Below the pieces are notes generated by a model. That model saw only the letters and a program-made list of their open reading frames with translations, did not search any database and had not been told where the DNA came from. The position numbers and the translations under genes were made by a program. DNA of 64,000 bases from Hoeflea algicola (lineage in GTDB: Bacteria > Pseudomonadota > Alphaproteobacteria > Rhizobiales > Rhizobiaceae), in assembly GCF_026619415.1 (NCBI RefSeq), contig NZ_JAOVZR010000001.1, forward strand, positions 4,803,304 through 4,867,303. The letters run 5' to 3'. Positions 1 to 64,000 of this stretch are shown here, one piece after another (the first letter of the stretch is position 1; each line of letters begins with the position of its first letter).

Positions 1-747
1 CTTGCGGTCGGGCGCACCGAGCGCCACGGCGGACGTGAAGTAATAGACGATCTGGGCCATGATCCGGGCCCAGTTGATTGAATTGACGCCTGACAATTGC
101 ACCTTGTCGCGAAACGCAGCGTGGTTGAACATCGATTTGACGATGTCCTGGCAATCGTCGAAATTGCCCTTCAACGCCAGCGCGTGCACGTTCTTGGCCT
201 GCGAGGTGGTCATCTGCCGCTGCTGCACCGGCGACACACGGCCTTCGGGAAACAGGATAAAGATGTCGGTGCGGTCGCGGCCGGCAAAGGCGTCGATTGC
301 CGCCCCACCGGTGTCACCGGAGGTGGCGCCAACGATGGTGGCACGTGCGTCGCGTTCGGCCAGCACATGGTCCATCAGCCGGGCGATCAGCTGCATCGCC
401 ACATCCTTGAACGCCAGCGTTGGGCCGTGAAACAACTCAAGCACGAAGGAATTGGGGCCGCTTTGCACCAGCGGCGTCACCGCCGGGTGGCGGAAGCCTG
501 CATAGGCCTCGTCGATCATTGTGCGCAGCGCATCACTGCCGATCTCGCTCTCGGTAAAGGGCGAGATCACCCGGTAAGCTATTTCCTGGTAGGACTGGCC
601 GCGCATGGCGCGGATGTCCTTGCGCGAGAATTCTGGCCATTCGCGCGGCACATAGAGCCCGCCGTCGCGGGCCAGGCCCGCCAGCAGTGCGTCGCTAAAA
701 CCAAGTGCGGGGGCTTCGCCCCGTGTCGAAATATAGTCCACAGACAT
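1..747 (-). CDS. thrC: Threonine synthase, N-terminal part (cut by window edge)
   Basis: Converts O-phospho-L-homoserine to L-threonine, the last step of threonine synthesis, in the cytosol with pyridoxal phosphate. Reading leftward from the ATG at 747 gives MSVDYISTRGEAPALGF, then the family's N-terminal region, the PLP-lysine motif LAFKDVAMQ at about residue 110 and the phosphate-binding stretch GATSGDTGGAA at about residue 140. Both are characteristic of the fungal/proteobacterial ThrC type (about 465 residues). Only about 249 residues lie in the window and the C-terminus is missing. The gene is divergent from the lipoprotein gene at 907; the 160-bp gap should hold both promoters. The family is clear. 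Confidence 0.93.
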   Translation of the reverse strand, partial: MSVDYISTRGEAPALGFSDALLAGLARDGGLYVPREWPEFSRKDIRAMRGQSYQEIAYRVISPFTESEIGSDALRTMIDEAYAGFRHPAVTPLVQSGPNSFVLELFHGPTLAFKDVAMQLIARLMDHVLAERDARATIVGATSGDTGGAAIDAFAGRDRTDIFILFPEGRVSPVQQRQMTTSQAKNVHALALKGNFDDCQDIVKSMFNHAAFRDKVQLSGVNSINWARIMAQIVYYFTSAVALGAPDRK

Positions 748-906
748 GGTCTCCGGGTGGTGGACGCGGAACGCGCAAGATGAGATAACGCCGGTCGATT
801 TTTAGACGCGCGGCTGATATAGACCATGGGCGGTCGTCATGCAAAGGCCATACACCGGCTGCAGGCTCCGCCTTCGGTCCGAGATTGAGTTGAAGGTAGG
901 TAAATC

Positions 907-1470
907 GTGTCAAACAGATTATTGCGTTTTGTTCCGGTGTTGCTTGGAGCGGCCCTGATTGCCGGCTGTACATCGCCCAATCCGGGCGCTCTTCTCAATT
1001 CCGGTGCCGCCAATCAGCAACCGCCGATTGACCCGGTCACAAATTCCGAAGTGGTCCAGGGCGCCTGTCCGCAGGTGCTGTTGCGTGAAGGCACGGCCTT
1101 CTACCGCACCTACCAGAAGGGCGGCGATGGTGATCCTTCCAAGGTCATTCATCAGGCTTCGATCAGTGACACCACCCGGCAATGCCGGATCAGCGGCGAT
1201 CAGATGATTGCCACGGTGGTTGCATCAGGCCGGGTTGTCACCGGACCGGCGGGCAAGCCCGGACAGATCGATGTCCCTGTGCGCGTCGTCGTGCTCGATG
1301 GCGAAAACGTGCTCTATTCCGAATTGCAGAAGCAGCCGGTGGTTGTGTCTGAAGGCGGGGCGGCAGCGCAGTTCATCTTTACCAACTCTACCGTCACCTT
1401 CCCGGCCACAGCCTCGCGTACGGCAAAGATGTATATCGGCTTTGATCCGGGGCCTTACAACACCCCTTAA
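907..1470 (+). CDS. Outer-membrane-type lipoprotein of unknown function
   Basis: A 187-residue protein with a type II signal peptide: Arg near the start, a hydrophobic stretch and a lipobox LIAGC with the lipidated Cys at residue 21. The mature part begins with a Pro/Ala/Asn-rich linker and contains a QGACPQV segment and several short beta-type stretches, and it ends in GPYNTP. The start is GTG; no better ATG lies upstream in frame. It resembles the small lipoproteins conserved in Rhizobiales, but I do not recognise a function. It stands alone between divergent thrC and a convergent HAD gene whose stop lies 13 bp away. Confidence 0.72.
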   Translation: MSNRLLRFVPVLLGAALIAGCTSPNPGALLNSGAANQQPPIDPVTNSEVVQGACPQVLLREGTAFYRTYQKGGDGDPSKVIHQASISDTTRQCRISGDQMIATVVASGRVVTGPAGKPGQIDVPVRVVVLDGENVLYSELQKQPVVVSEGGAAAQFIFTNSTVTFPATASRTAKMYIGFDPGPYNTP

Positions 1471-1483
1471 CCGAGACGCGGGC

Positions 1484-2173
1484 CTACAGAAGTTCCGACC
1501 ATTGCCCCAACGCTTCGACGGTGGCGGGCAAGTCCACCATCCGGCTAATGACGGTTTCCGCGCCAGCCTCTGTGAGCTTGTCGGCATGGCCGGGATAGCT
1601 GTGGGCACCACCGGTGAAGCCGATCACCCGCATGCCAGCGGCTTTTGCCGCTTGAATGCCGTGCACCGAATCCTCGATCACCAGACAATTTTCCGGGTTG
1701 ACATCAAACTGTGCCGCGCCGTGCAGGAACACATCCGGCGCCGGCTTGGTATGCCCTTCGCCAACATCCTTCGCCGAATACACGTGGTCGCCGAACAGCC
1801 GGTCGAGTCCGGTCCGTCCCAGCATTGCCTTCAGGCGGTGTGACGAGGAATTCGAGCACACGCAGCGCGGCCCCGGTATCCGGCTGATCGCCTGACCCGC
1901 GCCGTCGATGGCGCGCACCTCTGCCGCCAGGCGCTTGTCGAGCAGCGGTTCCGACGCGTCCAGCAGCGAGGCCGACAGCGGAATGCTCGTTTCCTTCTCG
2001 ACCTCGAACAGGATGTCCTTCCAGGTCAGTCCGGCAAAGCGCTCGGCCAGCTCCTCAGGCGTGATCTGATAACCGGCTTCGGCCAGGAGCACCGATTCGA
2101 CCTCGGCTGCGATGATCTCGCTGTCGACCAGCACGCCGTCGCAATCAAAAAGAACAAGCTCGAAACCGGCCAT
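1484..2173 (-). CDS. HAD-superfamily hydrolase (beta-phosphoglucomutase/phosphatase-like)
   Basis: A 229-residue HAD subfamily IA enzyme. Motif I is FDCDGVLVDSE at the N-terminus (nucleophile and acid/base Asp), motif II is CSNSSSHR, and motif IV is CLVIEDSVHGIQAAKAAGM near residue 170. The DGVLVDSE form and the cap region are typical of sugar-phosphate phosphatases and beta-phosphoglucomutase relatives; the substrate cannot be told from sequence. An upstream in-frame ATG would add 14 residues, but the ATG at 2173 is preceded by AGGA at good spacing and starts directly before the beta-strand of motif I, so it is preferred. Confidence 0.85.
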   Translation of the reverse strand: MAGFELVLFDCDGVLVDSEIIAAEVESVLLAEAGYQITPEELAERFAGLTWKDILFEVEKETSIPLSASLLDASEPLLDKRLAAEVRAIDGAGQAISRIPGPRCVCSNSSSHRLKAMLGRTGLDRLFGDHVYSAKDVGEGHTKPAPDVFLHGAAQFDVNPENCLVIEDSVHGIQAAKAAGMRVIGFTGGAHSYPGHADKLTEAGAETVISRMVDLPATVEALGQWSELL

Positions 2174-2363
2174 GGGAGAATTCCTGTCTGGGGAGGGGAA
2201 TGGGGCAAACGCCACCGGACCTATAACATGCCATGGTTTCAGGCAAGGGACGGCCCGCTCTCCAGAGCTGCTGATGTACTGGTAAATGACGTGGTGCTCG
2301 CGTCGTTCATCGGATGTTTACCCTGTTCGGTAACCATGAAGCTCAGTTGTTGCGTTTGTGTAA

Positions 2364-3509
<1,146 letters not shown>

Positions 3510-3566
3510 GCTCAATCAATTTACAGGTCCGGCGGGCGTCAAGTACCTTCAGTCACCGCCGCGATA

Positions 3567-3600
3567 AACGCCCGGAATGCGCATGCGTATTCCGGGCGTT
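3567..3600. terminator. Hairpin terminator between convergent ccrM and HAD genes
   Basis: A 15-bp stem (AACGCCCGGAATGCG pairing with CGTATTCCGGGCGTT, one G-U pair) with a CATG loop lies between two converging genes. The T-tract is weak (TTCGTCTG). It probably ends transcription from both sides. Confidence 0.6.
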
Positions 3601-3645
3601 CGTCTGTCGTCCTACAACTGCCGCACGTACCGTCGGTCAATTGGG

Positions 3646-4266
3646 TCAGATGACGCCCAGTCGCGTCAGGTCCTGCCGTAATGTTTCCGCATCCGTAAAC
3701 AGCACCGACTGCCAGCCGGCGGCGATGGCGCCCTCGACATTCTTTTGGCTGTCATCAATGAACAGGCAGGCTGCCGGCTCCAGGTCGAAGCTCTTCGCAT
3801 GGGTGTCGTAAATCGCCTGGTCGGGCTTGATCATGCCGACTTCACCGGAAACGGTGACGCCGCGCGGCACATTGAGAAACGGATACATCTCCCGAGCCTC
3901 AACAAATGTGTCGGAAGCAAAATTGGTCAGCATGGTAACGTCGCGGCCCTGCTGGATCAGATCGAGCATGATGTCGACGCTGTCCTGATAGGCATGGCTG
4001 ACCATTTCACGCCAGTTGGCGCGGAACGCGCGGATCAACTCCGCCTTCTCGGGATGTTTGTCGATCAGCAGCGCTTCGGCTTCCGCCCAACTGCGGCCCC
4101 GGTCCTGCTCGATATTCCATTCGTGGGTGCAGATCGTTTCGAAGAACCGGTTGCGCTCGGCTTCATCCGGGATCAGCCGGCTGAACGGAATATGCGGATC
4201 ATAATGGATCAACACCTTGCCGATATCGAACACGATGTGGTGGACGGGTGTGGAATTCTCGGTCAT
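3646..4266 (-). CDS. HAD-IA family hydrolase (YihX/haloacid dehalogenase-like)
   Basis: A 206-residue HAD protein starting MTENSTPVHHIVFDIGKVL. Motif I is FDIGKVLIHYD, with Gly at the usual second Asp position as in YihX-type members. Motif II is TMLTNFAS, and the late motif is CLFIDDSQKNVEGA. Phosphatase activity on a sugar phosphate or nucleotide is possible but unproven. Its ATG at 4266 overlaps the TGA of the corrected mutY frame (ATGA), so the two are probably translationally coupled in one leftward operon. The longer in-frame extension upstream lies inside mutY and is not used. Confidence 0.83.
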   Translation of the reverse strand: MTENSTPVHHIVFDIGKVLIHYDPHIPFSRLIPDEAERNRFFETICTHEWNIEQDRGRSWAEAEALLIDKHPEKAELIRAFRANWREMVSHAYQDSVDIMLDLIQQGRDVTMLTNFASDTFVEAREMYPFLNVPRGVTVSGEVGMIKPDQAIYDTHAKSFDLEPAACLFIDDSQKNVEGAIAAGWQSVLFTDAETLRQDLTRLGVI

Positions 4267-5374
4267 CGGACGCCTTTTTGGAAAAGATCGGGAAGGGCTG
4301 CGGAAAGCGCCTTCTTCATCACGGTTGGCAATGCTTCGCCGGACAGGGATTCGCGCGCGCTCCACCATCCGGCGTGGTCAGGTTCGTCGCTGACAACGGC
4401 ATGAAATATCTCAAGCCGCAATTCAAAATGTGTAAACACGTGTGAAATGATGCCCTTGTCGCGCCAGCCGGCGGCAAGGGGGCTGCGGCTTCGCCGGTCG
4501 CACCATCGGCGCGGACGGTCCAGTCGCTGGTGGGAATGCCGCTCATGCCGCCAAGCAGGCCCTTGTCGGGACGCTTGACCAGCAGCACCGCACCATCCGC
4601 GCGTTCGGCGACGAACGCCGCGCCCCGGCGCATTGGTTTGGGTTTTTTGGGCGCCTTGACCGGAAATTCCTGCTGCCGGCCTGCATGGCGCGCGCCGCAA
4701 TAAGCAGTCAGCGGGCATAGCACGCAGGCCGGGCGCTGCGGGGTGCAGATCGTGGCGCCGAGATCCATCAGGCCTTGCGCGAAATCTCCCGGTCGTTTCA
4801 GCGGCGTGGCGCGGCCCACCAGTTCGCGGATCTCGACCTTGGCCGCGGGCAGCGGTGTCTCGATCTGGTAAAGTCGTGAGAACACCCGCTCGATGTTGCC
4901 GTCGACCACCGCCGCAGGCTGATCAAAGGCGATCGCCGCCATTGCTGCCGCCGTATAGGGGCCGATGCCGGGCAGGGCGCGCAAGCCATCCTCGGTTGCC
5001 GGAAAATGGCCACCATGCTCGCCCGCCACCATTTCGGCGCATTTTTTCAGGTTCCGTGCCCGCGAATAGTAACCCATTCCGGCCCAGGCCTTCATCACGT
5101 CTTCGGTGTCGGCTGCGGCGAGATCAATCACGCCCGGCCAGCGCTCGATGAAGGCTTCGAAATAGGGTTTGACTGTTTGCACTGTGGTCTGCTGCAGCAT
5201 GATTTCCGACAGCCACACACGGTAGGGATCGTTGCTCGCGCCATCCGCCCGCGCCGAAGGGCCGACGCGCCAGGGCAGGGCGCGTGCGTGCCGGTCGTAC
5301 CAGGCAAGCAGCGCCGGCCCGATCAGGTCGGCAGGGATCGGGATAACTGTGTTGGCTGGTGACATCAGACTCAT
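4263..5374 (-). CDS. mutY: Adenine DNA glycosylase MutY, with a single-base frameshift
   Basis: Removes adenine mispaired with 8-oxoguanine in base-excision repair. Seen in order: the N-terminal glycosylase fold with WLSEIMLQQTTVQTV, the helix-hairpin-helix LPGIGPYTAAAMAAIAF, the catalytic-Asp region VVDGNIERV, the iron-sulfur cysteines C-x6-CVLC-x5-C (CTPQRPACVLCPLTAYC), and a C-terminal NUDIX-like domain. The first frame leaves the family after GEAAAP and would stop at 4319. The second frame from about 4482 restores a typical end (GWRDKGIISHVFTHFEL, then LSGEALPTVMKKAL) and stops at 4263, overlapping the next ATG. One C is missing in a C5 run (plus strand 4478-4482). Corrected length is about 370 residues, the family norm. 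The catalytic and FeS domains are unaffected. Confidence 0.88.
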
Positions 5375-5564
5375 GGAGCGGTGCAAGGGATTAACGACAA
5401 CACTTAATGCGCGCGGTTGCGAACGCAAGTCGGGATCATGTCGTGCCAGTCACCCCGGCGCAATCAGCCGCGATTCTTTTCCGTCATCGTGGACTGGAAG
5501 TCGCCAGTCCACCGGAAGTGTCTGCTGTGGCAGTGCATTCAAAAAGAAAGCGTGAGAAACAGCA

Positions 5565-5592
5565 GACTGGCATCCCCCGGGGGACGCCAGTC
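5565..5592. terminator. GC-rich palindrome, probable terminator of the PLDc_N gene
   Basis: A 28-nt near-perfect palindrome (GACTGGCATCCCCCGGGGGA and its mirror, one mismatch) sits 22 bp downstream of the small leftward membrane gene and is followed, in that direction, by TGCTGTTTCT. Termination is the simplest role, but the central C5G5 core is unusual. Confidence 0.45.
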
Positions 5593-5614
5593 AAATCCTG
5601 ATACCGTTCAGAAC

Positions 5615-5797
5615 TTAAATTCTTCCCCGGCCAGCCAGCAGCCAGATCAGCAGACCAATCACCGGCAACAACAGAATGATCAGTATCCACAGCAGCTTTC
5701 TACCCGTCGAACCGCCACCCTTGATGATCTGGAGGATCGCCCAGATGTCGAGGACCAAAATAATGATGCCCAAAATTCCGCTGTATTCAAATCCCAT
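5615..5797 (-). CDS. Small PLDc_N-type membrane protein
   Basis: A 60-residue protein that is almost entirely two hydrophobic segments: GILGIIILVLDIWAILQII at residues 7-25 and LLWILIILLLPVIGLLIWLL at about 35-54, ending in GRGRI. This matches the short PLDc_N (phospholipase D nuclease N-terminal) inner-membrane proteins, in which the motif is a two-helix hairpin with a central Pro. The function is unknown; no catalytic HKD motif is present. GGAGATATTGAG precedes the ATG at good spacing, which supports a real gene. It has its own hairpin downstream. Confidence 0.72.
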   Translation of the reverse strand: MGFEYSGILGIIILVLDIWAILQIIKGGGSTGRKLLWILIILLLPVIGLLIWLLAGRGRI

Positions 5798-6049
5798 CTC
5801 AATATCTCCAAATATGGTCGTCCGAAATGATGCGTTGCATTTAGCAAACTGATTTGCCCGGAAATGGTTCCATTAAAGCGACACAGGGACTCTGGGGCAT
5901 GGGCGCTGGTTCACCAGATAAACGCGCACCTGCCCGCCATTCTGCGGTATTGCTCGCCGGATTGGCAGCGGTGAGCGCTTTTCATCATCGCGTTTTCGCG
6001 CTATCCCGGTGCCCAGACAAGTCTGGCAAGGCGACGCGCCGGCTAGCAG

Positions 6050-6575
6050 ATGAGCAGAGGCAGAGCTGTGGCCAAGCCGTTCACCCGCAAGGGCAGTCAG
6101 CAAATTGCAGAAATAGCCAATCACCTGATTGACCCGATCCTGGCCAAGCGAGCTGGCATCAACACGTTGCTGCTGGGTTCCTGGGACGAGATTGCGGGCG
6201 AACAGTTCGCTGGCTGTTCGCGTCCCGAGCGCATCCGCTGGCCGCGTCAGGACAGCCCCAACGAGATCGGCGGCGGTTTTTCCCCAGGTGTTTTGACCAT
6301 TGCCTGCGAGGGCGCGCGGGCGTTGTTCCTGATGCACCAGGAAGCCGAGCTGATCTCCCGGGTCAACAGTTTCTTCGGGTTTCGGGCGATCTCGCAGATC
6401 TCGCATCGTGCAGAAGGCTGTTCATGCGCCAAGCCACAAGCCCGCGGCACGTCCATTGAACACCGCCGAGAAACAACGGCTCGCCGATATGCTCGCCGAT
6501 GTCGAGGATCCGAAATTGCGGCAAGCGCTGGAAAAGTTGGGGCAAGGGGTCATCAGCCGCCAGCCGAAACCCTGA
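6050..6575 (+). CDS. DUF721/DciA-like protein, frameshifted by one extra base
   Basis: DUF721 (DciA-like) proteins are linked to replicative helicase loading in bacteria that lack DnaC. The frame from the ATG at 6050 reads AVAKPFTRKGSQQIAEIAN, then LIDPILAKRAGINTLLLGSW and a KH-like region ending RVNSFFGFRAISQI. After about 6400 the next frame carries the conserved continuation RIVQKAVHAPSHKPAARPL and TAEKQRLADMLADVEDPKL to the TGA at 6573. One extra T at about 6401 explains the shift. Corrected length is about 174 residues, normal for rhizobial members. Without the correction the product would have an unrelated 70-residue tail. The DsbA-like gene lies 170 bp downstream. Confidence 0.75.
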
Positions 6576-6745
6576 GCCGATCACGGCTGCGTGATCATTG
6601 TGCACTTGTTTGGCCACATTTCAGGTTATAGGAGTTGGGACGAATTTGGCGAGCGCGACAGTGACGCGGAAGCCGGGCGCGGCCAGGAGGCAACAAAGCT
6701 GCTGAGCGCGTGAGTGACAATACTCTCGAATAATGGGTGATTTGC

Positions 6746-7552
6746 ATGTTCCGTTTGACGTCCCGACTGACCGCCGCTGCGTCGGTATCGCTGCTCGCCT
6801 TGACCCTGTCGGCCTGTGCGGACTCTTCCGACGACACCGCCAACGCGTCCGAGCCGACCGAAACCGTCGCACCGGTGGAAACGGCTGCAGCGCCCGCGGA
6901 AATGATTGTTGCACAGGCTGAAACCACCGCCGCTCCGGCCGATACGGCAACTGCGCCGAAGACCGAAACCAAGGCTGCAGCCGTCAAGGCGCCCGAGCCT
7001 GATGGCGAGGTTGATGTCGCCAAGTTGATGGAAGCCGGCCCGCTCAAGGATATGGTCATTGGCGATGACAGCGCGCCGGTCACCATCGTCGAGTACATGT
7101 CGATGACCTGCCCGCACTGCGCCGCCTTCCACGAAACCAATCTCAAGCCGCTGATCGATAAATACATCGACTCCGGCAAGGTTCGTCTCGTGCTGCGCGA
7201 ATTTCCATTCGATCCGCGCGCTGCCGCGGCCATCATGCTGGCCCGTTGCGCACCCGAAAACCAGTTTTTCCCGATGGTCGACGTGTTGTTCCAGCAGCAG
7301 CGGAACTGGGCGACAGCGGCGGATGGGCGCGAAGCACTGCTGCAAATCGCCCGTTTGGCAGGTTTTACACAGGACTCCTTCGAGGCTTGCTTGACGAACC
7401 AGAAACTTCTGGACGATGTGAATGCGGTAAGAACCAAGGCCGCGGACGAGTTCGGGGTGCAATCCACTCCGACGTTCTTCATCAACGGGAAGCGCTATCC
7501 GGGGAACATGTCGATTGAAATCATGTCGGCGATCATCGACCCGCTGCTTTAA
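6746..7552 (+). CDS. DsbA-family thiol-disulfide oxidoreductase (lipoprotein)
   Basis: A periplasmic thioredoxin-fold protein of 268 residues. The signal peptide ends in LALTLSAC with a lipobox Cys at residue 24. An Ala/Thr/Glu-rich linker of about 65 residues follows, then the DsbA-like domain with the active site MTCPHCAAF at about residue 122 and the cis-Pro motif GVQSTPTFFINGKRYPG near the C-terminus. This is the DsbA/BdbD/Com1 type expected to oxidise or isomerise exported thiols. The alternative GTG start at 6737 adds three residues; the ATG at 6746 directly precedes the signal peptide. The DsbA-DUF721-smc order is conserved in rhizobia. Confidence 0.87.
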   Translation: MFRLTSRLTAAASVSLLALTLSACADSSDDTANASEPTETVAPVETAAAPAEMIVAQAETTAAPADTATAPKTETKAAAVKAPEPDGEVDVAKLMEAGPLKDMVIGDDSAPVTIVEYMSMTCPHCAAFHETNLKPLIDKYIDSGKVRLVLREFPFDPRAAAAIMLARCAPENQFFPMVDVLFQQQRNWATAADGREALLQIARLAGFTQDSFEACLTNQKLLDDVNAVRTKAADEFGVQSTPTFFINGKRYPGNMSIEIMSAIIDPLL

Positions 7553-7572
7553 GCGGGTTTCGCATCTTCGCA

Positions 7573-7593
7573 CCCTGCAACCGGGTTGCAGGG
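7573..7593. repeat. Perfect 21-nt palindrome between dsbA-like gene and smc
   Basis: CCCTGCAACC, one central base, then GGTTGCAGGG: a perfect 10-bp inverted repeat 20 bp after the upstream stop and 46 bp before the smc start. It could be a terminator hairpin without a T-tract or a protein-binding site. Confidence 0.55.
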
Positions 7594-7619
7594 TCGGGAT
7601 CGGTGTGCCGATATTCCCT

Positions 7620-7642
7620 CATGACCGGGAGACCCGGTCATG
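7620..7642 (+). promoter_or_regulatory. Palindrome enclosing the smc ribosome binding site and start codon
   Basis: CATGACCGGG-AGA-CCCGGTCATG is a perfect 10-bp inverted repeat with a 3-base loop. Its last three bases are the smc ATG (7640), and the Shine-Dalgarno GGAGA lies at the loop. In RNA it would form a stable hairpin that hides the start codon. Confidence 0.55.
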
Positions 7643-10600
7643 AAGTTTACCAAGCTACGTGTTCTGGGCTTCAAGTCCTTCGTCGAGCCGTCCGAATTCG
7701 TCATCGAGCGCGGGTTGACCGGCGTGGTTGGCCCCAATGGCTGCGGCAAGTCCAATCTTGTCGAAGCCATGCGCTGGGTGATGGGCGAGAATTCCTACAA
7801 GAACATGCGCGCATCCGGGATGGACGATGTTATCTTCTCGGGCTCGGGCAATCGCCCGGCGCGCAACACCGCCGAAGTCGGCCTCTATCTCGATAATTCC
7901 GACCGTACCGCACCCGCTGCCTTCAACGATTCCGACGAGATACAGGTCACCCGACGGATCGAGCGTGAATCCGGTTCGGTTTACCGCATCAATGGCAAGG
8001 AAGCCCGCGCCAAGGATGTGCAGCTGCTGTTTGCCGATGCATCGACCGGCGCGCGCTCGCCGTCAATGGTCGGACAGGGCCGTATCGGTGAACTGATCCA
8101 GGCCAAGCCGCAAGCGCGGCGGCAATTGCTCGAAGAAGCGGCCGGCATTTCCGGTCTGTATTCGCGCCGTCACGAGGCCGAATTGCGGTTGCGTGCCGCC
8201 GAGACCAATCTCGAGCGGCTCGACGACGTCACCTCCGAGCTTGAATCCCAGATCGAAAGCCTCAAGCGCCAGGCGCGGCAGGCCAACCGCTTCAAGATCC
8301 TCTCTGCTGAAGTGCGTCAGGCCGAAGCGACGCTGCTGCATCTGCGCTGGTCGTTGGCCAAGGCCCAGGAAGGCGAAGCCGAGAGTGCGCTGGCACAGGC
8401 AACCTCAAAGGTCGCCGAACTTGCCCAGGCGCAGATAAAGGCCGCCAAAAACCAGGCGGTCGCCGCCCACAAGCTGCCGGAACTGCGTGACAGCGAAGCC
8501 GCTGCTGCCGCAGCGCTACAGCGGCTGCAGATCGCCCGCACCCAGCTTGACGAGGAAGCCGATCGCATCGAGCGCCGCCGTGCCGAGCTTGACCGGCGAC
8601 TGGCGCAACTCAAGGCCGACATCGAACGCGAGGAGCGGCTGATAGCCGACAATGCCGGGGTCATGGCGCGGCTGTCGGCGGAAGAAGCCGAATTGCGCGC
8701 GGCACTCGAAGGCAGTGGCGCCCGCTCCGCTGAACTCAAGGCCAGTTTCCTGGCGGCCCAGGCAAAGCTCGCCGAAAGCGAAACTTCGCTTGGCGTTGTC
8801 ACCGCCGAGCGGGCCGAAGCCGCAGCCGAACGCACCCAGCTTGAACGGGTGCTGCGCGAGACCGGTGAACGCAAGGCAAGGCTCGAACGCCAGATCGCCA
8901 GCCAGGATGCCGATCTCGCCTCCATTGCCGAGCGGATCGCCGGGTTGCCCGACCCGGTCGCCAAGCGCGCTGAAACGGAAAGTGCCGAACAGGCGCTGGC
9001 TTCGGCCGAGGCCGCGCTTGCGAAAATCGAAACCGCGCTTGAAACTGCCCGCGAGGCCGAAGCCGCTGCGCGCCAACCGGTCACCGAGGCCAAGGCCCGG
9101 CTCAATGCGATCGAGACCGAAGCCAAGACCATTGCTCGCATGCTCAATGCTGGCCAAGGGGCGGAACTGTTTCCGCCGGTGGTCGAGAAGATCAAGGTCG
9201 ATCGCGGTTATGAAACAGCGCTTGGTGCAGCGCTCGGCGACGATCTCGATCTGCCGCTTGATCCGGCTGCACCAGCGCATTGGGCAGGCATCGCGCCTGA
9301 CAGCCAGGACCCGCACTTGCCTGACGGCGTGACGCCGCTGTCAACTCATGTCCGCGCCCCGTCGCAGCTTGAGCGCCGTCTCGCCCAGATCGGACTTGTC
9401 GCCGATATTGAGCACGGCCATGCGCTGCATGCGTCACTCAAGCCGGGCCAGCGGCTGGTGACCCGCGACGGCGCTTTGTTCCGTTGGGATGGCTATGTGG
9501 CTTCCGCCGACGCTCCGACGCCGGCGGCGATGCGGCTCGAGCAGAAAAACCGTCTTGCCGAACTCGACGCCGAGGCTGTCGAAGCAACCAGAGTCCTTCG
9601 ACAGGCCGAGGAGGCATTGCGGGCAAGCGAAGAACAGGTTGCCGCCCTGGTTGGCGAGGGCCGCACAGCTCGTGACCTGATCCGCGACGCCAGCCGCAAC
9701 CTCTCTCGGGCCCGCGATGAACTGGCCAACGCCGAGCGCGCCTCGGGCGAATTATCCAATCGCCGCGCGGTGCTGACTGAATCGCGCGCCCAGATCGGCG
9801 CGCAGCTTTCGGAAACCGAACAAGCTCTGGAGCAGGCGGCCGCCGCGCTCAAGGCCTGCCCGGATCTCGCCGGCCTTGATGCGGCGCTGACCCAGGTCAA
9901 TGCCGAGGTTGCCACCGACCGTGGCGCGGTAGCCGAGGCCCGTGCCGCCCATGAAGGGCTGGAGCGCGAAAACGCCGCTCGCGTCAACCGGCTTGAGGCG
10001 ATTGCCGCAGAACGCGCCGCCTGGACCGACCGCGCCGCCAATGCGGAAAGCCATCTTGCCGGCCTTCATGCCCGCTTCGATGAGGCGACAACCGAGGCCA
10101 CCGGCATGGCCGAAGCGCCCGATGAAATCGCCGTGCGCCGCCGACAACTGATGCACCAACTGTCGGAATCGGAAAAACGCCGGCAGGAAGCCGCCGACAC
10201 GCTGGCGCTGGCGGAAACCCGCTCACGCGAGGCTGACAAGATCGCCACCGAGGCGATCGGTCATCTGTCGCAGGGGCGCGAGGCAAGGGGCCGCGCCGAG
10301 GAACGGCTGATGGCAGCCAGGGAGCGCCGTGAAGAGGGCGAAGCGCGCATCCGCGAAGCGCTCAATTGCGAGCCGCACCACGCGATGCGCCAGACCGGCC
10401 TCGCCGCCGACGCGCCGATACCCGATTCTGCCGTCATCGAGCGTAATCTCGAACGGCTCAAGATCGAGCGCGAAAGGCTCGGCGCCGTCAATCTGCGTGC
10501 CGAGGAAGAGCAGACCGATCTCTCCAACCGGCTCGAAACCATTATCACCGAGCGCGAAGACATCATCGACGCGATCAAGAAATTGCGTGCGGGCATCCAG

Positions 10601-11104
10601 GGCCTCAACAAGGAAGGCCGGGAACGGCTGCTGTTGGCGTTTGACGTGGTCAATTCCCAGTTCCAGCGGCTGTTTACCCATCTCTTCGGCGGCGGTACGG
10701 CAGAACTGCAACTGATCGAATCCGACGATCCGCTGGAAGCCGGTCTGGAAATCCTTGCCCGCCCGCCCGGCAAGAAACCGCAGACCATGACGCTGCTGTC
10801 AGGCGGCGAGCAGGCGCTTACCGCCATGGCGCTGATTTTCGCGGTGTTTTTGACCAACCCGGCGCCAATCTGCGTGCTCGACGAGGTCGACGCGCCGCTC
10901 GACGATCACAATGTCGAGCGCTTCTGCAACCTGATGGACGAGATGGCGGCGTCCACCGAGACCCGCTTTGTCATCATCACCCACAACCCGATCACCATGG
11001 CGCGGATGAACCGCCTGTTTGGCGTCACAATGTCTGAACAGGGTGTCAGCCAACTGGTCTCGGTGGATTTGCAGACCGCCGAGCAATTGCGCGACGCAGG
11101 CTAA
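7640..11104 (+). CDS. smc: Chromosome segregation ATPase SMC
   Basis: A 1154-residue SMC protein that forms the condensin-like ring for chromosome compaction and segregation. It shows the N-terminal ATPase lobe with Walker A GPNGCGKSN at about residue 32, a long Ala/Glu/Arg-rich coiled coil, a hinge at about 510-640 (GYETALGAALGDDLDLPLDP onward), a second coiled coil, and the C-terminal lobe with signature LLSGGEQALTAMAL and Walker B CVLDEVDAPLDD. The family length is normal for Alphaproteobacteria. No scpA/scpB lies beside it. The hairpin over its start codon is described separately. Confidence 0.96.
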   Translation: MKFTKLRVLGFKSFVEPSEFVIERGLTGVVGPNGCGKSNLVEAMRWVMGENSYKNMRASGMDDVIFSGSGNRPARNTAEVGLYLDNSDRTAPAAFNDSDEIQVTRRIERESGSVYRINGKEARAKDVQLLFADASTGARSPSMVGQGRIGELIQAKPQARRQLLEEAAGISGLYSRRHEAELRLRAAETNLERLDDVTSELESQIESLKRQARQANRFKILSAEVRQAEATLLHLRWSLAKAQEGEAESALAQATSKVAELAQAQIKAAKNQAVAAHKLPELRDSEAAAAAALQRLQIARTQLDEEADRIERRRAELDRRLAQLKADIEREERLIADNAGVMARLSAEEAELRAALEGSGARSAELKASFLAAQAKLAESETSLGVVTAERAEAAAERTQLERVLRETGERKARLERQIASQDADLASIAERIAGLPDPVAKRAETESAEQALASAEAALAKIETALETAREAEAAARQPVTEAKARLNAIETEAKTIARMLNAGQGAELFPPVVEKIKVDRGYETALGAALGDDLDLPLDPAAPAHWAGIAPDSQDPHLPDGVTPLSTHVRAPSQLERRLAQIGLVADIEHGHALHASLKPGQRLVTRDGALFRWDGYVASADAPTPAAMRLEQKNRLAELDAEAVEATRVLRQAEEALRASEEQVAALVGEGRTARDLIRDASRNLSRARDELANAERASGELSNRRAVLTESRAQIGAQLSETEQALEQAAAALKACPDLAGLDAALTQVNAEVATDRGAVAEARAAHEGLERENAARVNRLEAIAAERAAWTDRAANAESHLAGLHARFDEATTEATGMAEAPDEIAVRRRQLMHQLSESEKRRQEAADTLALAETRSREADKIATEAIGHLSQGREARGRAEERLMAARERREEGEARIREALNCEPHHAMRQTGLAADAPIPDSAVIERNLERLKIERERLGAVNLRAEEEQTDLSNRLETIITEREDIIDAIKKLRAGIQGLNKEGRERLLLAFDVVNSQFQRLFTHLFGGGTAELQLIESDDPLEAGLEILARPPGKKPQTMTLLSGGEQALTAMALIFAVFLTNPAPICVLDEVDAPLDDHNVERFCNLMDEMAASTETRFVIITHNPITMARMNRLFGVTMSEQGVSQLVSVDLQTAEQLRDAG

Positions 11105-11428
11105 AGCGCTGGGTTGTCGGACAGGGCAGGACATCCCCCAAAGCTGATTCCCGTTCAATGACTTGCAGGGTTCGCTTGAATCAGTTTTCCAACTTTGCGT
11201 CGTTGCGGCAGACAATATTCCAAGACACTCAAGCAGTACGTTGAATCAACCTATAAATCTCTCAGGCCCGGGGCGGTTTGCGTTATGCCACGTCCCGACA
11301 GGTAACGGTCAACATGGTCTTCCCACAAGAGTGGATGGAAGGGGGCCTGGTGACCGTTGTTCCTGCCGCGTATCCTCACCGGTGAACTCACCTTGAAGGC
11401 GCCCTGAGCCATTCTCTGAAGGCCCCTT
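11105..11428. other. Intergenic stretch between convergent smc and the aminotransferase gene
   Basis: About 324 bp without a supported gene. I see no convincing coding frame, no clear T-tailed hairpin and no repeat in it. Confidence 0.5.
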
Positions 11429-12571
11429 TTATAGGGCGGAGACAAGCGCGTTGGTGACCCGGTTCTGGGTTTCTTCGTCGAGATAGGGATGCATCGGCAG
11501 GCTCAGCACGCAACCAGACAGCATGTCGGTCACCGGCAATTCGTCCCCTGCCACCCCATGATGGCTGTAGGCGTCCTGCTTGTGCAGAGGCTTGGCGTAA
11601 TAGACTGCCGTCGGCACGCCTTCGCCTTTCATCTGCGCCTGAATGGCGTCGCGGTCAGCGCCAGCGGGCAGCTTGACCGTATATTGCGCCCAGACCGATT
11701 GCAGCCCGTTTGGCACCACCGGGGTGGTGACATGCGCGCCAAGCTGGGCCGAATAGCGCGCAGCGATGCGGTTGCGCGCTTCAATTTCCTCGTCGAAGAT
11801 CTTGAGTTTCTCGATCAGGATCGCCGCCTGCATCGTGTCGATGCGGCCGGTCATGCCGATGCGCACATTGTCGTACTGGCTCGTGCCCTTGCCGTGAAAC
11901 AGGATCGAGCGCAGCGTCTCGGCCAGTTCGGCATCGTCGGTGAAGATCGCGCCGCCATCGCCATAGGCGCCCAGCGGCTTGGCCGGAAAGAAGCTGGTGG
12001 CCGTCGCCATCGCCAGCGTGCCGACGCGGCGGTTGTGATAGCGCGCGCCATAAGATTGCGCGCCGTCGCCCAGAACCCAAAGGCCTTCGCGGCTGGCGAT
12101 CTTGCCGACAGCGTCGTAATCGGCCGGAATTCCGAACAGATCGACCGGAATAACCCCCACCGGCTCGTGCCCGGCCTCTCTGGCGGCAGTAATTGCAGTT
12201 TCCAGCGATGCCGGGTCCATGTTGAAGGTTTCGGCGTCAACATCGACAAACCAGATATGCGCGCCGAGCCAGGCCACCACTTCGGCCGTGGCGACAAAGG
12301 TAAATGACGGGCAGAACACAGCCTGGCCGGGCCGGAGGTTCCGGGCCATCAACACCATTGCCAGCGCATCCGTGCCCGACGAGCAGGCGATCGAATGCAC
12401 CGCGCCGCAATGGGCCGACAACTGTTTTTCCAGCTCCGCCACTTCGGGACCCATGATGTATTGCCCATGATCAAGAACCCGCGCGATCGCCGCATCGACG
12501 CGGTCACGGATGAGCGCTTGCTGCGCGGCAAGATCAACAAAACGAACGGGGTCGAGAGGCGTGGATGTCAT
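11429..12571 (-). CDS. DegT/DnrJ/EryC1-type PLP aminotransferase
   Basis: A 380-residue sugar-aminotransferase-fold enzyme. The PLP features are the GTDALAMVL cofactor-phosphate region, DGAQSYGARYHNRRVG (the Asp that binds the pyridine N) and the lysine motif TSFFPAKPLGAYGDGGA. The C-terminal part (GVPTAVYYAKPLHKQ and LSLPMHPYLDEETQ) is typical of the family, which transaminates keto-sugars for LPS, capsule or antibiotic sugars. No other sugar-modifying genes are near, so the substrate is unknown. A longer in-frame extension exists, but the ATG at 12571 (MTSTPLDPVRFVDLAAQ) has GGAG upstream and matches the family start. Confidence 0.9.
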   Translation of the reverse strand: MTSTPLDPVRFVDLAAQQALIRDRVDAAIARVLDHGQYIMGPEVAELEKQLSAHCGAVHSIACSSGTDALAMVLMARNLRPGQAVFCPSFTFVATAEVVAWLGAHIWFVDVDAETFNMDPASLETAITAAREAGHEPVGVIPVDLFGIPADYDAVGKIASREGLWVLGDGAQSYGARYHNRRVGTLAMATATSFFPAKPLGAYGDGGAIFTDDAELAETLRSILFHGKGTSQYDNVRIGMTGRIDTMQAAILIEKLKIFDEEIEARNRIAARYSAQLGAHVTTPVVPNGLQSVWAQYTVKLPAGADRDAIQAQMKGEGVPTAVYYAKPLHKQDAYSHHGVAGDELPVTDMLSGCVLSLPMHPYLDEETQNRVTNALVSAL

Positions 12572-13028
12572 GGTGCAGCGGTCTCCGGGCTCAATCCTGT
12601 TGTCTCTCCCGCCGCGAGCCCAGAGCGGTAGGTTTGATCCCTCTGTTAATCGGTCGCGCCTGTCGGGTCCATATCCCGCTGCAGCGAATGCCCGCTTCAT
12701 GGCTGTGCTACCATCACTTTGCGTTGCCTGCCGTGATCTGGCGTGACTCTCCAAGTTCATGACTGGTCAGGATGTATGGGACCGGGAGTCAGATGCGCAC
12801 GCGCCATTCGTGGTGGTTGCGCAAGAAAGCTGTCAAGATCTTGATCCTTTGGATCGATTTAGTCGTTCATTTAGAGGAATTGCGCATTGTATTTCGCTCG
12901 TCATGCGATAAGCACCGCGTAGACGGGTTGGCGTATACATCGCTGTCGCGGGATCGGCTGTCACTTTAGAAGAGGTGACGGTATCGGCTCTGATATGGCG
13001 ATGCGCTGTGGAAGAAGGACGATCGGTG
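12572..13028. other. Divergent intergenic region between the aminotransferase gene and ppdK
   Basis: About 457 bp with no supported gene. It must hold both divergent promoters. The only structure I note is a small inverted repeat, TTGATCC-TTT-GGATCGA at 12841-12857, about 170 bp upstream of ppdK; its role is unknown. Confidence 0.45.
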
Positions 13029-15695
13029 ATGACGAAGTGGGTCTATAGTTTTGGTGACGGGCAGGCGGAAGGCTCGGCTGCGGACCGCAATCTCTTGGGA
13101 GGAAAGGGCGCCAATCTCGCCGAGATGTGCAACCTCGGCCTGCCGGTGCCACCAGGACTGACCATCACCGCCGACGCCTGCGTCTGGTATTATGACCATG
13201 ACCGCAAATTGCCTGATGGCCTAGAGCAGGCGGTTGCCGACGCCCTGGTCAATGTCGGTAAAATCGCCGGCCGCACATTTGGCGACCCCGAAAAGCCGCT
13301 CCTCTTGTCGGTGCGCTCGGGTGCCCGCGCCTCGATGCCCGGTATGATGGACACGGTGCTCAATCTCGGCCTCAACGACGAAACAGTTAATGCGGTGGCG
13401 CGCGATTCGGGCGACGAACGCTTTGCCTATGACAGCTACCGCCGCTTCATCCAGATGTATGCCAATGTGGTGATGGGGCTCGATCACGAAGTTTTCGAGG
13501 AAATTCTCGAAGACGAGAAGGCCAGGCTCGGCCATGAGCTCGACACCGATGTGTCTGCTGGCGAATGGCGCGAGATCATCGCCCGCTACATGGCGACCAT
13601 CGTCGAGGAACTCGGCGTGCCGTTTCCGCAGGATCCGCACCAGCAATTGTGGGGCGCCATCAGCGCGGTGTTTGCCAGCTGGATGAACGCCCGCGCCATC
13701 ACCTACCGGCAACTTCACGATATCCCGGCGTCCTGGGGCACCGCAGTCAATGTTCAGGCCATGGTGTTTGGCAATCTCGGCGATCACTCCGCCACCGGCG
13801 TTGCGTTTACCCGCAATCCCTCCACCGGCGCCAACGAGCTGTATGGCGAGTTTCTGGTCAACGCCCAGGGCGAGGACGTTGTCGCCGGCATCCGTACGCC
13901 GCAATCGATCACCGAAGCGGCGCGGATCGAGGCTGGCTCCGACCGGCCTTCGCTGGAAAAGCTGATGCCCGAGGCGTTTGCTGAATTTCTCGCCATCTGC
14001 AACCGGCTCGAGCACCATTACCGCGATATGCAGGATCTCGAATTCACCATCGAGCGCGGCAAGCTGTGGATGCTGCAAACCCGCTCGGGCAAGCGCACCG
14101 CCAAGGCGGCACTGAAGATTGCCGTCGACATGGCTGCAGATGGACTGATCACCCGCGAGGAAGCCGTCATCCGGATCGACCCGGCCTCGCTTGACCAGTT
14201 GTTGCACCCGACCATCGATCCGCACGCCGCACGCGATATCATCGCCTCGGGCCTGCCGGCTTCGCCGGGGGCTGCGACCGGCGAGATCGTCTTTACCTCC
14301 GAAGAGGCGGTGGAAGCCGCAAAGACCGGCCGCAAGGTCATTCTCGTGCGGGTGGAAACCAGCCCCGAAGATATCCATGGCATGCATGCCGCCGAAGGCA
14401 TCCTGACATCACGCGGGGGCATGACCAGCCACGCCGCCGTTGTTGCCCGCGGCATGGGCACGCCGTGCGTCTCCGGCGCCGGAGGCCTGCGCATCGACAG
14501 TCGCAACCAGACCCTGGTGGCGCTTGGCGTCACCCTGAAGGCGGGTGATGTGATCACGCTCGATGGTTCCACCGGCCAGGTGCTGAAGGGCGAGGTTGCC
14601 ATGCTGCAGCCCGAGCTTTCTGGTGATTTTGGCCAGATCATGGAATGGGCCGACGCCACCCGCCGCATGAAGGTGCGCACCAATGCCGAAACCCCGGCCG
14701 ACGCCCGTGCCGCGCGCTCGTTCGGCGCCGAAGGCATCGGCCTGTGTCGCACCGAGCACATGTTCTTTGACGGTGATCGCATCACAGCCATGCGTGAAAT
14801 GATCCTGGCCGACGCCGAAGCCGGTCGCCGCGCAGCTCTTGCCAAATTGCTGCCGATGCAACGCTCGGATTTCATTGAGCTGTTCGAGATCATGAAGGGC
14901 CTGCCGGTCACCATCCGGCTGCTTGATCCGCCGCTGCACGAATTCTTGCCCAAGACCGAGGAAGAAATCGCCGAAGTGGCCGCCGTCATCGGTGTGACGG
15001 CAGACAAGCTCGGCCAGCGTGTTGATGAACTGCATGAATTCAATCCGATGCTCGGCCATCGTGGCTGCCGACTGGCCATTTCCTATCCGGAAATCGCCGA
15101 AATGCAGGCCCGCGCCATTTTTGAGGCCGCCGTCGCCGCGGCCAAGTCAACCGGCGCACCGGTGGTGCCTGAAATCATGGTGCCGCTGGTTGGGCTGCGT
15201 GAAGAGCTCGATTTCGTCAAGGCGCGGATCGATGCGGTGGCGCAGGAAGTCATCTCCGAGTCCGGTGTTGAGCTCGAATATCTGGTCGGCACCATGATCG
15301 AATTGCCGCGCGCTGCCATTCGTGCCCACGCGATTGCCGAGGTTGCGGAGTTCTTCTCCTTCGGCACCAACGACCTGACCCAGACCACCTTCGGCATCTC
15401 CCGCGACGATGCGTCTTCCTTCCTGATGACCTATCAGCAGAAGGGAATCATCGAGACTGATCCCTTCGTCACCATCGACATCGATGGCGTAGGCGAACTG
15501 GTGCGGATCGCGTCGGAAAAGGGCAGGGCAACCCGCCCGGACATCAAGCTCGGCATCTGCGGCGAGCATGGCGGCGATCCGGCATCGGTACGGTTCTGCG
15601 ATTCCATTGGCCTCGACTATGTCAGTTGCTCGCCGTTCCGGGTGCCGATTGCCCGCTTGGCAGCAGCCCAGGCCGCCATCGCCAAGAAGGTCTGA
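13029..15695 (+). CDS. ppdK: Pyruvate, phosphate dikinase
   Basis: Interconverts pyruvate + ATP + Pi with phosphoenolpyruvate + AMP + PPi, feeding gluconeogenesis or glycolysis in the cytosol. The 888 residues equal the family length. Seen in order: the N-terminal ATP-grasp domain (LLGGKGANLAEM, SVRSGARASMPGMMDT), the central phosphohistidine domain with GGMTSHAAVVARGMG (catalytic His at about residue 470), and the C-terminal PEP/pyruvate TIM barrel with EGIGLCRTEHMF, FGTNDLTQTTFG and GICGEHGGDP (catalytic Cys in the last). The ATG at 13029 has AAGGAC upstream and matches MTKWVYSFGDG; an in-frame start 54 bp earlier is not needed. It pairs metabolically with the oxaloacetate-forming bhc operon, though it is not linked to it. 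Confidence 0.96.
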   Translation: MTKWVYSFGDGQAEGSAADRNLLGGKGANLAEMCNLGLPVPPGLTITADACVWYYDHDRKLPDGLEQAVADALVNVGKIAGRTFGDPEKPLLLSVRSGARASMPGMMDTVLNLGLNDETVNAVARDSGDERFAYDSYRRFIQMYANVVMGLDHEVFEEILEDEKARLGHELDTDVSAGEWREIIARYMATIVEELGVPFPQDPHQQLWGAISAVFASWMNARAITYRQLHDIPASWGTAVNVQAMVFGNLGDHSATGVAFTRNPSTGANELYGEFLVNAQGEDVVAGIRTPQSITEAARIEAGSDRPSLEKLMPEAFAEFLAICNRLEHHYRDMQDLEFTIERGKLWMLQTRSGKRTAKAALKIAVDMAADGLITREEAVIRIDPASLDQLLHPTIDPHAARDIIASGLPASPGAATGEIVFTSEEAVEAAKTGRKVILVRVETSPEDIHGMHAAEGILTSRGGMTSHAAVVARGMGTPCVSGAGGLRIDSRNQTLVALGVTLKAGDVITLDGSTGQVLKGEVAMLQPELSGDFGQIMEWADATRRMKVRTNAETPADARAARSFGAEGIGLCRTEHMFFDGDRITAMREMILADAEAGRRAALAKLLPMQRSDFIELFEIMKGLPVTIRLLDPPLHEFLPKTEEEIAEVAAVIGVTADKLGQRVDELHEFNPMLGHRGCRLAISYPEIAEMQARAIFEAAVAAAKSTGAPVVPEIMVPLVGLREELDFVKARIDAVAQEVISESGVELEYLVGTMIELPRAAIRAHAIAEVAEFFSFGTNDLTQTTFGISRDDASSFLMTYQQKGIIETDPFVTIDIDGVGELVRIASEKGRATRPDIKLGICGEHGGDPASVRFCDSIGLDYVSCSPFRVPIARLAAAQAAIAKKV

Positions 15696-15914
15696 TGCGG
15701 CTCAAAGCCCCAGCTTTACACGTCCGCCGGCAGTTGCGCGCAAATGCGCCGCAGCCGGCGGGACTGTATCAGTCCTCGGTGAACAGGCTTTCCAACATCT
15801 GCGCGTTTCAGGGAAAATAATTCCGCTCCCCGTCCTGGGTGCGCAATCCCGCGCCACGGCGCATGTCACCGCTTCATATATGTTCAGACGAATATTCCAA
15901 TGGAGCTGGCAGTC

Positions 15915-17003
15915 ATGGATCTCGTTCCCCTGATCGACCTTGTCGGTGAGCCGCATACCGCCCTGATCGGTGGTCTTGTTCTTGGTCTCGCCTTCGGTAT
16001 TTTCGCCCAACGCAGCCAGTATTGCACTCGCTCGGCGGTGTTGTCGGCCATGGGGGAGGGCGACCTCAAGCCGCTGGCGACCTGGGCTGCAGGCTTTGCC
16101 GCGGCCATCCTGGCGGTGCAACTGCTGCTCGGCGGCGATCTGATCAATGTTGATGAAACCCGCTTCTTCTCCACCGCGCAAAGCCTGTCGGGCGCCATTA
16201 TCGGCGGCCTGCTGTTTGGTGTCGGCATGGTACTGGCGCGCGGTTGCGTGTCGCGGCTCTTGGTGCTTGGCGCCTCTGGCAATCTGCGCGGTGTGTTCTC
16301 GATTGCCGTTGTCGCGATTACCGCGCTGGCGACCTACAGTGGCGTTCTGGTGCCGCTTCGCGATGGCATCGGCAGTCTGTGGAGCACCGCGGCGATTGGC
16401 GGCAATGATCTGCTGGCTCATGCCGGGCTCGATCGCTGGGCCGGCATCGTTCTGGGTGCGGCACTGGCGGCGATAGCACTTGCCGTGGCGCTTAGGGCGC
16501 GGGTGTCGATCTGGCGCCTTTCCGGCGGTGCGTTGGTCGGCCTGACGGTGGCGGCCGGCTGGTACTTCACCTGGCAGCTTTCCACTCAAGTTTTCGATCC
16601 GATCCAGGCAGAAAGCCTCTCCTTCATCCGTCCGCTGGCCACAACCGGCGAACTGGCACTCGAAGGCGGCTTTGGCGGACTTGATCAGGGTGTTTTGCTG
16701 GGCGCGATCATTGGTGCGTTTGTGGCGGCCCTTGTTGCCGGCGAATTCCGCATCGCCACCTTCGCCGAACCCGGCACGCCGTCGATCTGGCGCTACACAG
16801 CGGGCTCCGTGCTGATGGGCTTTGGCGGCATTCTCGCCGTCGGCTGCACCATCGGCGCCGGCCTGACCGGTGGCTCGGTGCTGGCAATTTCGTCGCTGGC
16901 AGGACTAGGCTCGATGATCACCGGCGGGGCACTGGCACATCTGGCGCTGCGCAGCCGCAGTGCCGATCCTGCTGCCTCAGTTGGCATCATTCCGGCGGAA
17001 TAA
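15915..17003 (+). CDS. YeeE/YedE-family membrane protein (sulfur-compound transporter type)
   Basis: About 362 residues with roughly nine or ten hydrophobic segments. The three conserved short Cys motifs of the family are present: RSQYCTRSAVLSA in the N-terminal half, ARGCVSRLLVLGASGNLRG in the middle and AVGCTIGAGLTGGSVLA near the end. In characterised relatives (TsuA/YeeE) the cysteines relay thiosulfate across the inner membrane; uptake of thiosulfate or a similar sulfur species is inferred here. GGAG lies 8 bases before the ATG at 15915, which I prefer to the ATG 15 bp earlier. It converges with the AcnX pair; no sulfur-assimilation genes adjoin. Confidence 0.85.
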   Translation: MDLVPLIDLVGEPHTALIGGLVLGLAFGIFAQRSQYCTRSAVLSAMGEGDLKPLATWAAGFAAAILAVQLLLGGDLINVDETRFFSTAQSLSGAIIGGLLFGVGMVLARGCVSRLLVLGASGNLRGVFSIAVVAITALATYSGVLVPLRDGIGSLWSTAAIGGNDLLAHAGLDRWAGIVLGAALAAIALAVALRARVSIWRLSGGALVGLTVAAGWYFTWQLSTQVFDPIQAESLSFIRPLATTGELALEGGFGGLDQGVLLGAIIGAFVAALVAGEFRIATFAEPGTPSIWRYTAGSVLMGFGGILAVGCTIGAGLTGGSVLAISSLAGLGSMITGGALAHLALRSRSADPAASVGIIPAE

Positions 17004-17424
17004 GCCGGACCGCGCCTGCATCGGCCTCGACTGTAAGCCGGGGCAGGGCCGCCCATTTGTTCCAATCTGCCTCGTTAGCAAGGGCAACAACCGGGCAATC
17101 GGTCTGGTAGAGCATTTGCGCGACCAGCGCGCCGGTGGCGATGATGGCGTCGGCTTCAAGCAGAACAAGCGCCGCTGGTGCTGTGCCGAGCCGGATCGCT
17201 TCGGCTAGCACCGAGGCGCCTGACGACGAACCGCGCCCGCGTCTCATGAACACGATCCTGCCGGACAGGCAGGTCCCGTGTTGCGGGTGAAAACGGTCGA
17301 TCACCATGCCGTTGGCGCTGTCAAATCCTCCCCAGAAACTCAAGGGGTCACCAAGCATCAACACCGGGCCTTGCGCGCACCCGTGAACCAGTGACTTCCC
17401 ATCAATCTGCAGACCGGCGCTCAT
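16987..17424 (-). CDS. Aconitase X swivel (small) subunit
   Basis: A 145-residue DUF126/aconitase X swivelling-domain protein. It starts [20 protein letters not shown] and contains the family stretches [35 protein letters not shown] and [20 protein letters not shown]. It works with the large subunit encoded upstream; in bacteria such pairs act as cis-3-hydroxy-L-proline dehydratase. Its ATG overlaps the TGA of the large subunit (ATGA), showing a two-gene operon. The 3-prime end nearly meets that of the YeeE-type gene coming the other way. Confidence 0.86.
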
Positions 17425-18662
17425 GCCCGCACCACCCGGCCGGCCTTGGCCGATAAAAGCGTGTCGGCGAGCGTGCCGAAGGCAACATCGACGCCGAGAT
17501 TGCCGGGCGCGTAATAGGCCCATTTGCCTGAATTGGTCATCACTGCACCTGACAGATCGCGGATGATGGCGGTGACATAGGTACAGGTATCGACCACCAC
17601 GGTGACTCCCGCCTGTTCAAGCCGTGCAGCGTTTCCGGTTGCGCACAGCCGTTCCCATTCATGCCGTCCGGTATTGACATAGACCGGTACCGCGAACGGT
17701 GCGAGATCCAGCATCGCCAGCAGCCGTTCGAACTCCGAGAGTGAAAAATGCGGTGTCCCCAGTGCCGCGGCGGTGATCGGCGCACCCTCGGTTACGGTGC
17801 CGAGCCGGTTCAACACCGCTGCAACTTCGCCAGCGTCCAGACGCGCCACAACCGGCACGTTACGGCCACCGGTGGCGGTCTCGAGATCAGGGGCCTCCGG
17901 TGTCAGGCCGACGGCATGGAACATCGCCACGCTGCCCGACGATGCCGCCGCGGCCCCCAGCGCTTTCAAGTCGTCTTCGCTGGTGGCGGCGGGGAGACCG
18001 GTGATCGCGGCGATGGTATCACCGCACTCGCGACCGACAACAAGGCCCGCAGCGACCGCAATGCCGCCGGCCTGGTCGGCAGTGGCATTTTCAAGCCCGG
18101 TGATTTCGACGATCGCCCCGGCAAGCCGGTTTTCGCTACGATGCAGCCCGTAATCGGGCACCCTTCCTGTCAGCGCACAGGCTAGGTCGATGAAATCGCC
18201 ATAGCGGTTGGTGCGCGCGCCGATCACCGAATTGGCAAACACGATAGCGTTGGATTCGGCCCAGGCAAGCTGGTCGCCGAGTTGCGGTCTCAGCAATGTC
18301 TGGTAGGGCGCACAGGTAAAGCTCGGCGTGCAGCCCAGTTCCAGATGCGCTTCCATCAACCGTTTGCCGGCAGCACCAAGCTCCGCCTCGCCGATATAGA
18401 GTTCTGGATGAATGAGATCGACCGAGCCGACATTGAGCGTCGTCGGCACCCGCACCCGGCCTTGCTGTGCCACGAACCGTTCGACGAAATCGAGGCTGGC
18501 CTGGCCGTGATAGAGACAACCGTCGACATGGGCTTGCGCGCAGTCAACCAGCCGCTCGGCACCCACCGCCTCGGCAAAGCGCAATACCAGCCCAAGCGCG
18601 TCTGCAGCGGCAGAGCCATGGGTTCCCGAGAGCATCTCACGATCGTCCTGCGTCAATTCCAC
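17421..18662 (-). CDS. Aconitase X catalytic (large) subunit, cis-3-hydroxyproline dehydratase type
   Basis: A 413-residue DUF521/AcnX protein. Family stretches seen include [74 protein letters not shown] and [20 protein letters not shown]. The cysteines in CTPSFTC and DTCTY fit the iron-sulfur or metal site of the superfamily. Characterised bacterial members dehydrate cis-3-hydroxy-L-proline to pyrroline-2-carboxylate; the archaeal ones act on mevalonate 5-phosphate. No proline racemase or ketimine reductase gene is beside it, so the substrate is an inference. It is divergent from the nitrite/copper cluster. Confidence 0.86.
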
Positions 18663-18899
18663 CCCGGCATCTCCCTGCTTGCGAACATGCGGCGAACCTA
18701 GATCTGTTCATCCTTAAATGGAAACGTTTTGCTTGGGTATCGAGCTCTGCATGCCCTGCCTCTGTCCGAACGCCGGGCAGTATCGATCTCGCGAGCAAAG
18801 GGGCAAACGGCGCGAGGATCCGTCGTTGCGAAGCGAGCCGAAAACTCCCGTTGAAAGGGGCATTGAGGTCGGCACATGAGGTTGGCAAAACGGTGCAGA

Positions 18900-18926
18900 T
18901 AAAAAAGTATTGACGATACTTTTTTA
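18900..18926. promoter_or_regulatory. Perfect inverted repeat upstream of the NsrR site
   Basis: TAAAAAAGTAT-TGACG-ATACTTTTTTA: 11-bp arms with a 5-base spacer. The spacer holds most of the predicted -35 (TTGACG, 18910-18915) of the oxidase-nirK promoter, so a protein bound here would cover the -35. The regulator is unknown; it is not the FNR/NnrR consensus. Confidence 0.65.
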
Positions 18927-18938
18927 AAGATGTATCTG
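18910..18938 (+). promoter_or_regulatory. Predicted sigma-70 promoter for the multicopper oxidase / nirK cluster
   Basis: TTGACG at 18910-18915 and TATCTG at 18933-18938, 17 bp apart, about 75 bp upstream of the first ATG. The -35 is good and the -10 is imperfect. Both boxes lie inside inverted repeats. Confidence 0.5.
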
Positions 18939-18949
18939 AAATACATCTT
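18927..18949. promoter_or_regulatory. NsrR operator
   Basis: AAGATGTATCT-G-AAATACATCTT is an 11-1-11 dyad that differs at one position from a perfect repeat and matches the known NsrR consensus (AAGATGYATTT-N-AAATRCATCTT). It overlaps the predicted -10 of the oxidase/pseudoazurin/nirK promoter. An nsrR gene lies 6 kb downstream, so repression relieved by nitric oxide is the likely control. Confidence 0.82.
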
Positions 18950-19014
18950 ACGGAATCACCCACCACGAACCTCAACAGGGATCAAGGTAAGTCTTGAATT
19001 AAAAAGGGAAAATC

Positions 19015-20118
19015 ATGGGAATGAACGATATCAGCCGACGTGGCCTTGTGAAATTAGCGGGCATTGGCGCCGCTGTGGCGACACAGCTTTCAGCAACCGA
19101 AACGGCGTATGGATTTACCGCAGGCGCATCGGAAACGATCGCGCCTGTTGCCCCTCAAACACACAAATTTAACATGACCGTTGAAGAGGCGCGTTTAAGT
19201 GTGTCGCGTGGTTTTGAAACCAATGTCTGGGCATATAACGGGCAGGTACCCGGCCCTCTGATCCATGTCCGTGAAGGTGATTTTGTAGAAGCGACAGTCA
19301 CCAACAAGACCAAAGGCGTGCATACAATCCATTGGCACGGGATGTGGCAAACAAACTCATGGCGCAGCGATGGCGCACCGGGAATTAACGGTTTGGCCAT
19401 CGAGTCGGGCGGTGGCAGCAATACCTATAGTTTCAAGGCCGATCGGAAAGGCAGCCTCTGGTATCATTGCCATGTCGAAGTGCCAAATCATGTTGGCGTG
19501 CGTGGCATGTGGGGCCCGCTGATCGTTGATCCGGCAGACCCGCTTCCAATCGAAAAGGAAGTGACCAAAGATTGCCTTCTAATGTTCTCGGGTTGGAATA
19601 GTGACGTCGCCGATGACTATTTCGCTCAGGAAGATCCCTCTGGGCACCTGAATTACTTCTCCATCAACGGAAAGTCATTTCCCTATAATCAGCCAATTCG
19701 GGTGAAGGAAGGCGATGTCCTGCGTCTGCGCCTGTTTGCGGCAAGCGTTGCCGTATCGTTCCACCTGCACGGCCACGATATGCTCGTTACCCACCGCGAC
19801 GGGATGCCGGTGCCATATCCTCAACTGGCCGATACGGTTCATGTTGCCATGGGCCAGCGTGCAGACGTCATCGTGCACATGAACAATCCAGGTCGCTGGC
19901 CGTTCCACGATCATGCCGACCACCATCTGAGCAATAATGGCGACACCCCCGGTGGGCTGTTTGGCATTATTGAGTACGAAGAAGTTGGCATCGATGACCC
20001 CTGGTACCTTTGGGCTCACAAGAAATATGACCCTGACTTCTACTTCACCGAAAGTATGAAGAAAGGGTACGGGCTCATCACCCAGTCCGGCTTCAAAGCC
20101 ACCCCGTCAAAAAGTTAA
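19015..20118 (+). CDS. Two-domain multicopper oxidase, Tat-exported (NcgA/type C-like)
   Basis: A 367-residue periplasmic protein with a twin-arginine signal (DISRRGLVKLAGIGAA). Domain 1 holds HWHG (about residue 105), WYHCHVE and a following HVGVRGM, which gives a full type 1 copper site plus trinuclear-cluster histidines. Domain 2 holds HLHGHD and HDHADHH, where the usual HCH is HDH, so it has cluster histidines but no type 1 Cys. A single type 1 site in domain 1 is the type C two-domain laccase plan, as in the blue copper oxidase of the Nitrosomonas ncgABC-nirK cluster. Substrate unknown: cuprous ion or another electron donor is possible. First gene of the NsrR-controlled set; pseudoazurin follows 26 bp after its stop. 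Confidence 0.88.
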   Translation: MGMNDISRRGLVKLAGIGAAVATQLSATETAYGFTAGASETIAPVAPQTHKFNMTVEEARLSVSRGFETNVWAYNGQVPGPLIHVREGDFVEATVTNKTKGVHTIHWHGMWQTNSWRSDGAPGINGLAIESGGGSNTYSFKADRKGSLWYHCHVEVPNHVGVRGMWGPLIVDPADPLPIEKEVTKDCLLMFSGWNSDVADDYFAQEDPSGHLNYFSINGKSFPYNQPIRVKEGDVLRLRLFAASVAVSFHLHGHDMLVTHRDGMPVPYPQLADTVHVAMGQRADVIVHMNNPGRWPFHDHADHHLSNNGDTPGGLFGIIEYEEVGIDDPWYLWAHKKYDPDFYFTESMKKGYGLITQSGFKATPSKS

Positions 20119-20144
20119 TCCCCCCAGTTCCATAGGAGAAAAAT

Positions 20145-20642
20145 ATGGAAAACGCGATAGTCCCGCGTAGCTTTCGGCTGCGTGTCCTTCCCCTGTTGCT
20201 TGGCGCCCTGCTCATTGCGCCGCTTCCCGGTTTTGCACAGGATGCCGCCCCGAATGAAGTGCGCCTCATGGACAAGGGGCCCGATGGCACCAACAAGGTA
20301 TTTGTACCGGCGATCATGCGCATTGAGGTTGGCGGCGATGTCAATTTCGTCGCCTGGGATTTTGGCCATGACCTTACGTCGGTGGATGGTCTGGCACCTG
20401 CCGGTGCCGCGCCATTCAAGGGCTACAAGAACGCGGATACCAATGTCGTTTTTGAGAAGGAAGGCGTCTACGTCGTCCAATGCGCGGCCCACAAGGAAAT
20501 CGGCATGGTTGGTATCGTCGTGGCCGGTGATCCGTCGGTAAATCTGGACGACATCATCGCCAATTATCCAACCAACGCTGCATTGTCAGAAGGCGCCCGC
20601 GCCCGCCTGGGTGTGCTCCTTGAGACGCTCAAATCCGAATAG
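20145..20642 (+). CDS. Pseudoazurin-type cupredoxin
   Basis: A 165-residue blue copper protein with a Sec signal peptide ending PLPGFAQDA. The type 1 ligands are visible: His in WDFGHDLTS (about residue 86), then Cys, His and Met in VVQCAAHKEIGMVGI (about 122-130). The AIMRIEVGGDVNFV strand and the TNVVFEKEGVYVV strand fit pseudoazurin, and a C-terminal helical extension (NYPTNAALSEGARARLGVLL) is also usual. Pseudoazurin carries electrons from cytochrome bc1 to NirK in the periplasm, which fits the nirK gene 75 bp downstream. A strong hairpin separates it from nirK. Confidence 0.9.
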   Translation: MENAIVPRSFRLRVLPLLLGALLIAPLPGFAQDAAPNEVRLMDKGPDGTNKVFVPAIMRIEVGGDVNFVAWDFGHDLTSVDGLAPAGAAPFKGYKNADTNVVFEKEGVYVVQCAAHKEIGMVGIVVAGDPSVNLDDIIANYPTNAALSEGARARLGVLLETLKSE

Positions 20643-20650
20643 CCAAACTG

Positions 20651-20682
20651 GATTTCACGCATTGAAATCAATGCGTGAAATC
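20651..20682 (+). promoter_or_regulatory. Strong 32-nt palindrome between pseudoazurin and nirK
   Basis: GATTTCACGCATTGA-AA-TCAATGCGTGAAATC: 15-bp perfect arms around two bases. It ends 36 bp before the nirK ATG. No T-tract follows, so an mRNA-stabilising or processing hairpin, or a protein site, is more likely than a terminator. Confidence 0.6.
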
Positions 20683-20717
20683 TCCTTGCAATCGATCCCA
20701 TGCCCAGGAGAAAACGA

Positions 20718-21803
20718 ATGTCATTTGAGGACGCAACGAAATCAAACCGCCGCCAATTCATACAGATGGCGGGTGTTGGTATTGCCGCTTCGAGCGCTAT
20801 TGCCTTGAGCGGAACCCAGGCGAGCGCATCCGTGCCCAAGCCGGAACTGACAACCGGCAGCTTTGTCGGCAAACGCCTGTTACCTGATCTGGTGGTTGCC
20901 GATCCGACGGCCATTCCCGGCCCGATTTCCTACGACAGCCCCCGCAGCCATGATATCCATCTTGTTGCCAAAAGCGTCGTGTCTGAAATCCTGCCTGGCG
21001 TGACACACACCTTCATGACCTTCAATGGTCAGGTGCCGGCCCCAATGATCCGCGCCCGTCAGGGAGATACGCTGAATATCACCGTCACCAACTCTCCCGA
21101 AAACGAGACCTCTCACAGCATCGACCTTCACGCGGTCAGAGGGACAGGTGGCGGTGCCGGGTATTCCGAAGTCGCACCCGGGAAATCCAAGACCTTTACG
21201 TTCAAGGCGGACTACCCCGGTGCCTTCATCTATCACTGTGGCGTCAGCAACATGGACGAACATATCAGCCGTGGCATGTTCGGCATGATCGTCATCGAGC
21301 CCCTCGAAGGTCTGCCCGCCGTAGACCGCGAATTCTATATCGGTCAACACGAACTCTACACCAAAGAAAGTTTCGGTCAGCCGGGCGAAGCCAACTTTGA
21401 TGGGCGCTCCATGGTAAAGGAAGACCCGACCTATGTGCTGTTCAGCGGAGCCGTCGCCCCATTTGTGGCATCTCGATTTGGAACCATGAAGGCCGAAGTT
21501 GGTGAGACCGTCCGTGTGTTCCTGGTGTCGGGGGGACCAAACCTGATGTCCAGCTTCCACCCGGTCGGCAACGTCTGGTCGCGCGCATGGCCGCAAGGCG
21601 GGCTGGCGAATGAGCCGCTCAAGTACATTCAGACATGGCCGGTGACCCCTGGCTCTACGTTCGTGGGCGATATGGATCTTCCGGTTCCGGGGTTGATCAC
21701 CTTGGTTGATCACGCTCTTTCGCGCGTTACCAACAAAGGCAATGCGGCACAGATCGAGGTTATTGGTGACGATAACCCTGAATTCCTTGACGCCAAGGGA
21801 TAG
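20718..21803 (+). CDS. nirK: Copper-containing nitrite reductase NirK
   Basis: Reduces nitrite to nitric oxide in the periplasm. The 361 residues start with a twin-arginine signal (SNRRQFIQMAG). Copper ligands are all visible: SHSIDLHA supplies the type 1 His, the catalytic Asp and a type 2 His; FIYHCGV supplies a type 2 His and the type 1 Cys; MDEHISRGM supplies the type 1 His and Met. In domain 2, SSFHPVGNVW carries the catalytic His and LVDHALSRV the third type 2 His. The SSFH form is like the AniA group. The ATG at 20718 has AGGAG at good spacing. No norCB or nosZ is in the window, so NO would have to be removed elsewhere. Confidence 0.93.
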   Translation: MSFEDATKSNRRQFIQMAGVGIAASSAIALSGTQASASVPKPELTTGSFVGKRLLPDLVVADPTAIPGPISYDSPRSHDIHLVAKSVVSEILPGVTHTFMTFNGQVPAPMIRARQGDTLNITVTNSPENETSHSIDLHAVRGTGGGAGYSEVAPGKSKTFTFKADYPGAFIYHCGVSNMDEHISRGMFGMIVIEPLEGLPAVDREFYIGQHELYTKESFGQPGEANFDGRSMVKEDPTYVLFSGAVAPFVASRFGTMKAEVGETVRVFLVSGGPNLMSSFHPVGNVWSRAWPQGGLANEPLKYIQTWPVTPGSTFVGDMDLPVPGLITLVDHALSRVTNKGNAAQIEVIGDDNPEFLDAKG

Positions 21804-21815
21804 GACACACGCCCT

Positions 21816-21842
21816 GCCGCCGGAAAGACGATTTCTGGCGGC
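21816..21842 (+). terminator. Hairpin after nirK
   Basis: GCCGCCGGAAA-gacga-TTTCTGGCGGC is a stem with one mismatch, 12 bp after the nirK stop. There is no T-tract, so intrinsic termination would be weak. Confidence 0.4.
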
Positions 21843-22065
21843 ACCTTCAAGGCCGTAGCCCCTGAGACCTGGAAATATTCAACAGCCCGTCATCGTCATC
21901 CTCGATGTCGCCGGGTTGGCAAGTGTTCCCATGTTTGCCGCGACCGACCATCCATTCACACCTATGGCCAAAACCCTGGTGGGTTCGAAGCCGCGGACCT
22001 GAGGGCGGCGGCAAAACCCGGGCCGACAGCCCGATCGATCCCCCCTTTTCCTTTGGAGAGAAACC

Positions 22066-22587
22066 GTGAATACCATTCTGACGACCCTTGCAGTGCTTGC
22101 ACTTTCCGTCCCGGCAGCGTTCGCACATGTGAATTTTGAAACGCCGCAGGCACAGCAAGGGACTACCTATCTCGGCGTGCTTGGAATCGGCCACGGTTGC
22201 GCCGGAGAGCCCACGTTGAAAGTGCGGGTGCAGATCCCCGATGGCGTGATTGCCGTCAAACCAGTTCCGAAAGCTGGTTGGTCGGTCGAGATCGTGACCG
22301 GCGCTTATGCGCAAAGCTACGATTATTACGGCACGCCGATGACCGAAGGCGTGAAAGAGCTGATCTGGACCGGCGAGCTTTCCGACGCCTATTTCGATCA
22401 GTTCGCCTTCCGTGGCAAGCTGACCGATACTCTGGCAGTGGGCACAACCGTCTACTTCCCGGTTGTTCAGGAATGCGCAAACGGGGCTGACCGTTGGATT
22501 GAAATCCCTGCCGATGGTCAAGACCCCCATGACCTCGAAGATCCGGCACCGGGCCTGAAGATCTTGGCGCCAGCCGCAAAGAACTGA
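22066..22587 (+). CDS. YcnI/DUF1775-family periplasmic copper-binding protein
   Basis: A 173-residue exported protein. The signal peptide (TTLAVLALSVPAAFA) is cleaved before HVNFETPQAQQGT, leaving an N-terminal His that forms the copper site in characterised YcnI proteins. Further family stretches are GIGHGCAGEPTLKVRVQIP and GVKELIWTGELSDAYFDQF, with VYFPVVQECANG near the end. It likely buffers or delivers copper in the periplasm, suiting the copper enzymes upstream. The start is GTG with GGAGAG at 7 bases. It is followed by the copC-copD fusion gene. Confidence 0.84.
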   Translation: MNTILTTLAVLALSVPAAFAHVNFETPQAQQGTTYLGVLGIGHGCAGEPTLKVRVQIPDGVIAVKPVPKAGWSVEIVTGAYAQSYDYYGTPMTEGVKELIWTGELSDAYFDQFAFRGKLTDTLAVGTTVYFPVVQECANGADRWIEIPADGQDPHDLEDPAPGLKILAPAAKN

Positions 22588-22696
22588 CAAGTCCGCAAGA
22601 TCGAAAAGAGGCGCCTGGCTCTGGGCGCTCTACCCCCTGCCGCGCATGTCGATGCCCGGCAGGGGCACCACTCACGCTCCCAATACGAGGCAGTCG

Positions 22697-24388
22697 ATGC
22701 GTATTCTGGCAAGCAATGTACAAGGGGTCTTCTGCTTCTTGTTTATGGTTCTTGTAGTGGCGACGGTGCCTTCATCCGCCCTTGCCCATGCTGAATTTCA
22801 GGGCAGCGCCCCGGTTGCCAATGCCTTGCTTGACGAATTGCCGACGGGCGTGCGCCTTCAGTTCAGCGAACCTGTCGGAGCCCTGACGCTTGAATGGCTT
22901 TTGCCGGATGGAACGCGTGGCACTGCAACGGCCAAAGCCACGCCTGACGGATTGTTGCTGTCCGCACCGCCCGCGACCGGACGTGGCACCTATGTTCTGA
23001 ACTGGCGGGTTGTCTCCGCCGATGGTCATCCCATTGGCGGCGCATTGGTCTTCTCCCTCGGTGAGGTCACCGGCACGACCGAACCCGGAACCGATGCGGC
23101 AGTCCTTCCCGCCATCATCGCGCGATTTTTAGCCATTTTAAGCATGATCTTTGCAGTAGGGGCGGCGCTTTATGCTGCGCTCATTGGCCCGCTGTCCTCT
23201 GGTGCCGCCCGCTTTGGCCGGGTTGCCGCACTGGCTGCGGTGCCGCTGGCGCTGGTTGCGCTCGGTGCCTACGGGCTTGATCTGCTGGGGCGCGGCTCCT
23301 CCGCTTTATTTTCTTCCGTGCCGTGGCAGGTTGCCATCGCGGTGCCGCGCGGTTGGGGATTTCTGGTCGGCGCCGCCGCAGCCATCATCGCGGGGAGTCG
23401 CTCGCGGCAGCGGCCTGCTATTGCTCTGCTTGTGCTCGTTCTTGGGGCTTCGTCGCTTGCCGTTTCGGGGCATTCCAGCACCGGACAAAACCGCTGGATC
23501 GGGCAGCCTTTGATGATGCTTCATGCCGCAGCATTGATCTTTTGGGTTGGAGGACTGCCGCCGCTGATCGCCAGCCTGTCCGGGCAGGGCGGGTTAAACG
23601 CCTTGCGCCGGTTCTCGAACGTCGCGCTGCCTGCGGTAATCGTGCTTGTGGCAACGGGGGTTGGCCTCGCGCTGATCCGTGGCGCGGATATTGCCACGTT
23701 GATCGCGTCGGATTGGGGGAAGCTCTTGGCGCTCAAACTGGTGCTGGTGGCCTGTATGCTTGCGCTTGCGCTCTTGAACAAAACGCGGCTGACCCCGGCG
23801 CTTGCCACAGCACCGGGCAGCGCACGGTCCAGCCTGCGCCGCAGCATAAGTGCCGAGATCGCCCTCGGGGCTATGGTCCTGCTTGTTGCCATGTGCTTTC
23901 GGTTAACGCCGCCGCCCGGTGCCCACACAGCACCCGACCCGATCCACCTGCATCTGCACAGTGCTGAAATCGCGGCTGAAGTCAGCCTTTCCGCCGCGCC
24001 GCCAGGTGCGATTGATGTATCGGTCAATTTCATGGGCACAAATGCAGATTTACTACCGCCCAAAGAGGTCAATCTGACCTTCTCGGATCCCGCGGCTGGC
24101 ATTGGCCCAATCAGTTTTGACGCGCAGTTGCTGGACAGCGGCATGTGGCAAATTGGGCCCGTTACGCTTCCCACAGCCGGACCGTGGAGCCTGAACATTG
24201 CGGTTCTCGTGACTGACTTCAAGCAGATTACACTCAGCGGTATCTTCACACCCCCAAAACGGGCAGCACGAGGCCCATTCGAATTTATAGCGCCTTGCCT
24301 GGTGATTTGGAGGCAGAGAGACGGACATGAGCAAGAGAATTTGGTTCTCAAAGGTGCTCGGGCAGGTCGCCGGGACGCAGGGTATTGA
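22697..24388 (+). CDS. CopC-CopD fusion copper transport protein (YcnJ-like)
   Basis: About 563 residues. The signal peptide ends ALAHAEFQGSAP, giving the N-terminal copper His of the CopC domain, whose other His is in SADGHPIGGALVFSLG. Eight or so membrane segments (about residues 135-400) form the CopD part, with the conserved HAAALIFWVGGLPPL. A C-terminal beta domain follows, ending at TDFKQITLSGIFTPP. The last 45 residues (from KRAARGPFEF) are unlike the family and charged, and may come from loss of the original stop. Probably imports copper into the cytoplasm or manages it for the copper enzymes of this cluster. The ATG at 22697 has GAGG upstream. Confidence 0.86.
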   Translation: MRILASNVQGVFCFLFMVLVVATVPSSALAHAEFQGSAPVANALLDELPTGVRLQFSEPVGALTLEWLLPDGTRGTATAKATPDGLLLSAPPATGRGTYVLNWRVVSADGHPIGGALVFSLGEVTGTTEPGTDAAVLPAIIARFLAILSMIFAVGAALYAALIGPLSSGAARFGRVAALAAVPLALVALGAYGLDLLGRGSSALFSSVPWQVAIAVPRGWGFLVGAAAAIIAGSRSRQRPAIALLVLVLGASSLAVSGHSSTGQNRWIGQPLMMLHAAALIFWVGGLPPLIASLSGQGGLNALRRFSNVALPAVIVLVATGVGLALIRGADIATLIASDWGKLLALKLVLVACMLALALLNKTRLTPALATAPGSARSSLRRSISAEIALGAMVLLVAMCFRLTPPPGAHTAPDPIHLHLHSAEIAAEVSLSAAPPGAIDVSVNFMGTNADLLPPKEVNLTFSDPAAGIGPISFDAQLLDSGMWQIGPVTLPTAGPWSLNIAVLVTDFKQITLSGIFTPPKRAARGPFEFIAPCLVIWRQRDGHEQENLVLKGARAGRRDAGY

Positions 24389-24647
24389 ACGCGGTTGTGG
24401 CGGGATTGTACATGTCAATCACAATGCGATGCACCTGGACGAACCGCCCCGCGTCCTGCCGGGTAAGGCCAAGCAGACTGTCCGGGGGGCAAACCGGATG
24501 TACTGCAATCCACGTGGCGGCAGCGCGGCGCAAAAAAATGGGCATATTCGGCGTGCGGAGGGCCAGAGATGGGACACATCGCAGGCCGGCCTACGTCCTG
24601 GATGTCACGAATGGCCTCCATCGCAATCAATACAAGGCTCGCAAGCC
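24389..24647. other. Gap between the copCD-type and nsrR genes, no supported gene
   Basis: About 259 bp between two convergent genes. Both strands contain short open frames, but none resembles a protein family I know. It may be decayed sequence, in keeping with the odd tail of the upstream gene. Confidence 0.4.
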
Positions 24648-25088
24648 TCAGAAACCTGGCAAATTCAAAAGCCGCGTCAACGTCCCCTTTGACTTTACAA
24701 GGTCGGCAATAGTGACCCGGCCCATAACGTCCAGAAATGCCTTCAACCCTGTGTTTAACGTCTTGTTCAGTTCGCAGTTCCCGACCAGTGGGCACTCGGA
24801 CTCACCACAATCAAAACATTCGGCAATCTTGAAATCGGGTTCTGTAATGAGCATGACATCGCGCAGTGATATCTCCTCGGGTTTCTTTGCCAGAAGGATC
24901 CCGCCGGTCACTCCTCTGGACGTTGACAGTAATCCTGCAAGTCCCAATTCGTAGACTATTTTCATAACGTGATTTCTGGAAATTTTATAGCTGTCACAAA
25001 TTTCTTTGATTGTTGCCTTTTCACCGTTTTTCAGGCTGACGTACATCAAAACTCGAAGAGAATAGTCGGTATATGTTGTTAGCCGCAT
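24648..25088 (-). CDS. nsrR: Nitric-oxide-sensing Rrf2-family repressor NsrR
   Basis: A 146-residue Rrf2 protein with the typical NsrR opening MRLTTYTDYSLRVLMYVSL, a winged helix-turn-helix (TIKEICDSYKISRNHVMKIV) and the three iron-sulfur cysteines in ECFDCGESECPLVGNC at about 90-105. The [Fe-S] cluster reacts with NO, releasing DNA. A near-consensus NsrR operator lies in front of the oxidase-nirK genes 6 kb away, so this repressor probably controls them. The ATG at 25088 (MRLTTY) is preferred to a start seven codons earlier, as it gives the family N-terminus. Confidence 0.9.
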   Translation of the reverse strand: MRLTTYTDYSLRVLMYVSLKNGEKATIKEICDSYKISRNHVMKIVYELGLAGLLSTSRGVTGGILLAKKPEEISLRDVMLITEPDFKIAECFDCGESECPLVGNCELNKTLNTGLKAFLDVMGRVTIADLVKSKGTLTRLLNLPGF

Positions 25089-25220
25089 CCCAGTCTCTCT
25101 CTCGGCCATAATAATGATCGGTCCGGAAAAGAGTATAGCATATGCATATTTAAAAGTGGAGTATGCATGGTTGCGCTTCCGTGGCCGCTACGCGGGAAGC
25201 GAGAAGGGGGTGGACACGGA

Positions 25221-25658
25221 TTAGAGCTTCTCCAGCACCGAAACGAAGGCCTTGGCGAACTGCACCAGGTCCGCAGTCGCGGCATCCGGTTCCAGCGTGA
25301 TGGCCCGGTCGCCATCAGCGTCCAGCAGGACCAGTCCGAACCGACCAGGCTCGGTCCGCGACAGGCAGACAACGGCAATGCGCTGGGCGTTGTCGACCAG
25401 CCCGGAGGCGGGGAGATCAAACAGGAATTCGCCGCCGATGGTCTTTGCCGCCTGCCGCACGGCCTGCGAAAATCCCAGTTCGGCGATGTCGTTGAGATCA
25501 AGCGCCAGTTCCAGTTCCATCAGGTCGAGCATCATCGGGGCCAATGATTGCTCCGCTGTGGTGGCGATGATCGGAAGCGGTTGCATCGGCCCCATGAACG
25601 GGGCGGGATCGGCGTGGCTCGGCTGTGCCATCGGCGCTAAGGCTGTGTCGGTCGTCAT
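25221..25658 (-). CDS. Protein of unknown function
   Basis: A 145-residue soluble protein. The first 35 residues are Pro/Ala/Met-rich and look disordered. A compact alpha/beta part follows, with SLAPMMLDLMELELALDLND, a helix FSQAVRQAAKTIGGEFLFDL, strands RIAVVCLSRT and RFGLVLLDADGDRAI, and a final helix VQFAKAFVSVLEKL. I do not recognise the family. No signal peptide or membrane segment is seen. TTTGCCATG precedes the start with AAGGAG nearby (GCGAAGGAGATTTGCC), so translation is well supported. Confidence 0.6.
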   Translation of the reverse strand: MTTDTALAPMAQPSHADPAPFMGPMQPLPIIATTAEQSLAPMMLDLMELELALDLNDIAELGFSQAVRQAAKTIGGEFLFDLPASGLVDNAQRIAVVCLSRTEPGRFGLVLLDADGDRAITLEPDAATADLVQFAKAFVSVLEKL

Positions 25659-26004
25659 GGCAAATCTCCTTCGCTAAGGAATGCGTATTCCGGTTGATCT
25701 GCCCCCGCGCCCTCAAGAATTGACGGCAAGCGTGGCTGAAGTGTGACGTGCAGTTTTCCAGCGGCGGCAATGTGGAAGCGCTGTTGCAGTAACGTGCGTT
25801 GCGGGGATGTGGTTCCATACCTGCCATCGGGCGCGGCAAAGCAATCGGTCGTGCCGATCGTCGCGATTGATTGGCCCGATTGTTTGGCCGAGGATCAAGC
25901 AACTGTCTTCAAAGAGCTTTCAATCGGGAAGGAACGGCTCTAATAAATTGCATCAAACCATTCCGCGCATTCCGCGCCGTCCGTTCGGAGACCCGGCCGC
26001 CGCC

Positions 26005-26922
26005 ATGCCGTTTCGCTATCAACGCCCGCCTTCAGTTGCCGCTGCCTGGTCCCGCAGGCTTGGACGATTCTCGCTGTTGCTGGCGTTCATGGCCGTGCTG
26101 TTTCATCGGGGAGGGCTGTTGACCCTGCCCAATGCTGTTGCGGTTATCCTGCTCGCGGCTTTTCTGGCAGCCATCGTGCTTGGCCTGGCGGTGATCGGTT
26201 TCGTCATGCTTTGGCATATCGGCGCCAAGGGCGGTCACGCTGCCTTCAGCGGCATGGTGACGGCGCTTTTGGTGCTTGCGCCGGTGGGCGTGGCTGCCAG
26301 TCGCTATATTGCCCTGCCGACCCTTCACGATGTCTCCACCGATATCGAGCAACCGCCGGAATGGCTGGAACCGCCGGTGATCACGCCTTCCTGGCTGTCT
26401 CGTCCCGACGGCAACGACCCTGCTGTGCGTGAGCAACAGGCGCTTGCCTACCCCAAGGTCGCGGGGCGGCGCTACGACGGCGCCATCGACCGGGTGCTGC
26501 TGGCGGTGCGCGCAGCGGTGGCGGAGCGAAAATGGACACCGGTCGCCAATATCGGCGTCGAGGCGTTGATCGATGGCCTTGAACCGACCTCCGAGACCGC
26601 CAGTGACGGCCAACCCGAACAGATCGCCAGCGGAGAAGCCGACCCGGCGCGTGCACCGGTGCCGCTCCAGCGTCCCGATATCGAAAACGGGGAACTCGAG
26701 CCGCTTCCCACCTACGCAGTGCTTCAGTACCGGACCCGGACGCTGGTACTCGGTATTCCACAGGATGTGCTGATCAGGCTTTCCGAAGAGGAAGAAACCA
26801 CTTTTGTCGACATGCGCGCAGCCACCCGTGACGGAAACCATGACCTTGGCCTGAACGCCGACCTGATTCGCGGCTTCCTGCATGATCTTGATGTCCGCCT
26901 GCTTGGTATCGCTGGCGGCTAA
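26005..26922 (+). CDS. DUF1499-family membrane protein
   Basis: About 305 residues. Three hydrophobic segments occupy roughly residues 20-105 (including LPNAVAVILLAAFLAAIVL, then GLAVIGFVMLW, then FSGMVTALLVLAPVGVAASRYIALP). A periplasmic or cytosolic domain follows with RRYDGAIDRVLLAVRAAVAERKW, a Pro/Glu-rich loop, YAVLQYRTRTLVLG and DVLIRLSEEEETTFVDMRAATRDG, the DUF1499 signature. Function unknown. In-frame sequence upstream to 25807 lacks these features, and the ATG at 26005 gives the usual MPFRYQRP start. Confidence 0.8.
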   Translation: MPFRYQRPPSVAAAWSRRLGRFSLLLAFMAVLFHRGGLLTLPNAVAVILLAAFLAAIVLGLAVIGFVMLWHIGAKGGHAAFSGMVTALLVLAPVGVAASRYIALPTLHDVSTDIEQPPEWLEPPVITPSWLSRPDGNDPAVREQQALAYPKVAGRRYDGAIDRVLLAVRAAVAERKWTPVANIGVEALIDGLEPTSETASDGQPEQIASGEADPARAPVPLQRPDIENGELEPLPTYAVLQYRTRTLVLGIPQDVLIRLSEEEETTFVDMRAATRDGNHDLGLNADLIRGFLHDLDVRLLGIAGG

Positions 26923-26925
26923 TAG

Positions 26926-27834
26926 CTATTTGATGCGGAATTCACCGGTAATCGACGGCGGGCCATCGGTGATCACCTCGCCGCGGCCGACCAGATCTTC
27001 CAGATGCGCCAACACCGACAGGGCGGCAGCCCCATGCAACCGCGGATCGGTGTCGCGGTAGATTGCCTTGACCATGTCGGCAATCAGCCGGTCACCCTTG
27101 ACCACGCGGCCCAGAACCGCCCGCTCACGCATTCGCCGGTGGGTCTTCAGCGCCCGCACGAATTGCCGCGGCTCGCGCACCGGCCCGCCATGGCCAGGTA
27201 GATAGAGACGGTCGTCGCGCGCCACCAGCATGTCAAGCGAAGCGATAAAATCGGCCATTGCGCCGTCGGGCGGGGCAATGATCGATGTTGCCCAGGCCAT
27301 CACGTGGTCACCGGAAAACACCAGCCCGGTTCCCGCCAGTGCGAAGGCCGCATGATTGGCGGTGTGACCGGGCGTGTGCAGGGTTTCAATCGCCCAGCCG
27401 TCACCGGAGATCACCTCGCCATGGGCGGCGGTCTGATCCGGGACAAACGCCATGTCCGAGCTTTCCTTGAGCGGGTTGATCTCGCCGGTGTAGAGTGGCC
27501 GGGCCGCGCGGTGCGGACCTTGGGCGACCACAGTGGCGCCGGTCTCGGCCTTCAGCCGCGCCGCCAGCGGCGAATGATCCTGGTGAGTGTGGGTAACGAA
27601 GATATGGCTGACCGGGCGTCCGCCGATGGCGCCCAACAGCGTCCGCCAATGCGCCTCGTTGTCCGGTCCCGGGTCGATTACCGCAAGAGTGTCGCGCCCG
27701 ACCACATAGCTGTTGGTGCCGTGAAACGTCATCGGCCCCGAATTTGACGCAGTTACCCGCAGCACATTCTCGGCCGCTGGCACCGCCTCGCCATGCGCGG
27801 GGGCGAAGGTCAGGTCGAACTCAGGTTTTTTCAC
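26926..27834 (-). CDS. MBL-fold metallo-hydrolase
   Basis: A 302-residue metallo-beta-lactamase-fold enzyme. The dinuclear metal motif HTHQDHS lies at about residue 80, followed by the later ligands in HTPGHTANH and FSGDHVMAW, and LYLPGHGGPV. A C-terminal winged-helix-like part (AALSVLAHLEDLVGRGEVI) is common in the LACTB2/RNase Z-related group. The substrate cannot be named. The GTG start at 27834 (VKKPEFDLTFAP) has GGAG 7 bases upstream. Its stop is 3 bp from that of the DUF1499 gene coming the other way. Confidence 0.87.
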   Translation of the reverse strand: MKKPEFDLTFAPAHGEAVPAAENVLRVTASNSGPMTFHGTNSYVVGRDTLAVIDPGPDNEAHWRTLLGAIGGRPVSHIFVTHTHQDHSPLAARLKAETGATVVAQGPHRAARPLYTGEINPLKESSDMAFVPDQTAAHGEVISGDGWAIETLHTPGHTANHAAFALAGTGLVFSGDHVMAWATSIIAPPDGAMADFIASLDMLVARDDRLYLPGHGGPVREPRQFVRALKTHRRMRERAVLGRVVKGDRLIADMVKAIYRDTDPRLHGAAALSVLAHLEDLVGRGEVITDGPPSITGEFRIK

Positions 27835-28010
27835 GCTTTGCTCCAATATGCATGGCGGCCTGCAAGCCCGCCTGTGCAAGCGCCCGTGGGATTGTGGACG
27901 GTCGCGGATTTGCGGCGGACTGTCTTGCTGTCAGCGGCTTAAGTCAATATACCGCATCAAACGCGCTACAATTTGGCAGCGTTCCCGACAGCCCTTTTGG
28001 AGGATGAGTC

Positions 28011-28592
28011 ATGGCCATCGCCCCCGCCCGTTCCTTATATGAATCGATTGCGCCCACCAGCAGCACGGCCCGCTATGCGAGCTATGGCGTAGCTGCCCTT
28101 TTCGGCAGCATTCTGATTGCGCTTGCAGGCAAGGTCGTCGTGCCGTTCTGGCCCGTTCCTGCGACGATGCAGACGCTCGCCATCTTCGTGCTCGCCGCAG
28201 CCTTTGGCCGCAAGCTCGCGCTGGCCACTCTGGCGCTCTATATGTTTGAAGGTGCTGTCGGTCTGCCGGTCTTCACCAATGGCGGCGGTTTTGCCTATTT
28301 TGCCGGTCCGACCACCGGTTACCTCGCAGGCTTCGTCGTCGCCGCCGGTCTTACCGGCTGGGCTGCTGATCGTGGTCTCGACCGCAATGCACTGAAGCTG
28401 TTTGCGGTCAACCTGATGGGCACCGCCATCATTCTGGCTCTCGGCGCTGCCTGGATCGCGCTGGTGTTCGGCGCCGACAAGGCCGTTGCATGGGGCGTTG
28501 GCCCGTTCATTGCCACCGACGTGATCAAGGCCGCATTGGCCGCAGCCGTCGTTCCTGCCGGCTGGCAGATCGCCAATCTGTTCCGTCGCTGA
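28011..28592 (+). CDS. bioY: Biotin transporter BioY
   Basis: The S-component of an ECF-type biotin importer, an inner-membrane protein of 193 residues with about six hydrophobic segments. Family motifs are FWPVPATMQTLAIFVLAAAFG, LALYMFEGAVGLPVFTNGGG and FAGPTTGYLAGFVVAA; the last two line the biotin site. No bioM/bioN genes adjoin, so it may work alone, as some BioY proteins do, or use a shared energising module. GGAGG stands 6 bases before the ATG. A clear intrinsic terminator follows. Confidence 0.93.
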   Translation: MAIAPARSLYESIAPTSSTARYASYGVAALFGSILIALAGKVVVPFWPVPATMQTLAIFVLAAAFGRKLALATLALYMFEGAVGLPVFTNGGGFAYFAGPTTGYLAGFVVAAGLTGWAADRGLDRNALKLFAVNLMGTAIILALGAAWIALVFGADKAVAWGVGPFIATDVIKAALAAAVVPAGWQIANLFRR

Positions 28593-28640
28593 GTCCACAG
28601 GCTCAATGAAACCTCGCCCTGGCGCGAAGGGGTGAATTTG

Positions 28641-28675
28641 AAAACCCGTGTAGCGTGAAGCTGCACGGGTTTTTT
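28641..28675 (+). terminator. Rho-independent terminator after bioY
   Basis: AAAACCCGTG-TAGC-GTGAA-GCT-GCACGGGTTTTTT: a GC-rich stem with a run of six T. Confidence 0.88.
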
Positions 28676-28807
28676 GCTACGTGGAAATTCCTTGGCAAGG
28701 GGTGGTTTCGCCGCTTGTGATCCAACCCGTCTTTTGCTATCTCCCCGGGGCTTCCCGACATTGTCGGGATGTGCCGGGCGGAGGATTTGTTCGTCCGGGC
28801 AAGGTGA

Positions 28808-28881
28808 TGGGGCGTAGCCAAGCGGTAAGGCACCGGTTTTTGGTATCGGCATCCCTGGTTCGAATCCAGGCGCCCCAGCCA
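28808..28881 (+). tRNA. tRNA-Gln (anticodon TTG)
   Basis: A 74-nt cloverleaf. The acceptor stem is TGGGGCG paired with CGCCCCA, the anticodon loop is TTTTGGT with anticodon TTG, the T-arm is CCTGG-TTCGAAT-CCAGG, and the 3-prime end is an encoded GCCA. Confidence 0.95.
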
Positions 28882-29326
28882 CTGCTTTCTATCAAGCGCG
28901 TGAAGACATGTTTTCTGGTGTGTCCGGCTTAGCTGGGCCCTATAAGTCAGCCATTGGCTGGCCTGACAGCCTCACCGGAATGTCTCGGACTTTGTCTTAC
29001 CTGAAGGGTTTCAGAATTCGTCCCACCCCCTCGTGAGAGGGAAGGGTATGGCTATCGCACACTATGTTTTTAAACGCGATGCGGTCTGGCGGTGGCGGGT
29101 ATAGACCACAGGGAAAGCATGCAGTTGCCGAATCAGTTTGGAGAATGCCGGCTCCCGCCGGGTTTACAATTAAATGTCCGGGGGAGCGTTACCCGCCACT
29201 TGTCGATAACAACCGGCATCAAGTGGTAGACAGGGGCCCGGCGGCGGCACGATGCCACTCGCCCGCCAAGCCGGTATCCGCGTTGCGGTTTTGCCGGAGA
29301 GGGCCGGCACCCGCTATAAATCTGAC
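28882..29326. other. Intergenic stretch after tRNA-Gln, no supported gene
   Basis: About 445 bp between the tRNA and the 3-prime end of the betaine ATPase gene. A small hairpin (TGCCGG-AGAGGG-CCGGCA, 29292-29309) just past proV could help end its transcript. Nothing else is recognisable. Confidence 0.45.
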
Positions 29327-30409
29327 CTATGTTCCCGACTGTGCAGTTTCCGGCAGTCGCGCAGCTTCACTCGCCCCACCCTGCGGAACCAGCGCACGCA
29401 CCAGCGTTCGCATATCCAGCACGCCCACCTGCACGCCATCCTTTGTCACCCGGTAGCGCTTAGTCGTGTCGCCTTCCGATAGCGCGATCACGGATTCAAG
29501 CGTGTCGTCATGGTCCACATCACCCGCCACATTGCCGGGCGCGCCAGTCGTTTTTTCCATCACCGAGCGGACGCGCAGCACGCGGGCGCGATTGATGTCG
29601 GCGACGAAATCCTCGATGTAGGGATCCTTGGGGCGCAGCAGGATTTCCTGCGGCTCACCCTGCTGGACGACGCATCCATCCTTCAGCATCACCAGATGGT
29701 CCGCCAGCTTCAGCGCTTCGTCCAGATCGTGGGTGATGAAGACCACGGTTTTCTGCAATTCGTTCTGCAGGTCGATGAGCAGGTTTTGCATATCCGTGCG
29801 GATCAGCGGGTCAAGCGCGGAAAATGCTTCGTCCATAAGCATGATGTCGCTGTTCGACGTCAGTGCCCGCGCGATTCCGACGCGCTGCTGCATCCCGCCC
29901 GAAAGCTGTGCCGGGTACTGATTGCCCTGTCCTTCGAGCCCAACCCGGTCGAGCCATTTGGTGGCCTCGTCCTTGTATTGCTTGCGGCTTTGACCACTGA
30001 TCGTCGGCGCGAGGCCGGCATTCTCCAACACTGTGCGGTGCGGCAGAAGGGCAAATTTCTGGAACACCATCGACATGCGGTGCTGGCGCAGACTGCGCAA
30101 TTGCTTCTCGTTGTATTCCAGGATGTTCTCGCCATCGACCCAGACCTCACCGGCTGTCGGCTCGATCAGACGGTTGAGGTGACGGATCAGCGTCGATTTG
30201 CCCGACCCCGAGAGCCCCATGATGACGGTGGTTTTGCCGGTGGGCATGTCCACATTGATGTTGTTGAGGCCCAGAACATGGTTGGTTTCAGCTAACAGGT
30301 CGGCCTTGCTGATGCCTTCCTTGACGCGCTCCAACGCTGCCTGCGGATCGTTTCCGAAGATCTTGTAGAGATTGCGAACCGAAATTTTGGGATTGCTGTC
30401 GTTACTCAT
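29327..30409 (-). CDS. proV: Glycine betaine/proline ABC transporter ATPase (ProV-like)
   Basis: The ATP-hydrolysing subunit of an osmoprotectant importer, 360 residues. It shows KISVRNLYKIFGNDP, Walker [21 protein letters not shown], the Q-loop MVFQKFALLPHRTV, the signature LSGGMQQRVGIARAL, Walker B IMLMDEAFSALDPLIR and the switch His in FITHDLDEAL. A C-terminal CBS-type region is also present, as in OpuA/ProV proteins, which sense ionic strength. Its ATG at 30409 lies 12 bp inside the end of the permease stop region, so permease and ATPase are one operon. The three residues MRR upstream in frame are unlikely to be used. Confidence 0.93.
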   Translation of the reverse strand: MSNDSNPKISVRNLYKIFGNDPQAALERVKEGISKADLLAETNHVLGLNNINVDMPTGKTTVIMGLSGSGKSTLIRHLNRLIEPTAGEVWVDGENILEYNEKQLRSLRQHRMSMVFQKFALLPHRTVLENAGLAPTISGQSRKQYKDEATKWLDRVGLEGQGNQYPAQLSGGMQQRVGIARALTSNSDIMLMDEAFSALDPLIRTDMQNLLIDLQNELQKTVVFITHDLDEALKLADHLVMLKDGCVVQQGEPQEILLRPKDPYIEDFVADINRARVLRVRSVMEKTTGAPGNVAGDVDHDDTLESVIALSEGDTTKRYRVTKDGVQVGVLDMRTLVRALVPQGGASEAARLPETAQSGT

Positions 30410-30420
30410 GATTGTCCTCC

Positions 30421-31449
30421 TCAACTCGGCTGTTGCGAGTTGATGCGTGCCAGCGCTGCTTTGGTCACGCGGTCGAGAATGACCGCAAGGAGCACGATGC
30501 CGAGACCGGAAAGCAGTCCCACGCCAAGTTCAAGGTTGCGAATGCCGCGCAGCACCAGCACGCCCAGTCCGGGGGCTGAGACCAGGGATGCGATGACGAC
30601 CATCGCGAGGCTCATCATGATGGTCTGGTTCACGCCGGCCATGATGTTGGGCAGGGCCAGCGGGATCTGTACACCAAAGAGCTTCTGCCGCTTGGTCATG
30701 CCATAGGCGTCTGCGGCCTCAATCACGTCCTTGTCGACCAGGCGGATGCCCAGATCGGTCAGGCGCACAACCGGCACGATTGCATAAAGGATGATGGCGA
30801 TGCCGTAGAGCTTGGGTTCGGTCACGCTGAAGAGAAAGATCAACGGGATCAGATAGACGAATGGCGGCAACGTCTGCAGCATGTCCAGAATGGGGATCAT
30901 CGTACGCTGCACTCTGTCGCTGCGCGACATGGCGATGCCGATGGGCACCCCGAGCAGCACACAAATGAAGGCGCAGACGAATATGATCGCCAGTGTCTGC
31001 ATCGTGTAGTCATAATAATCGACAAAGGCGAGAAAACAGAAGACAGCGGCGACCAGTCCGACCAGCTTGATCGAGCGCCCGACTAACCAGGAGATCAGCA
31101 TCAGCACTGGTATCATGATCCACCACGGCAATGCCTGCATGACCCACAACGCGTCGTTCAATGCCCAGCTGAGCGGTTGCGTAAGGGGATCCACGATGAC
31201 CTTTAGACCGTCTTTGATGTCCAGAAATCCGCGCTCCAAACCCAAAGTGAGTGCACGCGACTGCGGGATTGCGGCGCAAGCGTCATGCAACGCATCAAGC
31301 GATGGGAAAGGTGTGTCCCATGCCGAGATGCTGGCATCTTGCCCCGATGTTTGGCCCAATAGGTCTGCCATCGAAGACAGCCCGCCTTGGTCCTCGCCGC
31401 ACCAGCCGCGCAGTCCGAGACTGTCGAACAGAAAATCGTAGGTTGCCAT
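30421..31449 (-). CDS. proW: Glycine betaine/proline ABC transporter permease (ProW-like)
   Basis: A 342-residue inner-membrane permease. A soluble N-terminal part of about 95 residues precedes the first membrane segment (WWIMIPVLMLISWLVG). Six or so further segments carry the conserved binding-protein-dependent transport motif EAADAYGMTKRQKLFGVQIPL, where the permease contacts the ATPase. The ATG at 31449 (MATYDFLFDSLG) has GGAGAGG upstream; an in-frame extension of 28 codons lies in the regulatory region and is rejected. The region just upstream holds two LacI-like operators and a hairpin that separates it from proX. Confidence 0.92.
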   Translation of the reverse strand: MATYDFLFDSLGLRGWCGEDQGGLSSMADLLGQTSGQDASISAWDTPFPSLDALHDACAAIPQSRALTLGLERGFLDIKDGLKVIVDPLTQPLSWALNDALWVMQALPWWIMIPVLMLISWLVGRSIKLVGLVAAVFCFLAFVDYYDYTMQTLAIIFVCAFICVLLGVPIGIAMSRSDRVQRTMIPILDMLQTLPPFVYLIPLIFLFSVTEPKLYGIAIILYAIVPVVRLTDLGIRLVDKDVIEAADAYGMTKRQKLFGVQIPLALPNIMAGVNQTIMMSLAMVVIASLVSAPGLGVLVLRGIRNLELGVGLLSGLGIVLLAVILDRVTKAALARINSQQPS

Positions 31450-31534
31450 TATGTCCTCTCCGGTTCTTTCCGGTAATTTGTCCATGTCGCGAGTGGTGTG
31501 GGATCGCGCGCATCCGACAAACCGTGCCGACAAC

Positions 31535-31579
31535 CACGCAAACGTTTCATCCGGGAGCGCTCCTCGAAACGTTTGCGTG
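31535..31579 (-). promoter_or_regulatory. Paired LacI-family-like operators upstream of proW
   Basis: Perfect 14-bp inverted arms CACGCAAACGTTTC and GAAACGTTTGCGTG surround 17 bases that include the self-complementary GGAGCGCTCC. Each arm contains its own AAACGTTT dyad, the core of LacI/PurR-type operators, with centres 27 bp apart. No LacI-family gene is in the window. Confidence 0.62.
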
Positions 31580-31600
31580 ACTATGGGTAGAAATTAGAAA

Positions 31601-31626
31601 GGGCAGCGCCAGAATGGCGCCGCCCC
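31601..31626 (-). terminator. Hairpin between proX and proW
   Basis: GGGC-A-GCGCCA-GAA-TGGCGC-C-GCCC pairs as a stem with a single internal mismatch and is followed, reading leftward, by TTTCTAATTTCT. It begins 13 bp after the proX stop and would cut most transcripts before proWV, which fits the greater need for binding protein. Confidence 0.65.
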
Positions 31627-31638
31627 GTTTTGCCGTTA

Positions 31639-32607
31639 TTACTTGAGCAATTTCGCCAGCTTTTCCTTGGCGTCATCGTTCAGCCAATCAGCCCAGATGT
31701 CCTTGTTGTTCTGCAGGAAATACACGGCCGCCTCTTCCGAGGTGGCGTTGTTTTCATCCTGCCAGGCCAGAAGGCTGCTCATCGTGTCGGTCTTGAAAGA
31801 CACGTTGGACAACAACTCGGACTCCTTGGGGTGAGACTCGTTGAAATCCTTGGTCACGATGGTCAGGATCGGTGCAGTCGGAAAGGCCGACGGCTTGGGA
31901 TCGGGTGCGTTGGCATTCTGGTTGGCTTCGTGGGCCGCTTCGTCATATTCGCCCAGGTCTACGCTGACCATGTCGTATTTGCCGAGCGGCGTCGTCGGTG
32001 CCCAGTAGTAGCCGAACCATGGCTCCTTGCTCTCAAAGGCCGAAGCCATCGAGGTCGCCAGCGTTTCGCCAGAACCGTGGTTGAAGACCTTGATGCCCTT
32101 TCCTTCCAGATCGAAGGCGCGCGCCAGGTTGTCGCTGACGGTGCGGCAACCCCAACCATCGGGACAGTTGTTGAACATGCCGCCAACCAGCTCAGGGTTC
32201 GCCAGAATGCCGTCGATGGTCTTCAGTTCCGGGTGTGCCTCAGCCAGGTAGGACGGAATCCACCAGCCTTCGACGCCGCCGGGATCGAGAACGCTGGTCA
32301 GTTCGACGATCTTGCCGCCCTCTTTCAGCTTGTCATAGACGTCGCCGGCCGAATTGGGCCAGAGTTCCGGCACGATGTCGGGCTTGTTGTTTTCGGCGAG
32401 TGAGGTGACGGCCGGTGTCGTGTCCGACGGTACAACCACAACATCGCAGCCATAGCCCTGCTCAAGCAGGAATTTTGAAGTCGCGACCACGATCTTGGCT
32501 GAGGACCAGTTCATCTCGGCCATCGTGATCTCACCGCATTCTTCTGCAGCCACGGCAGCACCTGGAATGGCGAGTGCAAGGACGGTGCCTAATAGAAACT
32601 TCTTCAT
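31639..32607 (-). CDS. proX: Glycine betaine/proline ABC transporter substrate-binding protein (ProX-like)
   Basis: A 322-residue periplasmic binding protein with a Sec signal peptide (MKKFLLGTVLALAIPGAAVA). The OpuAC-type domain shows GEITMAEMNWSSAKIVVATS, SDTTPAVTSLAENNKPDIVP and WFGYYWAPTTPLGKYDMVSV; the Trp/Tyr-rich patch forms the aromatic box for a quaternary amine. Two Cys pairs (NNCPDGWGC and the one near the N-terminus) fit the ProX group. AAGGAG precedes the ATG at 32607. First gene of proX-proW-proV; choline or betaine uptake for osmoprotection is the likely role. Confidence 0.92.
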   Translation of the reverse strand: MKKFLLGTVLALAIPGAAVAAEECGEITMAEMNWSSAKIVVATSKFLLEQGYGCDVVVVPSDTTPAVTSLAENNKPDIVPELWPNSAGDVYDKLKEGGKIVELTSVLDPGGVEGWWIPSYLAEAHPELKTIDGILANPELVGGMFNNCPDGWGCRTVSDNLARAFDLEGKGIKVFNHGSGETLATSMASAFESKEPWFGYYWAPTTPLGKYDMVSVDLGEYDEAAHEANQNANAPDPKPSAFPTAPILTIVTKDFNESHPKESELLSNVSFKTDTMSSLLAWQDENNATSEEAAVYFLQNNKDIWADWLNDDAKEKLAKLLK

Positions 32608-32902
32608 GTCGGGGTCTCCTTTTCGTCGTATTTCTCTCCCGGCAAATGAGGGAGGCTCAATTGCACGTGGGGGAAATTCGAGCTTGGTGTAATTGGCGGG
32701 CGTGCTGAACGTTTTGGTCCAACATCGGCACCATGCGGCGCAAACAAACAAATTCTGCCCGGCGGTTCAACCCCTTGACAGGAAATTAGAAGATGGACGT
32801 CGCTTATCGGAAATGAGTCCATTTGCCGGGCTATGGGATATCTTCCGGGTGATTACGGCCTCTCACGCAGTATTCTGTGGGGGTGCTTTTCCCTTGAAGG
32901 CG

Positions 32903-33500
32903 CTATGCGGGCATGCTGGATATTATGCGCCGATATTCTATCGATTGTTGAACCGCACCGATGCGCGCAACGCCCTGGCCGACGGAGACCTTTTCCAGTT
33001 GGTACCCTCCGTTGACGAAGGGGCGGGAACTGACGCTGCTTTTGAATACAGCGTCCACGACACGGTCCAAATTGACGGTCGTTGCGGTCATTGCGTTGCG
33101 GCGCAAATCAGGATTGTTGTGCTATAGCGCTGGAACTTGCGGTGGATTCCGTTCTCGCCTCGATGGAGGGTAAACTGCCCGGCACTCCATAGAGTACGGC
33201 ACCACTGTGCCATTGCCAAACTTCAAAAAAGTGGTGCTGACGACGGTATTGCGTGGCTGCTGGGTCGGGAGATGCGGACAGCTGAAAGTGAGAAACCGGT
33301 TATGATGTAAGCGGCGCAGATTCCCAGCCTCGGCAATGATGGTCAGCGCATAGATTGGTCCGATCTCTGGAACCCGTTGCATCGGTTGACGGGCGTGGCG
33401 TTGTCTCTCCGTAGCGGAAGAATTTCCGGCTTTTTGGCAGGTGAGAGCGGCACCGTCAGCAGCACGTATATGCCTGACTTGACTGCCATGCTTCACCACC
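32903..33500 (-). pseudogene. Decayed IS110-family transposase remnant
   Basis: Leftward fragments in different frames line up with the C-terminal half of IS110 transposases: VPEIGPIYALTIIAEAGNLR and HHNRFLTF (33122-33420), then TLWSAGQFTLHRGENGIHRK in another frame, then NPDLRRNAMTATTVNLDRVV and SSRPFVNGGY in a third frame to 32906. At least two frameshifts separate them, and the N-terminal DEDD catalytic half is absent. No element ends could be marked. This is dead insertion-sequence DNA lying between proX and the metal ATPase; the flanking 32608-32902 and 33501-33715 show nothing more. Confidence 0.75.
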
Positions 33501-33715
33501 AGGTGAATTTGATTTCATAGCTTCAACAAAGGCTCGCTCGAGGAGCGTATCGCAGGCTGAATTCTCGCTTCGCCCTGGCCAATTCTTTTTATTCACATCC
33601 ATGCTTTGCTGAAACCGATGACCCGATCAATGGGTTTGTGGGATAGTCAGCCCGAATCTCGCGGAGCAGCAAGGAAGTGATTCTGTCGCCGAATCGCACG
33701 TCATGATGAAGCAAG

Positions 33716-35599
33716 TCAGGCCGATTTGACGGTTGCAGGCACAGCCTCTTTGGTCATAGGGCTGTGCGGGGCTATCCGCAGGGCCCGCAGCGCGTTGAGG
33801 ATGACAGCGACATCGATAACCTCCTGCAGCAACGCGCCCTCGACCGGTGTCAGGTACCCGTAGGCAGCAGCGATCATGCCGGCCACCGACAACCCGATTC
33901 CGGCGACGACGCTTTGGACGGCGATGCGCCGGGAACGGCGGGCGATCTCGATTCCGGCACCGAGCCGATCGAGCCGGTCTACCAGCAACACCACGTCAGC
34001 CGCCTCGGCGGACGCGGCGGCGCCGCGGGCGCCCATGGCGACACCGACATCTGCCGCGGCCAGCGCCGGAGCGTCGTTGACACCGTCGCCCACCATCATC
34101 ACCGGTCCGTTCTTGCGTTCGCTGAGCACCAGCAGAACCTTCTGGTCCGGCGTCAGGCCCGCGCGAAGCCCGTCAAGGCCAAGACCTTTGGTGACCTGTT
34201 CGGCCACCTGAGCACGGTCGCCGGTGGCCAGCAGGATCCGTTCGATCCCCTGGTTGCGCAGGTTAACAAGCATCGCGCCGGTGCCCTCTCGCAGTGGATC
34301 GGCCATGATCAGTTGGCCTGCCATTTGCCCGTCAACCGCCAGTGCAACCAGCACCGATCCGGCAGCCCGTGCGGGATCACCGTCTATGCTTCGGCCCACG
34401 CGCCGCGCCACGAAGTCGTCGCCTCCGACCATCACTTTGTGCCCCTCGACGCGTCCGACGACGCCTTCGCCGGCGATCTCGGCGACCTCGGACGGCACCG
34501 GCAACACAAGCCCCCGCTGTTTCGCCGCCGCGACGATGGCCTGGGCAACCGGGTGTTTCGAGGCCTGATCAAGCGCAGCAGCAAACCGCAGAATGTCATT
34601 CTCGCTCATGCCGTCATGGCTGTTGATGGCGACAATCTGCGGGCGACCGTCTGTCAGGGTGCCTGTCTTGTCGAGGATCAGTGTGCGGATGCGCGCCATC
34701 GTTTCGAGCGGTCCCGCGCCCTTGATAAGCACGCCAAAATGCGCGGCCCGCGACAGCCCGGCCACCAATGCCACCGGAACAGCGAGGATCAGCGGGCAGG
34801 GCGTGGCCACCACCAGCACGGCGACGGCGCGGATCGGATCGCCGGTGAACCACCATGCGGCAAAGGCGATGATGACGGTGACGGCCAGAAATCCCAGCGA
34901 CCAGCGGTCCGCGAGCCGCGACATCGGCGCCATGGAGCGCTGCGCCTCTTCGACGAGACGGACAATGCCGGCATAGGTGCTTTGCTCGGCCCGGCGCACG
35001 GCCAACAAATCGAACGGCTCGCCGGCATTGGTTGCGCCGCTCATCGCCTCGTTGCCATGGGATAGCCGCGCGGGCAGCGATTCACCGGTCAGCGCTGATG
35101 TGTCGAGAAAAGCCGCGTCAGACGCCAGCGTTCCATCCACCGGCACCACGTCGCCCTGGCGGATCAGCAGCAGGTCGCCCGGTTCGATGGCATCAAGCGG
35201 CACTTCTTCGAGCCCGCCGTCACGCTGTCGGGTGGCGGTGCGTGGTACGCGGGAGAGCAGATGGTGCATCTCGCGCCGCGCCCGGCCTTCGGCGAAATTC
35301 TCAAGGAACGTTCCACCCGAATACATCAACGCCACGACGGCCGCCGCCAGCGTTTCACCAAAAGCCAGCGCCGCGGTCATCGACAGTGCGGCGACAATGT
35401 CGAGTCCGACTTCGCTCTGCCACAGACTGCGCAGGATTTCGACAACGAGCGCTGCCAGCACCGGGATCACCCCGACAAACCAGATAATATTGGCAAGCTC
35501 GGTGCGGCCGAGCGCATACAGCACTAGGCCTGCCAGCAGCCCCGCCAGGGCGGTCAGCAGCAGCGCGGTCTTCAACCGGTCGGTGCTTGTGGGGTCCAT
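33716..35599 (-). CDS. P1B-type heavy-metal translocating ATPase (TPCP motif)
   Basis: A 627-residue inner-membrane metal pump without an N-terminal HMA metal-binding domain. It has the actuator LTGESLPA, the transmembrane metal motif ATPCPLILAVPVA (TPC rather than CPC or SPC), the phosphorylation site DKTGTLTDGRP, the nucleotide site SKHPVAQAI and the hinge VGDGVNDAPALAAADVG. The TPC motif recalls the P1B-5 group (Ni/Fe-linked, e.g. rhizobial Nia), but the C-terminal hemerythrin domain of that group is absent, so the metal is uncertain. ATG 35599 is chosen over a TTG three codons earlier. The copper-chaperone genes stand divergent to it. Confidence 0.9.
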   Translation of the reverse strand: MDPTSTDRLKTALLLTALAGLLAGLVLYALGRTELANIIWFVGVIPVLAALVVEILRSLWQSEVGLDIVAALSMTAALAFGETLAAAVVALMYSGGTFLENFAEGRARREMHHLLSRVPRTATRQRDGGLEEVPLDAIEPGDLLLIRQGDVVPVDGTLASDAAFLDTSALTGESLPARLSHGNEAMSGATNAGEPFDLLAVRRAEQSTYAGIVRLVEEAQRSMAPMSRLADRWSLGFLAVTVIIAFAAWWFTGDPIRAVAVLVVATPCPLILAVPVALVAGLSRAAHFGVLIKGAGPLETMARIRTLILDKTGTLTDGRPQIVAINSHDGMSENDILRFAAALDQASKHPVAQAIVAAAKQRGLVLPVPSEVAEIAGEGVVGRVEGHKVMVGGDDFVARRVGRSIDGDPARAAGSVLVALAVDGQMAGQLIMADPLREGTGAMLVNLRNQGIERILLATGDRAQVAEQVTKGLGLDGLRAGLTPDQKVLLVLSERKNGPVMMVGDGVNDAPALAAADVGVAMGARGAAASAEAADVVLLVDRLDRLGAGIEIARRSRRIAVQSVVAGIGLSVAGMIAAAYGYLTPVEGALLQEVIDVAVILNALRALRIAPHSPMTKEAVPATVKSA

Positions 35600-35893
35600 G
35601 CGGGTCAATTCTCCTGGCCGGGCGGCTGTCTTGGGCGCATCTGAACAAGGTTTTTCGCACGCCGGACGCTTCCGCCACCATTGCCCAAAAGGCTATGGGC
35701 GTCGAGCCCGTGCGAAAGGTTCATGCCCGTATTCTCAGTGCGAAGGCGTTTGGTGGCTCGTCCCGGTGAATCGCTCAGGCGATCCTGCAAAAGCGTGACC
35801 CTGACGCTGGCTGCCAACTTGACGCAGCCCCGACGACAGGGCTTGCGGGGTGCGTGTGGGGCTTATATTCATGCTCTGCTTAATCAGGCAGGC

Positions 35894-36298
35894 ATGGAAA
35901 TGATCGGGACACGTCGGTTCATCAGCAGAACGGGATTGGTGCGCATGCTCTGCGCGCTGTCGCTGCTGCTTGTCGCCTTCGCCCACCAACCGCTCTCGAT
36001 CACTGAAACATTGTCGGCCTATAAGGACGTCAACGTCGCAGACTACATCCTGCCCGACGGGACGCTGCCCGAACTTTGCCTGACCGGCGAGGGCGATGGT
36101 CCCCATCACGCCAGGGTCACCCACTGCGAAGCCTGTCGCATTGTCGCCTCCGTTGATCTGCCGACGCCTTTGGAGGTGTTTTTGATCAACCACAGCAACA
36201 TCCGCAGCAAACTGGTCATCGACCGCGATGCCGAACCGTGGCTGCCGGTGCTTGTGCACGGCGCTTCGCCACGCGCGCCTCCCGTTCTTTCAGCCTGA
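35894..36298 (+). CDS. Exported Cys/His-containing protein, DUF2946-like
   Basis: A 134-residue protein. A hydrophobic stretch (VRMLCALSLLLVAFAHQPL) near the start looks like a signal peptide or anchor. The mature part has LPDGTLPELCLTGEGDGPHH and HARVTHCEACRIVASVDLP, the spaced Cys/His set seen in DUF2946-type proteins that often neighbour copper genes. The role is unknown; metal binding is inferred from the residues and from the PCuAC gene 160 bp downstream. The start is uncertain: ATG 35894 or the ATG two codons later. Confidence 0.62.
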   Translation: MEMIGTRRFISRTGLVRMLCALSLLLVAFAHQPLSITETLSAYKDVNVADYILPDGTLPELCLTGEGDGPHHARVTHCEACRIVASVDLPTPLEVFLINHSNIRSKLVIDRDAEPWLPVLVHGASPRAPPVLSA

Positions 36299-36456
36299 AT
36301 TCCGTTGCAGCGGGGCCATGCCCGCGTGTCGCGCGGTGTCTGATCACGCCAGAAGTCCGTCCATCGGCGGGCCAGGCGAATCCCCAAATTTTTCGGCCCA
36401 TATCCATCCGGTGACGTGCGTAAAAACCGTCCGGGCCAAGCACGAAAGAAAAAACC

Positions 36457-36975
36457 ATGAAAAAACTTGCAGTAGCAGTTGCCGCCATCACCCTCGGTCT
36501 GTCGATGTCGACAGCCTTCGCCCATGAATACAAGCTCGGATCGCTCGAGATTGTTCACCCGCACGCCCGCGCAACACCGCCGAATGCACCGGTCTCCGGT
36601 GGCTATCTGACGATCCACAATAGCGGTACCGAAGCCGACCGCCTGCTCGGCGGCGAGGCCGCATTTGCCGATCGCGTCGAAGTCCATGAAATGGTCATGG
36701 ATGGCGATGTCATGAAGATGCGCCCGGTCGAAGGCGGTTTGGAAATCCCCGCCGGCGGCGATGTCGTCCTCAAGCCCGGCAGTTACCACATCATGTTCAT
36801 CGGCCTCGAAGGCCAGCTTAAGGAAGGCGAGAAGGTTCCCGCGACACTCAATTTCGAAAAGGCGGGGTCGATCGAAGTCGAATTCAGCGTCGAGAGTATC
36901 AAGAAGATGAATGATGCCATGAAGAAGGATGAACATGGCGAGATGACCCATGGCGACATGAAGCACGATGGCTGA
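36457..36975 (+). CDS. PCuAC-type periplasmic copper chaperone
   Basis: A 172-residue exported protein with a Sec signal (MKKLAVAVAAITLGLSMSTA, cut near AFAHEYK). The copper(I) site of the family, H-M-x10-M-x21-H-x-M, is present as VHEMVMDGDVMKMRP and PGSYHIMFIGLE. The VHPHARATPPNAPVSGGYLTI stretch is also diagnostic. It ends in a His/Met/Asp-rich tail (EHGEMTHGDMKHDG) that may add copper sites. PCuAC proteins pass copper to the CuA or CuB centres of cytochrome oxidases. A GC-rich hairpin follows. Confidence 0.92.
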   Translation: MKKLAVAVAAITLGLSMSTAFAHEYKLGSLEIVHPHARATPPNAPVSGGYLTIHNSGTEADRLLGGEAAFADRVEVHEMVMDGDVMKMRPVEGGLEIPAGGDVVLKPGSYHIMFIGLEGQLKEGEKVPATLNFEKAGSIEVEFSVESIKKMNDAMKKDEHGEMTHGDMKHDG

Positions 36976-37002
36976 GTTCGCTCGTCGCTGATCAATCAAT
37001 CT

Positions 37003-37031
37003 GGGCCCGGGCGCGTCTGTCGTCCGGGCCC
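37003..37031. terminator. GC-rich hairpin between convergent PCuAC and HlyD-like genes
   Basis: GGGCCCGG, 13 bases, CCGGGCCC: a perfect 8-bp stem 28 bp after one stop and 30 bp before the other. No T-tract, but the position suggests a shared terminator. Confidence 0.5.
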
Positions 37032-37060
37032 TGTGTTGCATTCAAGGCTGGCTATGGCTC

Positions 37061-38272
37061 TCAGCCGGCAGCCTGCCGGTCGCTGATCAGGCTGCCGTCT
37101 TCCAGCGTGTCTCCGGGATAAAGAATGATCCGGTCGCCGTCTGAAAGCCCCGTAAGGATTTCGGCGTTACGGTCGGTCATGTGACCGATCGTAACCGGTG
37201 TGACCCGCGCCACCCCATCCACCATCCTGAATACGGCCCAGCCACCATCCTCGCGATAGAGCGCGCTGACGGGAACCTGCAGCACTTCCTCGGAAGACCA
37301 GATGACGAGGTTGGCGATGACCCTGTAGCCGTGCCCGAGGTCGGCCGGCGGCGGATCGCGCAAGGTAATGATCGCATTGACCCTTTGTTCCGAGATCCCC
37401 AGCGCTGAAACCTTGGTGAAGGCCGATGGTTCGACCCGCTCGACCACCGCTTCCAGCGTTTGCTCACCACCCCAGTCAGTGATCAGCGCGCGACTGCCGG
37501 GTTTCACCCGAACGGCATCGGCAGACAGGATGTCGACGGTGATTTCCAGATCCGACGGATCGCCGATTTCGGCGATCAATTGCCCGACACTGGCGGCTTG
37601 TTCACTCTTGGCGTGAAGCGCCAGGTTCATGCCGTCAATCGGCGAGGTGATGTCGACGCAGCATTCGCCATTGGCGGGAAGGACAGGCTCTTGTCCGGGC
37701 TGCACAAGCCGCGCCCGCGTGCTGGCAAGCTCGGCACGGCGCAACGCGATCATGGCCTCGGCCGAGGCGACCTGATCCTTGGCGAGTTTGTATTCGCCTG
37801 CCAGCCGCTCCAGCGTGCTTTCCGAAACGATGTTGGTGGCGGCGAGTTTTGTCGCCCGGTCAAAGCTCGCCTTGGCCAGATCGCGGGCAGTGCGGGCGCG
37901 GGTCAGTTCGACCTCTGATAGCCCAAGGTTGGCATTTGCCGCATCGATCGCCGCCAGCAGTTCGGTGCGTGTGCGGGTGTCGATGAACGGAGGTTCCAGC
38001 GGGTGAATGCCGGTGATCGCCTCGCCGGCGGAAACCAGGTCTCCGACCGAATGCTCGATGCGGTCGAGATGGCCGGCGATCGGCGAGGAAATTGTGTAGA
38101 CATTGCGGATACGGGTGGTCCCGTCTTCCTCGATGCTCACCTGCATCGGTGCGGTTGTCGCGGTGGCGAGGTCAACCAGCACCGGGTTCTCCTTGAACGC
38201 GATATAGAATGCACCGCCGATCAACGCGACAGTTGCCAATCCGACGAGGCTTCTTACAAGTGCAGAGGCCAT
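37061..38272 (-). CDS. HlyD/RND-type periplasmic adaptor of an ABC export system
   Basis: A 403-residue membrane-fusion protein. One N-terminal membrane anchor (LVGLATVALIGGAFYIAF) is followed by the lipoyl half-motif (VYTISSPIAGHLDRIEHSVG), a coiled-coil hairpin of about 110 residues rich in Ala/Glu/Arg, the second lipoyl half (CCVDITSPIDGMNLALHAKS) and beta-barrel domains. It is the last gene of a set with an FtsX-like permease and a LolD-like ATPase, as in MacAB-type or related exporters. The cargo is unknown. The permease stop lies 4 bp upstream. Confidence 0.88.
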   Translation of the reverse strand: MASALVRSLVGLATVALIGGAFYIAFKENPVLVDLATATTAPMQVSIEEDGTTRIRNVYTISSPIAGHLDRIEHSVGDLVSAGEAITGIHPLEPPFIDTRTRTELLAAIDAANANLGLSEVELTRARTARDLAKASFDRATKLAATNIVSESTLERLAGEYKLAKDQVASAEAMIALRRAELASTRARLVQPGQEPVLPANGECCVDITSPIDGMNLALHAKSEQAASVGQLIAEIGDPSDLEITVDILSADAVRVKPGSRALITDWGGEQTLEAVVERVEPSAFTKVSALGISEQRVNAIITLRDPPPADLGHGYRVIANLVIWSSEEVLQVPVSALYREDGGWAVFRMVDGVARVTPVTIGHMTDRNAEILTGLSDGDRIILYPGDTLEDGSLISDRQAAG

Positions 38273-38276
38273 GGTT

Positions 38277-40655
38277 TCAGTCCCTTGTTTTGAGCACGCG
38301 GATCAGATCGAGCCGGTCGATCCGCCGCCGCACGATCAACGCCGATACCAGCGCGGCAGCCAGCACGACAAGACTGGCGATCGCATAGGTGGGTGGATTG
38401 ATGATCAATGGAATTCGGAACAGGTCGCTCTCAAAGCCCTTGGCGACAAGCCCGGAAAACCCGCGCCCGATAAGCCAGCCCAGTGGTTGCGCCAGCACCA
38501 CGATCACGCCCAGTTCCGTCAACAGCACGCTTGAGACCTCCCGGCTGGTGAAGCCGAAAACGCGCAGGCTGGCAAGTTCCCGCGCACGCTCGGACAGTTG
38601 AATTCGCGCGGAATTGTAGATCACCCCGACGGTGATGATCACCGCCAGCGAAACATAGATGAACACGCTGATACCGATATTGTCCTCGATGGTGGCACGA
38701 AACCGTTCGCGCGAGATGCCCTGCAGGGCAACAGATGCGATCGCTGGTGTCTGTTTGACCGCCTCGTAAAGCGCGCCGATCTTGCTTTCGTCGACAATCA
38801 CCCGCCCGCCCGAGATCTGCCGACCCTGTCCCGACAGCCGGTCCAGCGCTTGCCTGCTCATATTGGCGCTGAGCCCGATATAGCTGTTGGAGACGGCCAC
38901 CAGCGGCACCATTGTTCTGCGGTTCTGGCCGTCGTTGAGTTCGATCTCGATCTGGTCGCCGGGCGCCAGATGAAGGTGATCGGCTAGCCTTTCCGACAGC
39001 ACGATGCCCGTCGGCGGCAAGTCGATCGGTTTGAAATCCGTGTCCAGAACCCGGCTGATATCCGTCGCCGGATCAAGCGCCACAATCTGGACCCGCCGCG
39101 ATCGGTAGCCGTTGCGCAGTGTCGCGGCTTCCGCCCGGAACGGTTCGGCGGCAATCACGCCGGGAAGCTGGGCGACAGCGCGGATGGCATCGTCGGAGCG
39201 GTTGGCGGCAAATGTCAGCGTCGCGTCCTGGCGGTCGGCCCGAAACCACACCGTGTCGATCATGTTGTCGATCGAATCAAAGCTGAACAAGGAGGTAATC
39301 AGCAGCGCCACCGGCAGCGCGGTCCCCAGCGTCGTCAGCCCCGTGCGCACCGGCCGCCGCACCAGATGTCGTAATGCCATGATGGTGAGCTGTGAGAACG
39401 GCAGCTTGATGCTGCCCTCCGGCCCGCCGAAAAGGCTGCGGTAACTGCTTGGCGCGGGCGGCCGCATGGCAACCGCGGGCGGCAGTGATACCGCCCCCCA
39501 GATCGCTTTTGCCGCCCCCGCCAGCGCTGCAGCGAAGGTAACCAGCGCGGCAATCACATAGAGGTCGGGCTCACGCGAGAACACCAGGAACGGAAACGAG
39601 AAGAACTCGCCATAAAGCGAGGCCATGCCGCGGCCAAGCCAGGTGCCGGCAACAGCGCCGATTGCTACCCCGACCAGCGATATCGCCAGCGTCAGCTTGG
39701 AATAGTGCCAGGCGATGGCGGCGTTTGAATAGCCCACTGCCTTGAGCAAGCCGATCTGCTCGCGTTCAAGCGCAATCAGACGGGTGAGGATCATGTTGAC
39801 CAGAAAAGCCGAGATGAACAGAAAGATCGGCGGAATGACCTGTGCCATCGCCCTGAGCTGGGTCAGTTCGGAATCAAGAAAGGCGTCGGAAGGATGGTCC
39901 TTGCGATCATAGGAGCCGGTGCCGCCATAGGGTTCAAGCAGGGCGTCGAGCCGCGCCATCACCTCTTTCTTGTCGGCATTGCGCGACAGGGTCAGCGACA
40001 CATTGTTGAACGCGCCAGCCATGTCGTAGGCGCCTTCAAGAGCCGCCCTGCGCATGTGAATGACGCCAAAGCGGCGTTGATCCGGCACCATGTCGCCGGG
40101 GCCGATCGCGTAGACAAATTCGGGCGACAGGGTGATCCCGGTTACCGTCAGAGTGCGTTTGCGACCATTGACGAGAACCCCGAACCGGTCGCCGGGGCGG
40201 GAGCCGTGGGCTTCGGCGAAAGCCTCGATGATCGCTGCTTCGTCGCTCCGTCCGGGTTCCGGCAACCGACCCGAGCGCAGGTAAAGCCGGTTGACCGCTG
40301 CTTCGCCATGGTCGGGGATCGAGATCAGCACCCCGGTTGCGGGTTCGGCCATTCCCTCGATGTCGATGATCACCGGATTGAAGATCCGCGTCGACACCGC
40401 CGACACGCCATCGATCGCCTGGATAGCCTGCTTGAGGCTTTCCGGCGCCCGTGTCGCCGTGGCGAAGATCTGGCCGAAATGGGTGCGGTCATAAAATGCT
40501 GAACGGGTCTCCTCCAGCGCCCGGGTTGCGCCCAGCGCAAGAATGAGGGTCATGACGCCACAGGCCATCACCAGCGCCACCGCCAGCGCCTGCGCCCAGA
40601 GCCGGGCGAGGTCGCGCACCAGTTTGCGATCCAGCATCCTGAGCCCGGTCACCAT
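38277..40655 (-). CDS. FtsX-like ABC transporter permease
   Basis: A 792-residue inner-membrane protein. It has one N-terminal membrane segment ([20 protein letters not shown]), a large periplasmic domain, then two FtsX modules of three to four segments each, with characteristic stretches [20 protein letters not shown] and [20 protein letters not shown]. This is the DevC/MacB-like long form. Its start overlaps the end of the ATPase gene by 7 bases, so the two are translationally coupled. Substrate unknown. Confidence 0.88.
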
Positions 40656-41389
40656 TGCACCTCCGAGGGTTTGACCGGCGTCTCATTTGTTTCCATTGAG
40701 GCAATGCGGCCGTCCAGAAAGGTAAACACACGATGGGCGATTTTTCGGATCCCGGCATTGTGGGTGATGATAGCGGTGGTCGCGCCGGTTTCCGCGTTCA
40801 CCCGCGCCAGCGCTTCGAGCACAATGATGCCGGTAGCCGAATCCAGCGCCCCGGTTGGTTCGTCGCACAGCAGCACTTCCGGGTTCTTGGCGATGGCGCG
40901 GGCAATTGCCACGCGCTGCTGCTCACCGCCCGAGAGTTGCGCCGGAAAATGATGCATGCGGCTTTCCAGCCCAACCAGCGCCAGCGCATCGGACGCCGAC
41001 ATAGGATGCCGCGCCACCTCGGTAATCAGTGCGACATTCTCCCAGGCGGTCAGGCTCGGGATCAGATTGTAGAACTGGAATACGAAGCCGACATGGTCGC
41101 GGCGATAGGAAGTCAGTTCGCGGTCGCTGGCGCCAGAGAGTTCTTTGCCTTTGAATTTGACCGAACCTGAGGTCGGGTGGTCGAGCCCGCCGATGATGTT
41201 GAGTAAGGTCGACTTGCCGCTGCCCGAGGGGCCGAGCAACACCGCCATTTCTCCAGCTTCAAGCCGCAGATCAACGCCATTGAGCGCACGGACCTCGACA
41301 TCACCCGTGCGGTAGACCTTGGTCAGCCCGGAAACCTCGAAAATCGGCGGAGCGGAAATGGCTGCATCGGCTTTCATGACTGTGACCAT
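40649..41389 (-). CDS. LolD/MacB-type ABC transporter ATPase
   Basis: A 246-residue ATP-binding subunit: Walker [22 protein letters not shown]-loop [13 protein letters not shown], signature [15 protein letters not shown], Walker [13 protein letters not shown], and switch His IITHN. It energises the downstream FtsX-like permease and HlyD-like adaptor. The start could be 41389 (MVTVMKAD) or 41377 (MKAD); the further upstream in-frame sequence overlaps the regulatory region and is not used. A perfect FNR box lies 23 bp upstream of 41389. Confidence 0.88.
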
Positions 41390-41411
41390 AGGACATCTAT
41401 CTCGGACGTCC

Positions 41412-41425
41412 TTGATTCCTATCAA
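41412..41425. promoter_or_regulatory. FNR/FixK-type anaerobox
   Basis: TTGAT-TCCT-ATCAA is a perfect match to the FNR-family consensus. It lies between the divergent ABC exporter (about 23 bp from its start) and fnrL (145 bp from its start). FnrL autoregulation, oxygen control of the exporter, or both are likely. Confidence 0.82.
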
Positions 41426-41569
41426 TTCCGATTGTTGGAACTGGTGGCAAGCTTGCCACAGTATTTTCAAGAAATTTTGAATAATACACAAACGATTATC
41501 GTCCTGACATGAACTACCAGTTTAGTTTTCGATCCATCTCAGGTAAGGTGATGGTCACCGGAGAGCGCA

Positions 41570-42295
41570 ATGGATATGCAGCGTAAAGACGTTCACAATT
41601 CCGATACGCCCGTTCTCTGTCGAGCTTGCGAAAGCAGGCATCGTGGCGTGTGCGGCGCGTTGTTGCCCGAACAGCTTCTACAATTGAGCAAGCATTCAAG
41701 CCGCCGCGAACTCGAACCTGGCACCGAACTGATCGGCGAAAGCACCACTGCGACGAGCTACTCCAACATCATATCCGGTGTGGTGAAGCTGTCGAAGATG
41801 ATGGCTGACGGCCGTCAGCAGATCGTCGGCCTGCAGTTTGCGCCTGATTTCCTCGGTCGGCCGTTCCGCGCCGAAAATGGCGTCAGCGCCGAAGCTGCAA
41901 CCGGGGTCAAGGTTTGCTCCTTCCCAAAGCATGTTATCGAGCGGATGATCGGCGACATGCCTGAACTTGAGCACAAGCTGCTCGAGCAGACACTGACTGA
42001 GCTGGATGAAGCCCGCGACTGGATGCTGACGCTTGGGCGCAAGACAGCCGGTGAAAAGGTCGCAAGCTTCCTGTTGCTGATCGCCACCCATGCGTTTCCG
42101 GACAACGAAGAGGATTCGGTGACGTTTGAATTGCCAATGAGCCGGGTCGATATCGCCGACTTCCTCGGTCTGACCATGGAAACCGTCAGCCGGCAACTGA
42201 CCAAGATGCGCAAGGACGGTGTCATCCACATCGTCAACAACCGCCAGGTCGAAGTTCCCGACCTCAGTCGGCTGTCCGACCGCGCAGGATTCTGA
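41570..42295 (+). CDS. fnrL: FNR-type oxygen-sensing transcription regulator (FnrL/FnrN)
   Basis: A 241-residue CRP/FNR protein. Four cysteines suited to a [4Fe-4S] cluster are visible: Cys17, Cys20 and Cys28 in VLCRACESRHRGVC, and Cys116 in VKVCSF. The dimer helix (MPELEHKLLEQTLTELDEAR) and the DNA-recognition helix (LGLTMETVSRQLTKMRKDG, with the E--SR residues that read TTGAT) are present. It should activate low-oxygen genes such as cbb3 oxidase and heme genes. GGAGAG precedes the ATG. An FNR box lies in its upstream region. Confidence 0.92.
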   Translation: MDMQRKDVHNSDTPVLCRACESRHRGVCGALLPEQLLQLSKHSSRRELEPGTELIGESTTATSYSNIISGVVKLSKMMADGRQQIVGLQFAPDFLGRPFRAENGVSAEAATGVKVCSFPKHVIERMIGDMPELEHKLLEQTLTELDEARDWMLTLGRKTAGEKVASFLLLIATHAFPDNEEDSVTFELPMSRVDIADFLGLTMETVSRQLTKMRKDGVIHIVNNRQVEVPDLSRLSDRAGF

Positions 42296-42406
42296 GAAGT
42301 CTTCAGGTTCAACCAGCTTACCTTGCCAAGCTCTGCGTCAAATCCTGTTCCCAAGACCAGTTGCGTGTTCTAGGCTCAGCCCGGTCCTGACTGGAAGGCG
42401 ACTGCA

Positions 42407-44020
42407 ATGGAATTTGATTATGTCATCGTCGGCGGCGGTTCCGCTGGCTCGCTGCTTGCAGCACGGCTGAGCGAGGACCCCACGATGAATGTCTGCCTGC
42501 TCGAGGCCGGCGGTGACGGCAAGAGAATTCTGGTGCGCGCGCCGCTCGGAATGGTGGCGATGCTGCCGGGCCGCCCGAAAATCAACAACTGGGCATTTCA
42601 GACAGTGCCGCAGCCTGGCCTGGGCGGCCGGCGCGGATATCAGCCGCGCGGCCGCGCGCTGGGCGGCTCCAGTGTCCTCAATGCCATGCTCTATGTGCGC
42701 GGTCACCCTTCCGATTACGATGACTGGGCTGATGCCGGATGCGACGGCTGGGGATGGTCGGATGTGTTGCCCGTGTTTCGCCGGTCCGAAAACAACATTC
42801 GCGGCGCCGACGCGTTTCATGGCGATGCAGGATTGCTGCAGGTGGCCGAGCAGAGAAGCCCGCGCCCGATCAGTCGTGCCTTTGTCGATGCCGCCAGCGA
42901 AGTCCAGATCCGCCGTAACGATGATTTCAATGGTCCCGAACAGGAGGGGGCGGGGCTCTATCAGGTTACCCAGTTCTGGCGCGACGGCAGGCAGGGCGAG
43001 CGCTGTTCGGTGGCCGCCGCCTATCTGCATCCGGTGATGAACCGCCCCAATCTCAAGGTGATCACCGGCGCTCATGTCACCAGAGTGCTGATGGAGGGCT
43101 TCCGTGCCACCGGCGTGGCTTATCTCGCGGGAAAAGTTGAGCAAAAGGTGATCGCGCGGGCCGAGGTGATCCTGTGTGGCGGTGCGTTCAATTCGCCGCA
43201 ATTGCTGATGCTCTCGGGCATCGGTCCAGGGGAGCATCTGCGGGCGAGGGGCGTCGAAGTGGCAAAGGATCTGCCCGGTGTCGGTCAGAATCTGCAGGAC
43301 CATCTCGATTATATCTACGCCGCCAAAACCCGCGACACTGATGTGCTGGGGCTCGGCGCGGTCGGCGCCTACAAGCTGATCCGTGACATCTTCCGCTGGC
43401 GCCGCGATGGATCCGGAATTGTCGCCTCACCGGGCGCCGAGGGCGGCGCCTTCCTCAAATCCGATCGCGCCCTTGCCCGTCCGGACTTGCAACTGCATTT
43501 CGTTGCCGCCCTGGTGGATGACCATTCGCGCAAACTGCACATGGGCTACGGCTATTCCTGCCATGTCTGCGCGCTCAGGCCGTATTCACGCGGCGATGTC
43601 GGGCTGAACGGCCCGGACCCTAGCCTGCCGCCGCGGATCGACCCGAAATACCTGTCCGACTTGCGCGACGCCGATCTGATGCTCAAGGGCGCAAGAATCA
43701 CCCGCAAGATCATGGACGCGCCATCGATGCGCAAATACCGACTTAGGGAAGTTTATACCCGAGATGGGATGGAGGACGCTGAGCTGATGGATCATATCCG
43801 TGCCCGTGCCGACACCATCTATCACCCGGTCGGGACCTGCAGGATGGGCCGCGACGCCATGGCTGTCACCGATCCGCAGCTCAGGGTTCGCGGGTTTGAG
43901 CGGTTGCGGGTGGTCGACGCCTCGGTGATGCCGACGCTGATTGGCGGCAACACCAATGCGGCCACAGTGATGATCGCCGAAAAGGCCGCCGACATGATCC
44001 GGGCCTCAGCGCGAGGATGA
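42407..44020 (+). CDS. GMC-family FAD oxidoreductase (choline/alcohol dehydrogenase-like)
   Basis: A 537-residue flavoprotein. The FAD dinucleotide fold is at the very N-terminus (DYVIVGGGSAGSLLAARLSE), GMC signature 1 is GRALGGSSVLNAMLYVRGHP, signature 2 is GAFNSPQLLMLSGIGPG, and the catalytic His/Asn region is YHPVGTCRMG and LIGGNTNAATVMIAEKAADM. Close families are choline dehydrogenase and AlkJ-type alcohol dehydrogenases; the substrate cannot be resolved. No betB or betI adjoins, which makes a true BetA less sure. It has its own AAGG ribosome site. Confidence 0.9.
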   Translation: MEFDYVIVGGGSAGSLLAARLSEDPTMNVCLLEAGGDGKRILVRAPLGMVAMLPGRPKINNWAFQTVPQPGLGGRRGYQPRGRALGGSSVLNAMLYVRGHPSDYDDWADAGCDGWGWSDVLPVFRRSENNIRGADAFHGDAGLLQVAEQRSPRPISRAFVDAASEVQIRRNDDFNGPEQEGAGLYQVTQFWRDGRQGERCSVAAAYLHPVMNRPNLKVITGAHVTRVLMEGFRATGVAYLAGKVEQKVIARAEVILCGGAFNSPQLLMLSGIGPGEHLRARGVEVAKDLPGVGQNLQDHLDYIYAAKTRDTDVLGLGAVGAYKLIRDIFRWRRDGSGIVASPGAEGGAFLKSDRALARPDLQLHFVAALVDDHSRKLHMGYGYSCHVCALRPYSRGDVGLNGPDPSLPPRIDPKYLSDLRDADLMLKGARITRKIMDAPSMRKYRLREVYTRDGMEDAELMDHIRARADTIYHPVGTCRMGRDAMAVTDPQLRVRGFERLRVVDASVMPTLIGGNTNAATVMIAEKAADMIRASARG

Positions 44021-44248
44021 GGGGATGGTAGTAGCGTCGACTGGCCGGGGGCAGAATCAACACCCTCGGCGACGGTGACAGGCGCACGGGAATCGTCGTT
44101 TCATCGCTGCGGTACTGTTGCCATATCGCACAGGATTGTGATTGTTGGGCAATCAATTGAGATCGCGCTCAGATGAGTTCATTCGAGCACTGATCTCCAT
44201 GCGTTAAAGAGGGGCTGTTCGCCCGCCACCTGCACACCGGAGCCTGCC

Positions 44249-44776
44249 ATGACCGTTCGCATTGCCGTCCTTACCGTGTCCGACCGCGCCAGCCGCGGGG
44301 AGTATGAGGATCTTGGCGGCCCGGCGGTCAAGGCGTGGCTGGAGCGGGTGATCTCCAGCCCGGTCGAAATCACCATTCACGTGATCCCCGATGGACTTGA
44401 GAGCGTGCGCGACACGCTGATCCGGCTCTGCGATGACGAAGGTGTCGACATGGTGCTGACCACCGGCGGCACCGGCCCCTCACCGCGTGACCTTACCCCC
44501 GAGGCGATGCAGGAAGTGCTGGAAAAGGAATTGCCGGGCTTTGGCGAATTGATGCGCAAGAAAAGCCTTGAGCAGGTGCCCACCGCCATCCTCTCGCGCC
44601 AGACTGCGGGCACCCGTGGCAAGACCCTGATCGTCAACCTGCCGGGCAAGCCAGGCTCGATCGACACATGTTTGACGGCGGTGTTCCCGGCGATTCCCTT
44701 CTGCCTCGATCTGATCGACGCCGGCCGGATCGAAACCCACGAGGATATCCTCAAGGCCTTTCGCCCGTCCAAGTGA
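44249..44776 (+). CDS. mogA: Molybdopterin adenylyltransferase (MogA)
   Basis: A 175-residue MoCF-fold enzyme that adenylylates molybdopterin before molybdenum insertion. It shows IAVLTVSDRASRGEYEDLGG, the substrate loop VLTTGGTGPSPRDLTPEAM and VNLPGKPGSIDTCLTAVFPA, matching MogA rather than the shorter MoaB. GGAG precedes the ATG by 8 bases. It ends 34 bp from the converging RND pump gene. Confidence 0.93.
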   Translation: MTVRIAVLTVSDRASRGEYEDLGGPAVKAWLERVISSPVEITIHVIPDGLESVRDTLIRLCDDEGVDMVLTTGGTGPSPRDLTPEAMQEVLEKELPGFGELMRKKSLEQVPTAILSRQTAGTRGKTLIVNLPGKPGSIDTCLTAVFPAIPFCLDLIDAGRIETHEDILKAFRPSK

Positions 44777-44809
44777 ACCGGCCGGGCAGGGACGCCCGAC
44801 CGTCTTTGA

Positions 44810-47800
44810 TCAGGTGCGCATCACCCGGTAGATCGCCGGGATTACCAGCACCGTGAGCGCTGTTGATGAGGCCAGCCCGAACAACAGCGATATTGCCAGC
44901 CCCTGAAAGATCGGGTCGGTCAGGATCACTGCCGCACCAATCATCGCCGCCAGCGCGGTCAGGATGATCGGCTTGAAGCGGATCGCGCCGGCTTCAATCA
45001 GCACCGGTGTCAGCGGTTCACCCTCGACATGGGCATGGCGGATGAAATCCACCAGCAGGATTGAGTTGCGCACGATGATTCCGGCGAGCGCGATGAAGCC
45101 GATCATCGAAGTGGCCGAGAATGGTGCCCCGAACAGCCAGTGACCACCGAGAATGCCGATGAAGGTCAGCGGCACCGGTGTGAGGATCACCAGCGGCGCC
45201 TTGAATGAGCCAAACTGGGCCACCACCAGGATGTAGATGCCCAGCAGCGCCACGCCGAAGGCGGCGCCCATATCGCGGAACGTAACCCAGGTGACTTCCC
45301 ATTCACCGTCCCACAACAGGGTTGGCGTGTGTTCGTCAGCGGGTTGGCCGTTGAGCGCGATCACCGGTTTTTCAAGCCCGGTCCAGTCCATCGCATCAAG
45401 CGCTTCGTGGACCGCAAGCATGCCATAGAGCGGCGCCTCGTAGGTGCCTGCAAGCTCTGCCGTCACCATTTCGGCGGCGCGTCCATTGTGCCGGAACACC
45501 GGGAACGAGGCGCGTTCGGTGCTCACTTTCACCACGTCACCGAGTTCCACCACGCTGCGGTCTCCTGGCAGCACGTTGGCCGGGATCGGCGTGGTCAGGA
45601 AGCTTTCATCCAGCAATCGCTCGGCGCGGGGCCGCTCAAGCCGGATGGCAATCGGCGTGCGACCACCGCCGCGGTGCGAATAGCCCACCGTCTGTCCGGT
45701 GTTGAGGATGGCGATGGTGTCGAACACGTCGCGTTCTTCAACCCGGAAGAACTCGAGCTCGTCGGTTGAGATCGTCACCCGGGCGCGGTTTGCCGGCTGC
45801 CCCCAGGAATTGTCGATATCGACAATGTACGGCGCCGAGCGAAATGCTTGCTCGACCCGGGCCGCCACCGCACGGCGGGTTTCGGCGTCGGGACCATAGA
45901 TCTCGGCCAAAAGCGTAGCCATCACCGGCGGGCCGGGCGGCGGCTCCACCACTTTCAGGCTCGCGCCCTGGGGCAGCGGGATCGCGGCGATCTGCTCGCG
46001 CAGCTCCAGCGCAATGTCATGACTGGTGCGGTCGCGATCGCCCTTCGGCGTGAGATTCAGCGCCACGTCGCCCATCTGGCTTTCCGAGCGCAGGAACGAG
46101 TGGCGCACCAGGCCATTGAAGTTGAATGGCGCGGCGGTGCCGGCATGGGTCTGCGTGGTGTGAACCTCATCGAGCTTCAGCGCTTCGCGCGCCACAGCCT
46201 GGGCCACCGCGTCGGTGGCTTCGACGGATGTGCCTTCGGGCATGTCGATCACCACCGAGAGCTCGGACTTGTTGTCAAACGGCAACAGCTTCACCGTCAC
46301 GTCCTTGGTGTAGAACAGTGACAGCGAGCCTAGCGTCAGCGCGCCGACACTGAGCAGGAACACCCAGGAGCGGGCCTTGCTTGCCAGCACCGGCGTGGCG
46401 ATTGCGCGGTAGATCCGACCGATCTTGCCACCAGCCTGGGCGCCTTCGCCATGGCCATGGTGCATCGGCGCGCGGCCCGCGACCTTGAGCATCAGCCACG
46501 GCGTCACCATCACCGCGACAAAGAACGAAAACACCATCGCCGCTGATGCATTGGCCGGGATTGGGCTCATATAGGGGCCCATCATGCCGGACACGAACAG
46601 CATCGGCAGCAGGGCTGCGACCACGGTCAGCGTGGCGACGATGGTCGGATTGCCAACTTCGGCCACCGCCTCGATAGCGGCCTGCCGGCGGTTTCGCCCA
46701 TCTCCCATGCCCCAGTGACGCGATATGTTCTCGATCACCACGATGGCGTCATCGACCAGGATCCCGATCGAGAAGATCAGCGCGAACAGCGATACCCGGT
46801 TGAGCGTGTAACCCATCACCCGTGAGGCAAACAGCGTCAGGAGAATCGTCACCGGAATGACCACGGCCACCACCACCGCCTCGCGCCAGCCGATCGCAAA
46901 CCACACCAGCAGGATGATCGACACAGTCGCCAGCCCCAGGTGATAGAGCAGCTCGTTTGCCTTCTCGTTAGCGCTCTCGCCATAATCGCGGGTCACCTCG
47001 ACAGCGATGGACTCGGGGATTAGCGAACCTTCCAGGCTTTCCGTGCGCTCGAGGATCTGCTCGGCAACGACCACCGCGTTGGCGCCGGCACGCTTGGCCA
47101 GGGCCAGCGTAACGGCGGGCGTGCGTGTAATCCCGTTGTCTGAGCGGGCGACGGTCGCGACAATTCGCGGTGCACCATCGGGGGCCAGCGAGATGTCGGC
47201 GAGATCGCGCACATAGACCGGCCGCCCGTCCCGGGTCGTGACCAGCAAATTGCCGATCTCGGCAGGCGCGTAAAGGGTTTCACCAACCATCAGATCGGTG
47301 TTCTGGCCATCGATCGTCACCTGGCCTGCGGGGAAGGCGCGATTGGCCTCTGTCACTTTGGCTGCGAGTTGTTGCAGGGTAACGCCGGTCTGTGCGAGCC
47401 GCTGCGGGTTGGGCGCGATGCGGATGATGTCATCGGTGTCGCCGACCAGATAGGTCAGTCCGACATTGTCGATCTTGGACAGCTCTGTTCGCAATTCGCG
47501 CGCGACCCGGGTCAGGTCGGTTGCGCTCACCGTGTCAGCCGCCTCGGGTGAGGGCGTCAGCGTGAGCGAAACGATTGCTACATCATCAATGCCGCGGCCG
47601 ACGATCATCGGCTCGGGCACGCCCACCGGAATCCGGTCGATATTCGCCTGAACCTTGTCGTGAACCCGCAAGATGGCGGAATCCGTCTGGGTTCCGACGA
47701 TGAAGCGCGCGGTGACCATGACCTGGTTGTCGGATGTCTGCGAGTAGACGTGCTCGACCCCGTCAATGCTTTTGACGATGGTTTCCAGCGGTTCGGTCAC

Positions 47801-48016
47801 AAGCTTGACCGCGTCATCGGCCTTCAGGCCCGGCGCCGACAGCATGATGTCGACCATCGGCACCGAGATCTGCGGTTCTTCTTCGCGCGGCAGCGTCATC
47901 AGCGCCACCAGCCCGAAGGCAAAGGCTGCCAGCAGGAACAACGGTGTCAACGGCGAGACGATGAAGGCCCGGGTCAGTTCCCCGGCAATGCCCAGAGGCG
48001 AGGAGCCTGGTTTCAT
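44810..48016 (-). CDS. RND-family efflux pump, inner-membrane subunit
   Basis: A 1068-residue AcrB-like proton antiporter with twelve hydrophobic segments and two large periplasmic loops. The proton-relay pair Asp-Asp is in GILVDDAIVVIENISRHWG (membrane segment 4). The membrane-segment duplication GIIVRNSILLVDFIRHAHV is near the C-terminus. The N-terminus lacks the usual early membrane start of metal-type CusA, and LPREEEPQISVPMVDIMLSA is typical of the multidrug (HAE) branch. Substrates unknown. Its ATG overlaps the stop of the adaptor gene (ATGA). No outer-membrane TolC gene adjoins. Confidence 0.92.
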   Translation of the reverse strand: MKPGSSPLGIAGELTRAFIVSPLTPLFLLAAFAFGLVALMTLPREEEPQISVPMVDIMLSAPGLKADDAVKLVTEPLETIVKSIDGVEHVYSQTSDNQVMVTARFIVGTQTDSAILRVHDKVQANIDRIPVGVPEPMIVGRGIDDVAIVSLTLTPSPEAADTVSATDLTRVARELRTELSKIDNVGLTYLVGDTDDIIRIAPNPQRLAQTGVTLQQLAAKVTEANRAFPAGQVTIDGQNTDLMVGETLYAPAEIGNLLVTTRDGRPVYVRDLADISLAPDGAPRIVATVARSDNGITRTPAVTLALAKRAGANAVVVAEQILERTESLEGSLIPESIAVEVTRDYGESANEKANELLYHLGLATVSIILLVWFAIGWREAVVVAVVIPVTILLTLFASRVMGYTLNRVSLFALIFSIGILVDDAIVVIENISRHWGMGDGRNRRQAAIEAVAEVGNPTIVATLTVVAALLPMLFVSGMMGPYMSPIPANASAAMVFSFFVAVMVTPWLMLKVAGRAPMHHGHGEGAQAGGKIGRIYRAIATPVLASKARSWVFLLSVGALTLGSLSLFYTKDVTVKLLPFDNKSELSVVIDMPEGTSVEATDAVAQAVAREALKLDEVHTTQTHAGTAAPFNFNGLVRHSFLRSESQMGDVALNLTPKGDRDRTSHDIALELREQIAAIPLPQGASLKVVEPPPGPPVMATLLAEIYGPDAETRRAVAARVEQAFRSAPYIVDIDNSWGQPANRARVTISTDELEFFRVEERDVFDTIAILNTGQTVGYSHRGGGRTPIAIRLERPRAERLLDESFLTTPIPANVLPGDRSVVELGDVVKVSTERASFPVFRHNGRAAEMVTAELAGTYEAPLYGMLAVHEALDAMDWTGLEKPVIALNGQPADEHTPTLLWDGEWEVTWVTFRDMGAAFGVALLGIYILVVAQFGSFKAPLVILTPVPLTFIGILGGHWLFGAPFSATSMIGFIALAGIIVRNSILLVDFIRHAHVEGEPLTPVLIEAGAIRFKPIILTALAAMIGAAVILTDPIFQGLAISLLFGLASSTALTVLVIPAIYRVMRT

Positions 48017-48981
48017 GGCAGCACCACTGTGTCGCCGGACGACAGCCCGCTGATCACTTCGATCAGGCCGGCATCGGTCCCGTCCTGCGGCTTGCCGATC
48101 ATGATGGTGCGTTCAACGGTCTCGCCTTCGTGGTTTTCAACCGTGATGAAATCCACCCCGTGGCGTGTGCTCACGGCAGCCTCGGGCGCAAGCAGCGCCA
48201 TGCGTTTGCCGATCGGCACTTCGACCAGTATGCGGGCGTTGACAAAGGCGGTGTCAAGCTTGTCGACCTCGACATCGGCGATCACACGACCATTCTCGAT
48301 TTGCGGGTAGATTTTTGCGAGCCGCCCGTTCGCCTCGCCGCCAATGGTGGCGATGCGGATTTCCGAACCGGCCTCGAGACTGTCTGCGAAGCGTTCGGGC
48401 AGCGCCAGTCGCAGAAAGAAACCGCCTGATCCGATGGTTGCCACCGGTTCGCCGGGCATGATCACAGCGCCCCGACTGGCCGGCACCGTCAGCACAAGGC
48501 CATCGGCGGGGGCGAGCACGGCGCCTTCGGTTTGCTGCTGTGTCAGCACCGCACGTTGCGCTTCGGTGGAGACAATCTGGTTGCGGGCAACTTCGACATC
48601 GGTCTGCAATTGCGTCAACCGCTGCCGCGTCACCACGCCCTGCTTGACCAGTGTTTCAGCCCGTTCGAGTTCCGATTGTGCGGTGGCAAGCTGTGCCGCA
48701 AACGCTGCCAGTTGAGCGTCGAGGGCCGCAATCTGAAAGGCGATCTTGTCGTCCTTGACCAACCCCAGTTGCTGCCCGGCCTCAACTTGGTCGCCTTCGC
48801 TGATAGACAATTCCTCGATCACTCCGCCAATGCGGGCGCGTGCCGGCACGATGTCGCGGGATTCGACCCGCGCCTGAACGGCCTTCCATTCGGTGATCTC
48901 TGTGGACGAAAGCGTCAGTGTCTCGGCCTGGGCGAGGTTCGCCGACAACAGGGTCAGTAGAACTAGGCTGAAGGTCTTCAT
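48013..48981 (-). CDS. RND efflux periplasmic adaptor (membrane-fusion protein)
   Basis: A 322-residue MFP with a signal peptide (MKTFSLVLLTLLSANLAQA). Lipoyl halves are RDIVPARARIGGVIEELSIS and GAVLAPADGLVLTVPASRG, separated by a coiled coil of about 70 residues; barrel and membrane-proximal domains follow (ARILVEVPIGKRMALLAPEA). It joins the pump encoded next to an outer-membrane channel. The ATG at 48981 has GAGG 8 bases upstream and lies at the signal peptide, so it is chosen over one four codons earlier. Confidence 0.9.
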   Translation of the reverse strand: MKTFSLVLLTLLSANLAQAETLTLSSTEITEWKAVQARVESRDIVPARARIGGVIEELSISEGDQVEAGQQLGLVKDDKIAFQIAALDAQLAAFAAQLATAQSELERAETLVKQGVVTRQRLTQLQTDVEVARNQIVSTEAQRAVLTQQQTEGAVLAPADGLVLTVPASRGAVIMPGEPVATIGSGGFFLRLALPERFADSLEAGSEIRIATIGGEANGRLAKIYPQIENGRVIADVEVDKLDTAFVNARILVEVPIGKRMALLAPEAAVSTRHGVDFITVENHEGETVERTIMIGKPQDGTDAGLIEVISGLSSGDTVVLP

Positions 48982-49086
48982 GAGGAGCCTCATTGCAATT
49001 TGTTCGCGTGGACGTTGGGTAACCCTGACCGAGCAGCACAGGCCTGTCTTTGCGCCATGTCAATCCACCAACATTCGGTTATCGCC

Positions 49087-49100
49087 TACATAGGTATGTA
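49087..49100. promoter_or_regulatory. Palindrome in the RND promoter region (TetR-type operator-like)
   Basis: TACATA-GG-TATGTA, a perfect 6-bp dyad about 106 bp upstream of the adaptor start. TetR-family repressors of efflux pumps bind dyads of this type, but no tetR gene is in the window. Confidence 0.4.
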
Positions 49101-49213
49101 TATGTAAAATCGCAAATATAAAAGAATTACAATGTGACTTGGCGGAATCAAAACGGGCGACGCCAGGGCTGACGCCGCCCGTTACCGCACGAAGGCCCTT
49201 GTAAGGTCCGTCT

Positions 49214-50179
49214 TCAGATCTCGAATTCCAGCGCCACACCGGCCGCCTTGGCCCGTTCCACCGCCATGGCCGCAACCACCAGGTCCTGAAGCCCGACGCC
49301 GGTGCCGTCAAACAATGTGATCTCGTCGTCGCTGCTGCGGCCTTGGTGATCGCCGTTGATCACCGCGCCAATCGGCGTGATGACGGCCTCATTGATCAGG
49401 TCTTCGGTAATGGCATGCTGGCATTCGCCAAGCGTGATCGATTGCGCGACTTCGTCGGTAAACAGCTTCGCCGCAGCCACCAGTCCCGACTCCACCTCTT
49501 GCTTGCCGACGGTGTCAGTCCCCATGCAGGATAGATGCGTGCCTGGCCTCACCTGGGCTCGTTTCAGGATCGGGGCGAAGCTTGAGGTGATGGTGATGAT
49601 CACATCGGCTTGCTGGCCAAGCTGAACCAGCGTCACAGCCTCAAACGGCAGGCCGATCTCGTCTGCCACGGCTGCCAGTTTCGGCAGCATTTCCGGATGC
49701 AGGTTCCAGCCCACCATGCGCTCAAATGGGTGCGCCTTGGCCGCCGCGCGCAGTTGAAAAGTGGCCTGGTGACCGGCGCCGATCATGCCCAGCACTTTCG
49801 CATCCTTGCGCGCCAGCCGCTTGATCGCCACCGCCGAGGCCGCCGCTGTTCTGAGCGCGGTCAACAAATTGCCGCCCACCAGCGCGCTCGGTTGCCCGGT
49901 GTCAGGATCAAACAGCACCACCGTCGACTGGTGGTTGGTCAGCCCCTTTGCCATGTTTCCGGGCCAGTAGCCGCCGGATTTCAGCCCCAGTGCCAGCCCG
50001 GCGCGATCGAAACCGGACTTGAACCCGTAAAGCGCGTCGGCATGGCCGAGTGCCTCGCGCACCACCGGAAAATTGCGCGCGTCACCCCGCGCCATGGCGG
50101 CAAACACCGCTTCCACCGCCTCATAGGCGGCTTCCGCGGTGACCAGATCGGCAATCAGTCTTTCAGGCACGATCAGCAT
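49214..50179 (-). CDS. bhcD: Iminosuccinate reductase BhcD
   Basis: Reduces iminosuccinate to L-aspartate with NAD(P)H in the beta-hydroxyaspartate cycle. It is a 321-residue ornithine cyclodeaminase/mu-crystallin-fold enzyme. Seen: the N-terminal part with YGFKSGFDRAGLALGLKSGG, the Rossmann motif VLGMIGAGHQATFQLRAA at about residue 130, and GTHLSCMGTDTVGKQEVESG. The Rossmann Gly pattern and the substrate Lys are kept. Position as fourth gene behind bhcA-bhcB-bhcC is what separates it from ordinary cyclodeaminases. GGGAG stands before the ATG. Confidence 0.92.
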   Translation of the reverse strand: MLIVPERLIADLVTAEAAYEAVEAVFAAMARGDARNFPVVREALGHADALYGFKSGFDRAGLALGLKSGGYWPGNMAKGLTNHQSTVVLFDPDTGQPSALVGGNLLTALRTAAASAVAIKRLARKDAKVLGMIGAGHQATFQLRAAAKAHPFERMVGWNLHPEMLPKLAAVADEIGLPFEAVTLVQLGQQADVIITITSSFAPILKRAQVRPGTHLSCMGTDTVGKQEVESGLVAAAKLFTDEVAQSITLGECQHAITEDLINEAVITPIGAVINGDHQGRSSDDEITLFDGTGVGLQDLVVAAMAVERAKAAGVALEFEI

Positions 50180-50261
50180 GCCGCACTCCCTGTTAGTCTA
50201 TTCATGAAAGTAGACTGGAAAGCCCCGTTGCGCTGGGCTCTCTGTCCGAATTTGTTAGGAC

Positions 50262-51425
50262 TCAATAGGCCTTGCCGCGCGCCGAGACCGGCCACAGGCA
50301 TTCGACCTTGCCGTTGCGCACCCCGACATACCAGTCGTGGACATTGCAGGTCGGATCGCAATGACCGGGAACCAGCTTGAGCTTGTCATTGACCTTGAGC
50401 ACGCCATCGGGGTCGGCGATCACGCCGTGTTCGTCGGAGCATTTGACATAGTTGACATCGTCGCGACCGAAGATCACCGGCAGCCCGCTGTCGACGGACT
50501 GCGCCTTCAGGCCTGCATCGCAGATCGCCTTGTCCGGTTTCGCGTGGCTCATCACCGAGGTCAGGATGAACAGCGCATTTTCGAATTCGCTTTTGTCGAT
50601 GCGCTGCCCGTCCTTGTTCTGGATGCGGCCATAGTCTGCATCCATGAAGGCGTAGGAGCCGCACTGCAATTCGTTGTAGATCCCCGAATTGCCTTCAAAT
50701 GCATAGCTGCCGGTGCCGCCGCCACCGACAATGTCGCAGTCGAGGCCGGTATCCTTCAGCGCGTCCACCGCATCCCTGACCATGGCGACTGCAATCTCGA
50801 TCTTGGCCTTTCGGTCTTCGTACTTGTCCATGTGCTGCATCGCCCCCTGATAGGCCTGGATGCCGGAGAATTTGAGCCCGGGTGCAGTGGCGATTGCCTT
50901 GCCAAGTTCCAGCACCTCGGCCGTCGAGGTCACCCCGCAGCGCCCTGCGCCACAGTCGATCTCGATCAGGCATTCGATGGTGCTGCCATGCCGCACTGCG
51001 GCCTCAGATAGATTTGCGACATTGGCCAGATCATCGACGCAGACGAGAGTGCGGGCGCCCAGCTTTGGCAACCGCGCCAGACGGTCGATCTTGGCTGCGT
51101 CGCACACCTGGTTGGAGACCAGAATGTCGGTGATGCCGCCACGGGCAAATACCTCGGCCTCCGATACCTTCTGGCAGCAGACGCCGACCGAGCCGCCGAG
51201 CCTTTCCTGAAGCCGGGCCACGTCAACCGACTTGTGCATCTTGCCATGCACCCTGTGGCGCACGCCCATTTCGCGCACTTGCGCGCCCATCTTGGTGATA
51301 TTGCGTTCCAGCGCGTCGAGATCGAGAACCAGGCATGGGGTCTGGATTTCGCTCTCGTCCATGCCGGGCAGGGCGGGGATGTCGTAGCCGACCTCGAGTC
51401 CGTCGAATTGGCTGATTGCGTTCAT
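50262..51425 (-). CDS. bhcC: beta-Hydroxyaspartate aldolase BhcC
   Basis: Condenses glyoxylate and glycine to (2R,3S)-beta-hydroxyaspartate. It is a 387-residue PLP enzyme of the D-threonine aldolase/alanine racemase-N fold. The PLP lysine is in RHRVHGKMHKSVDVARLQ at about residue 60, and the metal-binding His/Asp lie in the C-terminal VPGHCDPTCNVHDWYVGVRN. The start ATG 51425 has GAGGAGA upstream and overlaps the bhcB stop (ATGA). Third gene of bhcABCD; 82 bp separate it from bhcD. Confidence 0.93.
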   Translation of the reverse strand: MNAISQFDGLEVGYDIPALPGMDESEIQTPCLVLDLDALERNITKMGAQVREMGVRHRVHGKMHKSVDVARLQERLGGSVGVCCQKVSEAEVFARGGITDILVSNQVCDAAKIDRLARLPKLGARTLVCVDDLANVANLSEAAVRHGSTIECLIEIDCGAGRCGVTSTAEVLELGKAIATAPGLKFSGIQAYQGAMQHMDKYEDRKAKIEIAVAMVRDAVDALKDTGLDCDIVGGGGTGSYAFEGNSGIYNELQCGSYAFMDADYGRIQNKDGQRIDKSEFENALFILTSVMSHAKPDKAICDAGLKAQSVDSGLPVIFGRDDVNYVKCSDEHGVIADPDGVLKVNDKLKLVPGHCDPTCNVHDWYVGVRNGKVECLWPVSARGKAY

Positions 51426-52417
51426 GATGGTCTCCTCGGCCACTGGTTCCAGGGCAAATGGTCAAGATCGACGTTGCCGCCGGTGATGATGACGCCAATC
51501 CGTTTGCCGCGGAAGACGTCGGGATTGCGCAAAATGGTGGCCAGTGGCACCGCGCTGGATGGCTCCATGACGATTTTCATGCGTTTCCAGATCAGCTTCA
51601 TCGCCTCGACGATTTCGTCTTCCGAAGCGGTCAGCACGTCGGTGACAAAATTCTGGACAAAGTGCCAGGTCAGTTCCTTGAGCGGCACCTTGAGCCCGTC
51701 GGCAACCGTCACCGGTGCGTCGTCGGCGATAATGTGACCGGCCCGGAACGAGCGTGCCGCGTCATCGGCCTGATCTGGTTCCGCGGCATAGATCTGAATG
51801 CCGGGCGCCAGCGTCGACAGGCTCAGACAGGTGCCAGAAATCATGCCGCCGCCCCCGATCGGGGCCACCACGGCGTCAAGGCCGTCAACCTGCCGGAGCA
51901 ACTCGCGCGAACAGGTGGCCTGTCCGGCAATCACCCGCGAGTCGTTGTAGGGATGGACGAATTCCGCGCCCGTTTGCGCCACCACCTCGGCAAAGGTCGC
52001 TTCGCGGCTCGAGGTCGACGGTTCACATTCGATGATCTTGCCGCCATAGCCGCGCACCGCGTCCTTTTTGGCTTGTGGTGCCGTGTGCGGCATCACCACC
52101 GTGCAGGGAATGCCGCGCCGGCCGGCGGCGTAAGACAGCGACAGCGCGTGATTGCCCGAGGAATGGGTGGCGACGCCGCGCTTTGCCATCGCCTCGGACA
52201 GTCCGAACACCGCGTTCGAGGCGCCGCGCACCTTGAAGGCGCCGGCCTTCTGGAAGTTCTCGCATTTGAAGAACAGGTGCGCTCCGGTCAGTTCATCGAG
52301 ATAGCTCGAGGTCAGCACCGGCGTGTGGTGGATGTAGGGCCGGATGCGCTCATGCGCGGCAACGACATCGTCAAATGTCGGGACGGTCATTGCCAATGGG
52401 TCAGGATGCACGGTCAT
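51422..52417 (-). CDS. bhcB: beta-Hydroxyaspartate dehydratase BhcB
   Basis: Removes water from beta-hydroxyaspartate to give iminosuccinate. It is a 331-residue fold-type II PLP enzyme related to threonine/serine dehydratases. The PLP lysine is in FQKAGAFKVRGASNAVFGL at about residue 60, the substrate loop is THSSGNHALSLSYAA, and the phosphate-binding Gly loop is VVAPIGGGGMISGTCLSLS. The ATG at 52417 (GAGGAAA upstream) lies 8 bp after the bhcA stop; a GTG four codons earlier would overlap it. Confidence 0.92.
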   Translation of the reverse strand: MTVHPDPLAMTVPTFDDVVAAHERIRPYIHHTPVLTSSYLDELTGAHLFFKCENFQKAGAFKVRGASNAVFGLSEAMAKRGVATHSSGNHALSLSYAAGRRGIPCTVVMPHTAPQAKKDAVRGYGGKIIECEPSTSSREATFAEVVAQTGAEFVHPYNDSRVIAGQATCSRELLRQVDGLDAVVAPIGGGGMISGTCLSLSTLAPGIQIYAAEPDQADDAARSFRAGHIIADDAPVTVADGLKVPLKELTWHFVQNFVTDVLTASEDEIVEAMKLIWKRMKIVMEPSSAVPLATILRNPDVFRGKRIGVIITGGNVDLDHLPWNQWPRRPS

Positions 52418-52425
52418 GGCTTTCC

Positions 52426-53616
52426 TCACGCGGCCCTGGTTTGCCGGTTGCTGGTGCTGGTGCGGTAAAATTCCTGCGCGGCGGCGACTCCGGAGCCGAG
52501 CTCGATCGGCAAGCCAAGGTCGACCATCGCCATTTCCGCCGTGGCGATGCCTGACAGCGCCATCACATCGCTCATGCTGCCCAGATGGCCGATGCGGAAT
52601 ACCTTGCCGGCGACCTCGCCAAGCCCGACGCTAAAGGCAACCTGGTATTTCTCCGCTGCGTGGGTGACGATCCGGGTGCTGTCGACATTTGCCGGCACCA
52701 CAATGGCGCTGACCGTGTCGGAGTAGAGTTCGGGCGATTTGGCGCAGAGCGCCAGGCCCCAGGCGCGGGTGGCACGGCGCACCCCCTCGGCAATGCGGTA
52801 ATGCCGGGCAAAGACATTCTCCAGCCCTTCACCTTCGAGCATCCGGATCGAGTGTGCCAGCCCGGCGATCAGGCTGACCGGCGGGGTGTAGGGAAAGCCG
52901 CCCGAGGCGTTGGATTTGAGCATGTCCTTGAAATCGAAGAAGCAGCGCGGCGACGTCGATGTCGCCATCGCGGCAATCGCCTTGCGGCTGAGCGCGACAA
53001 TCGACAGGCCGGCGGGCAGCATGAAACCTTTCTGCGATCCGGTGATGGCGGCGTCGACGCCCCATTCATCCATGCGGAAATCCATCGAGGCGATCGAGCT
53101 GACACCGTCGACCAGCAGCAGCGCCGGGTGACCCGCCGCATCAAGCGCCTTGCGCACTGAAGCCACATCGGAGCGGACACCGGTGGCGGTCTCGTTGTGG
53201 GTGACCAGCACCGCGCGGATCTTGTGGGCCTTGTCGGCGCTCAGCGCCGCGCCAAGCGCTTCGGCGGGTGCGCCAAGCCCCCATTCGGTCTCGATCACTT
53301 CGACATTGAAGCCCTGGCGCCGGCACAGGTCGATCCAGCGGTGCGAGAACATGCCGTGGCGTGCTGCAAGCACGGTGTCGCCAGGCGACAGCAGGTTGGT
53401 CACGGCTGCCTCCCAGGCCCCTGTTCCAGTAGCAGGAAAGATGATCGCCTCGCCGTCGCGCAGCTTGACGACACGTTTGATGCCCGCCAGCGCCGGATGC
53501 AGCATGTCGGCAAACGCGCTGGAACGGTGGTCCATCGTCGGCAGGTCGATGGCCCGACGCAGTTCATCAGGGATGTTGGTTGGACCGGGGATGAAAACCG
53601 GGTTTTGTGATGACAT
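52426..53616 (-). CDS. bhcA: Aspartate-glyoxylate aminotransferase BhcA
   Basis: Transfers the amino group of aspartate to glyoxylate, giving glycine for the aldol step and oxaloacetate as product. It is a 396-residue fold-type I class V aminotransferase (serine-glyoxylate type) starting MSSQNPVFIPGPTNIPDELR. PLP lysine is in AITGSQKGFMLPAGLSIVAL at about residue 195, the Asp that binds the ring N is in LLLVDGVSSIASMDFRMDEW, and GTGAWEAAVTNLLSPGD binds the phosphate. GGGAGG precedes the ATG. First gene of the leftward bhc operon, divergent from bhcR across a 190-bp promoter region. Confidence 0.93.
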   Translation of the reverse strand: MSSQNPVFIPGPTNIPDELRRAIDLPTMDHRSSAFADMLHPALAGIKRVVKLRDGEAIIFPATGTGAWEAAVTNLLSPGDTVLAARHGMFSHRWIDLCRRQGFNVEVIETEWGLGAPAEALGAALSADKAHKIRAVLVTHNETATGVRSDVASVRKALDAAGHPALLLVDGVSSIASMDFRMDEWGVDAAITGSQKGFMLPAGLSIVALSRKAIAAMATSTSPRCFFDFKDMLKSNASGGFPYTPPVSLIAGLAHSIRMLEGEGLENVFARHYRIAEGVRRATRAWGLALCAKSPELYSDTVSAIVVPANVDSTRIVTHAAEKYQVAFSVGLGEVAGKVFRIGHLGSMSDVMALSGIATAEMAMVDLGLPIELGSGVAAAQEFYRTSTSNRQTRAA

Positions 53617-53697
53617 TGCAGCCTCCCGTCGCGGCGCGCCGCGGTTGCTCTTGATATGCTTCAGGGTAGGGATGCAGGGCAAACAGTGCAATTTTTT

Positions 53698-53712
53698 TGA
53701 AAAAGTATTTCA
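53698..53712. promoter_or_regulatory. IclR-type operator candidate between bhcA and bhcR
   Basis: TGAAA-AAGTA-TTTCA is a perfect dyad of the form bound by IclR/KdgR-type regulators. It lies in an AT-rich stretch 82 bp upstream of bhcA and 95 bp upstream of bhcR, a fitting place for BhcR. Confidence 0.55.
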
Positions 53713-53806
53713 TTTGTTGTTTTGTCGTGATTATATGATTGAATTGAAAAGGAATTCGATTTTTTCACTGGAATAAAACCAATTCTCAGCCAACCGGAGC
53801 CAAGCG

Positions 53807-54706
53807 ATGAAACAGGCACAGGCGCGCAACCGGGGCCGCCCGAAAGCCTTCAACGACAAGAGCGAAAGCGCTGTCATCCAGTCGCTCGACCGGGCGATCG
53901 ACGTGCTCAAGACCGTGGCCGATTCTCCCGGCCTGTCGCTGACCGAGATTGCCGAGGCGCGCGGCCAGTCACCGGCCACTGTCTACCGCATTTTGACGAC
54001 GTTAAGCCGCCACCGGTTCACCGAGTACGATGAGGTCAGCCAGCTCTGGTTTGTCGGCCTCGAGGCATTTCGCACCGGCATGGGGTTTCTCGATCGTACC
54101 CAGTTGAGCGAGCGTTCTCGGCCGATCATGCAGCGGATCATGGCCGAAACTGGAGAGACCGCGAATCTGGCCATACTCGACGGCGGCGAGGTGATCTTTG
54201 TCAGCCAGATCGAAACCCATGAGCCTATCCGCGCTTTTTTCCGGCCGGGCACCCGCAGCCCCGGTCATGCGTCGGGCATTGGCAAGGCGATCATGGCCTA
54301 TCTCGGCGATGAGACGATTGGCCTCCGGTTGCCTTCCGCCCTGAGCGGCCATACCGCCAACACCATAATCGACCACGGCGCGCTGCGCCGCGAACTGGCC
54401 GAGACCCGCGCCCGCGGTTGGGCCGTCGACAATGAGGAACGCACCGAGGGCATGCGCTGCATCGCGGCCCCCGTATTCAATTCCTTCGGCGAACCAGTGG
54501 CAGGGGTGTCGCTGTCGGGGCCTTCGGTGCGGGTGCGCCCGGAACGCGATGCCGAGTTTGGCGCGCTGATCGTCCGCGCCGCCGACGAGATCACCCGCTC
54601 CACCGGGGGCGTGTCGCCGAAAGATCTACCCGTCACTGCACCTAGATCCGGTTTCGATGTGGCATCTGCAGCGGCCGGAATTGGTGACACGCACGGCGCC
54701 TGTTGA
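53807..54706 (+). CDS. bhcR: IclR-family regulator of the bhc operon (BhcR)
   Basis: A 299-residue IclR regulator. A winged helix-turn-helix (LTEIAEARGQSPATVYRILT) at about residues 45-65 is followed by the IclR effector domain with GETANLAILDGGEVIFVSQI, the TRSPGHASGIGKAIMAYL pocket and RGWAVDNEERTEGMRCIAAP. In Paracoccus, BhcR senses glyoxylate and controls bhcABCD; the same divergent arrangement is seen here. CGGAG precedes the ATG. The C-terminal 30 residues are low-complexity. Confidence 0.92.
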   Translation: MKQAQARNRGRPKAFNDKSESAVIQSLDRAIDVLKTVADSPGLSLTEIAEARGQSPATVYRILTTLSRHRFTEYDEVSQLWFVGLEAFRTGMGFLDRTQLSERSRPIMQRIMAETGETANLAILDGGEVIFVSQIETHEPIRAFFRPGTRSPGHASGIGKAIMAYLGDETIGLRLPSALSGHTANTIIDHGALRRELAETRARGWAVDNEERTEGMRCIAAPVFNSFGEPVAGVSLSGPSVRVRPERDAEFGALIVRAADEITRSTGGVSPKDLPVTAPRSGFDVASAAAGIGDTHGAC

Positions 54707-54816
54707 CCGCAATCAGCCAATGCGCTCAGGTGTCCTTCATGTGACATCCATGGCGGCGGCGAAACCTGTCGGCCTTTATATTGAGCGCAAGCCGTTCACA
54801 CCGGAAGGAATATCAG

Positions 54817-55065
54817 ATGCGAATGGTCTTGATCGATTTCAGGCACCCGTTTTTTCGCCCGATCTTGCGGCGAATCATTGTCTTCGCCCTGGTCGTCATC
54901 TGGGCGGGGGTCGAGTTCTTCAATGGCTCAGTGGGCTGGACCGTCTTCTTTGTAGCCCTTGCCGTCTATATTGGTTGGGGCTTCTTCCTGTCTGGCCAGC
55001 CCGATGAGCCGCTTGCCGATGCCGGCGAAGCCGACAAGCCAACCCCGCCGGCAGATTCCGCGTAG
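54817..55065 (+). CDS. Small membrane protein of unknown function
   Basis: An 82-residue protein. A basic N-terminus (RHPFFRPILRR) precedes two hydrophobic helices (IIVFALVVIWAGVEFFNG and VGWTVFFVALAVYIGWGFFL), and a Pro/Asp-rich tail (SGQPDEPLADAGEADKPTPP) ends it. GGAAGGAAT lies before the ATG at 54817, 12 codons after an unlikely in-frame start. Conserved small rhizobial proteins have this layout; function unknown. It is the last chromosomal gene before tRNA-Pro. Confidence 0.66.
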   Translation: MRMVLIDFRHPFFRPILRRIIVFALVVIWAGVEFFNGSVGWTVFFVALAVYIGWGFFLSGQPDEPLADAGEADKPTPPADSA

Positions 55066-55238
55066 CCTGAATAAGCCCCGGCAATCATACCCCGCAGCAG
55101 GCCGCCGCAGTGGCATTTCCAGCCAGGACAGGCCCGATCCCGCCCGCGCTTGGCTCATTCGAACACCAGGCGGCCATTTTTGCGGGCGAGGGGGCTTGTC
55201 GCGAACTGTAGGCCGGTCTATAAGCCAGCCGCTGGTCA

Positions 55239-55315
55239 CGGAGTGTAGCGCAGCCTGGTAGCGCACGTCGTTCGGGACGACGGGGTCGGAGGTTCGAATC
55301 CTCTCACTCCGACCA
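55239..55315 (+). tRNA. tRNA-Pro (anticodon CGG), prophage attachment site
   Basis: A 77-nt cloverleaf: acceptor CGGAGTG with CACTCCG, anticodon stem-loop CGTCG-TTCGGGA-CGACG with anticodon CGG, T-arm GGAGG-TTCGAAT-CCTCT, and encoded ACCA. The phage integrase gene ends 63 bp downstream, so the tRNA 3-prime end is the likely attB core. Confidence 0.95.
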
Positions 55316-55377
55316 GTCTTTTCAATAACTTAGAGTTTTGGCGCTTTCGGTAGTGGACCGATATAGGACCGAAACGA

Positions 55378-56433
55378 TCAATAAGCGTCCGCAGCTGCGC
55401 CCTGGAAAGATGGGTCATTGTGCAGGTAGGTCCGCTCGTATTCGGCCTCGGTCATGCCCAGCGATGCGGCTGCCTGGCCGCTTGGAACCCCGGCTTGAGC
55501 CAGCCATGTTCCCCGCGTGTGCCGCAGTATGTGCGGCGTCACGTCCTCTCCCAAGCCCGCAGTCGCCCGTATGGTGCGGAACGCCTTGTGCGGCTTGACG
55601 ATCGGCTCTCCCCTGAAATGAATGACATATGGCAGGCCTTTGTCTTCGGCCCTCCAAGCTCTCAGGAATCGCATCAGGCGGTTCGGGATGCGGACGGGCG
55701 TCTTGCGCTTGTTATGGGCTACACGCTCGCCTGTGGCCTTCCTGTGCATGATGCCGGCGTCCATGTCGATCCACCCGCCGACGGTGTTGGCTCGCCATTG
55801 GAGATTGAGCATGGCTGACAACCTGGTGCCGGTGTAGACGCCGATCAGGATCAGGCGAACCAGATGGTCGCACTTGTCCGTTGCTCGAGCGGCGCGGATC
55901 AGGGCAGCGACCTCGGAGCGGGTCAGCCAACGCTCGCGGGGCAGGCTCTTGTCTGGCAGGGTGATGGTGGGGAGAACCGATAGACCGTATTCGGCGTGGT
56001 AATAGCGCACGGCTGCCCGGAGGGTTTCAAGATCTCGACGGGCGCCGGCTTCTGTGCCGCGGTGCTTTGCATAGTCTCGGCATAATCTGCCGCGTATTTC
56101 GGAAACTGGAAGGTGGCCCATGTAGGCGTTGAGCCGGCCGATCTCGGACTTGGCCTTGTTCTCGCCCTTGAGGCGGTCAACACGCTCCTGCAGGTAGACG
56201 ATCAGCGTGTCCGCGACCTTTATCTGATCGGCACGACCGTTCCCTGGTGGTCGGTATTGGGCGGCGATGTACGCTTGCAGGGCGGCTTGGGCCCCGTCAA
56301 CATCGTGTTCAGCGCATCCTGTGGAGATACGGGTGGTTCCGTCTTTGATGTACCAGGTTCGGGCTGTTTCTGCTCCGGCTCCGGTTGTTTTGAGCCAGAG
56401 CCTTGCTGGCTTTTTTGACGCGGCATTTCTCAA
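55378..56433 (-). CDS. int: Phage tyrosine integrase
   Basis: A 351-residue site-specific recombinase. The N-terminal arm/core-binding domain covers about residues 30-170. The catalytic domain shows the first Arg in GVYTGTRLSAMLNLQW, the His-x-x-Arg in TPHILRHTRGTWLAQAG and the nucleophile Tyr in EAEYERTYLHNDP. It faces the tRNA-Pro 63 bp away, which fits integration at the tRNA 3-prime end. Its start overlaps the excisionase-like gene by about 125 bp. Confidence 0.93.
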   Translation of the reverse strand: MRNAASKKPARLWLKTTGAGAETARTWYIKDGTTRISTGCAEHDVDGAQAALQAYIAAQYRPPGNGRADQIKVADTLIVYLQERVDRLKGENKAKSEIGRLNAYMGHLPVSEIRGRLCRDYAKHRGTEAGARRDLETLRAAVRYYHAEYGLSVLPTITLPDKSLPRERWLTRSEVAALIRAARATDKCDHLVRLILIGVYTGTRLSAMLNLQWRANTVGGWIDMDAGIMHRKATGERVAHNKRKTPVRIPNRLMRFLRAWRAEDKGLPYVIHFRGEPIVKPHKAFRTIRATAGLGEDVTPHILRHTRGTWLAQAGVPSGQAAASLGMTEAEYERTYLHNDPSFQGAAADAY

Positions 56434-56611
56434 TCATCCCTTTGATCCCGGCCGGTGTCACGAAGTCCTTCCCTGCGATCGGAATGATCTCAAGGTTCCC
56501 CTTTTTGGCCTCAGTGCGCAGTGATGACGGCTTGAGTTTATCGTTGAAGAACTCTCGGCACGCCTCTGCAAGCGTAATAGGACGCTCTTCTGGAGGGATG
56601 ATGTCAACCAT
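56309..56611 (-). CDS. Excisionase-like DNA-binding protein
   Basis: A 100-residue protein starting MVDIIPPEERPITLAEACRE. The first 70 residues look like an AlpA/Xis winged-helix: ITLAEACREFFNDKLKPSSL, then GNLEIIPIAGKDFVTPAGIK and IEKCRV. The 3-prime third, overlapping the integrase start in another frame, is low-complexity and basic. Recombination directionality or repression of int is the likely job. Confidence 0.6.
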   Translation of the reverse strand: MVDIIPPEERPITLAEACREFFNDKLKPSSLRTEAKKGNLEIIPIAGKDFVTPAGIKGMIEKCRVKKASKALAQNNRSRSRNSPNLVHQRRNHPYLHRMR

Positions 56612-56616
56612 GGCGG

Positions 56617-57018
56617 TCAGCTTTCCCCGTTATCCAAGGTATCCGGAGGGATCAGCGCGGAGATGATACGGGCCTCGTAATCGGCTTGGGCTGCGGCCTT
56701 GGCGGCTTGCTCGTTGGCGCACTTATGGTGGTCAATCGGCCCTTCTAGACCGTCCAGCCACCATGACCAATGCGGGTGCGGGTCACTGGAGCAAGCGACG
56801 TACTTCATGCCGGGAAGAGGCCTCGCCCAATCTACGACGCCACGGTCCCACACCAGCTTTTTTACGCGGGGCTTCACCTCCTGCGCTTCCGCAGCAGAAA
56901 GGGCGGAAAGAATTGTCTCACTGATCCTGCACCAATCCCTTAGAGGTATATTCATCGAGGAGTTGGCCAGTTCTTCAAGCGCCTTCTTGGCCGCTTCGAT
57001 CTGTTCCACGCTCACCAT
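56617..57018 (-). CDS. Phage protein of unknown function
   Basis: About 133 residues. An N-terminal helical stretch (VEQIEAAKKALEELANSS) is followed by VKPRVKKLVWDRGVVDWARP and KYVACSSDPHPHWSWWLDGL, then EQAAKAAAQADYEARIISAL. The Trp/His-rich centre recalls small phage proteins found before integrases, often of the same length. No function is known. TGA of the upstream gene overlaps its ATG (TGATG), and GTG three bases earlier is an alternative start. Confidence 0.6.
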   Translation of the reverse strand: MVSVEQIEAAKKALEELANSSMNIPLRDWCRISETILSALSAAEAQEVKPRVKKLVWDRGVVDWARPLPGMKYVACSSDPHPHWSWWLDGLEGPIDHHKCANEQAAKAAAQADYEARIISALIPPDTLDNGES

Positions 57019-57407
57019 CACGCCACCTCACGATCACGCTGCAAGTCGTTTGCCAGGTCGGCCGCGCCGTCACGATCAATCGCAAGCTGATATGGCCGTG
57101 CCGCGGTTGAATTCTCGACGATGGGCGGGAACTCGGCAGCCTTTGCGTATGGGTTCAAGTCGAGCCATGCGCTGGCGACTTCTTCTGACACATTGGCCGG
57201 CGCTGACGACATGGACAGATCAAGCCGATAGACCGCTTCGACATTATCCAGATCGTTGCCATATGACTGCAACCATTCTTCTGCACTGCCGAACTCGACG
57301 CCGAACATTTCCGACTGCTCGAAAAAGCGATGCACGACGCCGGGCCGGTGCATTGATGGAAGCGCGGTCAGGACAAGTGTTGTCTGGTTTGGGGTGAGGA
57401 AGGTCAT
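57018..57407 (-). CDS. Phage protein of unknown function
   Basis: About 129 residues starting MTFLTPNQTTLVLTALPSMH. No motif is recognised; acidic helices such as EVASAWLDLNPYAKAAEF dominate. It overlaps neighbours at both ends (ATGA with the upstream gene, TGATG with the downstream one), so it belongs to a tight leftward phage operon. Confidence 0.55.
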   Translation of the reverse strand: MTFLTPNQTTLVLTALPSMHRPGVVHRFFEQSEMFGVEFGSAEEWLQSYGNDLDNVEAVYRLDLSMSSAPANVSEEVASAWLDLNPYAKAAEFPPIVENSTAARPYQLAIDRDGAADLANDLQRDREVA

Positions 57408-57655
57408 ACCGGCATACTCCAATCAGCAGCGCAGATCACCAGCCATGCCAGCCCGATCAGGGCGGCGGTGACTGCGAGCTGCACAAAGGTGGGTGGATAG
57501 ATAGGGCAGGGACCGCCAAGAGCTTCGCGCTCTCTGGTCAGGTTCTCGCCATCAAACGGCGGGTGGATGATGCATGGAATATTGATGCCTGTGGCGCATC
57601 TGGCGTCATAATCGCCACACCCTGGATAGTTCGGGCAGTTGTGTGACGCGACCAT
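57404..57655 (-). CDS. Small phage membrane protein with N-terminal cysteines
   Basis: About 83 residues. The N-terminus carries five or six Cys (HNCPNYPGCGDYDARCATG and PCIIHPPF), and the C-terminus is one membrane helix (FVQLAVTAALIGLAWLVICA). Metal or disulfide binding by the Cys part is possible. Function unknown. Its ATG overlaps the exonuclease stop by one base; a GTG one codon earlier is also possible. Confidence 0.5.
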   Translation of the reverse strand: MVASHNCPNYPGCGDYDARCATGINIPCIIHPPFDGENLTREREALGGPCPIYPPTFVQLAVTAALIGLAWLVICAADWSMPV

Positions 57656-58329
57656 CACGCAGCCTCGCCAAATGCGACCTGCATACGCTTGTGGACGCGG
57701 CGAACCTTCTCCACATCGTCAATGCAATAGTCGGCGATCTTCTGATATTCACCATCGGCAAACATCTGAGCGACCATAGAGCCGTCAACATCACTCTTGC
57801 CATCAAGGCCAAGTGCAAAGCACAATTCGTCCATCTTGATATAATCGCGAGCGCCGGCCCATTTGGTCATGGTGTCGAACACGTCATCGCCCCATGGCTT
57901 CGGATCGCGCGGAAACCAGCCTGGCATGCGGACGCCGAGAACCATGGCGCGCTGCCAGATAAAACGCAGATCGAAGTTTGCGATGTTGTGACCGACGATG
58001 GTTGGAACGCGGCCTAGCGGGATATCTCTCAGAGCTTCCGAGAACCCGGCCAGCAAGTCGCGCTCGCTCTCATGATAGAGCGGCCATGACCAACATTCGA
58101 CTGGATCATCATCAAGCGCAAAGCCGATAAACGCGACCTTACCATATGCGCCATTCAGGCCGGTTTTGTTGACCGCTTCGGCTACCGCTTCGGGCTTCTT
58201 TTCAGCTTCCCACGCTGCAATGGTGTCGGCCTTTTTCATCGAGGCTGGCGGGGTGACGTTGGCCGCTACCCGCTCGATAATTGCAGGGTCGGACGTGGGG
58301 ATTGTTTCGATGTCGAGGTAAAGATGCAT
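57655..58329 (-). CDS. Phage 3'-5' exonuclease, DEDD type (PolB-like)
   Basis: A 224-residue nuclease of the DnaQ/RNase H fold. Exo I is MHLYLDIETIPTSDP (Asp and Glu at residues 5 and 7), exo II is TIVGHNIANFDLRFIWQRAM, and exo III is YQKIADYCIDDVEKVRRVHK with Tyr and Asp of the DEDDy type. Proofreading-like or recombination-linked trimming of phage DNA is likely. The start at 58329 puts the exo I strand at the N-terminus; longer in-frame sequence is rejected. Confidence 0.87.
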   Translation of the reverse strand: MHLYLDIETIPTSDPAIIERVAANVTPPASMKKADTIAAWEAEKKPEAVAEAVNKTGLNGAYGKVAFIGFALDDDPVECWSWPLYHESERDLLAGFSEALRDIPLGRVPTIVGHNIANFDLRFIWQRAMVLGVRMPGWFPRDPKPWGDDVFDTMTKWAGARDYIKMDELCFALGLDGKSDVDGSMVAQMFADGEYQKIADYCIDDVEKVRRVHKRMQVAFGEAA

Positions 58330-58331
58330 GA

Positions 58332-58502
58332 TTATGCCTCCAAAGGCCTTTTTTCGTGGCGGGGTAATGGGCGCGGGTTCGATGGCGAACCGCTGCGGTT
58401 CATGATGGTCTGGCCCGGAAGGACGCCGCACCTTCGGCAGCGCCGCCTCTTTTCCAAATCCTTCCCGACTTTCTGTCTTCCGCATTTCGGGCAGCAAGCC
58501 AT
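58332..58502 (-). CDS. Small zinc-ribbon-like phage protein
   Basis: A 56-residue protein with two Cys pairs, MACCPKCGRQKVG and RRCRRCGVLPG, spaced as in a zinc ribbon, and a basic tail. GGAGG is 8 bases before the ATG, and the exonuclease start follows 2 bp after its stop. It may bind nucleic acid; the target is unknown. Confidence 0.6.
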   Translation of the reverse strand: MACCPKCGRQKVGKDLEKRRRCRRCGVLPGQTIMNRSGSPSNPRPLPRHEKRPLEA

Positions 58503-58682
58503 TGTAAATTCCTCCAAAATGGAACTGCGGTAAGGGCGTCGACTTCGTCTTTTCAACCCCACGCCAACGCCCTGTTGGCAGTGCTCAAAGAGTAGTTACA
58601 CACTCTTATAGAGTGATGCGCATGCATCACTCTCTTGCCGCTCCTGTGGAGTTAGACACCAGGTCACGGCAAGAATTGCGGG

Positions 58683-59123
58683 TTATTCGCCAGATGGCTT
58701 GTCGAGATCACCGGCAAGCAATGCTATGGAACGGTCATCTTTCGATCCGTTCAAATCAGCCAAGAGAGCTTCCTTGAGCTTCTCGCGCTCACGACGGACT
58801 TCCGCCGACCTGATGGTTTTTAGTGCATCTTTTTCGCGGCGCACGACTTCCTGATATTCATCAGTGCTGACCTTGCCGATGATCCACTCGACAAGTGTGC
58901 CGCTGTTGAAATCGACATCGACATCGACATCGACCACCTTGCAGACGGTCATCTTGTGGCGGGTGTTGGTCGGGACGATGACCATGTCATCAACTTCAAT
59001 GTTCTGATCAAATGTCTTGAACATTGTGCGCGGAGCGGAGTCACCTTCCTCGTATGTGACGAGGATGGCGCGGGTGCTCTCGTTGATCAGGAAGACCGCG
59101 GTGGATTGGTTCGTGTGGTTCAT
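58683..59123 (-). CDS. Phage protein with Val-Asp repeat, first leftward gene
   Basis: About 146 residues starting MNHTNQSTAVFLINESTRAI. A beta-rich front half contains VVDVDVDVDFNSG, coded by four ATCGAC units (58911-58934). A charged coiled-coil-like back half follows (EVVRREKDALKTIRSAEVRR). No family recognised. It lies first behind the leftward operator pair next to the repressor gene, so it is probably an early gene under repressor control. Confidence 0.6.
   Translation of the reverse strand: MNHTNQSTAVFLINESTRAILVTYEEGDSAPRTMFKTFDQNIEVDDMVIVPTNTRHKMTVCKVVDVDVDVDFNSGTLVEWIIGKVSTDEYQEVVRREKDALKTIRSAEVRREREKLKEALLADLNGSKDDRSIALLAGDLDKPSGE
58911..58934 (+). repeat. Four tandem ATCGAC hexamers inside a phage gene
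   Basis: Four perfect copies in a row encode the alternating Val-Asp run of the leftward protein. Unit changes would keep the frame. Confidence 0.85.
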
Positions 59124-59167
59124 ATCCAAAAATCTCCATTGCCGTGATTGGCTATGGAGACAGCATC

Positions 59168-59204
59168 TATACAAACCGTGTAATTGTCAACACGTTTTGT
59201 GTAA
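59168..59204. promoter_or_regulatory. Left repressor operator pair
   Basis: Reading leftward, two copies of TTACAC-N5-GTRT: TTACACAAAACGTGTT (59204-59189) and TTACACGGTTTGTATA (59183-59168), 21 bp between centres. A TTGACA lies between them, with TATAGAT 13 bases on. These match the two sites on the other side of the repressor gene and should control the leftward operon. Confidence 0.72.
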
Positions 59205-59206
59205 TT

Positions 59207-59875
59207 TTATGTGAGGTCTCTATATGACCCGATAACGCGGGCGATTATTTCAACACAATCACCGTTTTCCGGGTCGCCCAGGTCGAGCGGTTTTTGATGC
59301 TTGGGATCGGTGCTCTCAGGAAAAAGCTTCGGATGGCCGTCAATAATGCGCAAGCGTTTCAGCGAGGTCTCGACCAGTTGGCCGTGTCGGCGTCTGATCA
59401 CAACAATGTCATTGTCGATCGCATCGCGGGTCTGATCAATCCAGACCGCAATGACGTAATCGCCATCCTGAACTTTCTTGTTCATGCTCTGGCCCCGAAC
59501 AAGAAACGCTGTTTGTGACTCCGGTGAATACTGTGGGTTGGGCGACATTGGCACGTATGAGGTATCTTGAAACGAAAAACTATCTTCTTCTACCCAATGG
59601 CCAGCTTGAACCTCGCCACTAACCGATACTACGCCTATTTTTTCGCGAGGTTCAATAGGCTGTGCACTTTTAGGTTCGCCTGTTATCAGCCAACCCGCGC
59701 CCACGCTGAACGCTCGGGCATATTTTTTTATCAAGTCCGGTTTCGGCATCCGTCCACCGTTTTCATGCGAGGCGTAGGTGCTGTACGTCCATTGCAGGGT
59801 TTCGGCCGCCTCGCGGGCGCTGCGATACCCCGCCTTTTCCCTCGCCTCTTTCAATCTTTGTGCAAATTTGTCCAT
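59207..59875 (-). CDS. Phage CI-like repressor (XRE HTH plus S24 domain)
   Basis: A 222-residue repressor. The N-terminal helix-turn-helix is FAQRLKEAREKAGYRSAREA to about residue 60. The C-terminal LexA/S24-like domain has AFLVRGQSMNKKVQDGDYVI (the Ser-Met of the peptidase site) and the region VVIRRRHGQLVETSLKRLRI with a candidate catalytic Lys, so RecA-stimulated self-cleavage is plausible. It keeps the prophage silent by binding the four TTACAC-N5-GTRT sites around its own gene. Confidence 0.88.
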   Translation of the reverse strand: MDKFAQRLKEAREKAGYRSAREAAETLQWTYSTYASHENGGRMPKPDLIKKYARAFSVGAGWLITGEPKSAQPIEPREKIGVVSVSGEVQAGHWVEEDSFSFQDTSYVPMSPNPQYSPESQTAFLVRGQSMNKKVQDGDYVIAVWIDQTRDAIDNDIVVIRRRHGQLVETSLKRLRIIDGHPKLFPESTDPKHQKPLDLGDPENGDCVEIIARVIGSYRDLT

Positions 59876-59899
59876 GGCCTAGCGGCTTATCAAAAAATA

Positions 59900-59940
59900 A
59901 TACACAAAACGTATTGACTGAAAATTACACAAAACGTATA
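59900..59940. promoter_or_regulatory. Right repressor operator pair with early rightward promoter
   Basis: ATACACAAAACGTATT (59900-59915) and TTACACAAAACGTATA (59925-59940), 25 bp between centres, are near-identical operators. A promoter is built into them: TTGACT at 59914-59919 and TATAAA at 59937-59942, 17 bp apart. Bound repressor would block it. Confidence 0.8.
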
Positions 59941-59948
59941 AATGCGGC

Positions 59949-60173
59949 ATGAACAGCTTTCGAACCATCATTGACCAGTGGCCGAGCCGGGGCGATTTCG
60001 CCGCCGATATCGGCGTGACCCCGCAACACGCGACCAACATATACACCCGTGACGGCATCCCGTCGAAATATTGGGCTGCTCTGGTCGCGTCTGCATCGGA
60101 TCGGGGCATTGATGGCGTCACCCTTGATGTTCTTGCGCGGATCGCCGCCAAGGGCGCGGGAGTGGCAGCATGA
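59949..60173 (+). CDS. Cro-like phage regulator, apparently leaderless
   Basis: A 74-residue helix-turn-helix protein: SRGDFAADIGVTPQHATNIYT with recognition helix following, as in Cro/YdaS-type proteins (GIPSKYWAALVASA). It is divergent from the repressor gene. The ATG lies 7 bases after the -10 TATAAA, so transcription should begin at or next to the start codon, and no Shine-Dalgarno is seen. It likely opposes the repressor at the shared operators. Confidence 0.75.
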   Translation: MNSFRTIIDQWPSRGDFAADIGVTPQHATNIYTRDGIPSKYWAALVASASDRGIDGVTLDVLARIAAKGAGVAA

Positions 60174-60412
60174 TTTCCAATACGCACACATCCTCCCATA
60201 TTCCTCAGTGTGTGCGTCCAGCCGGGCAGGTGCAGTCCCCCGCTTCCTGTCCGGCGAATATTTTTTCGATTGATCGCGATCGCTTGCAGGCCATCCCGCG
60301 CCAATCGTTCGTTTCACCGTTGTCTCCATCATCATCATCAGAATTGGAGACAACGTCATGGGTAATTACCCGCAAACACGGACACCAAAGGAGCGAACCA
60401 TGTCTGGCGTAA
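60170..60412 (+). CDS. Possible small phage protein
   Basis: An 80-residue frame whose ATG overlaps the cro-like stop (ATGA). The sequence is Ser/Pro-rich with no recognised motif and overlaps the next gene's start. It may be real, by its coupling to the gene before it, or chance. Confidence 0.3.
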   Translation: MISNTHTSSHIPQCVRPAGQVQSPASCPANIFSIDRDRLQAIPRQSFVSPLSPSSSSELETTSWVITRKHGHQRSEPCLA

Positions 60413-60870
60413 CCGTTCCATCGTTCAACAGTTCTCAGGAAGCGCACGATCTTATCAAGCGTATCGCATTTCATTGTTGGGACAGCAAAAGTTCTGCAGT
60501 TGATCGCGTTTATGACGCGATCACCGAGTTTTATCCACATTGGACCCGGCGTCGTGTTCGCGGGCTTTTTCACAAAGAGGCGGCAAAGATCGATTGGCGC
60601 GAAATTCGCGAGCTCGAGGTTATCAGTCAGATCGAGGCCCAGCGCCGCGAGACCGCAAAGGCCAAGCGGGCCGACCACAACGATTTCCTGAACAGTATCT
60701 CAAACACGCTTTCGCACATGGAGGCCACAGATGCGGAATTCTACAGCCAGCATCGTCAGGCGCTTCGCGAAATGGCGTTCGGACAGGCTCATCAATCGCG
60801 CGGAAACGCTGCGAGCAAGAGCGATCAGGATACTGCTGTGGGCCGCGCGAATATCGGAGCGACTGACTGA
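60400..60870 (+). CDS. Phage early protein of unknown function
   Basis: About 156 residues from the ATG at 60400 (an ATG 14 codons earlier is also possible). GGAG lies 8 bases before 60400. Helical throughout: SSQEAHDLIKRIAFHCWDSK, then YPHWTRRRVRGLFHKEAAKI, a charged coiled-coil-like run and LREMAFGQAHQS. No family recognised. Its stop overlaps the start of the resolvase gene (ATGA). Confidence 0.6.
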   Translation: MSGVTVPSFNSSQEAHDLIKRIAFHCWDSKSSAVDRVYDAITEFYPHWTRRRVRGLFHKEAAKIDWREIRELEVISQIEAQRRETAKAKRADHNDFLNSISNTLSHMEATDAEFYSQHRQALREMAFGQAHQSRGNAASKSDQDTAVGRANIGATD

Positions 60871-61406
60871 TGACTGCTCACGCGCAAACAAACACCAACC
60901 GGACGACCGTGCCAGGCGTCCCGACCGGGGCGGTTGAAACTCCCAAGCCCGTCCCGGTCACCTTTACCATTCCGGCGCCACCCTCGACAAACAATCTGTT
61001 TTTGAACAAGACCGGCAAGGGTCGCATTCCGACCGCACAATATACCGATTGGAAGATGCAGGCCGCAACCGCAATCAGGTCGCAGCACGTCCGGAAGGTG
61101 GCGGGTCGCGTCATCGTCCTGATCGGCGTCGAGCGGCATTCATCGCAGGCCGATATCGACAATCGGACAAAGGCTGCTCTTGACGCTCTGGTCAAGGCTG
61201 AAATCATTGATGATGACCGGTTTGTGACCGCTGCCTTCGTGTTCTGGTCGCCAAAGGCCAATTATCTGGCTCACATCGCCATTTACCCATGCCAGCGCAT
61301 GACGCTGACGTTCCACCCCTCGCAAGATGGCGCAAGCGGGGCATTGGTGGTTGACGCGCCACAACTCGAATTTGGAGAAGACGATCATGGCTATCAGCCT
61401 GAGTGA
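60870..61406 (+). CDS. RusA-like Holliday junction resolvase
   Basis: A 178-residue endonuclease of the RusA type, which cuts four-way junctions during phage recombination. The core is VTFTIPAPPSTNNLFLNKTG at about residue 30 and the catalytic Asp cluster QADIDNRTKAALDALVKAEI with IDDDRFV at about 90-115. The N-terminal 25 residues and C-terminal 35 lie outside the usual RusA core (about 120 residues). It overlaps the next gene by 20 bp. Confidence 0.86.
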   Translation: MTAHAQTNTNRTTVPGVPTGAVETPKPVPVTFTIPAPPSTNNLFLNKTGKGRIPTAQYTDWKMQAATAIRSQHVRKVAGRVIVLIGVERHSSQADIDNRTKAALDALVKAEIIDDDRFVTAAFVFWSPKANYLAHIAIYPCQRMTLTFHPSQDGASGALVVDAPQLEFGEDDHGYQPE

Positions 61407-62274
61407 TCTCGAAACAATGGAGGCGACGGACCCGCCTCGCATGCTCTTTTACGGGCGACCCGGAATGGGCAAGACATCGATTGGTGTAGAGTTTCCTAGG
61501 CCTGTGGTTTTTCAGGTCGAAGATGGTTCGCCCGGCGATATCCCGAAGGGTATCCCTGCGTTCAGGAAGAAAAAGCTTACGAGCTATCAGGCGGTTTGCG
61601 AAGGCTTGGCCGCACTTTATGAAGGCGATCACGACCGAAAAACAGTCGTCATCGACAGCGTAACCGAACTGCAAAAGCTCATCTATGATGAGACTTGCGC
61701 GCGCGGCGACGATGAAGGCAACACCTATGCCCGGATGGAAGATTTTCCGTTCAACAAGGGCTACATGTTCGCCACCACGATCTGGCAAGAATTCATCGCC
61801 ATGCTGGACGCTCTGCGCAATGACCGCGGGATGGCAATCGTTCTGATCGCCCATGCGGCGGTGCAGGAACACCACGACCCCGAGTCCCAGGCATACGACC
61901 AATACCAGATCGCTCTGCACTCGCCGAAGAAAGGCGATCAGGGCAGGGCGGATCACCGGGCCCTGGTCGAGCGCTGGCTTGATGCGATCATTTGCATGAA
62001 GCGCAACGTGATTATCAAGGCGGAAACGAAATCCGGAACCACTGCCAAGAATGACAAGAGCACGGCTCGTATTCGCGCATCTGGTGGCGAAATCATTATG
62101 ATGCGCACGGTCGGCAAGCCTTCGATCAATGCGAAGAACCGGTACGGAATTCCGCCCGATCTTCGCTACGACAAGGGGCAGGGCTTCGCAGCCCTTGCTC
62201 CATATCTCCCCGGATTTGATGAAACAAAGCCCGCAGTCGTTGAAGATGCGGAAGAACAGAAGGATGCCGCGTGA
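61387..62274 (+). CDS. Phage ATP-binding recombination protein (Sak4-like, RecA fold)
   Basis: About 295 residues from MAISLSDLETMEATDPPRML. Walker A is LFYGRPGMGKTSIGVEF at about residue 25, and Walker B-like DRKTVVIDSVTELQKLIYDE at about 95; AIVLIAHAAVQEHHDP resembles the sensor region. This is the phage P-loop protein that replaces RecT in many genomes and acts with a single-strand binding protein in annealing. A DUF669 protein with an SSB tail follows at once, which supports that role. Confidence 0.83.
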   Translation: MAISLSDLETMEATDPPRMLFYGRPGMGKTSIGVEFPRPVVFQVEDGSPGDIPKGIPAFRKKKLTSYQAVCEGLAALYEGDHDRKTVVIDSVTELQKLIYDETCARGDDEGNTYARMEDFPFNKGYMFATTIWQEFIAMLDALRNDRGMAIVLIAHAAVQEHHDPESQAYDQYQIALHSPKKGDQGRADHRALVERWLDAIICMKRNVIIKAETKSGTTAKNDKSTARIRASGGEIIMMRTVGKPSINAKNRYGIPPDLRYDKGQGFAALAPYLPGFDETKPAVVEDAEEQKDAA

Positions 62275-62858
62275 TGGTACAGATCGCAGGACACTATGAC
62301 CAGAATGCCGAACCGTCTTCGGGCGATTTCGACCCGATCCCGGCCGGTGAATATCTGGCCGTGATCGAGCAGTCCGAGATTGCCGAGGTTTCCAGCAAGT
62401 CCGAGAAGGGCCGTTGCCTGGTGCTGACGTGGAAGATCACGGGCGAGCACTTCGCAGGTCGTCTGATCTGGCAGCGGCTCAATATGTGGGCCGAGAACAT
62501 GAACAAGCTCGACAAGGTGATCTCGATTGCCAATTCGCAGTTTGCCATGGTCCGCGAGGCGACCGGCAAGATGAACGTCGCCGACACCGACGAACTTTTG
62601 CAGATCCCATGCATCATCAAGGTCAAGGTCAAGACTGACCCGACCGGGCAGTATGGGCCGCAGAATGAGATAACCAACGTCAAGCCCGCCAATGCCGGTC
62701 CCGCCGCCCGGACCGCCCCCGCCTCGCGCGGTCCGGCGCCGACGACGCGCGGTCCCGCCCCCGGCAAGGCCCCTGCGGCTGGTGGTGGCAATGCCAATCC
62801 GTTCGCGCATCTGAAATCGGGCGCGCCTGCGATGGCGGATGATGAAATTCCATTCTGA
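62274..62858 (+). CDS. DUF669 protein with SSB-like acidic tail
   Basis: About 194 residues. The N-terminal 135 residues are DUF669 (FDPIPAGEYLAVIEQSEIAE, RCLVLTWKITGEHFAGRLIW, LQIPCIIKVKVKTDPTGQYG), a family often found beside Sak4-like proteins. A Pro/Ala/Gly-rich linker follows, and the end is MADDEIPF, matching the DDDIPF tip by which bacterial SSB recruits repair proteins. A phage single-strand DNA-binding protein is the best reading. ATG overlaps the previous stop region; GTG/ATG alternatives at 62271 and 62274. Confidence 0.78.
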   Translation: MVQIAGHYDQNAEPSSGDFDPIPAGEYLAVIEQSEIAEVSSKSEKGRCLVLTWKITGEHFAGRLIWQRLNMWAENMNKLDKVISIANSQFAMVREATGKMNVADTDELLQIPCIIKVKVKTDPTGQYGPQNEITNVKPANAGPAARTAPASRGPAPTTRGPAPGKAPAAGGGNANPFAHLKSGAPAMADDEIPF

Positions 62859-62956
62859 TTAAGCAGCCGGGCGGGCAACAGGCCTCGTAAACCGCACCCG
62901 CCCGGCACCCGATCACAATCAACGATTTTCACATTGACCGCGAAAGGACCGCGACA

Positions 62957-63175
62957 ATGAACAAGGAAGCTTTGTCTTTCAAGACCAGTTCGCTGGAATG
63001 GCGCTCAAATCAGCCAAACCCCAACTTCAACAATCCTCGCGAGACCTCGCTTTGTGCTCCCGTCGACCTGACGGCAGCCGGTGAAGTCGAGGGCTTTCAT
63101 GCCTTCAATCGTGCCCGTGCGCGCTCGCTGATCACGACCACTGCGCATGTCATGCGGCGTGGGGAGGTGGCATGA
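62957..63175 (+). CDS. Small phage protein of unknown function
   Basis: A 72-residue protein with no recognised motif; it has basic and Asn/Pro-rich stretches (EWRSNQPNPNFNNPRETSL) and ends HVMRRGEVA. GAAAGGA lies upstream. Its stop overlaps the start of the next gene (ATGATG). Confidence 0.5.
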   Translation: MNKEALSFKTSSLEWRSNQPNPNFNNPRETSLCAPVDLTAAGEVEGFHAFNRARARSLITTTAHVMRRGEVA

Positions 63176-63567
63176 TGCGGATCGTTTCCGAGCAAGAGTT
63201 TCACGCACGGATAGCTCACGTCCTTTCCGCTGACTGTGAGGACTTGACCATTGGAAGTGTCACAGGACCGGGCAGATCGGGTGCGGTGGCCGCTGTTTAC
63301 GCCAGTCACCTGTTGCACATTCCTTTCATCCCGTATGGCGCAAAAGTGCCGACGCACCTTGGCAGACTGCTGATTGTTGATACAGCCATGGATAGCGGCG
63401 CGACGTTGCGCAAGGCCGAGCGCAAATTCGCCTATGCCGACCCGCTGGTGATTGCCTGCTACCATGAGCCGCCTCGTGTGGCATTCTGGTATGAGGCCGG
63501 AAAACCCCAGCGTTTCAGGCGCGAGGCTATTGAGCGCGTCCGCAGGCCATTGGCGCTTGCATCATGA
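63172..63567 (+). CDS. Phage phosphoribosyltransferase-domain protein
   Basis: A 131-residue type I phosphoribosyltransferase fold. The PRPP loop is RLLIVDTAMDSGATLRKAER at about residue 65, and an early Gly-rich loop SVTGPGRSGAVAAVYASHLL binds the pyrophosphate. The usual double Asp before the loop is DT here, so activity is uncertain. Nucleotide salvage or a base-modification role for the phage is possible. Stop overlaps the next ATG. Confidence 0.72.
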   Translation: MMRIVSEQEFHARIAHVLSADCEDLTIGSVTGPGRSGAVAAVYASHLLHIPFIPYGAKVPTHLGRLLIVDTAMDSGATLRKAERKFAYADPLVIACYHEPPRVAFWYEAGKPQRFRREAIERVRRPLALAS

Positions 63568-64000
63568 CCGCGTTCCCCGCACCCCTCAATCCGACCGTCG
63601 ATGCAATCGAGGCGGTTGACCGGCCCAAGGCGCGCCCGGTCCGCATGTCGCTCGCGGACATCGGCAAGCCGTGCGAGCGGTCTATCTGGTACGGCTTCCG
63701 GTGGGCCAATCGAGATCAGTGCCGTCCCGCTCGATGGAACCGCGCTGGCGATATCGCCATGGCCGTCAAGCCGCTGCTGATCAAATGGCTGACCGATACC
63801 GGCGTGAGCGTCGAGACGGTCGATCTCGCAACCGGCAATTACCACGCCGTTCATGCGCTGGACGGACATTTCTTCTCGCCCATCGATGGCATTGCGACCG
63901 GCGTCAAAGAAGCGCCAAAAACAAAACACCTGGTTGTCACGGCCGCGCTCAACACACAAGCTTATCGCCGCGTGGTCAAAGTCGGACTTGCCGAGGCAAA
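63564..64000 (+). CDS. Phage nuclease-like protein (PD-(D/E)XK/Cas4-like), partial
   Basis: The first 145 residues of a protein cut by the window end. It reads MTAFPAPLNPTVDAIEAVDR, then RMSLADIGKPCERSIWYGFR, like the ITPSQ-x-G-PC-R-LWY start of phage exonucleases, then ALDGHFFSPIDGIATGVKEA with the first catalytic-type Asp. Where the family has E-I-K, the sequence is HLVVTAALNTQAYRRVVK, so the Glu-x-Lys is missing. Either the enzyme is altered or the role differs. Confidence 0.55.
   Translation, partial: MTAFPAPLNPTVDAIEAVDRPKARPVRMSLADIGKPCERSIWYGFRWANRDQCRPARWNRAGDIAMAVKPLLIKWLTDTGVSVETVDLATGNYHAVHALDGHFFSPIDGIATGVKEAPKTKHLVVTAALNTQAYRRVVKVGLAEA

Follow-up and report, generated by a model that had tools for sequence, protein, structure and literature searches.

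A putatively acquired nirK island in Hoeflea algicola combines a conserved multicopper oxidase–pseudoazurin–nirK unit with a candidate NsrR-like repressor

Among the closest described systems, the nsrR-ncgABC-nirK genes of Nitrosomonas europaea and Nitrobacter place a two-domain type C multicopper oxidase (MCO) by nirK, together with an NsrR-type repressor and operator; a homologous oxidase and an NsrR-like repressor with a candidate operator are found in the island described here. Published work ties the ncgABC-nirK cluster to nitrite tolerance (PMC5080386, PMC10781756) and terms the role of ncgABC putative. A denitrifier-type pair occurs on plasmid pHL2708X3 of Maritalea myrionectae, with pseudoazurin directly before nirK and an Rrf2 gene some kb upstream. 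In the literature consulted, we found nothing on a unit that joins MCO, pseudoazurin and nirK.

We analyzed a 64,000-nucleotide stretch of the Hoeflea algicola genome (the window), in which an earlier sequence-only reading had proposed a nirK island at 18900..25088. Family scans of ten proteins between 15900 and 25658 recovered every gene it had named: MCO, a pseudoazurin-like protein, NirK, a YcnI-like protein, a CopC-CopD fusion and, convergent to these, an NsrR-like Rrf2 repressor (Table 1). The genes of that span are thus real, but its end trims the repressor by 21 bases, and the inserted block runs from 18663 to 25220, between AcnX (17421-18662, minus strand) and a short conserved gene (25221-25658, minus strand). 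These two neighbors are 6,558 bp apart in the window, whereas they are adjacent in 13 of the 15 sibling regions read, with gaps of 78-664 bp; AcnX is missing there in the other two. The suggested comparison of GC with the neighbors gave a GC3 of 0.54-0.66 in its six genes against 0.67-0.78 in nine flanking genes. Some flanking genes were named by eye (PPDK, MBL, BioY, ProV). In a search for a mobile element at the borders, no direct repeat paired both ends among the 20 repeat families, of 21, that were shown for 18500-25500, and the window has two tRNA genes, one at 28808 and one at 55239. The block is inserted at a chromosomal site that siblings leave unoccupied; that it was acquired horizontally is one part of an overall explanation whose probability we place near the midpoint.

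Table 1. Features of the island, in window coordinates
Feature	Position	Strand	Basis
Promoter-like TTGACG-N17-TATCTG, second hexamer within operator	18910..18938	+	by eye
Candidate NsrR-type operator AAGATGTATCTGAAATACATCTT	18927..18949	+	consensus match
Two-domain type C MCO, twin-arginine signal (SRR, by eye)	19015..20118	+	family search, structure matches, alignment
Pseudoazurin-like cupredoxin	20145..20642	+	PF00127; TIGR02375 90.4 bits
Perfect 15-bp hairpin, between pseudoazurin and nirK	20651..20682	+	repeat/fold search
NirK, copper nitrite reductase (by eye, probably starting at 20718)	20700..21803	+	TIGR02376 above cut-off
YcnI-like DUF1775 protein	22066..22587	+	PF07987 141 bits
CopC-CopD fusion (by eye, may start at 22697)	22646..24388	+	PF04234 and PF05425
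NsrR-like Rrf2 repressor	24648..25109	-	PF02082

The MCO has two cupredoxin domains, a full trinuclear His set and type 1 copper in domain 1 only, as expected of a two-domain type C enzyme. It shares every His, Cys and Met ligand position with the two-domain type C MCO/laccase structures 2zwn and 3g5w: H103, C152, H159, M165 and the His set are invariant, domain 2 carries HDH and no Cys, and the copper ligand positions are constant across ten aligned rows that include both structures. It differs from them in a Tat-type signal and in its genomic coupling to pseudoazurin and NirK, and two database MCOs are joined to pseudoazurin in one protein. Enzymes of this class are homotrimers that reduce O2, which would be predicted here as well. 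The MCO could instead be a CueO-like cuprous oxidase that supplies or detoxifies copper together with YcnI and CopC-CopD, beside an ordinary NO-forming, pseudoazurin-fed NirK, an explanation that we regard as rather unlikely. The copper_res_A and CueO models do match the protein, though far below their cut-offs (117.8 against 478.95 bits and 67.5 against 525 bits), while the best two of 255 solved chains matched are the type C MCOs 2zwn (403 bits) and 3g5w (343 bits), the next scoring 115.

The pseudoazurin-like protein falls short of the NCBIfam TIGR02375 cut-off of 109.85 bits, but its type 1 ligands (H75, C113, H116, M121) are intact, hence the cautious name. The gap that separates it from nirK holds a different hairpin in one of the two other loci read (L002) and only a weak fold in the other (L001). 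NirK exceeds its TIGR02376 cut-off (324.5 against 296.3 bits) and carries the T1 and T2 ligands plus the catalytic Asp and His; H139, D142, H144, H179, C180, H188, M193, H287 and H338 are common to AniA and to the second NirK encoded in the genome. AniA is among its nearest solved relatives, and the full T1/T2 ligand set is shared with the AniA/class II-like NirKs.

The order MCO-pseudoazurin-nirK extends beyond this host, as the sequence-only reading had suggested should be sought. It occurs in Candidatus Halocynthiibacter alkanivorans and Pseudovibrio japonicus; in the two other loci read, L001 and L002, the three proteins are respectively 75, 65 and 78% and 75, 59 and 71% identical to those of the window. 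Nine further contigs probably carry the unit: 10 of the 20 listed MCOs in the module clade, against none of 100 listed outside it, have a longest contig exactly as long as that of one of 120 listed NirKs. For 12 linked sets, nine of them linked through equal-sized contigs and the rest through contigs read, the trees of MCO and of NirK have starred groups in common, and the Mantel correlation of 0.886 between the two was reached by none of 5000 permutations. Identity of the island NirK is 62-88% with those of the remaining 11 sets but 39-44% with the other alphaproteobacterial NirKs sampled from the class, 11 in number; haloarchaeal and gammaproteobacterial NirKs are intermediate at about 50-58%. 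In a wider NirK tree (149 rows, FastTree, built from NirKs other than that of Nitrosomonas), the 22-row clade has a support of 54, and the NirK of one linked set, P0251, falls outside it.

Two database proteins, P0010 (Kiloniella sp. b19) and P0012, join MCO and pseudoazurin in a single chain, each with a NirK on an equal-sized contig, and in P0083, a related MCO, the fusion is to cytochrome c; in all three, the fusion partner is an electron carrier. Such a fusion has no obvious reason in a copper-loading oxidase. It fits a carrier that would probably link NirK with an O2-reducing MCO. Chance neighborhood was rejected for these three genes on synteny, congruent trees and shared contig sizes: they are co-inherited, and the searches and trees do not place them with separate chromosomal homologues in sister species. 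The opposite account, in which unrelated neighbors with separate histories form no module, is also opposed by the fusions and by operator-like sites in three loci; we consider it extremely improbable overall and largely refuted for MCO, pseudoazurin and nirK, although it still stands for YcnI and CopC-CopD. A different Rrf2 gene in L002 speaks for it, as does the composition of CopC-CopD, whose GC of 0.612 exceeds that of the five other island genes (0.468-0.580).

These two copper genes lie beside the unit in neither L001 nor L002 and therefore look like an add-on rather than part of the core, which weakens the earlier idea of a module with a copper loader of its own. Their absence there speaks for separate histories and also argues against a copper-handling MCO, an explanation that draws support from their presence in the same island and from the Maritalea plasmid, where pseudoazurin and nirK are paired and no MCO is annotated in the 16.9 kb shown (gene table incomplete). 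At E 1e-15, none of the 17 congeners searched has a CopC-CopD match, which also counts for that explanation, and 5 of 43 further relatives have distant ones. Similarly, no MCO orthologue was found in the 17 congeners, and across 384 other genomes of the class a single match reaches E 1e-40, at 34% identity. Together with the empty site, the congruent trees and an order kept in other families, these absences bear out the proposed portable module. Plasmids yielded no copy of the unit: at E 1e-30, 20 plasmid records match MCO and 76 match NirK, each at below 60% identity in its best place.

The proposal that the module has its own repressor is also upheld, by the Rrf2 gene and a candidate NsrR operator before MCO. 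The protein misses the cut-offs of both the RirA model (143.6 against 193 bits) and the NsrR model PRK11014 (101.5 against 182), and RirA was considered for its higher score. The operator and the target linked to it led us to prefer NsrR, and we infer that the repressor is NsrR-like, predicted to sense NO through an Fe-S cluster. Its nearest solved relative is NsrR 5n07 (51.9 bits), and the best match in 60 relatives scores 123.7 bits against 329.9 for the repressor with itself. The spacing of its three putative cluster cysteines (CFDCGESECPLVGNC) fits aligned RirA-like rows as well and did not discriminate. A 69% identical gene adjoins the unit in L001, but in L002 it is the opposite side that carries an Rrf2 gene, a different one (33%).

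The operator agrees with a self-written consensus at 21 of 22 positions and is the sole site in the window scoring at least 16. It has no mismatch to gATGyAT-N5-ATrCATc (14 specified positions), lies 66 bases ahead of the MCO start and is the only zero-mismatch site in the whole genome; the weight rests on this site, since the window count at up to two mismatches (1 against 0.87 expected) is not significant. The genome has two other sites, with one mismatch each: by eye, one is at an aldehyde-dehydrogenase-like gene and the other next to a gene resembling a transposase, and neither is an NO gene. An operator-like site precedes MCO in all three loci, weakly in L002. The promoter-like element has a counterpart in L001 (TTGACA-N17-CATCTA, by eye); a consensus promoter scan gave nothing above expectation and did not list the element at 18910..18938.

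The reported lack of a nearby NO reductase holds genome-wide for the haem-copper family, as all four PF00115 matches are oxidases above curated cut-offs (two CtaD/CoxA and two CcoN). The search for NO-removing proteins covered this family and the globins; no globin was found in the host genome, which also has NnrS adjoining a Crp/Fnr-type gene. As a control, the PF00115 search of Pseudovibrio japonicus does retrieve norB-like and qNor-like genes, named by eye from sequence and neighbors (NCBIfam gives no NOR name), so the missing reductase is no rule for carriers of the unit.

The explanation we favor, to which we give about an even chance, is a horizontally acquired island whose conserved periplasmic MCO-pseudoazurin-NirK unit, under its own NO-sensing repressor, would handle nitrite and NO in a host in which haem-copper NO reductase and globin NO dioxygenase were not detected. 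NO or nitrite stress would release the repressor and the island genes would be made, with YcnI and CopC-CopD perhaps helping to supply copper. Pseudoazurin would act as a one-electron carrier common to NirK and MCO, and MCO would hand electrons to O2. In air, the carrier would be kept oxidised, restraining nitrite reduction and letting NirK reoxidise NO to nitrite; when air is lacking, respiratory-chain electrons would pass through the carrier to NirK and nitrite would be reduced. Least certain is which way the net flux runs, and we put NO removal at rather less than even odds. A split periplasmic NO oxidase is in our judgment an unlikely reading of the unit: NirK would convert NO to nitrite, pseudoazurin would carry the electron and the two-domain MCO would pass it to O2, in an NO-induced detoxification free of Hmp and NOR; in Kiloniella, the carrier of such a system would be fused to the oxidase. 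If NO removal is the job, the island would represent an oxygen-dependent NO sink, easily missed where nirK counts as an NO source. MCO might also be just an auxiliary periplasmic oxidase that drains the pseudoazurin pool to O2, to protect NirK or balance redox, while NirK runs forward only and NO leaves the cell. The fusions, which set the carrier beside an O2-reducing enzyme, the two NirKs and the undetected haem-copper NO reductase agree with this, but on grounds of logic an NO-derepressed NO former with no sink (haem-copper NOR and globins being those searched) would amplify its own signal; we hold this alternative to be distinctly improbable.

Compared with the known systems, the island unites NirK with a type C MCO and an NsrR-like repressor, as the sequence-only reading had noted, and the pseudoazurin gene lies between MCO and nirK. 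Its MCO is of the type of 3g5w, which may be NcgA itself, yet sits in a supported clade apart from it (FastTree). NirK scores 248 bits with 5tb7 and 1kbv, presumably AniA, against 163 bits with 4kns, which we assume is the Nitrosomonas europaea enzyme; it apparently belongs to another lineage, and the likeness to ncg-nirK lies mainly in MCO and regulation. The replacement of the NcgB and NcgC cytochromes is supported: unlike ncgABC-nirK, the island has a pseudoazurin-like carrier, and because CxxCH is absent from all six proteins, none is a c-type cytochrome of that kind. The Maritalea NirK is 41.7% identical to that of the island. Relative to ammonia oxidisers, in which the MCO next to NirK has a putative role, the island offers a simpler version in other bacteria; since one small carrier stands where they have cytochromes, and since MCO-carrier fusions exist in nature, the electron path becomes testable with three soluble proteins. 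We read the island as ncg-nirK-like in architecture, yet not a member of that cluster.

The sequence-only reading described a type C multicopper oxidase (MCO), a pseudoazurin, nirK, a YcnI-like gene, CopC-CopD and an nsrR-like gene in this window, and all six are present as described (see table). The island enzymes are intact. Across ten aligned rows, the solved enzymes 3g5w and 2zwn among them, the MCO shows no variation at its copper ligands, and its domain 2 carries Asp at the position of the type 1 Cys (HDH), as in the type C layout. Similarly, NirK residues H139, D142, H144, H179, C180, H188, M193, H287 and H338 are common to AniA and the genome's second NirK. A CxxCH motif occurs in none of the six island proteins.

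Genes of the island in window coordinates
Gene	Position	Strand	Remark
Two-domain MCO	19015-20118	+	
Pseudoazurin-like cupredoxin	20145-20642	+	
NirK	20700-21803	+	
DUF1775/YcnI	22066-22587	+	
CopC-CopD fusion	22646-24388	+	
Rrf2 regulator	24648-25109	-	convergent

The island is inserted between AcnX and a short conserved gene, whose separation in the window (C1:4803304-4867303 of a 5.18 Mb genome in four contigs) is 6,558 bp. We compared 15 sibling regions from 17 congeners, leaving out the less complete G007 and G008; the two flanking genes are adjacent in 13 of them, with gaps of 78-664 bp, and in the remaining two (L054, L057) AcnX is missing and a YeeE-type gene adjoins the short gene. Island genes searched by tblastn gave no match above 60 bits in the 15 regions. 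In whole-genome searches of 60 relatives, the 17 congeners included, the best MCO match reached 118 bits against 872 bits for the MCO itself, with weak matches to other multicopper oxidases (E 1e-20 or better) in 25 of the 60; at E 1e-15, CopC-CopD was matched in none of the congeners and distantly in 5 of the remaining 43 relatives. Across an evenly drawn class sample (385 genomes including this one, with scoring limited to five candidates in each), the sole other MCO match at 1e-40 was 34% identical. NirK relatives occur in congeners, 39% identical in 4/17 and 33% identical in 2/17. GC3 is 0.54-0.66 in the island genes versus 0.67-0.78 in nine flanking genes, and the overall GC of CopC-CopD (0.612) is close to that of the flanks.

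A scan of the collection of species genomes that used this one MCO as query, a design that finds close relatives only, returned two loci, in Candidatus Halocynthiibacter alkanivorans and Pseudovibrio japonicus. Both have the identical order MCO-pseudoazurin-nirK, with neither YcnI nor CopC-CopD beside the unit. A repressor gene 69% identical to the island's is convergent to nirK in Halocynthiibacter, and a different Rrf2 (33%) lies upstream of the MCO in P. japonicus. The latter locus also encodes a ferric-reductase-like membrane protein (PF01794; L002:10896-11516) after nirK in the same direction. The island's pseudoazurin-nirK gap contains a perfect 15 bp hairpin (20651-20682; intergenic fold -22 kcal/mol), with a possible role in mRNA processing or attenuation; the gap holds a different hairpin in P. 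japonicus and only a weak fold in Halocynthiibacter.

Sequence comparisons indicate that MCO, pseudoazurin and NirK are co-inherited. In a FastTree phylogeny of 125 rows, covering the best 120 of 945 database matches, 23 rows with module-type MCOs group together, separate from 3g5w/2zwn, with support 100. Of the 20 database MCOs in this group, 10 have a longest contig exactly equal in size to that of one of the 120 listed NirKs; of the 100 listed outside it, none does. For 12 linked sets (the window, the two loci and nine linked by equal contig size), the MCO and NirK trees have their starred groups in common, with a Mantel r of 0.886 (0/5000 permutations); for eight sets, r was 0.942 for MCO-pseudoazurin (4/5000) and 0.934 for pseudoazurin-NirK (7/5000). 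However, the wide NirK tree (149 rows) counts against co-inheritance: the 22-row clade with most module NirKs has a support of 54, and P0251, the NirK of linked set c8850, falls outside it. The open-access literature, as far as it was covered, yielded no mention of an MCO-pseudoazurin-nirK unit.

The Rrf2 protein appears to be the island's own, dedicated repressor. PMC1274295 gives the NsrR consensus as gATGyAT-N5-ATrCATc, and an operator-like site, AAGATGTATCTGAAATACATCTT (18927-18949), matches it at 14/14 specified positions. It is the genome's one zero-mismatch site, against a chance expectation of about 0.08 by our own arithmetic with equal base frequencies; there are two one-mismatch sites, neither at an NO gene, and a reversed-pattern control gave none. 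By eye, the operator overlaps with a promoter-like TTGAC-N17 element. Against a 22-position consensus composed for this analysis, not a published one, the sites before the MCO score 19 in Halocynthiibacter and 17 in P. japonicus, the only ones of at least 16 in each locus, and ten mononucleotide shuffles of the window produced none of at least 17; the P. japonicus site matches the published consensus at 10/14 only, by eye. The Rrf2 protein obtains a higher score from the RirA model than from the NsrR model, both under cut-off; among solved structures, NsrR 5n07 is its best relative. Elsewhere in the genome, an Rrf2 gene 38% identical to the island repressor directly adjoins ccoN in a cbb3 oxidase operon (L006, G000:C1:4251467-4252756).

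The strain has two NirKs of different lineages, without a haem-copper NO reductase. None was found in its genome, where the haem-copper oxidase family has four matches, a pair each of CtaD and CcoN proteins over curated cut-offs; globins gave no match, and NnrS adjoins a Crp/Fnr-type gene. The second NirK, at about 3.66 Mb (G000:C1:3660151-3661476; L051:9651-10976, minus strand), is an open frame of 441 aa (TIGR02376, 492 bits) with the longer C-to-H loop of class I enzymes; by eye, the ORFs in the surrounding 20 kb include no other denitrification gene. P. japonicus has genes identified by eye as norB-like and qNor-like, and the Halocynthiibacter record has four haem-copper oxidase matches of 263-503 bits, the lowest, the sole one examined, being CoxA-like but under cut-off.

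Published work on ncgABC describes nitrite tolerance, harm from nirK without ncgABC, and putative NO scavenging. As to direction, these statements, and the failure to find a haem-copper NO reductase or a globin, favour NO control. NO would induce the island genes, pseudoazurin would be the carrier common to NirK and MCO, the MCO would act as an O2 sink for electrons, and the attached YcnI and CopC-CopD would supply copper. PMC6478695 presents a kinetic argument against NirK as an NO oxidase; an MCO holding the carrier oxidised is one conceivable, if hypothetical, way round this objection.

Fused proteins bear on the carrier. Two database MCOs, P0010 (Kiloniella sp. b19, 497 aa) and P0012 (503 aa), end in a pseudoazurin-like domain and share 51% and 50% identity with the window's protein over the aligned part; the NirKs P0259 and P0250 lie on contigs equal in size to those of P0010 and P0012, respectively. 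P0083, a related two-domain MCO of a myxococcote, has a cytochrome c domain fused instead. In either kind of fusion, the domain joined to the MCO is an electron carrier. Precomputed domains also place a cytochrome c domain in a second related two-domain MCO, P0107. In the N. europaea ncgABC genes, NcgB and NcgC are cytochromes c, as PMC3603346 implies, whereas the module described here has a pseudoazurin-like carrier; the simplest reading is that the carrier was swapped between ncg-type and pseudoazurin-type units.
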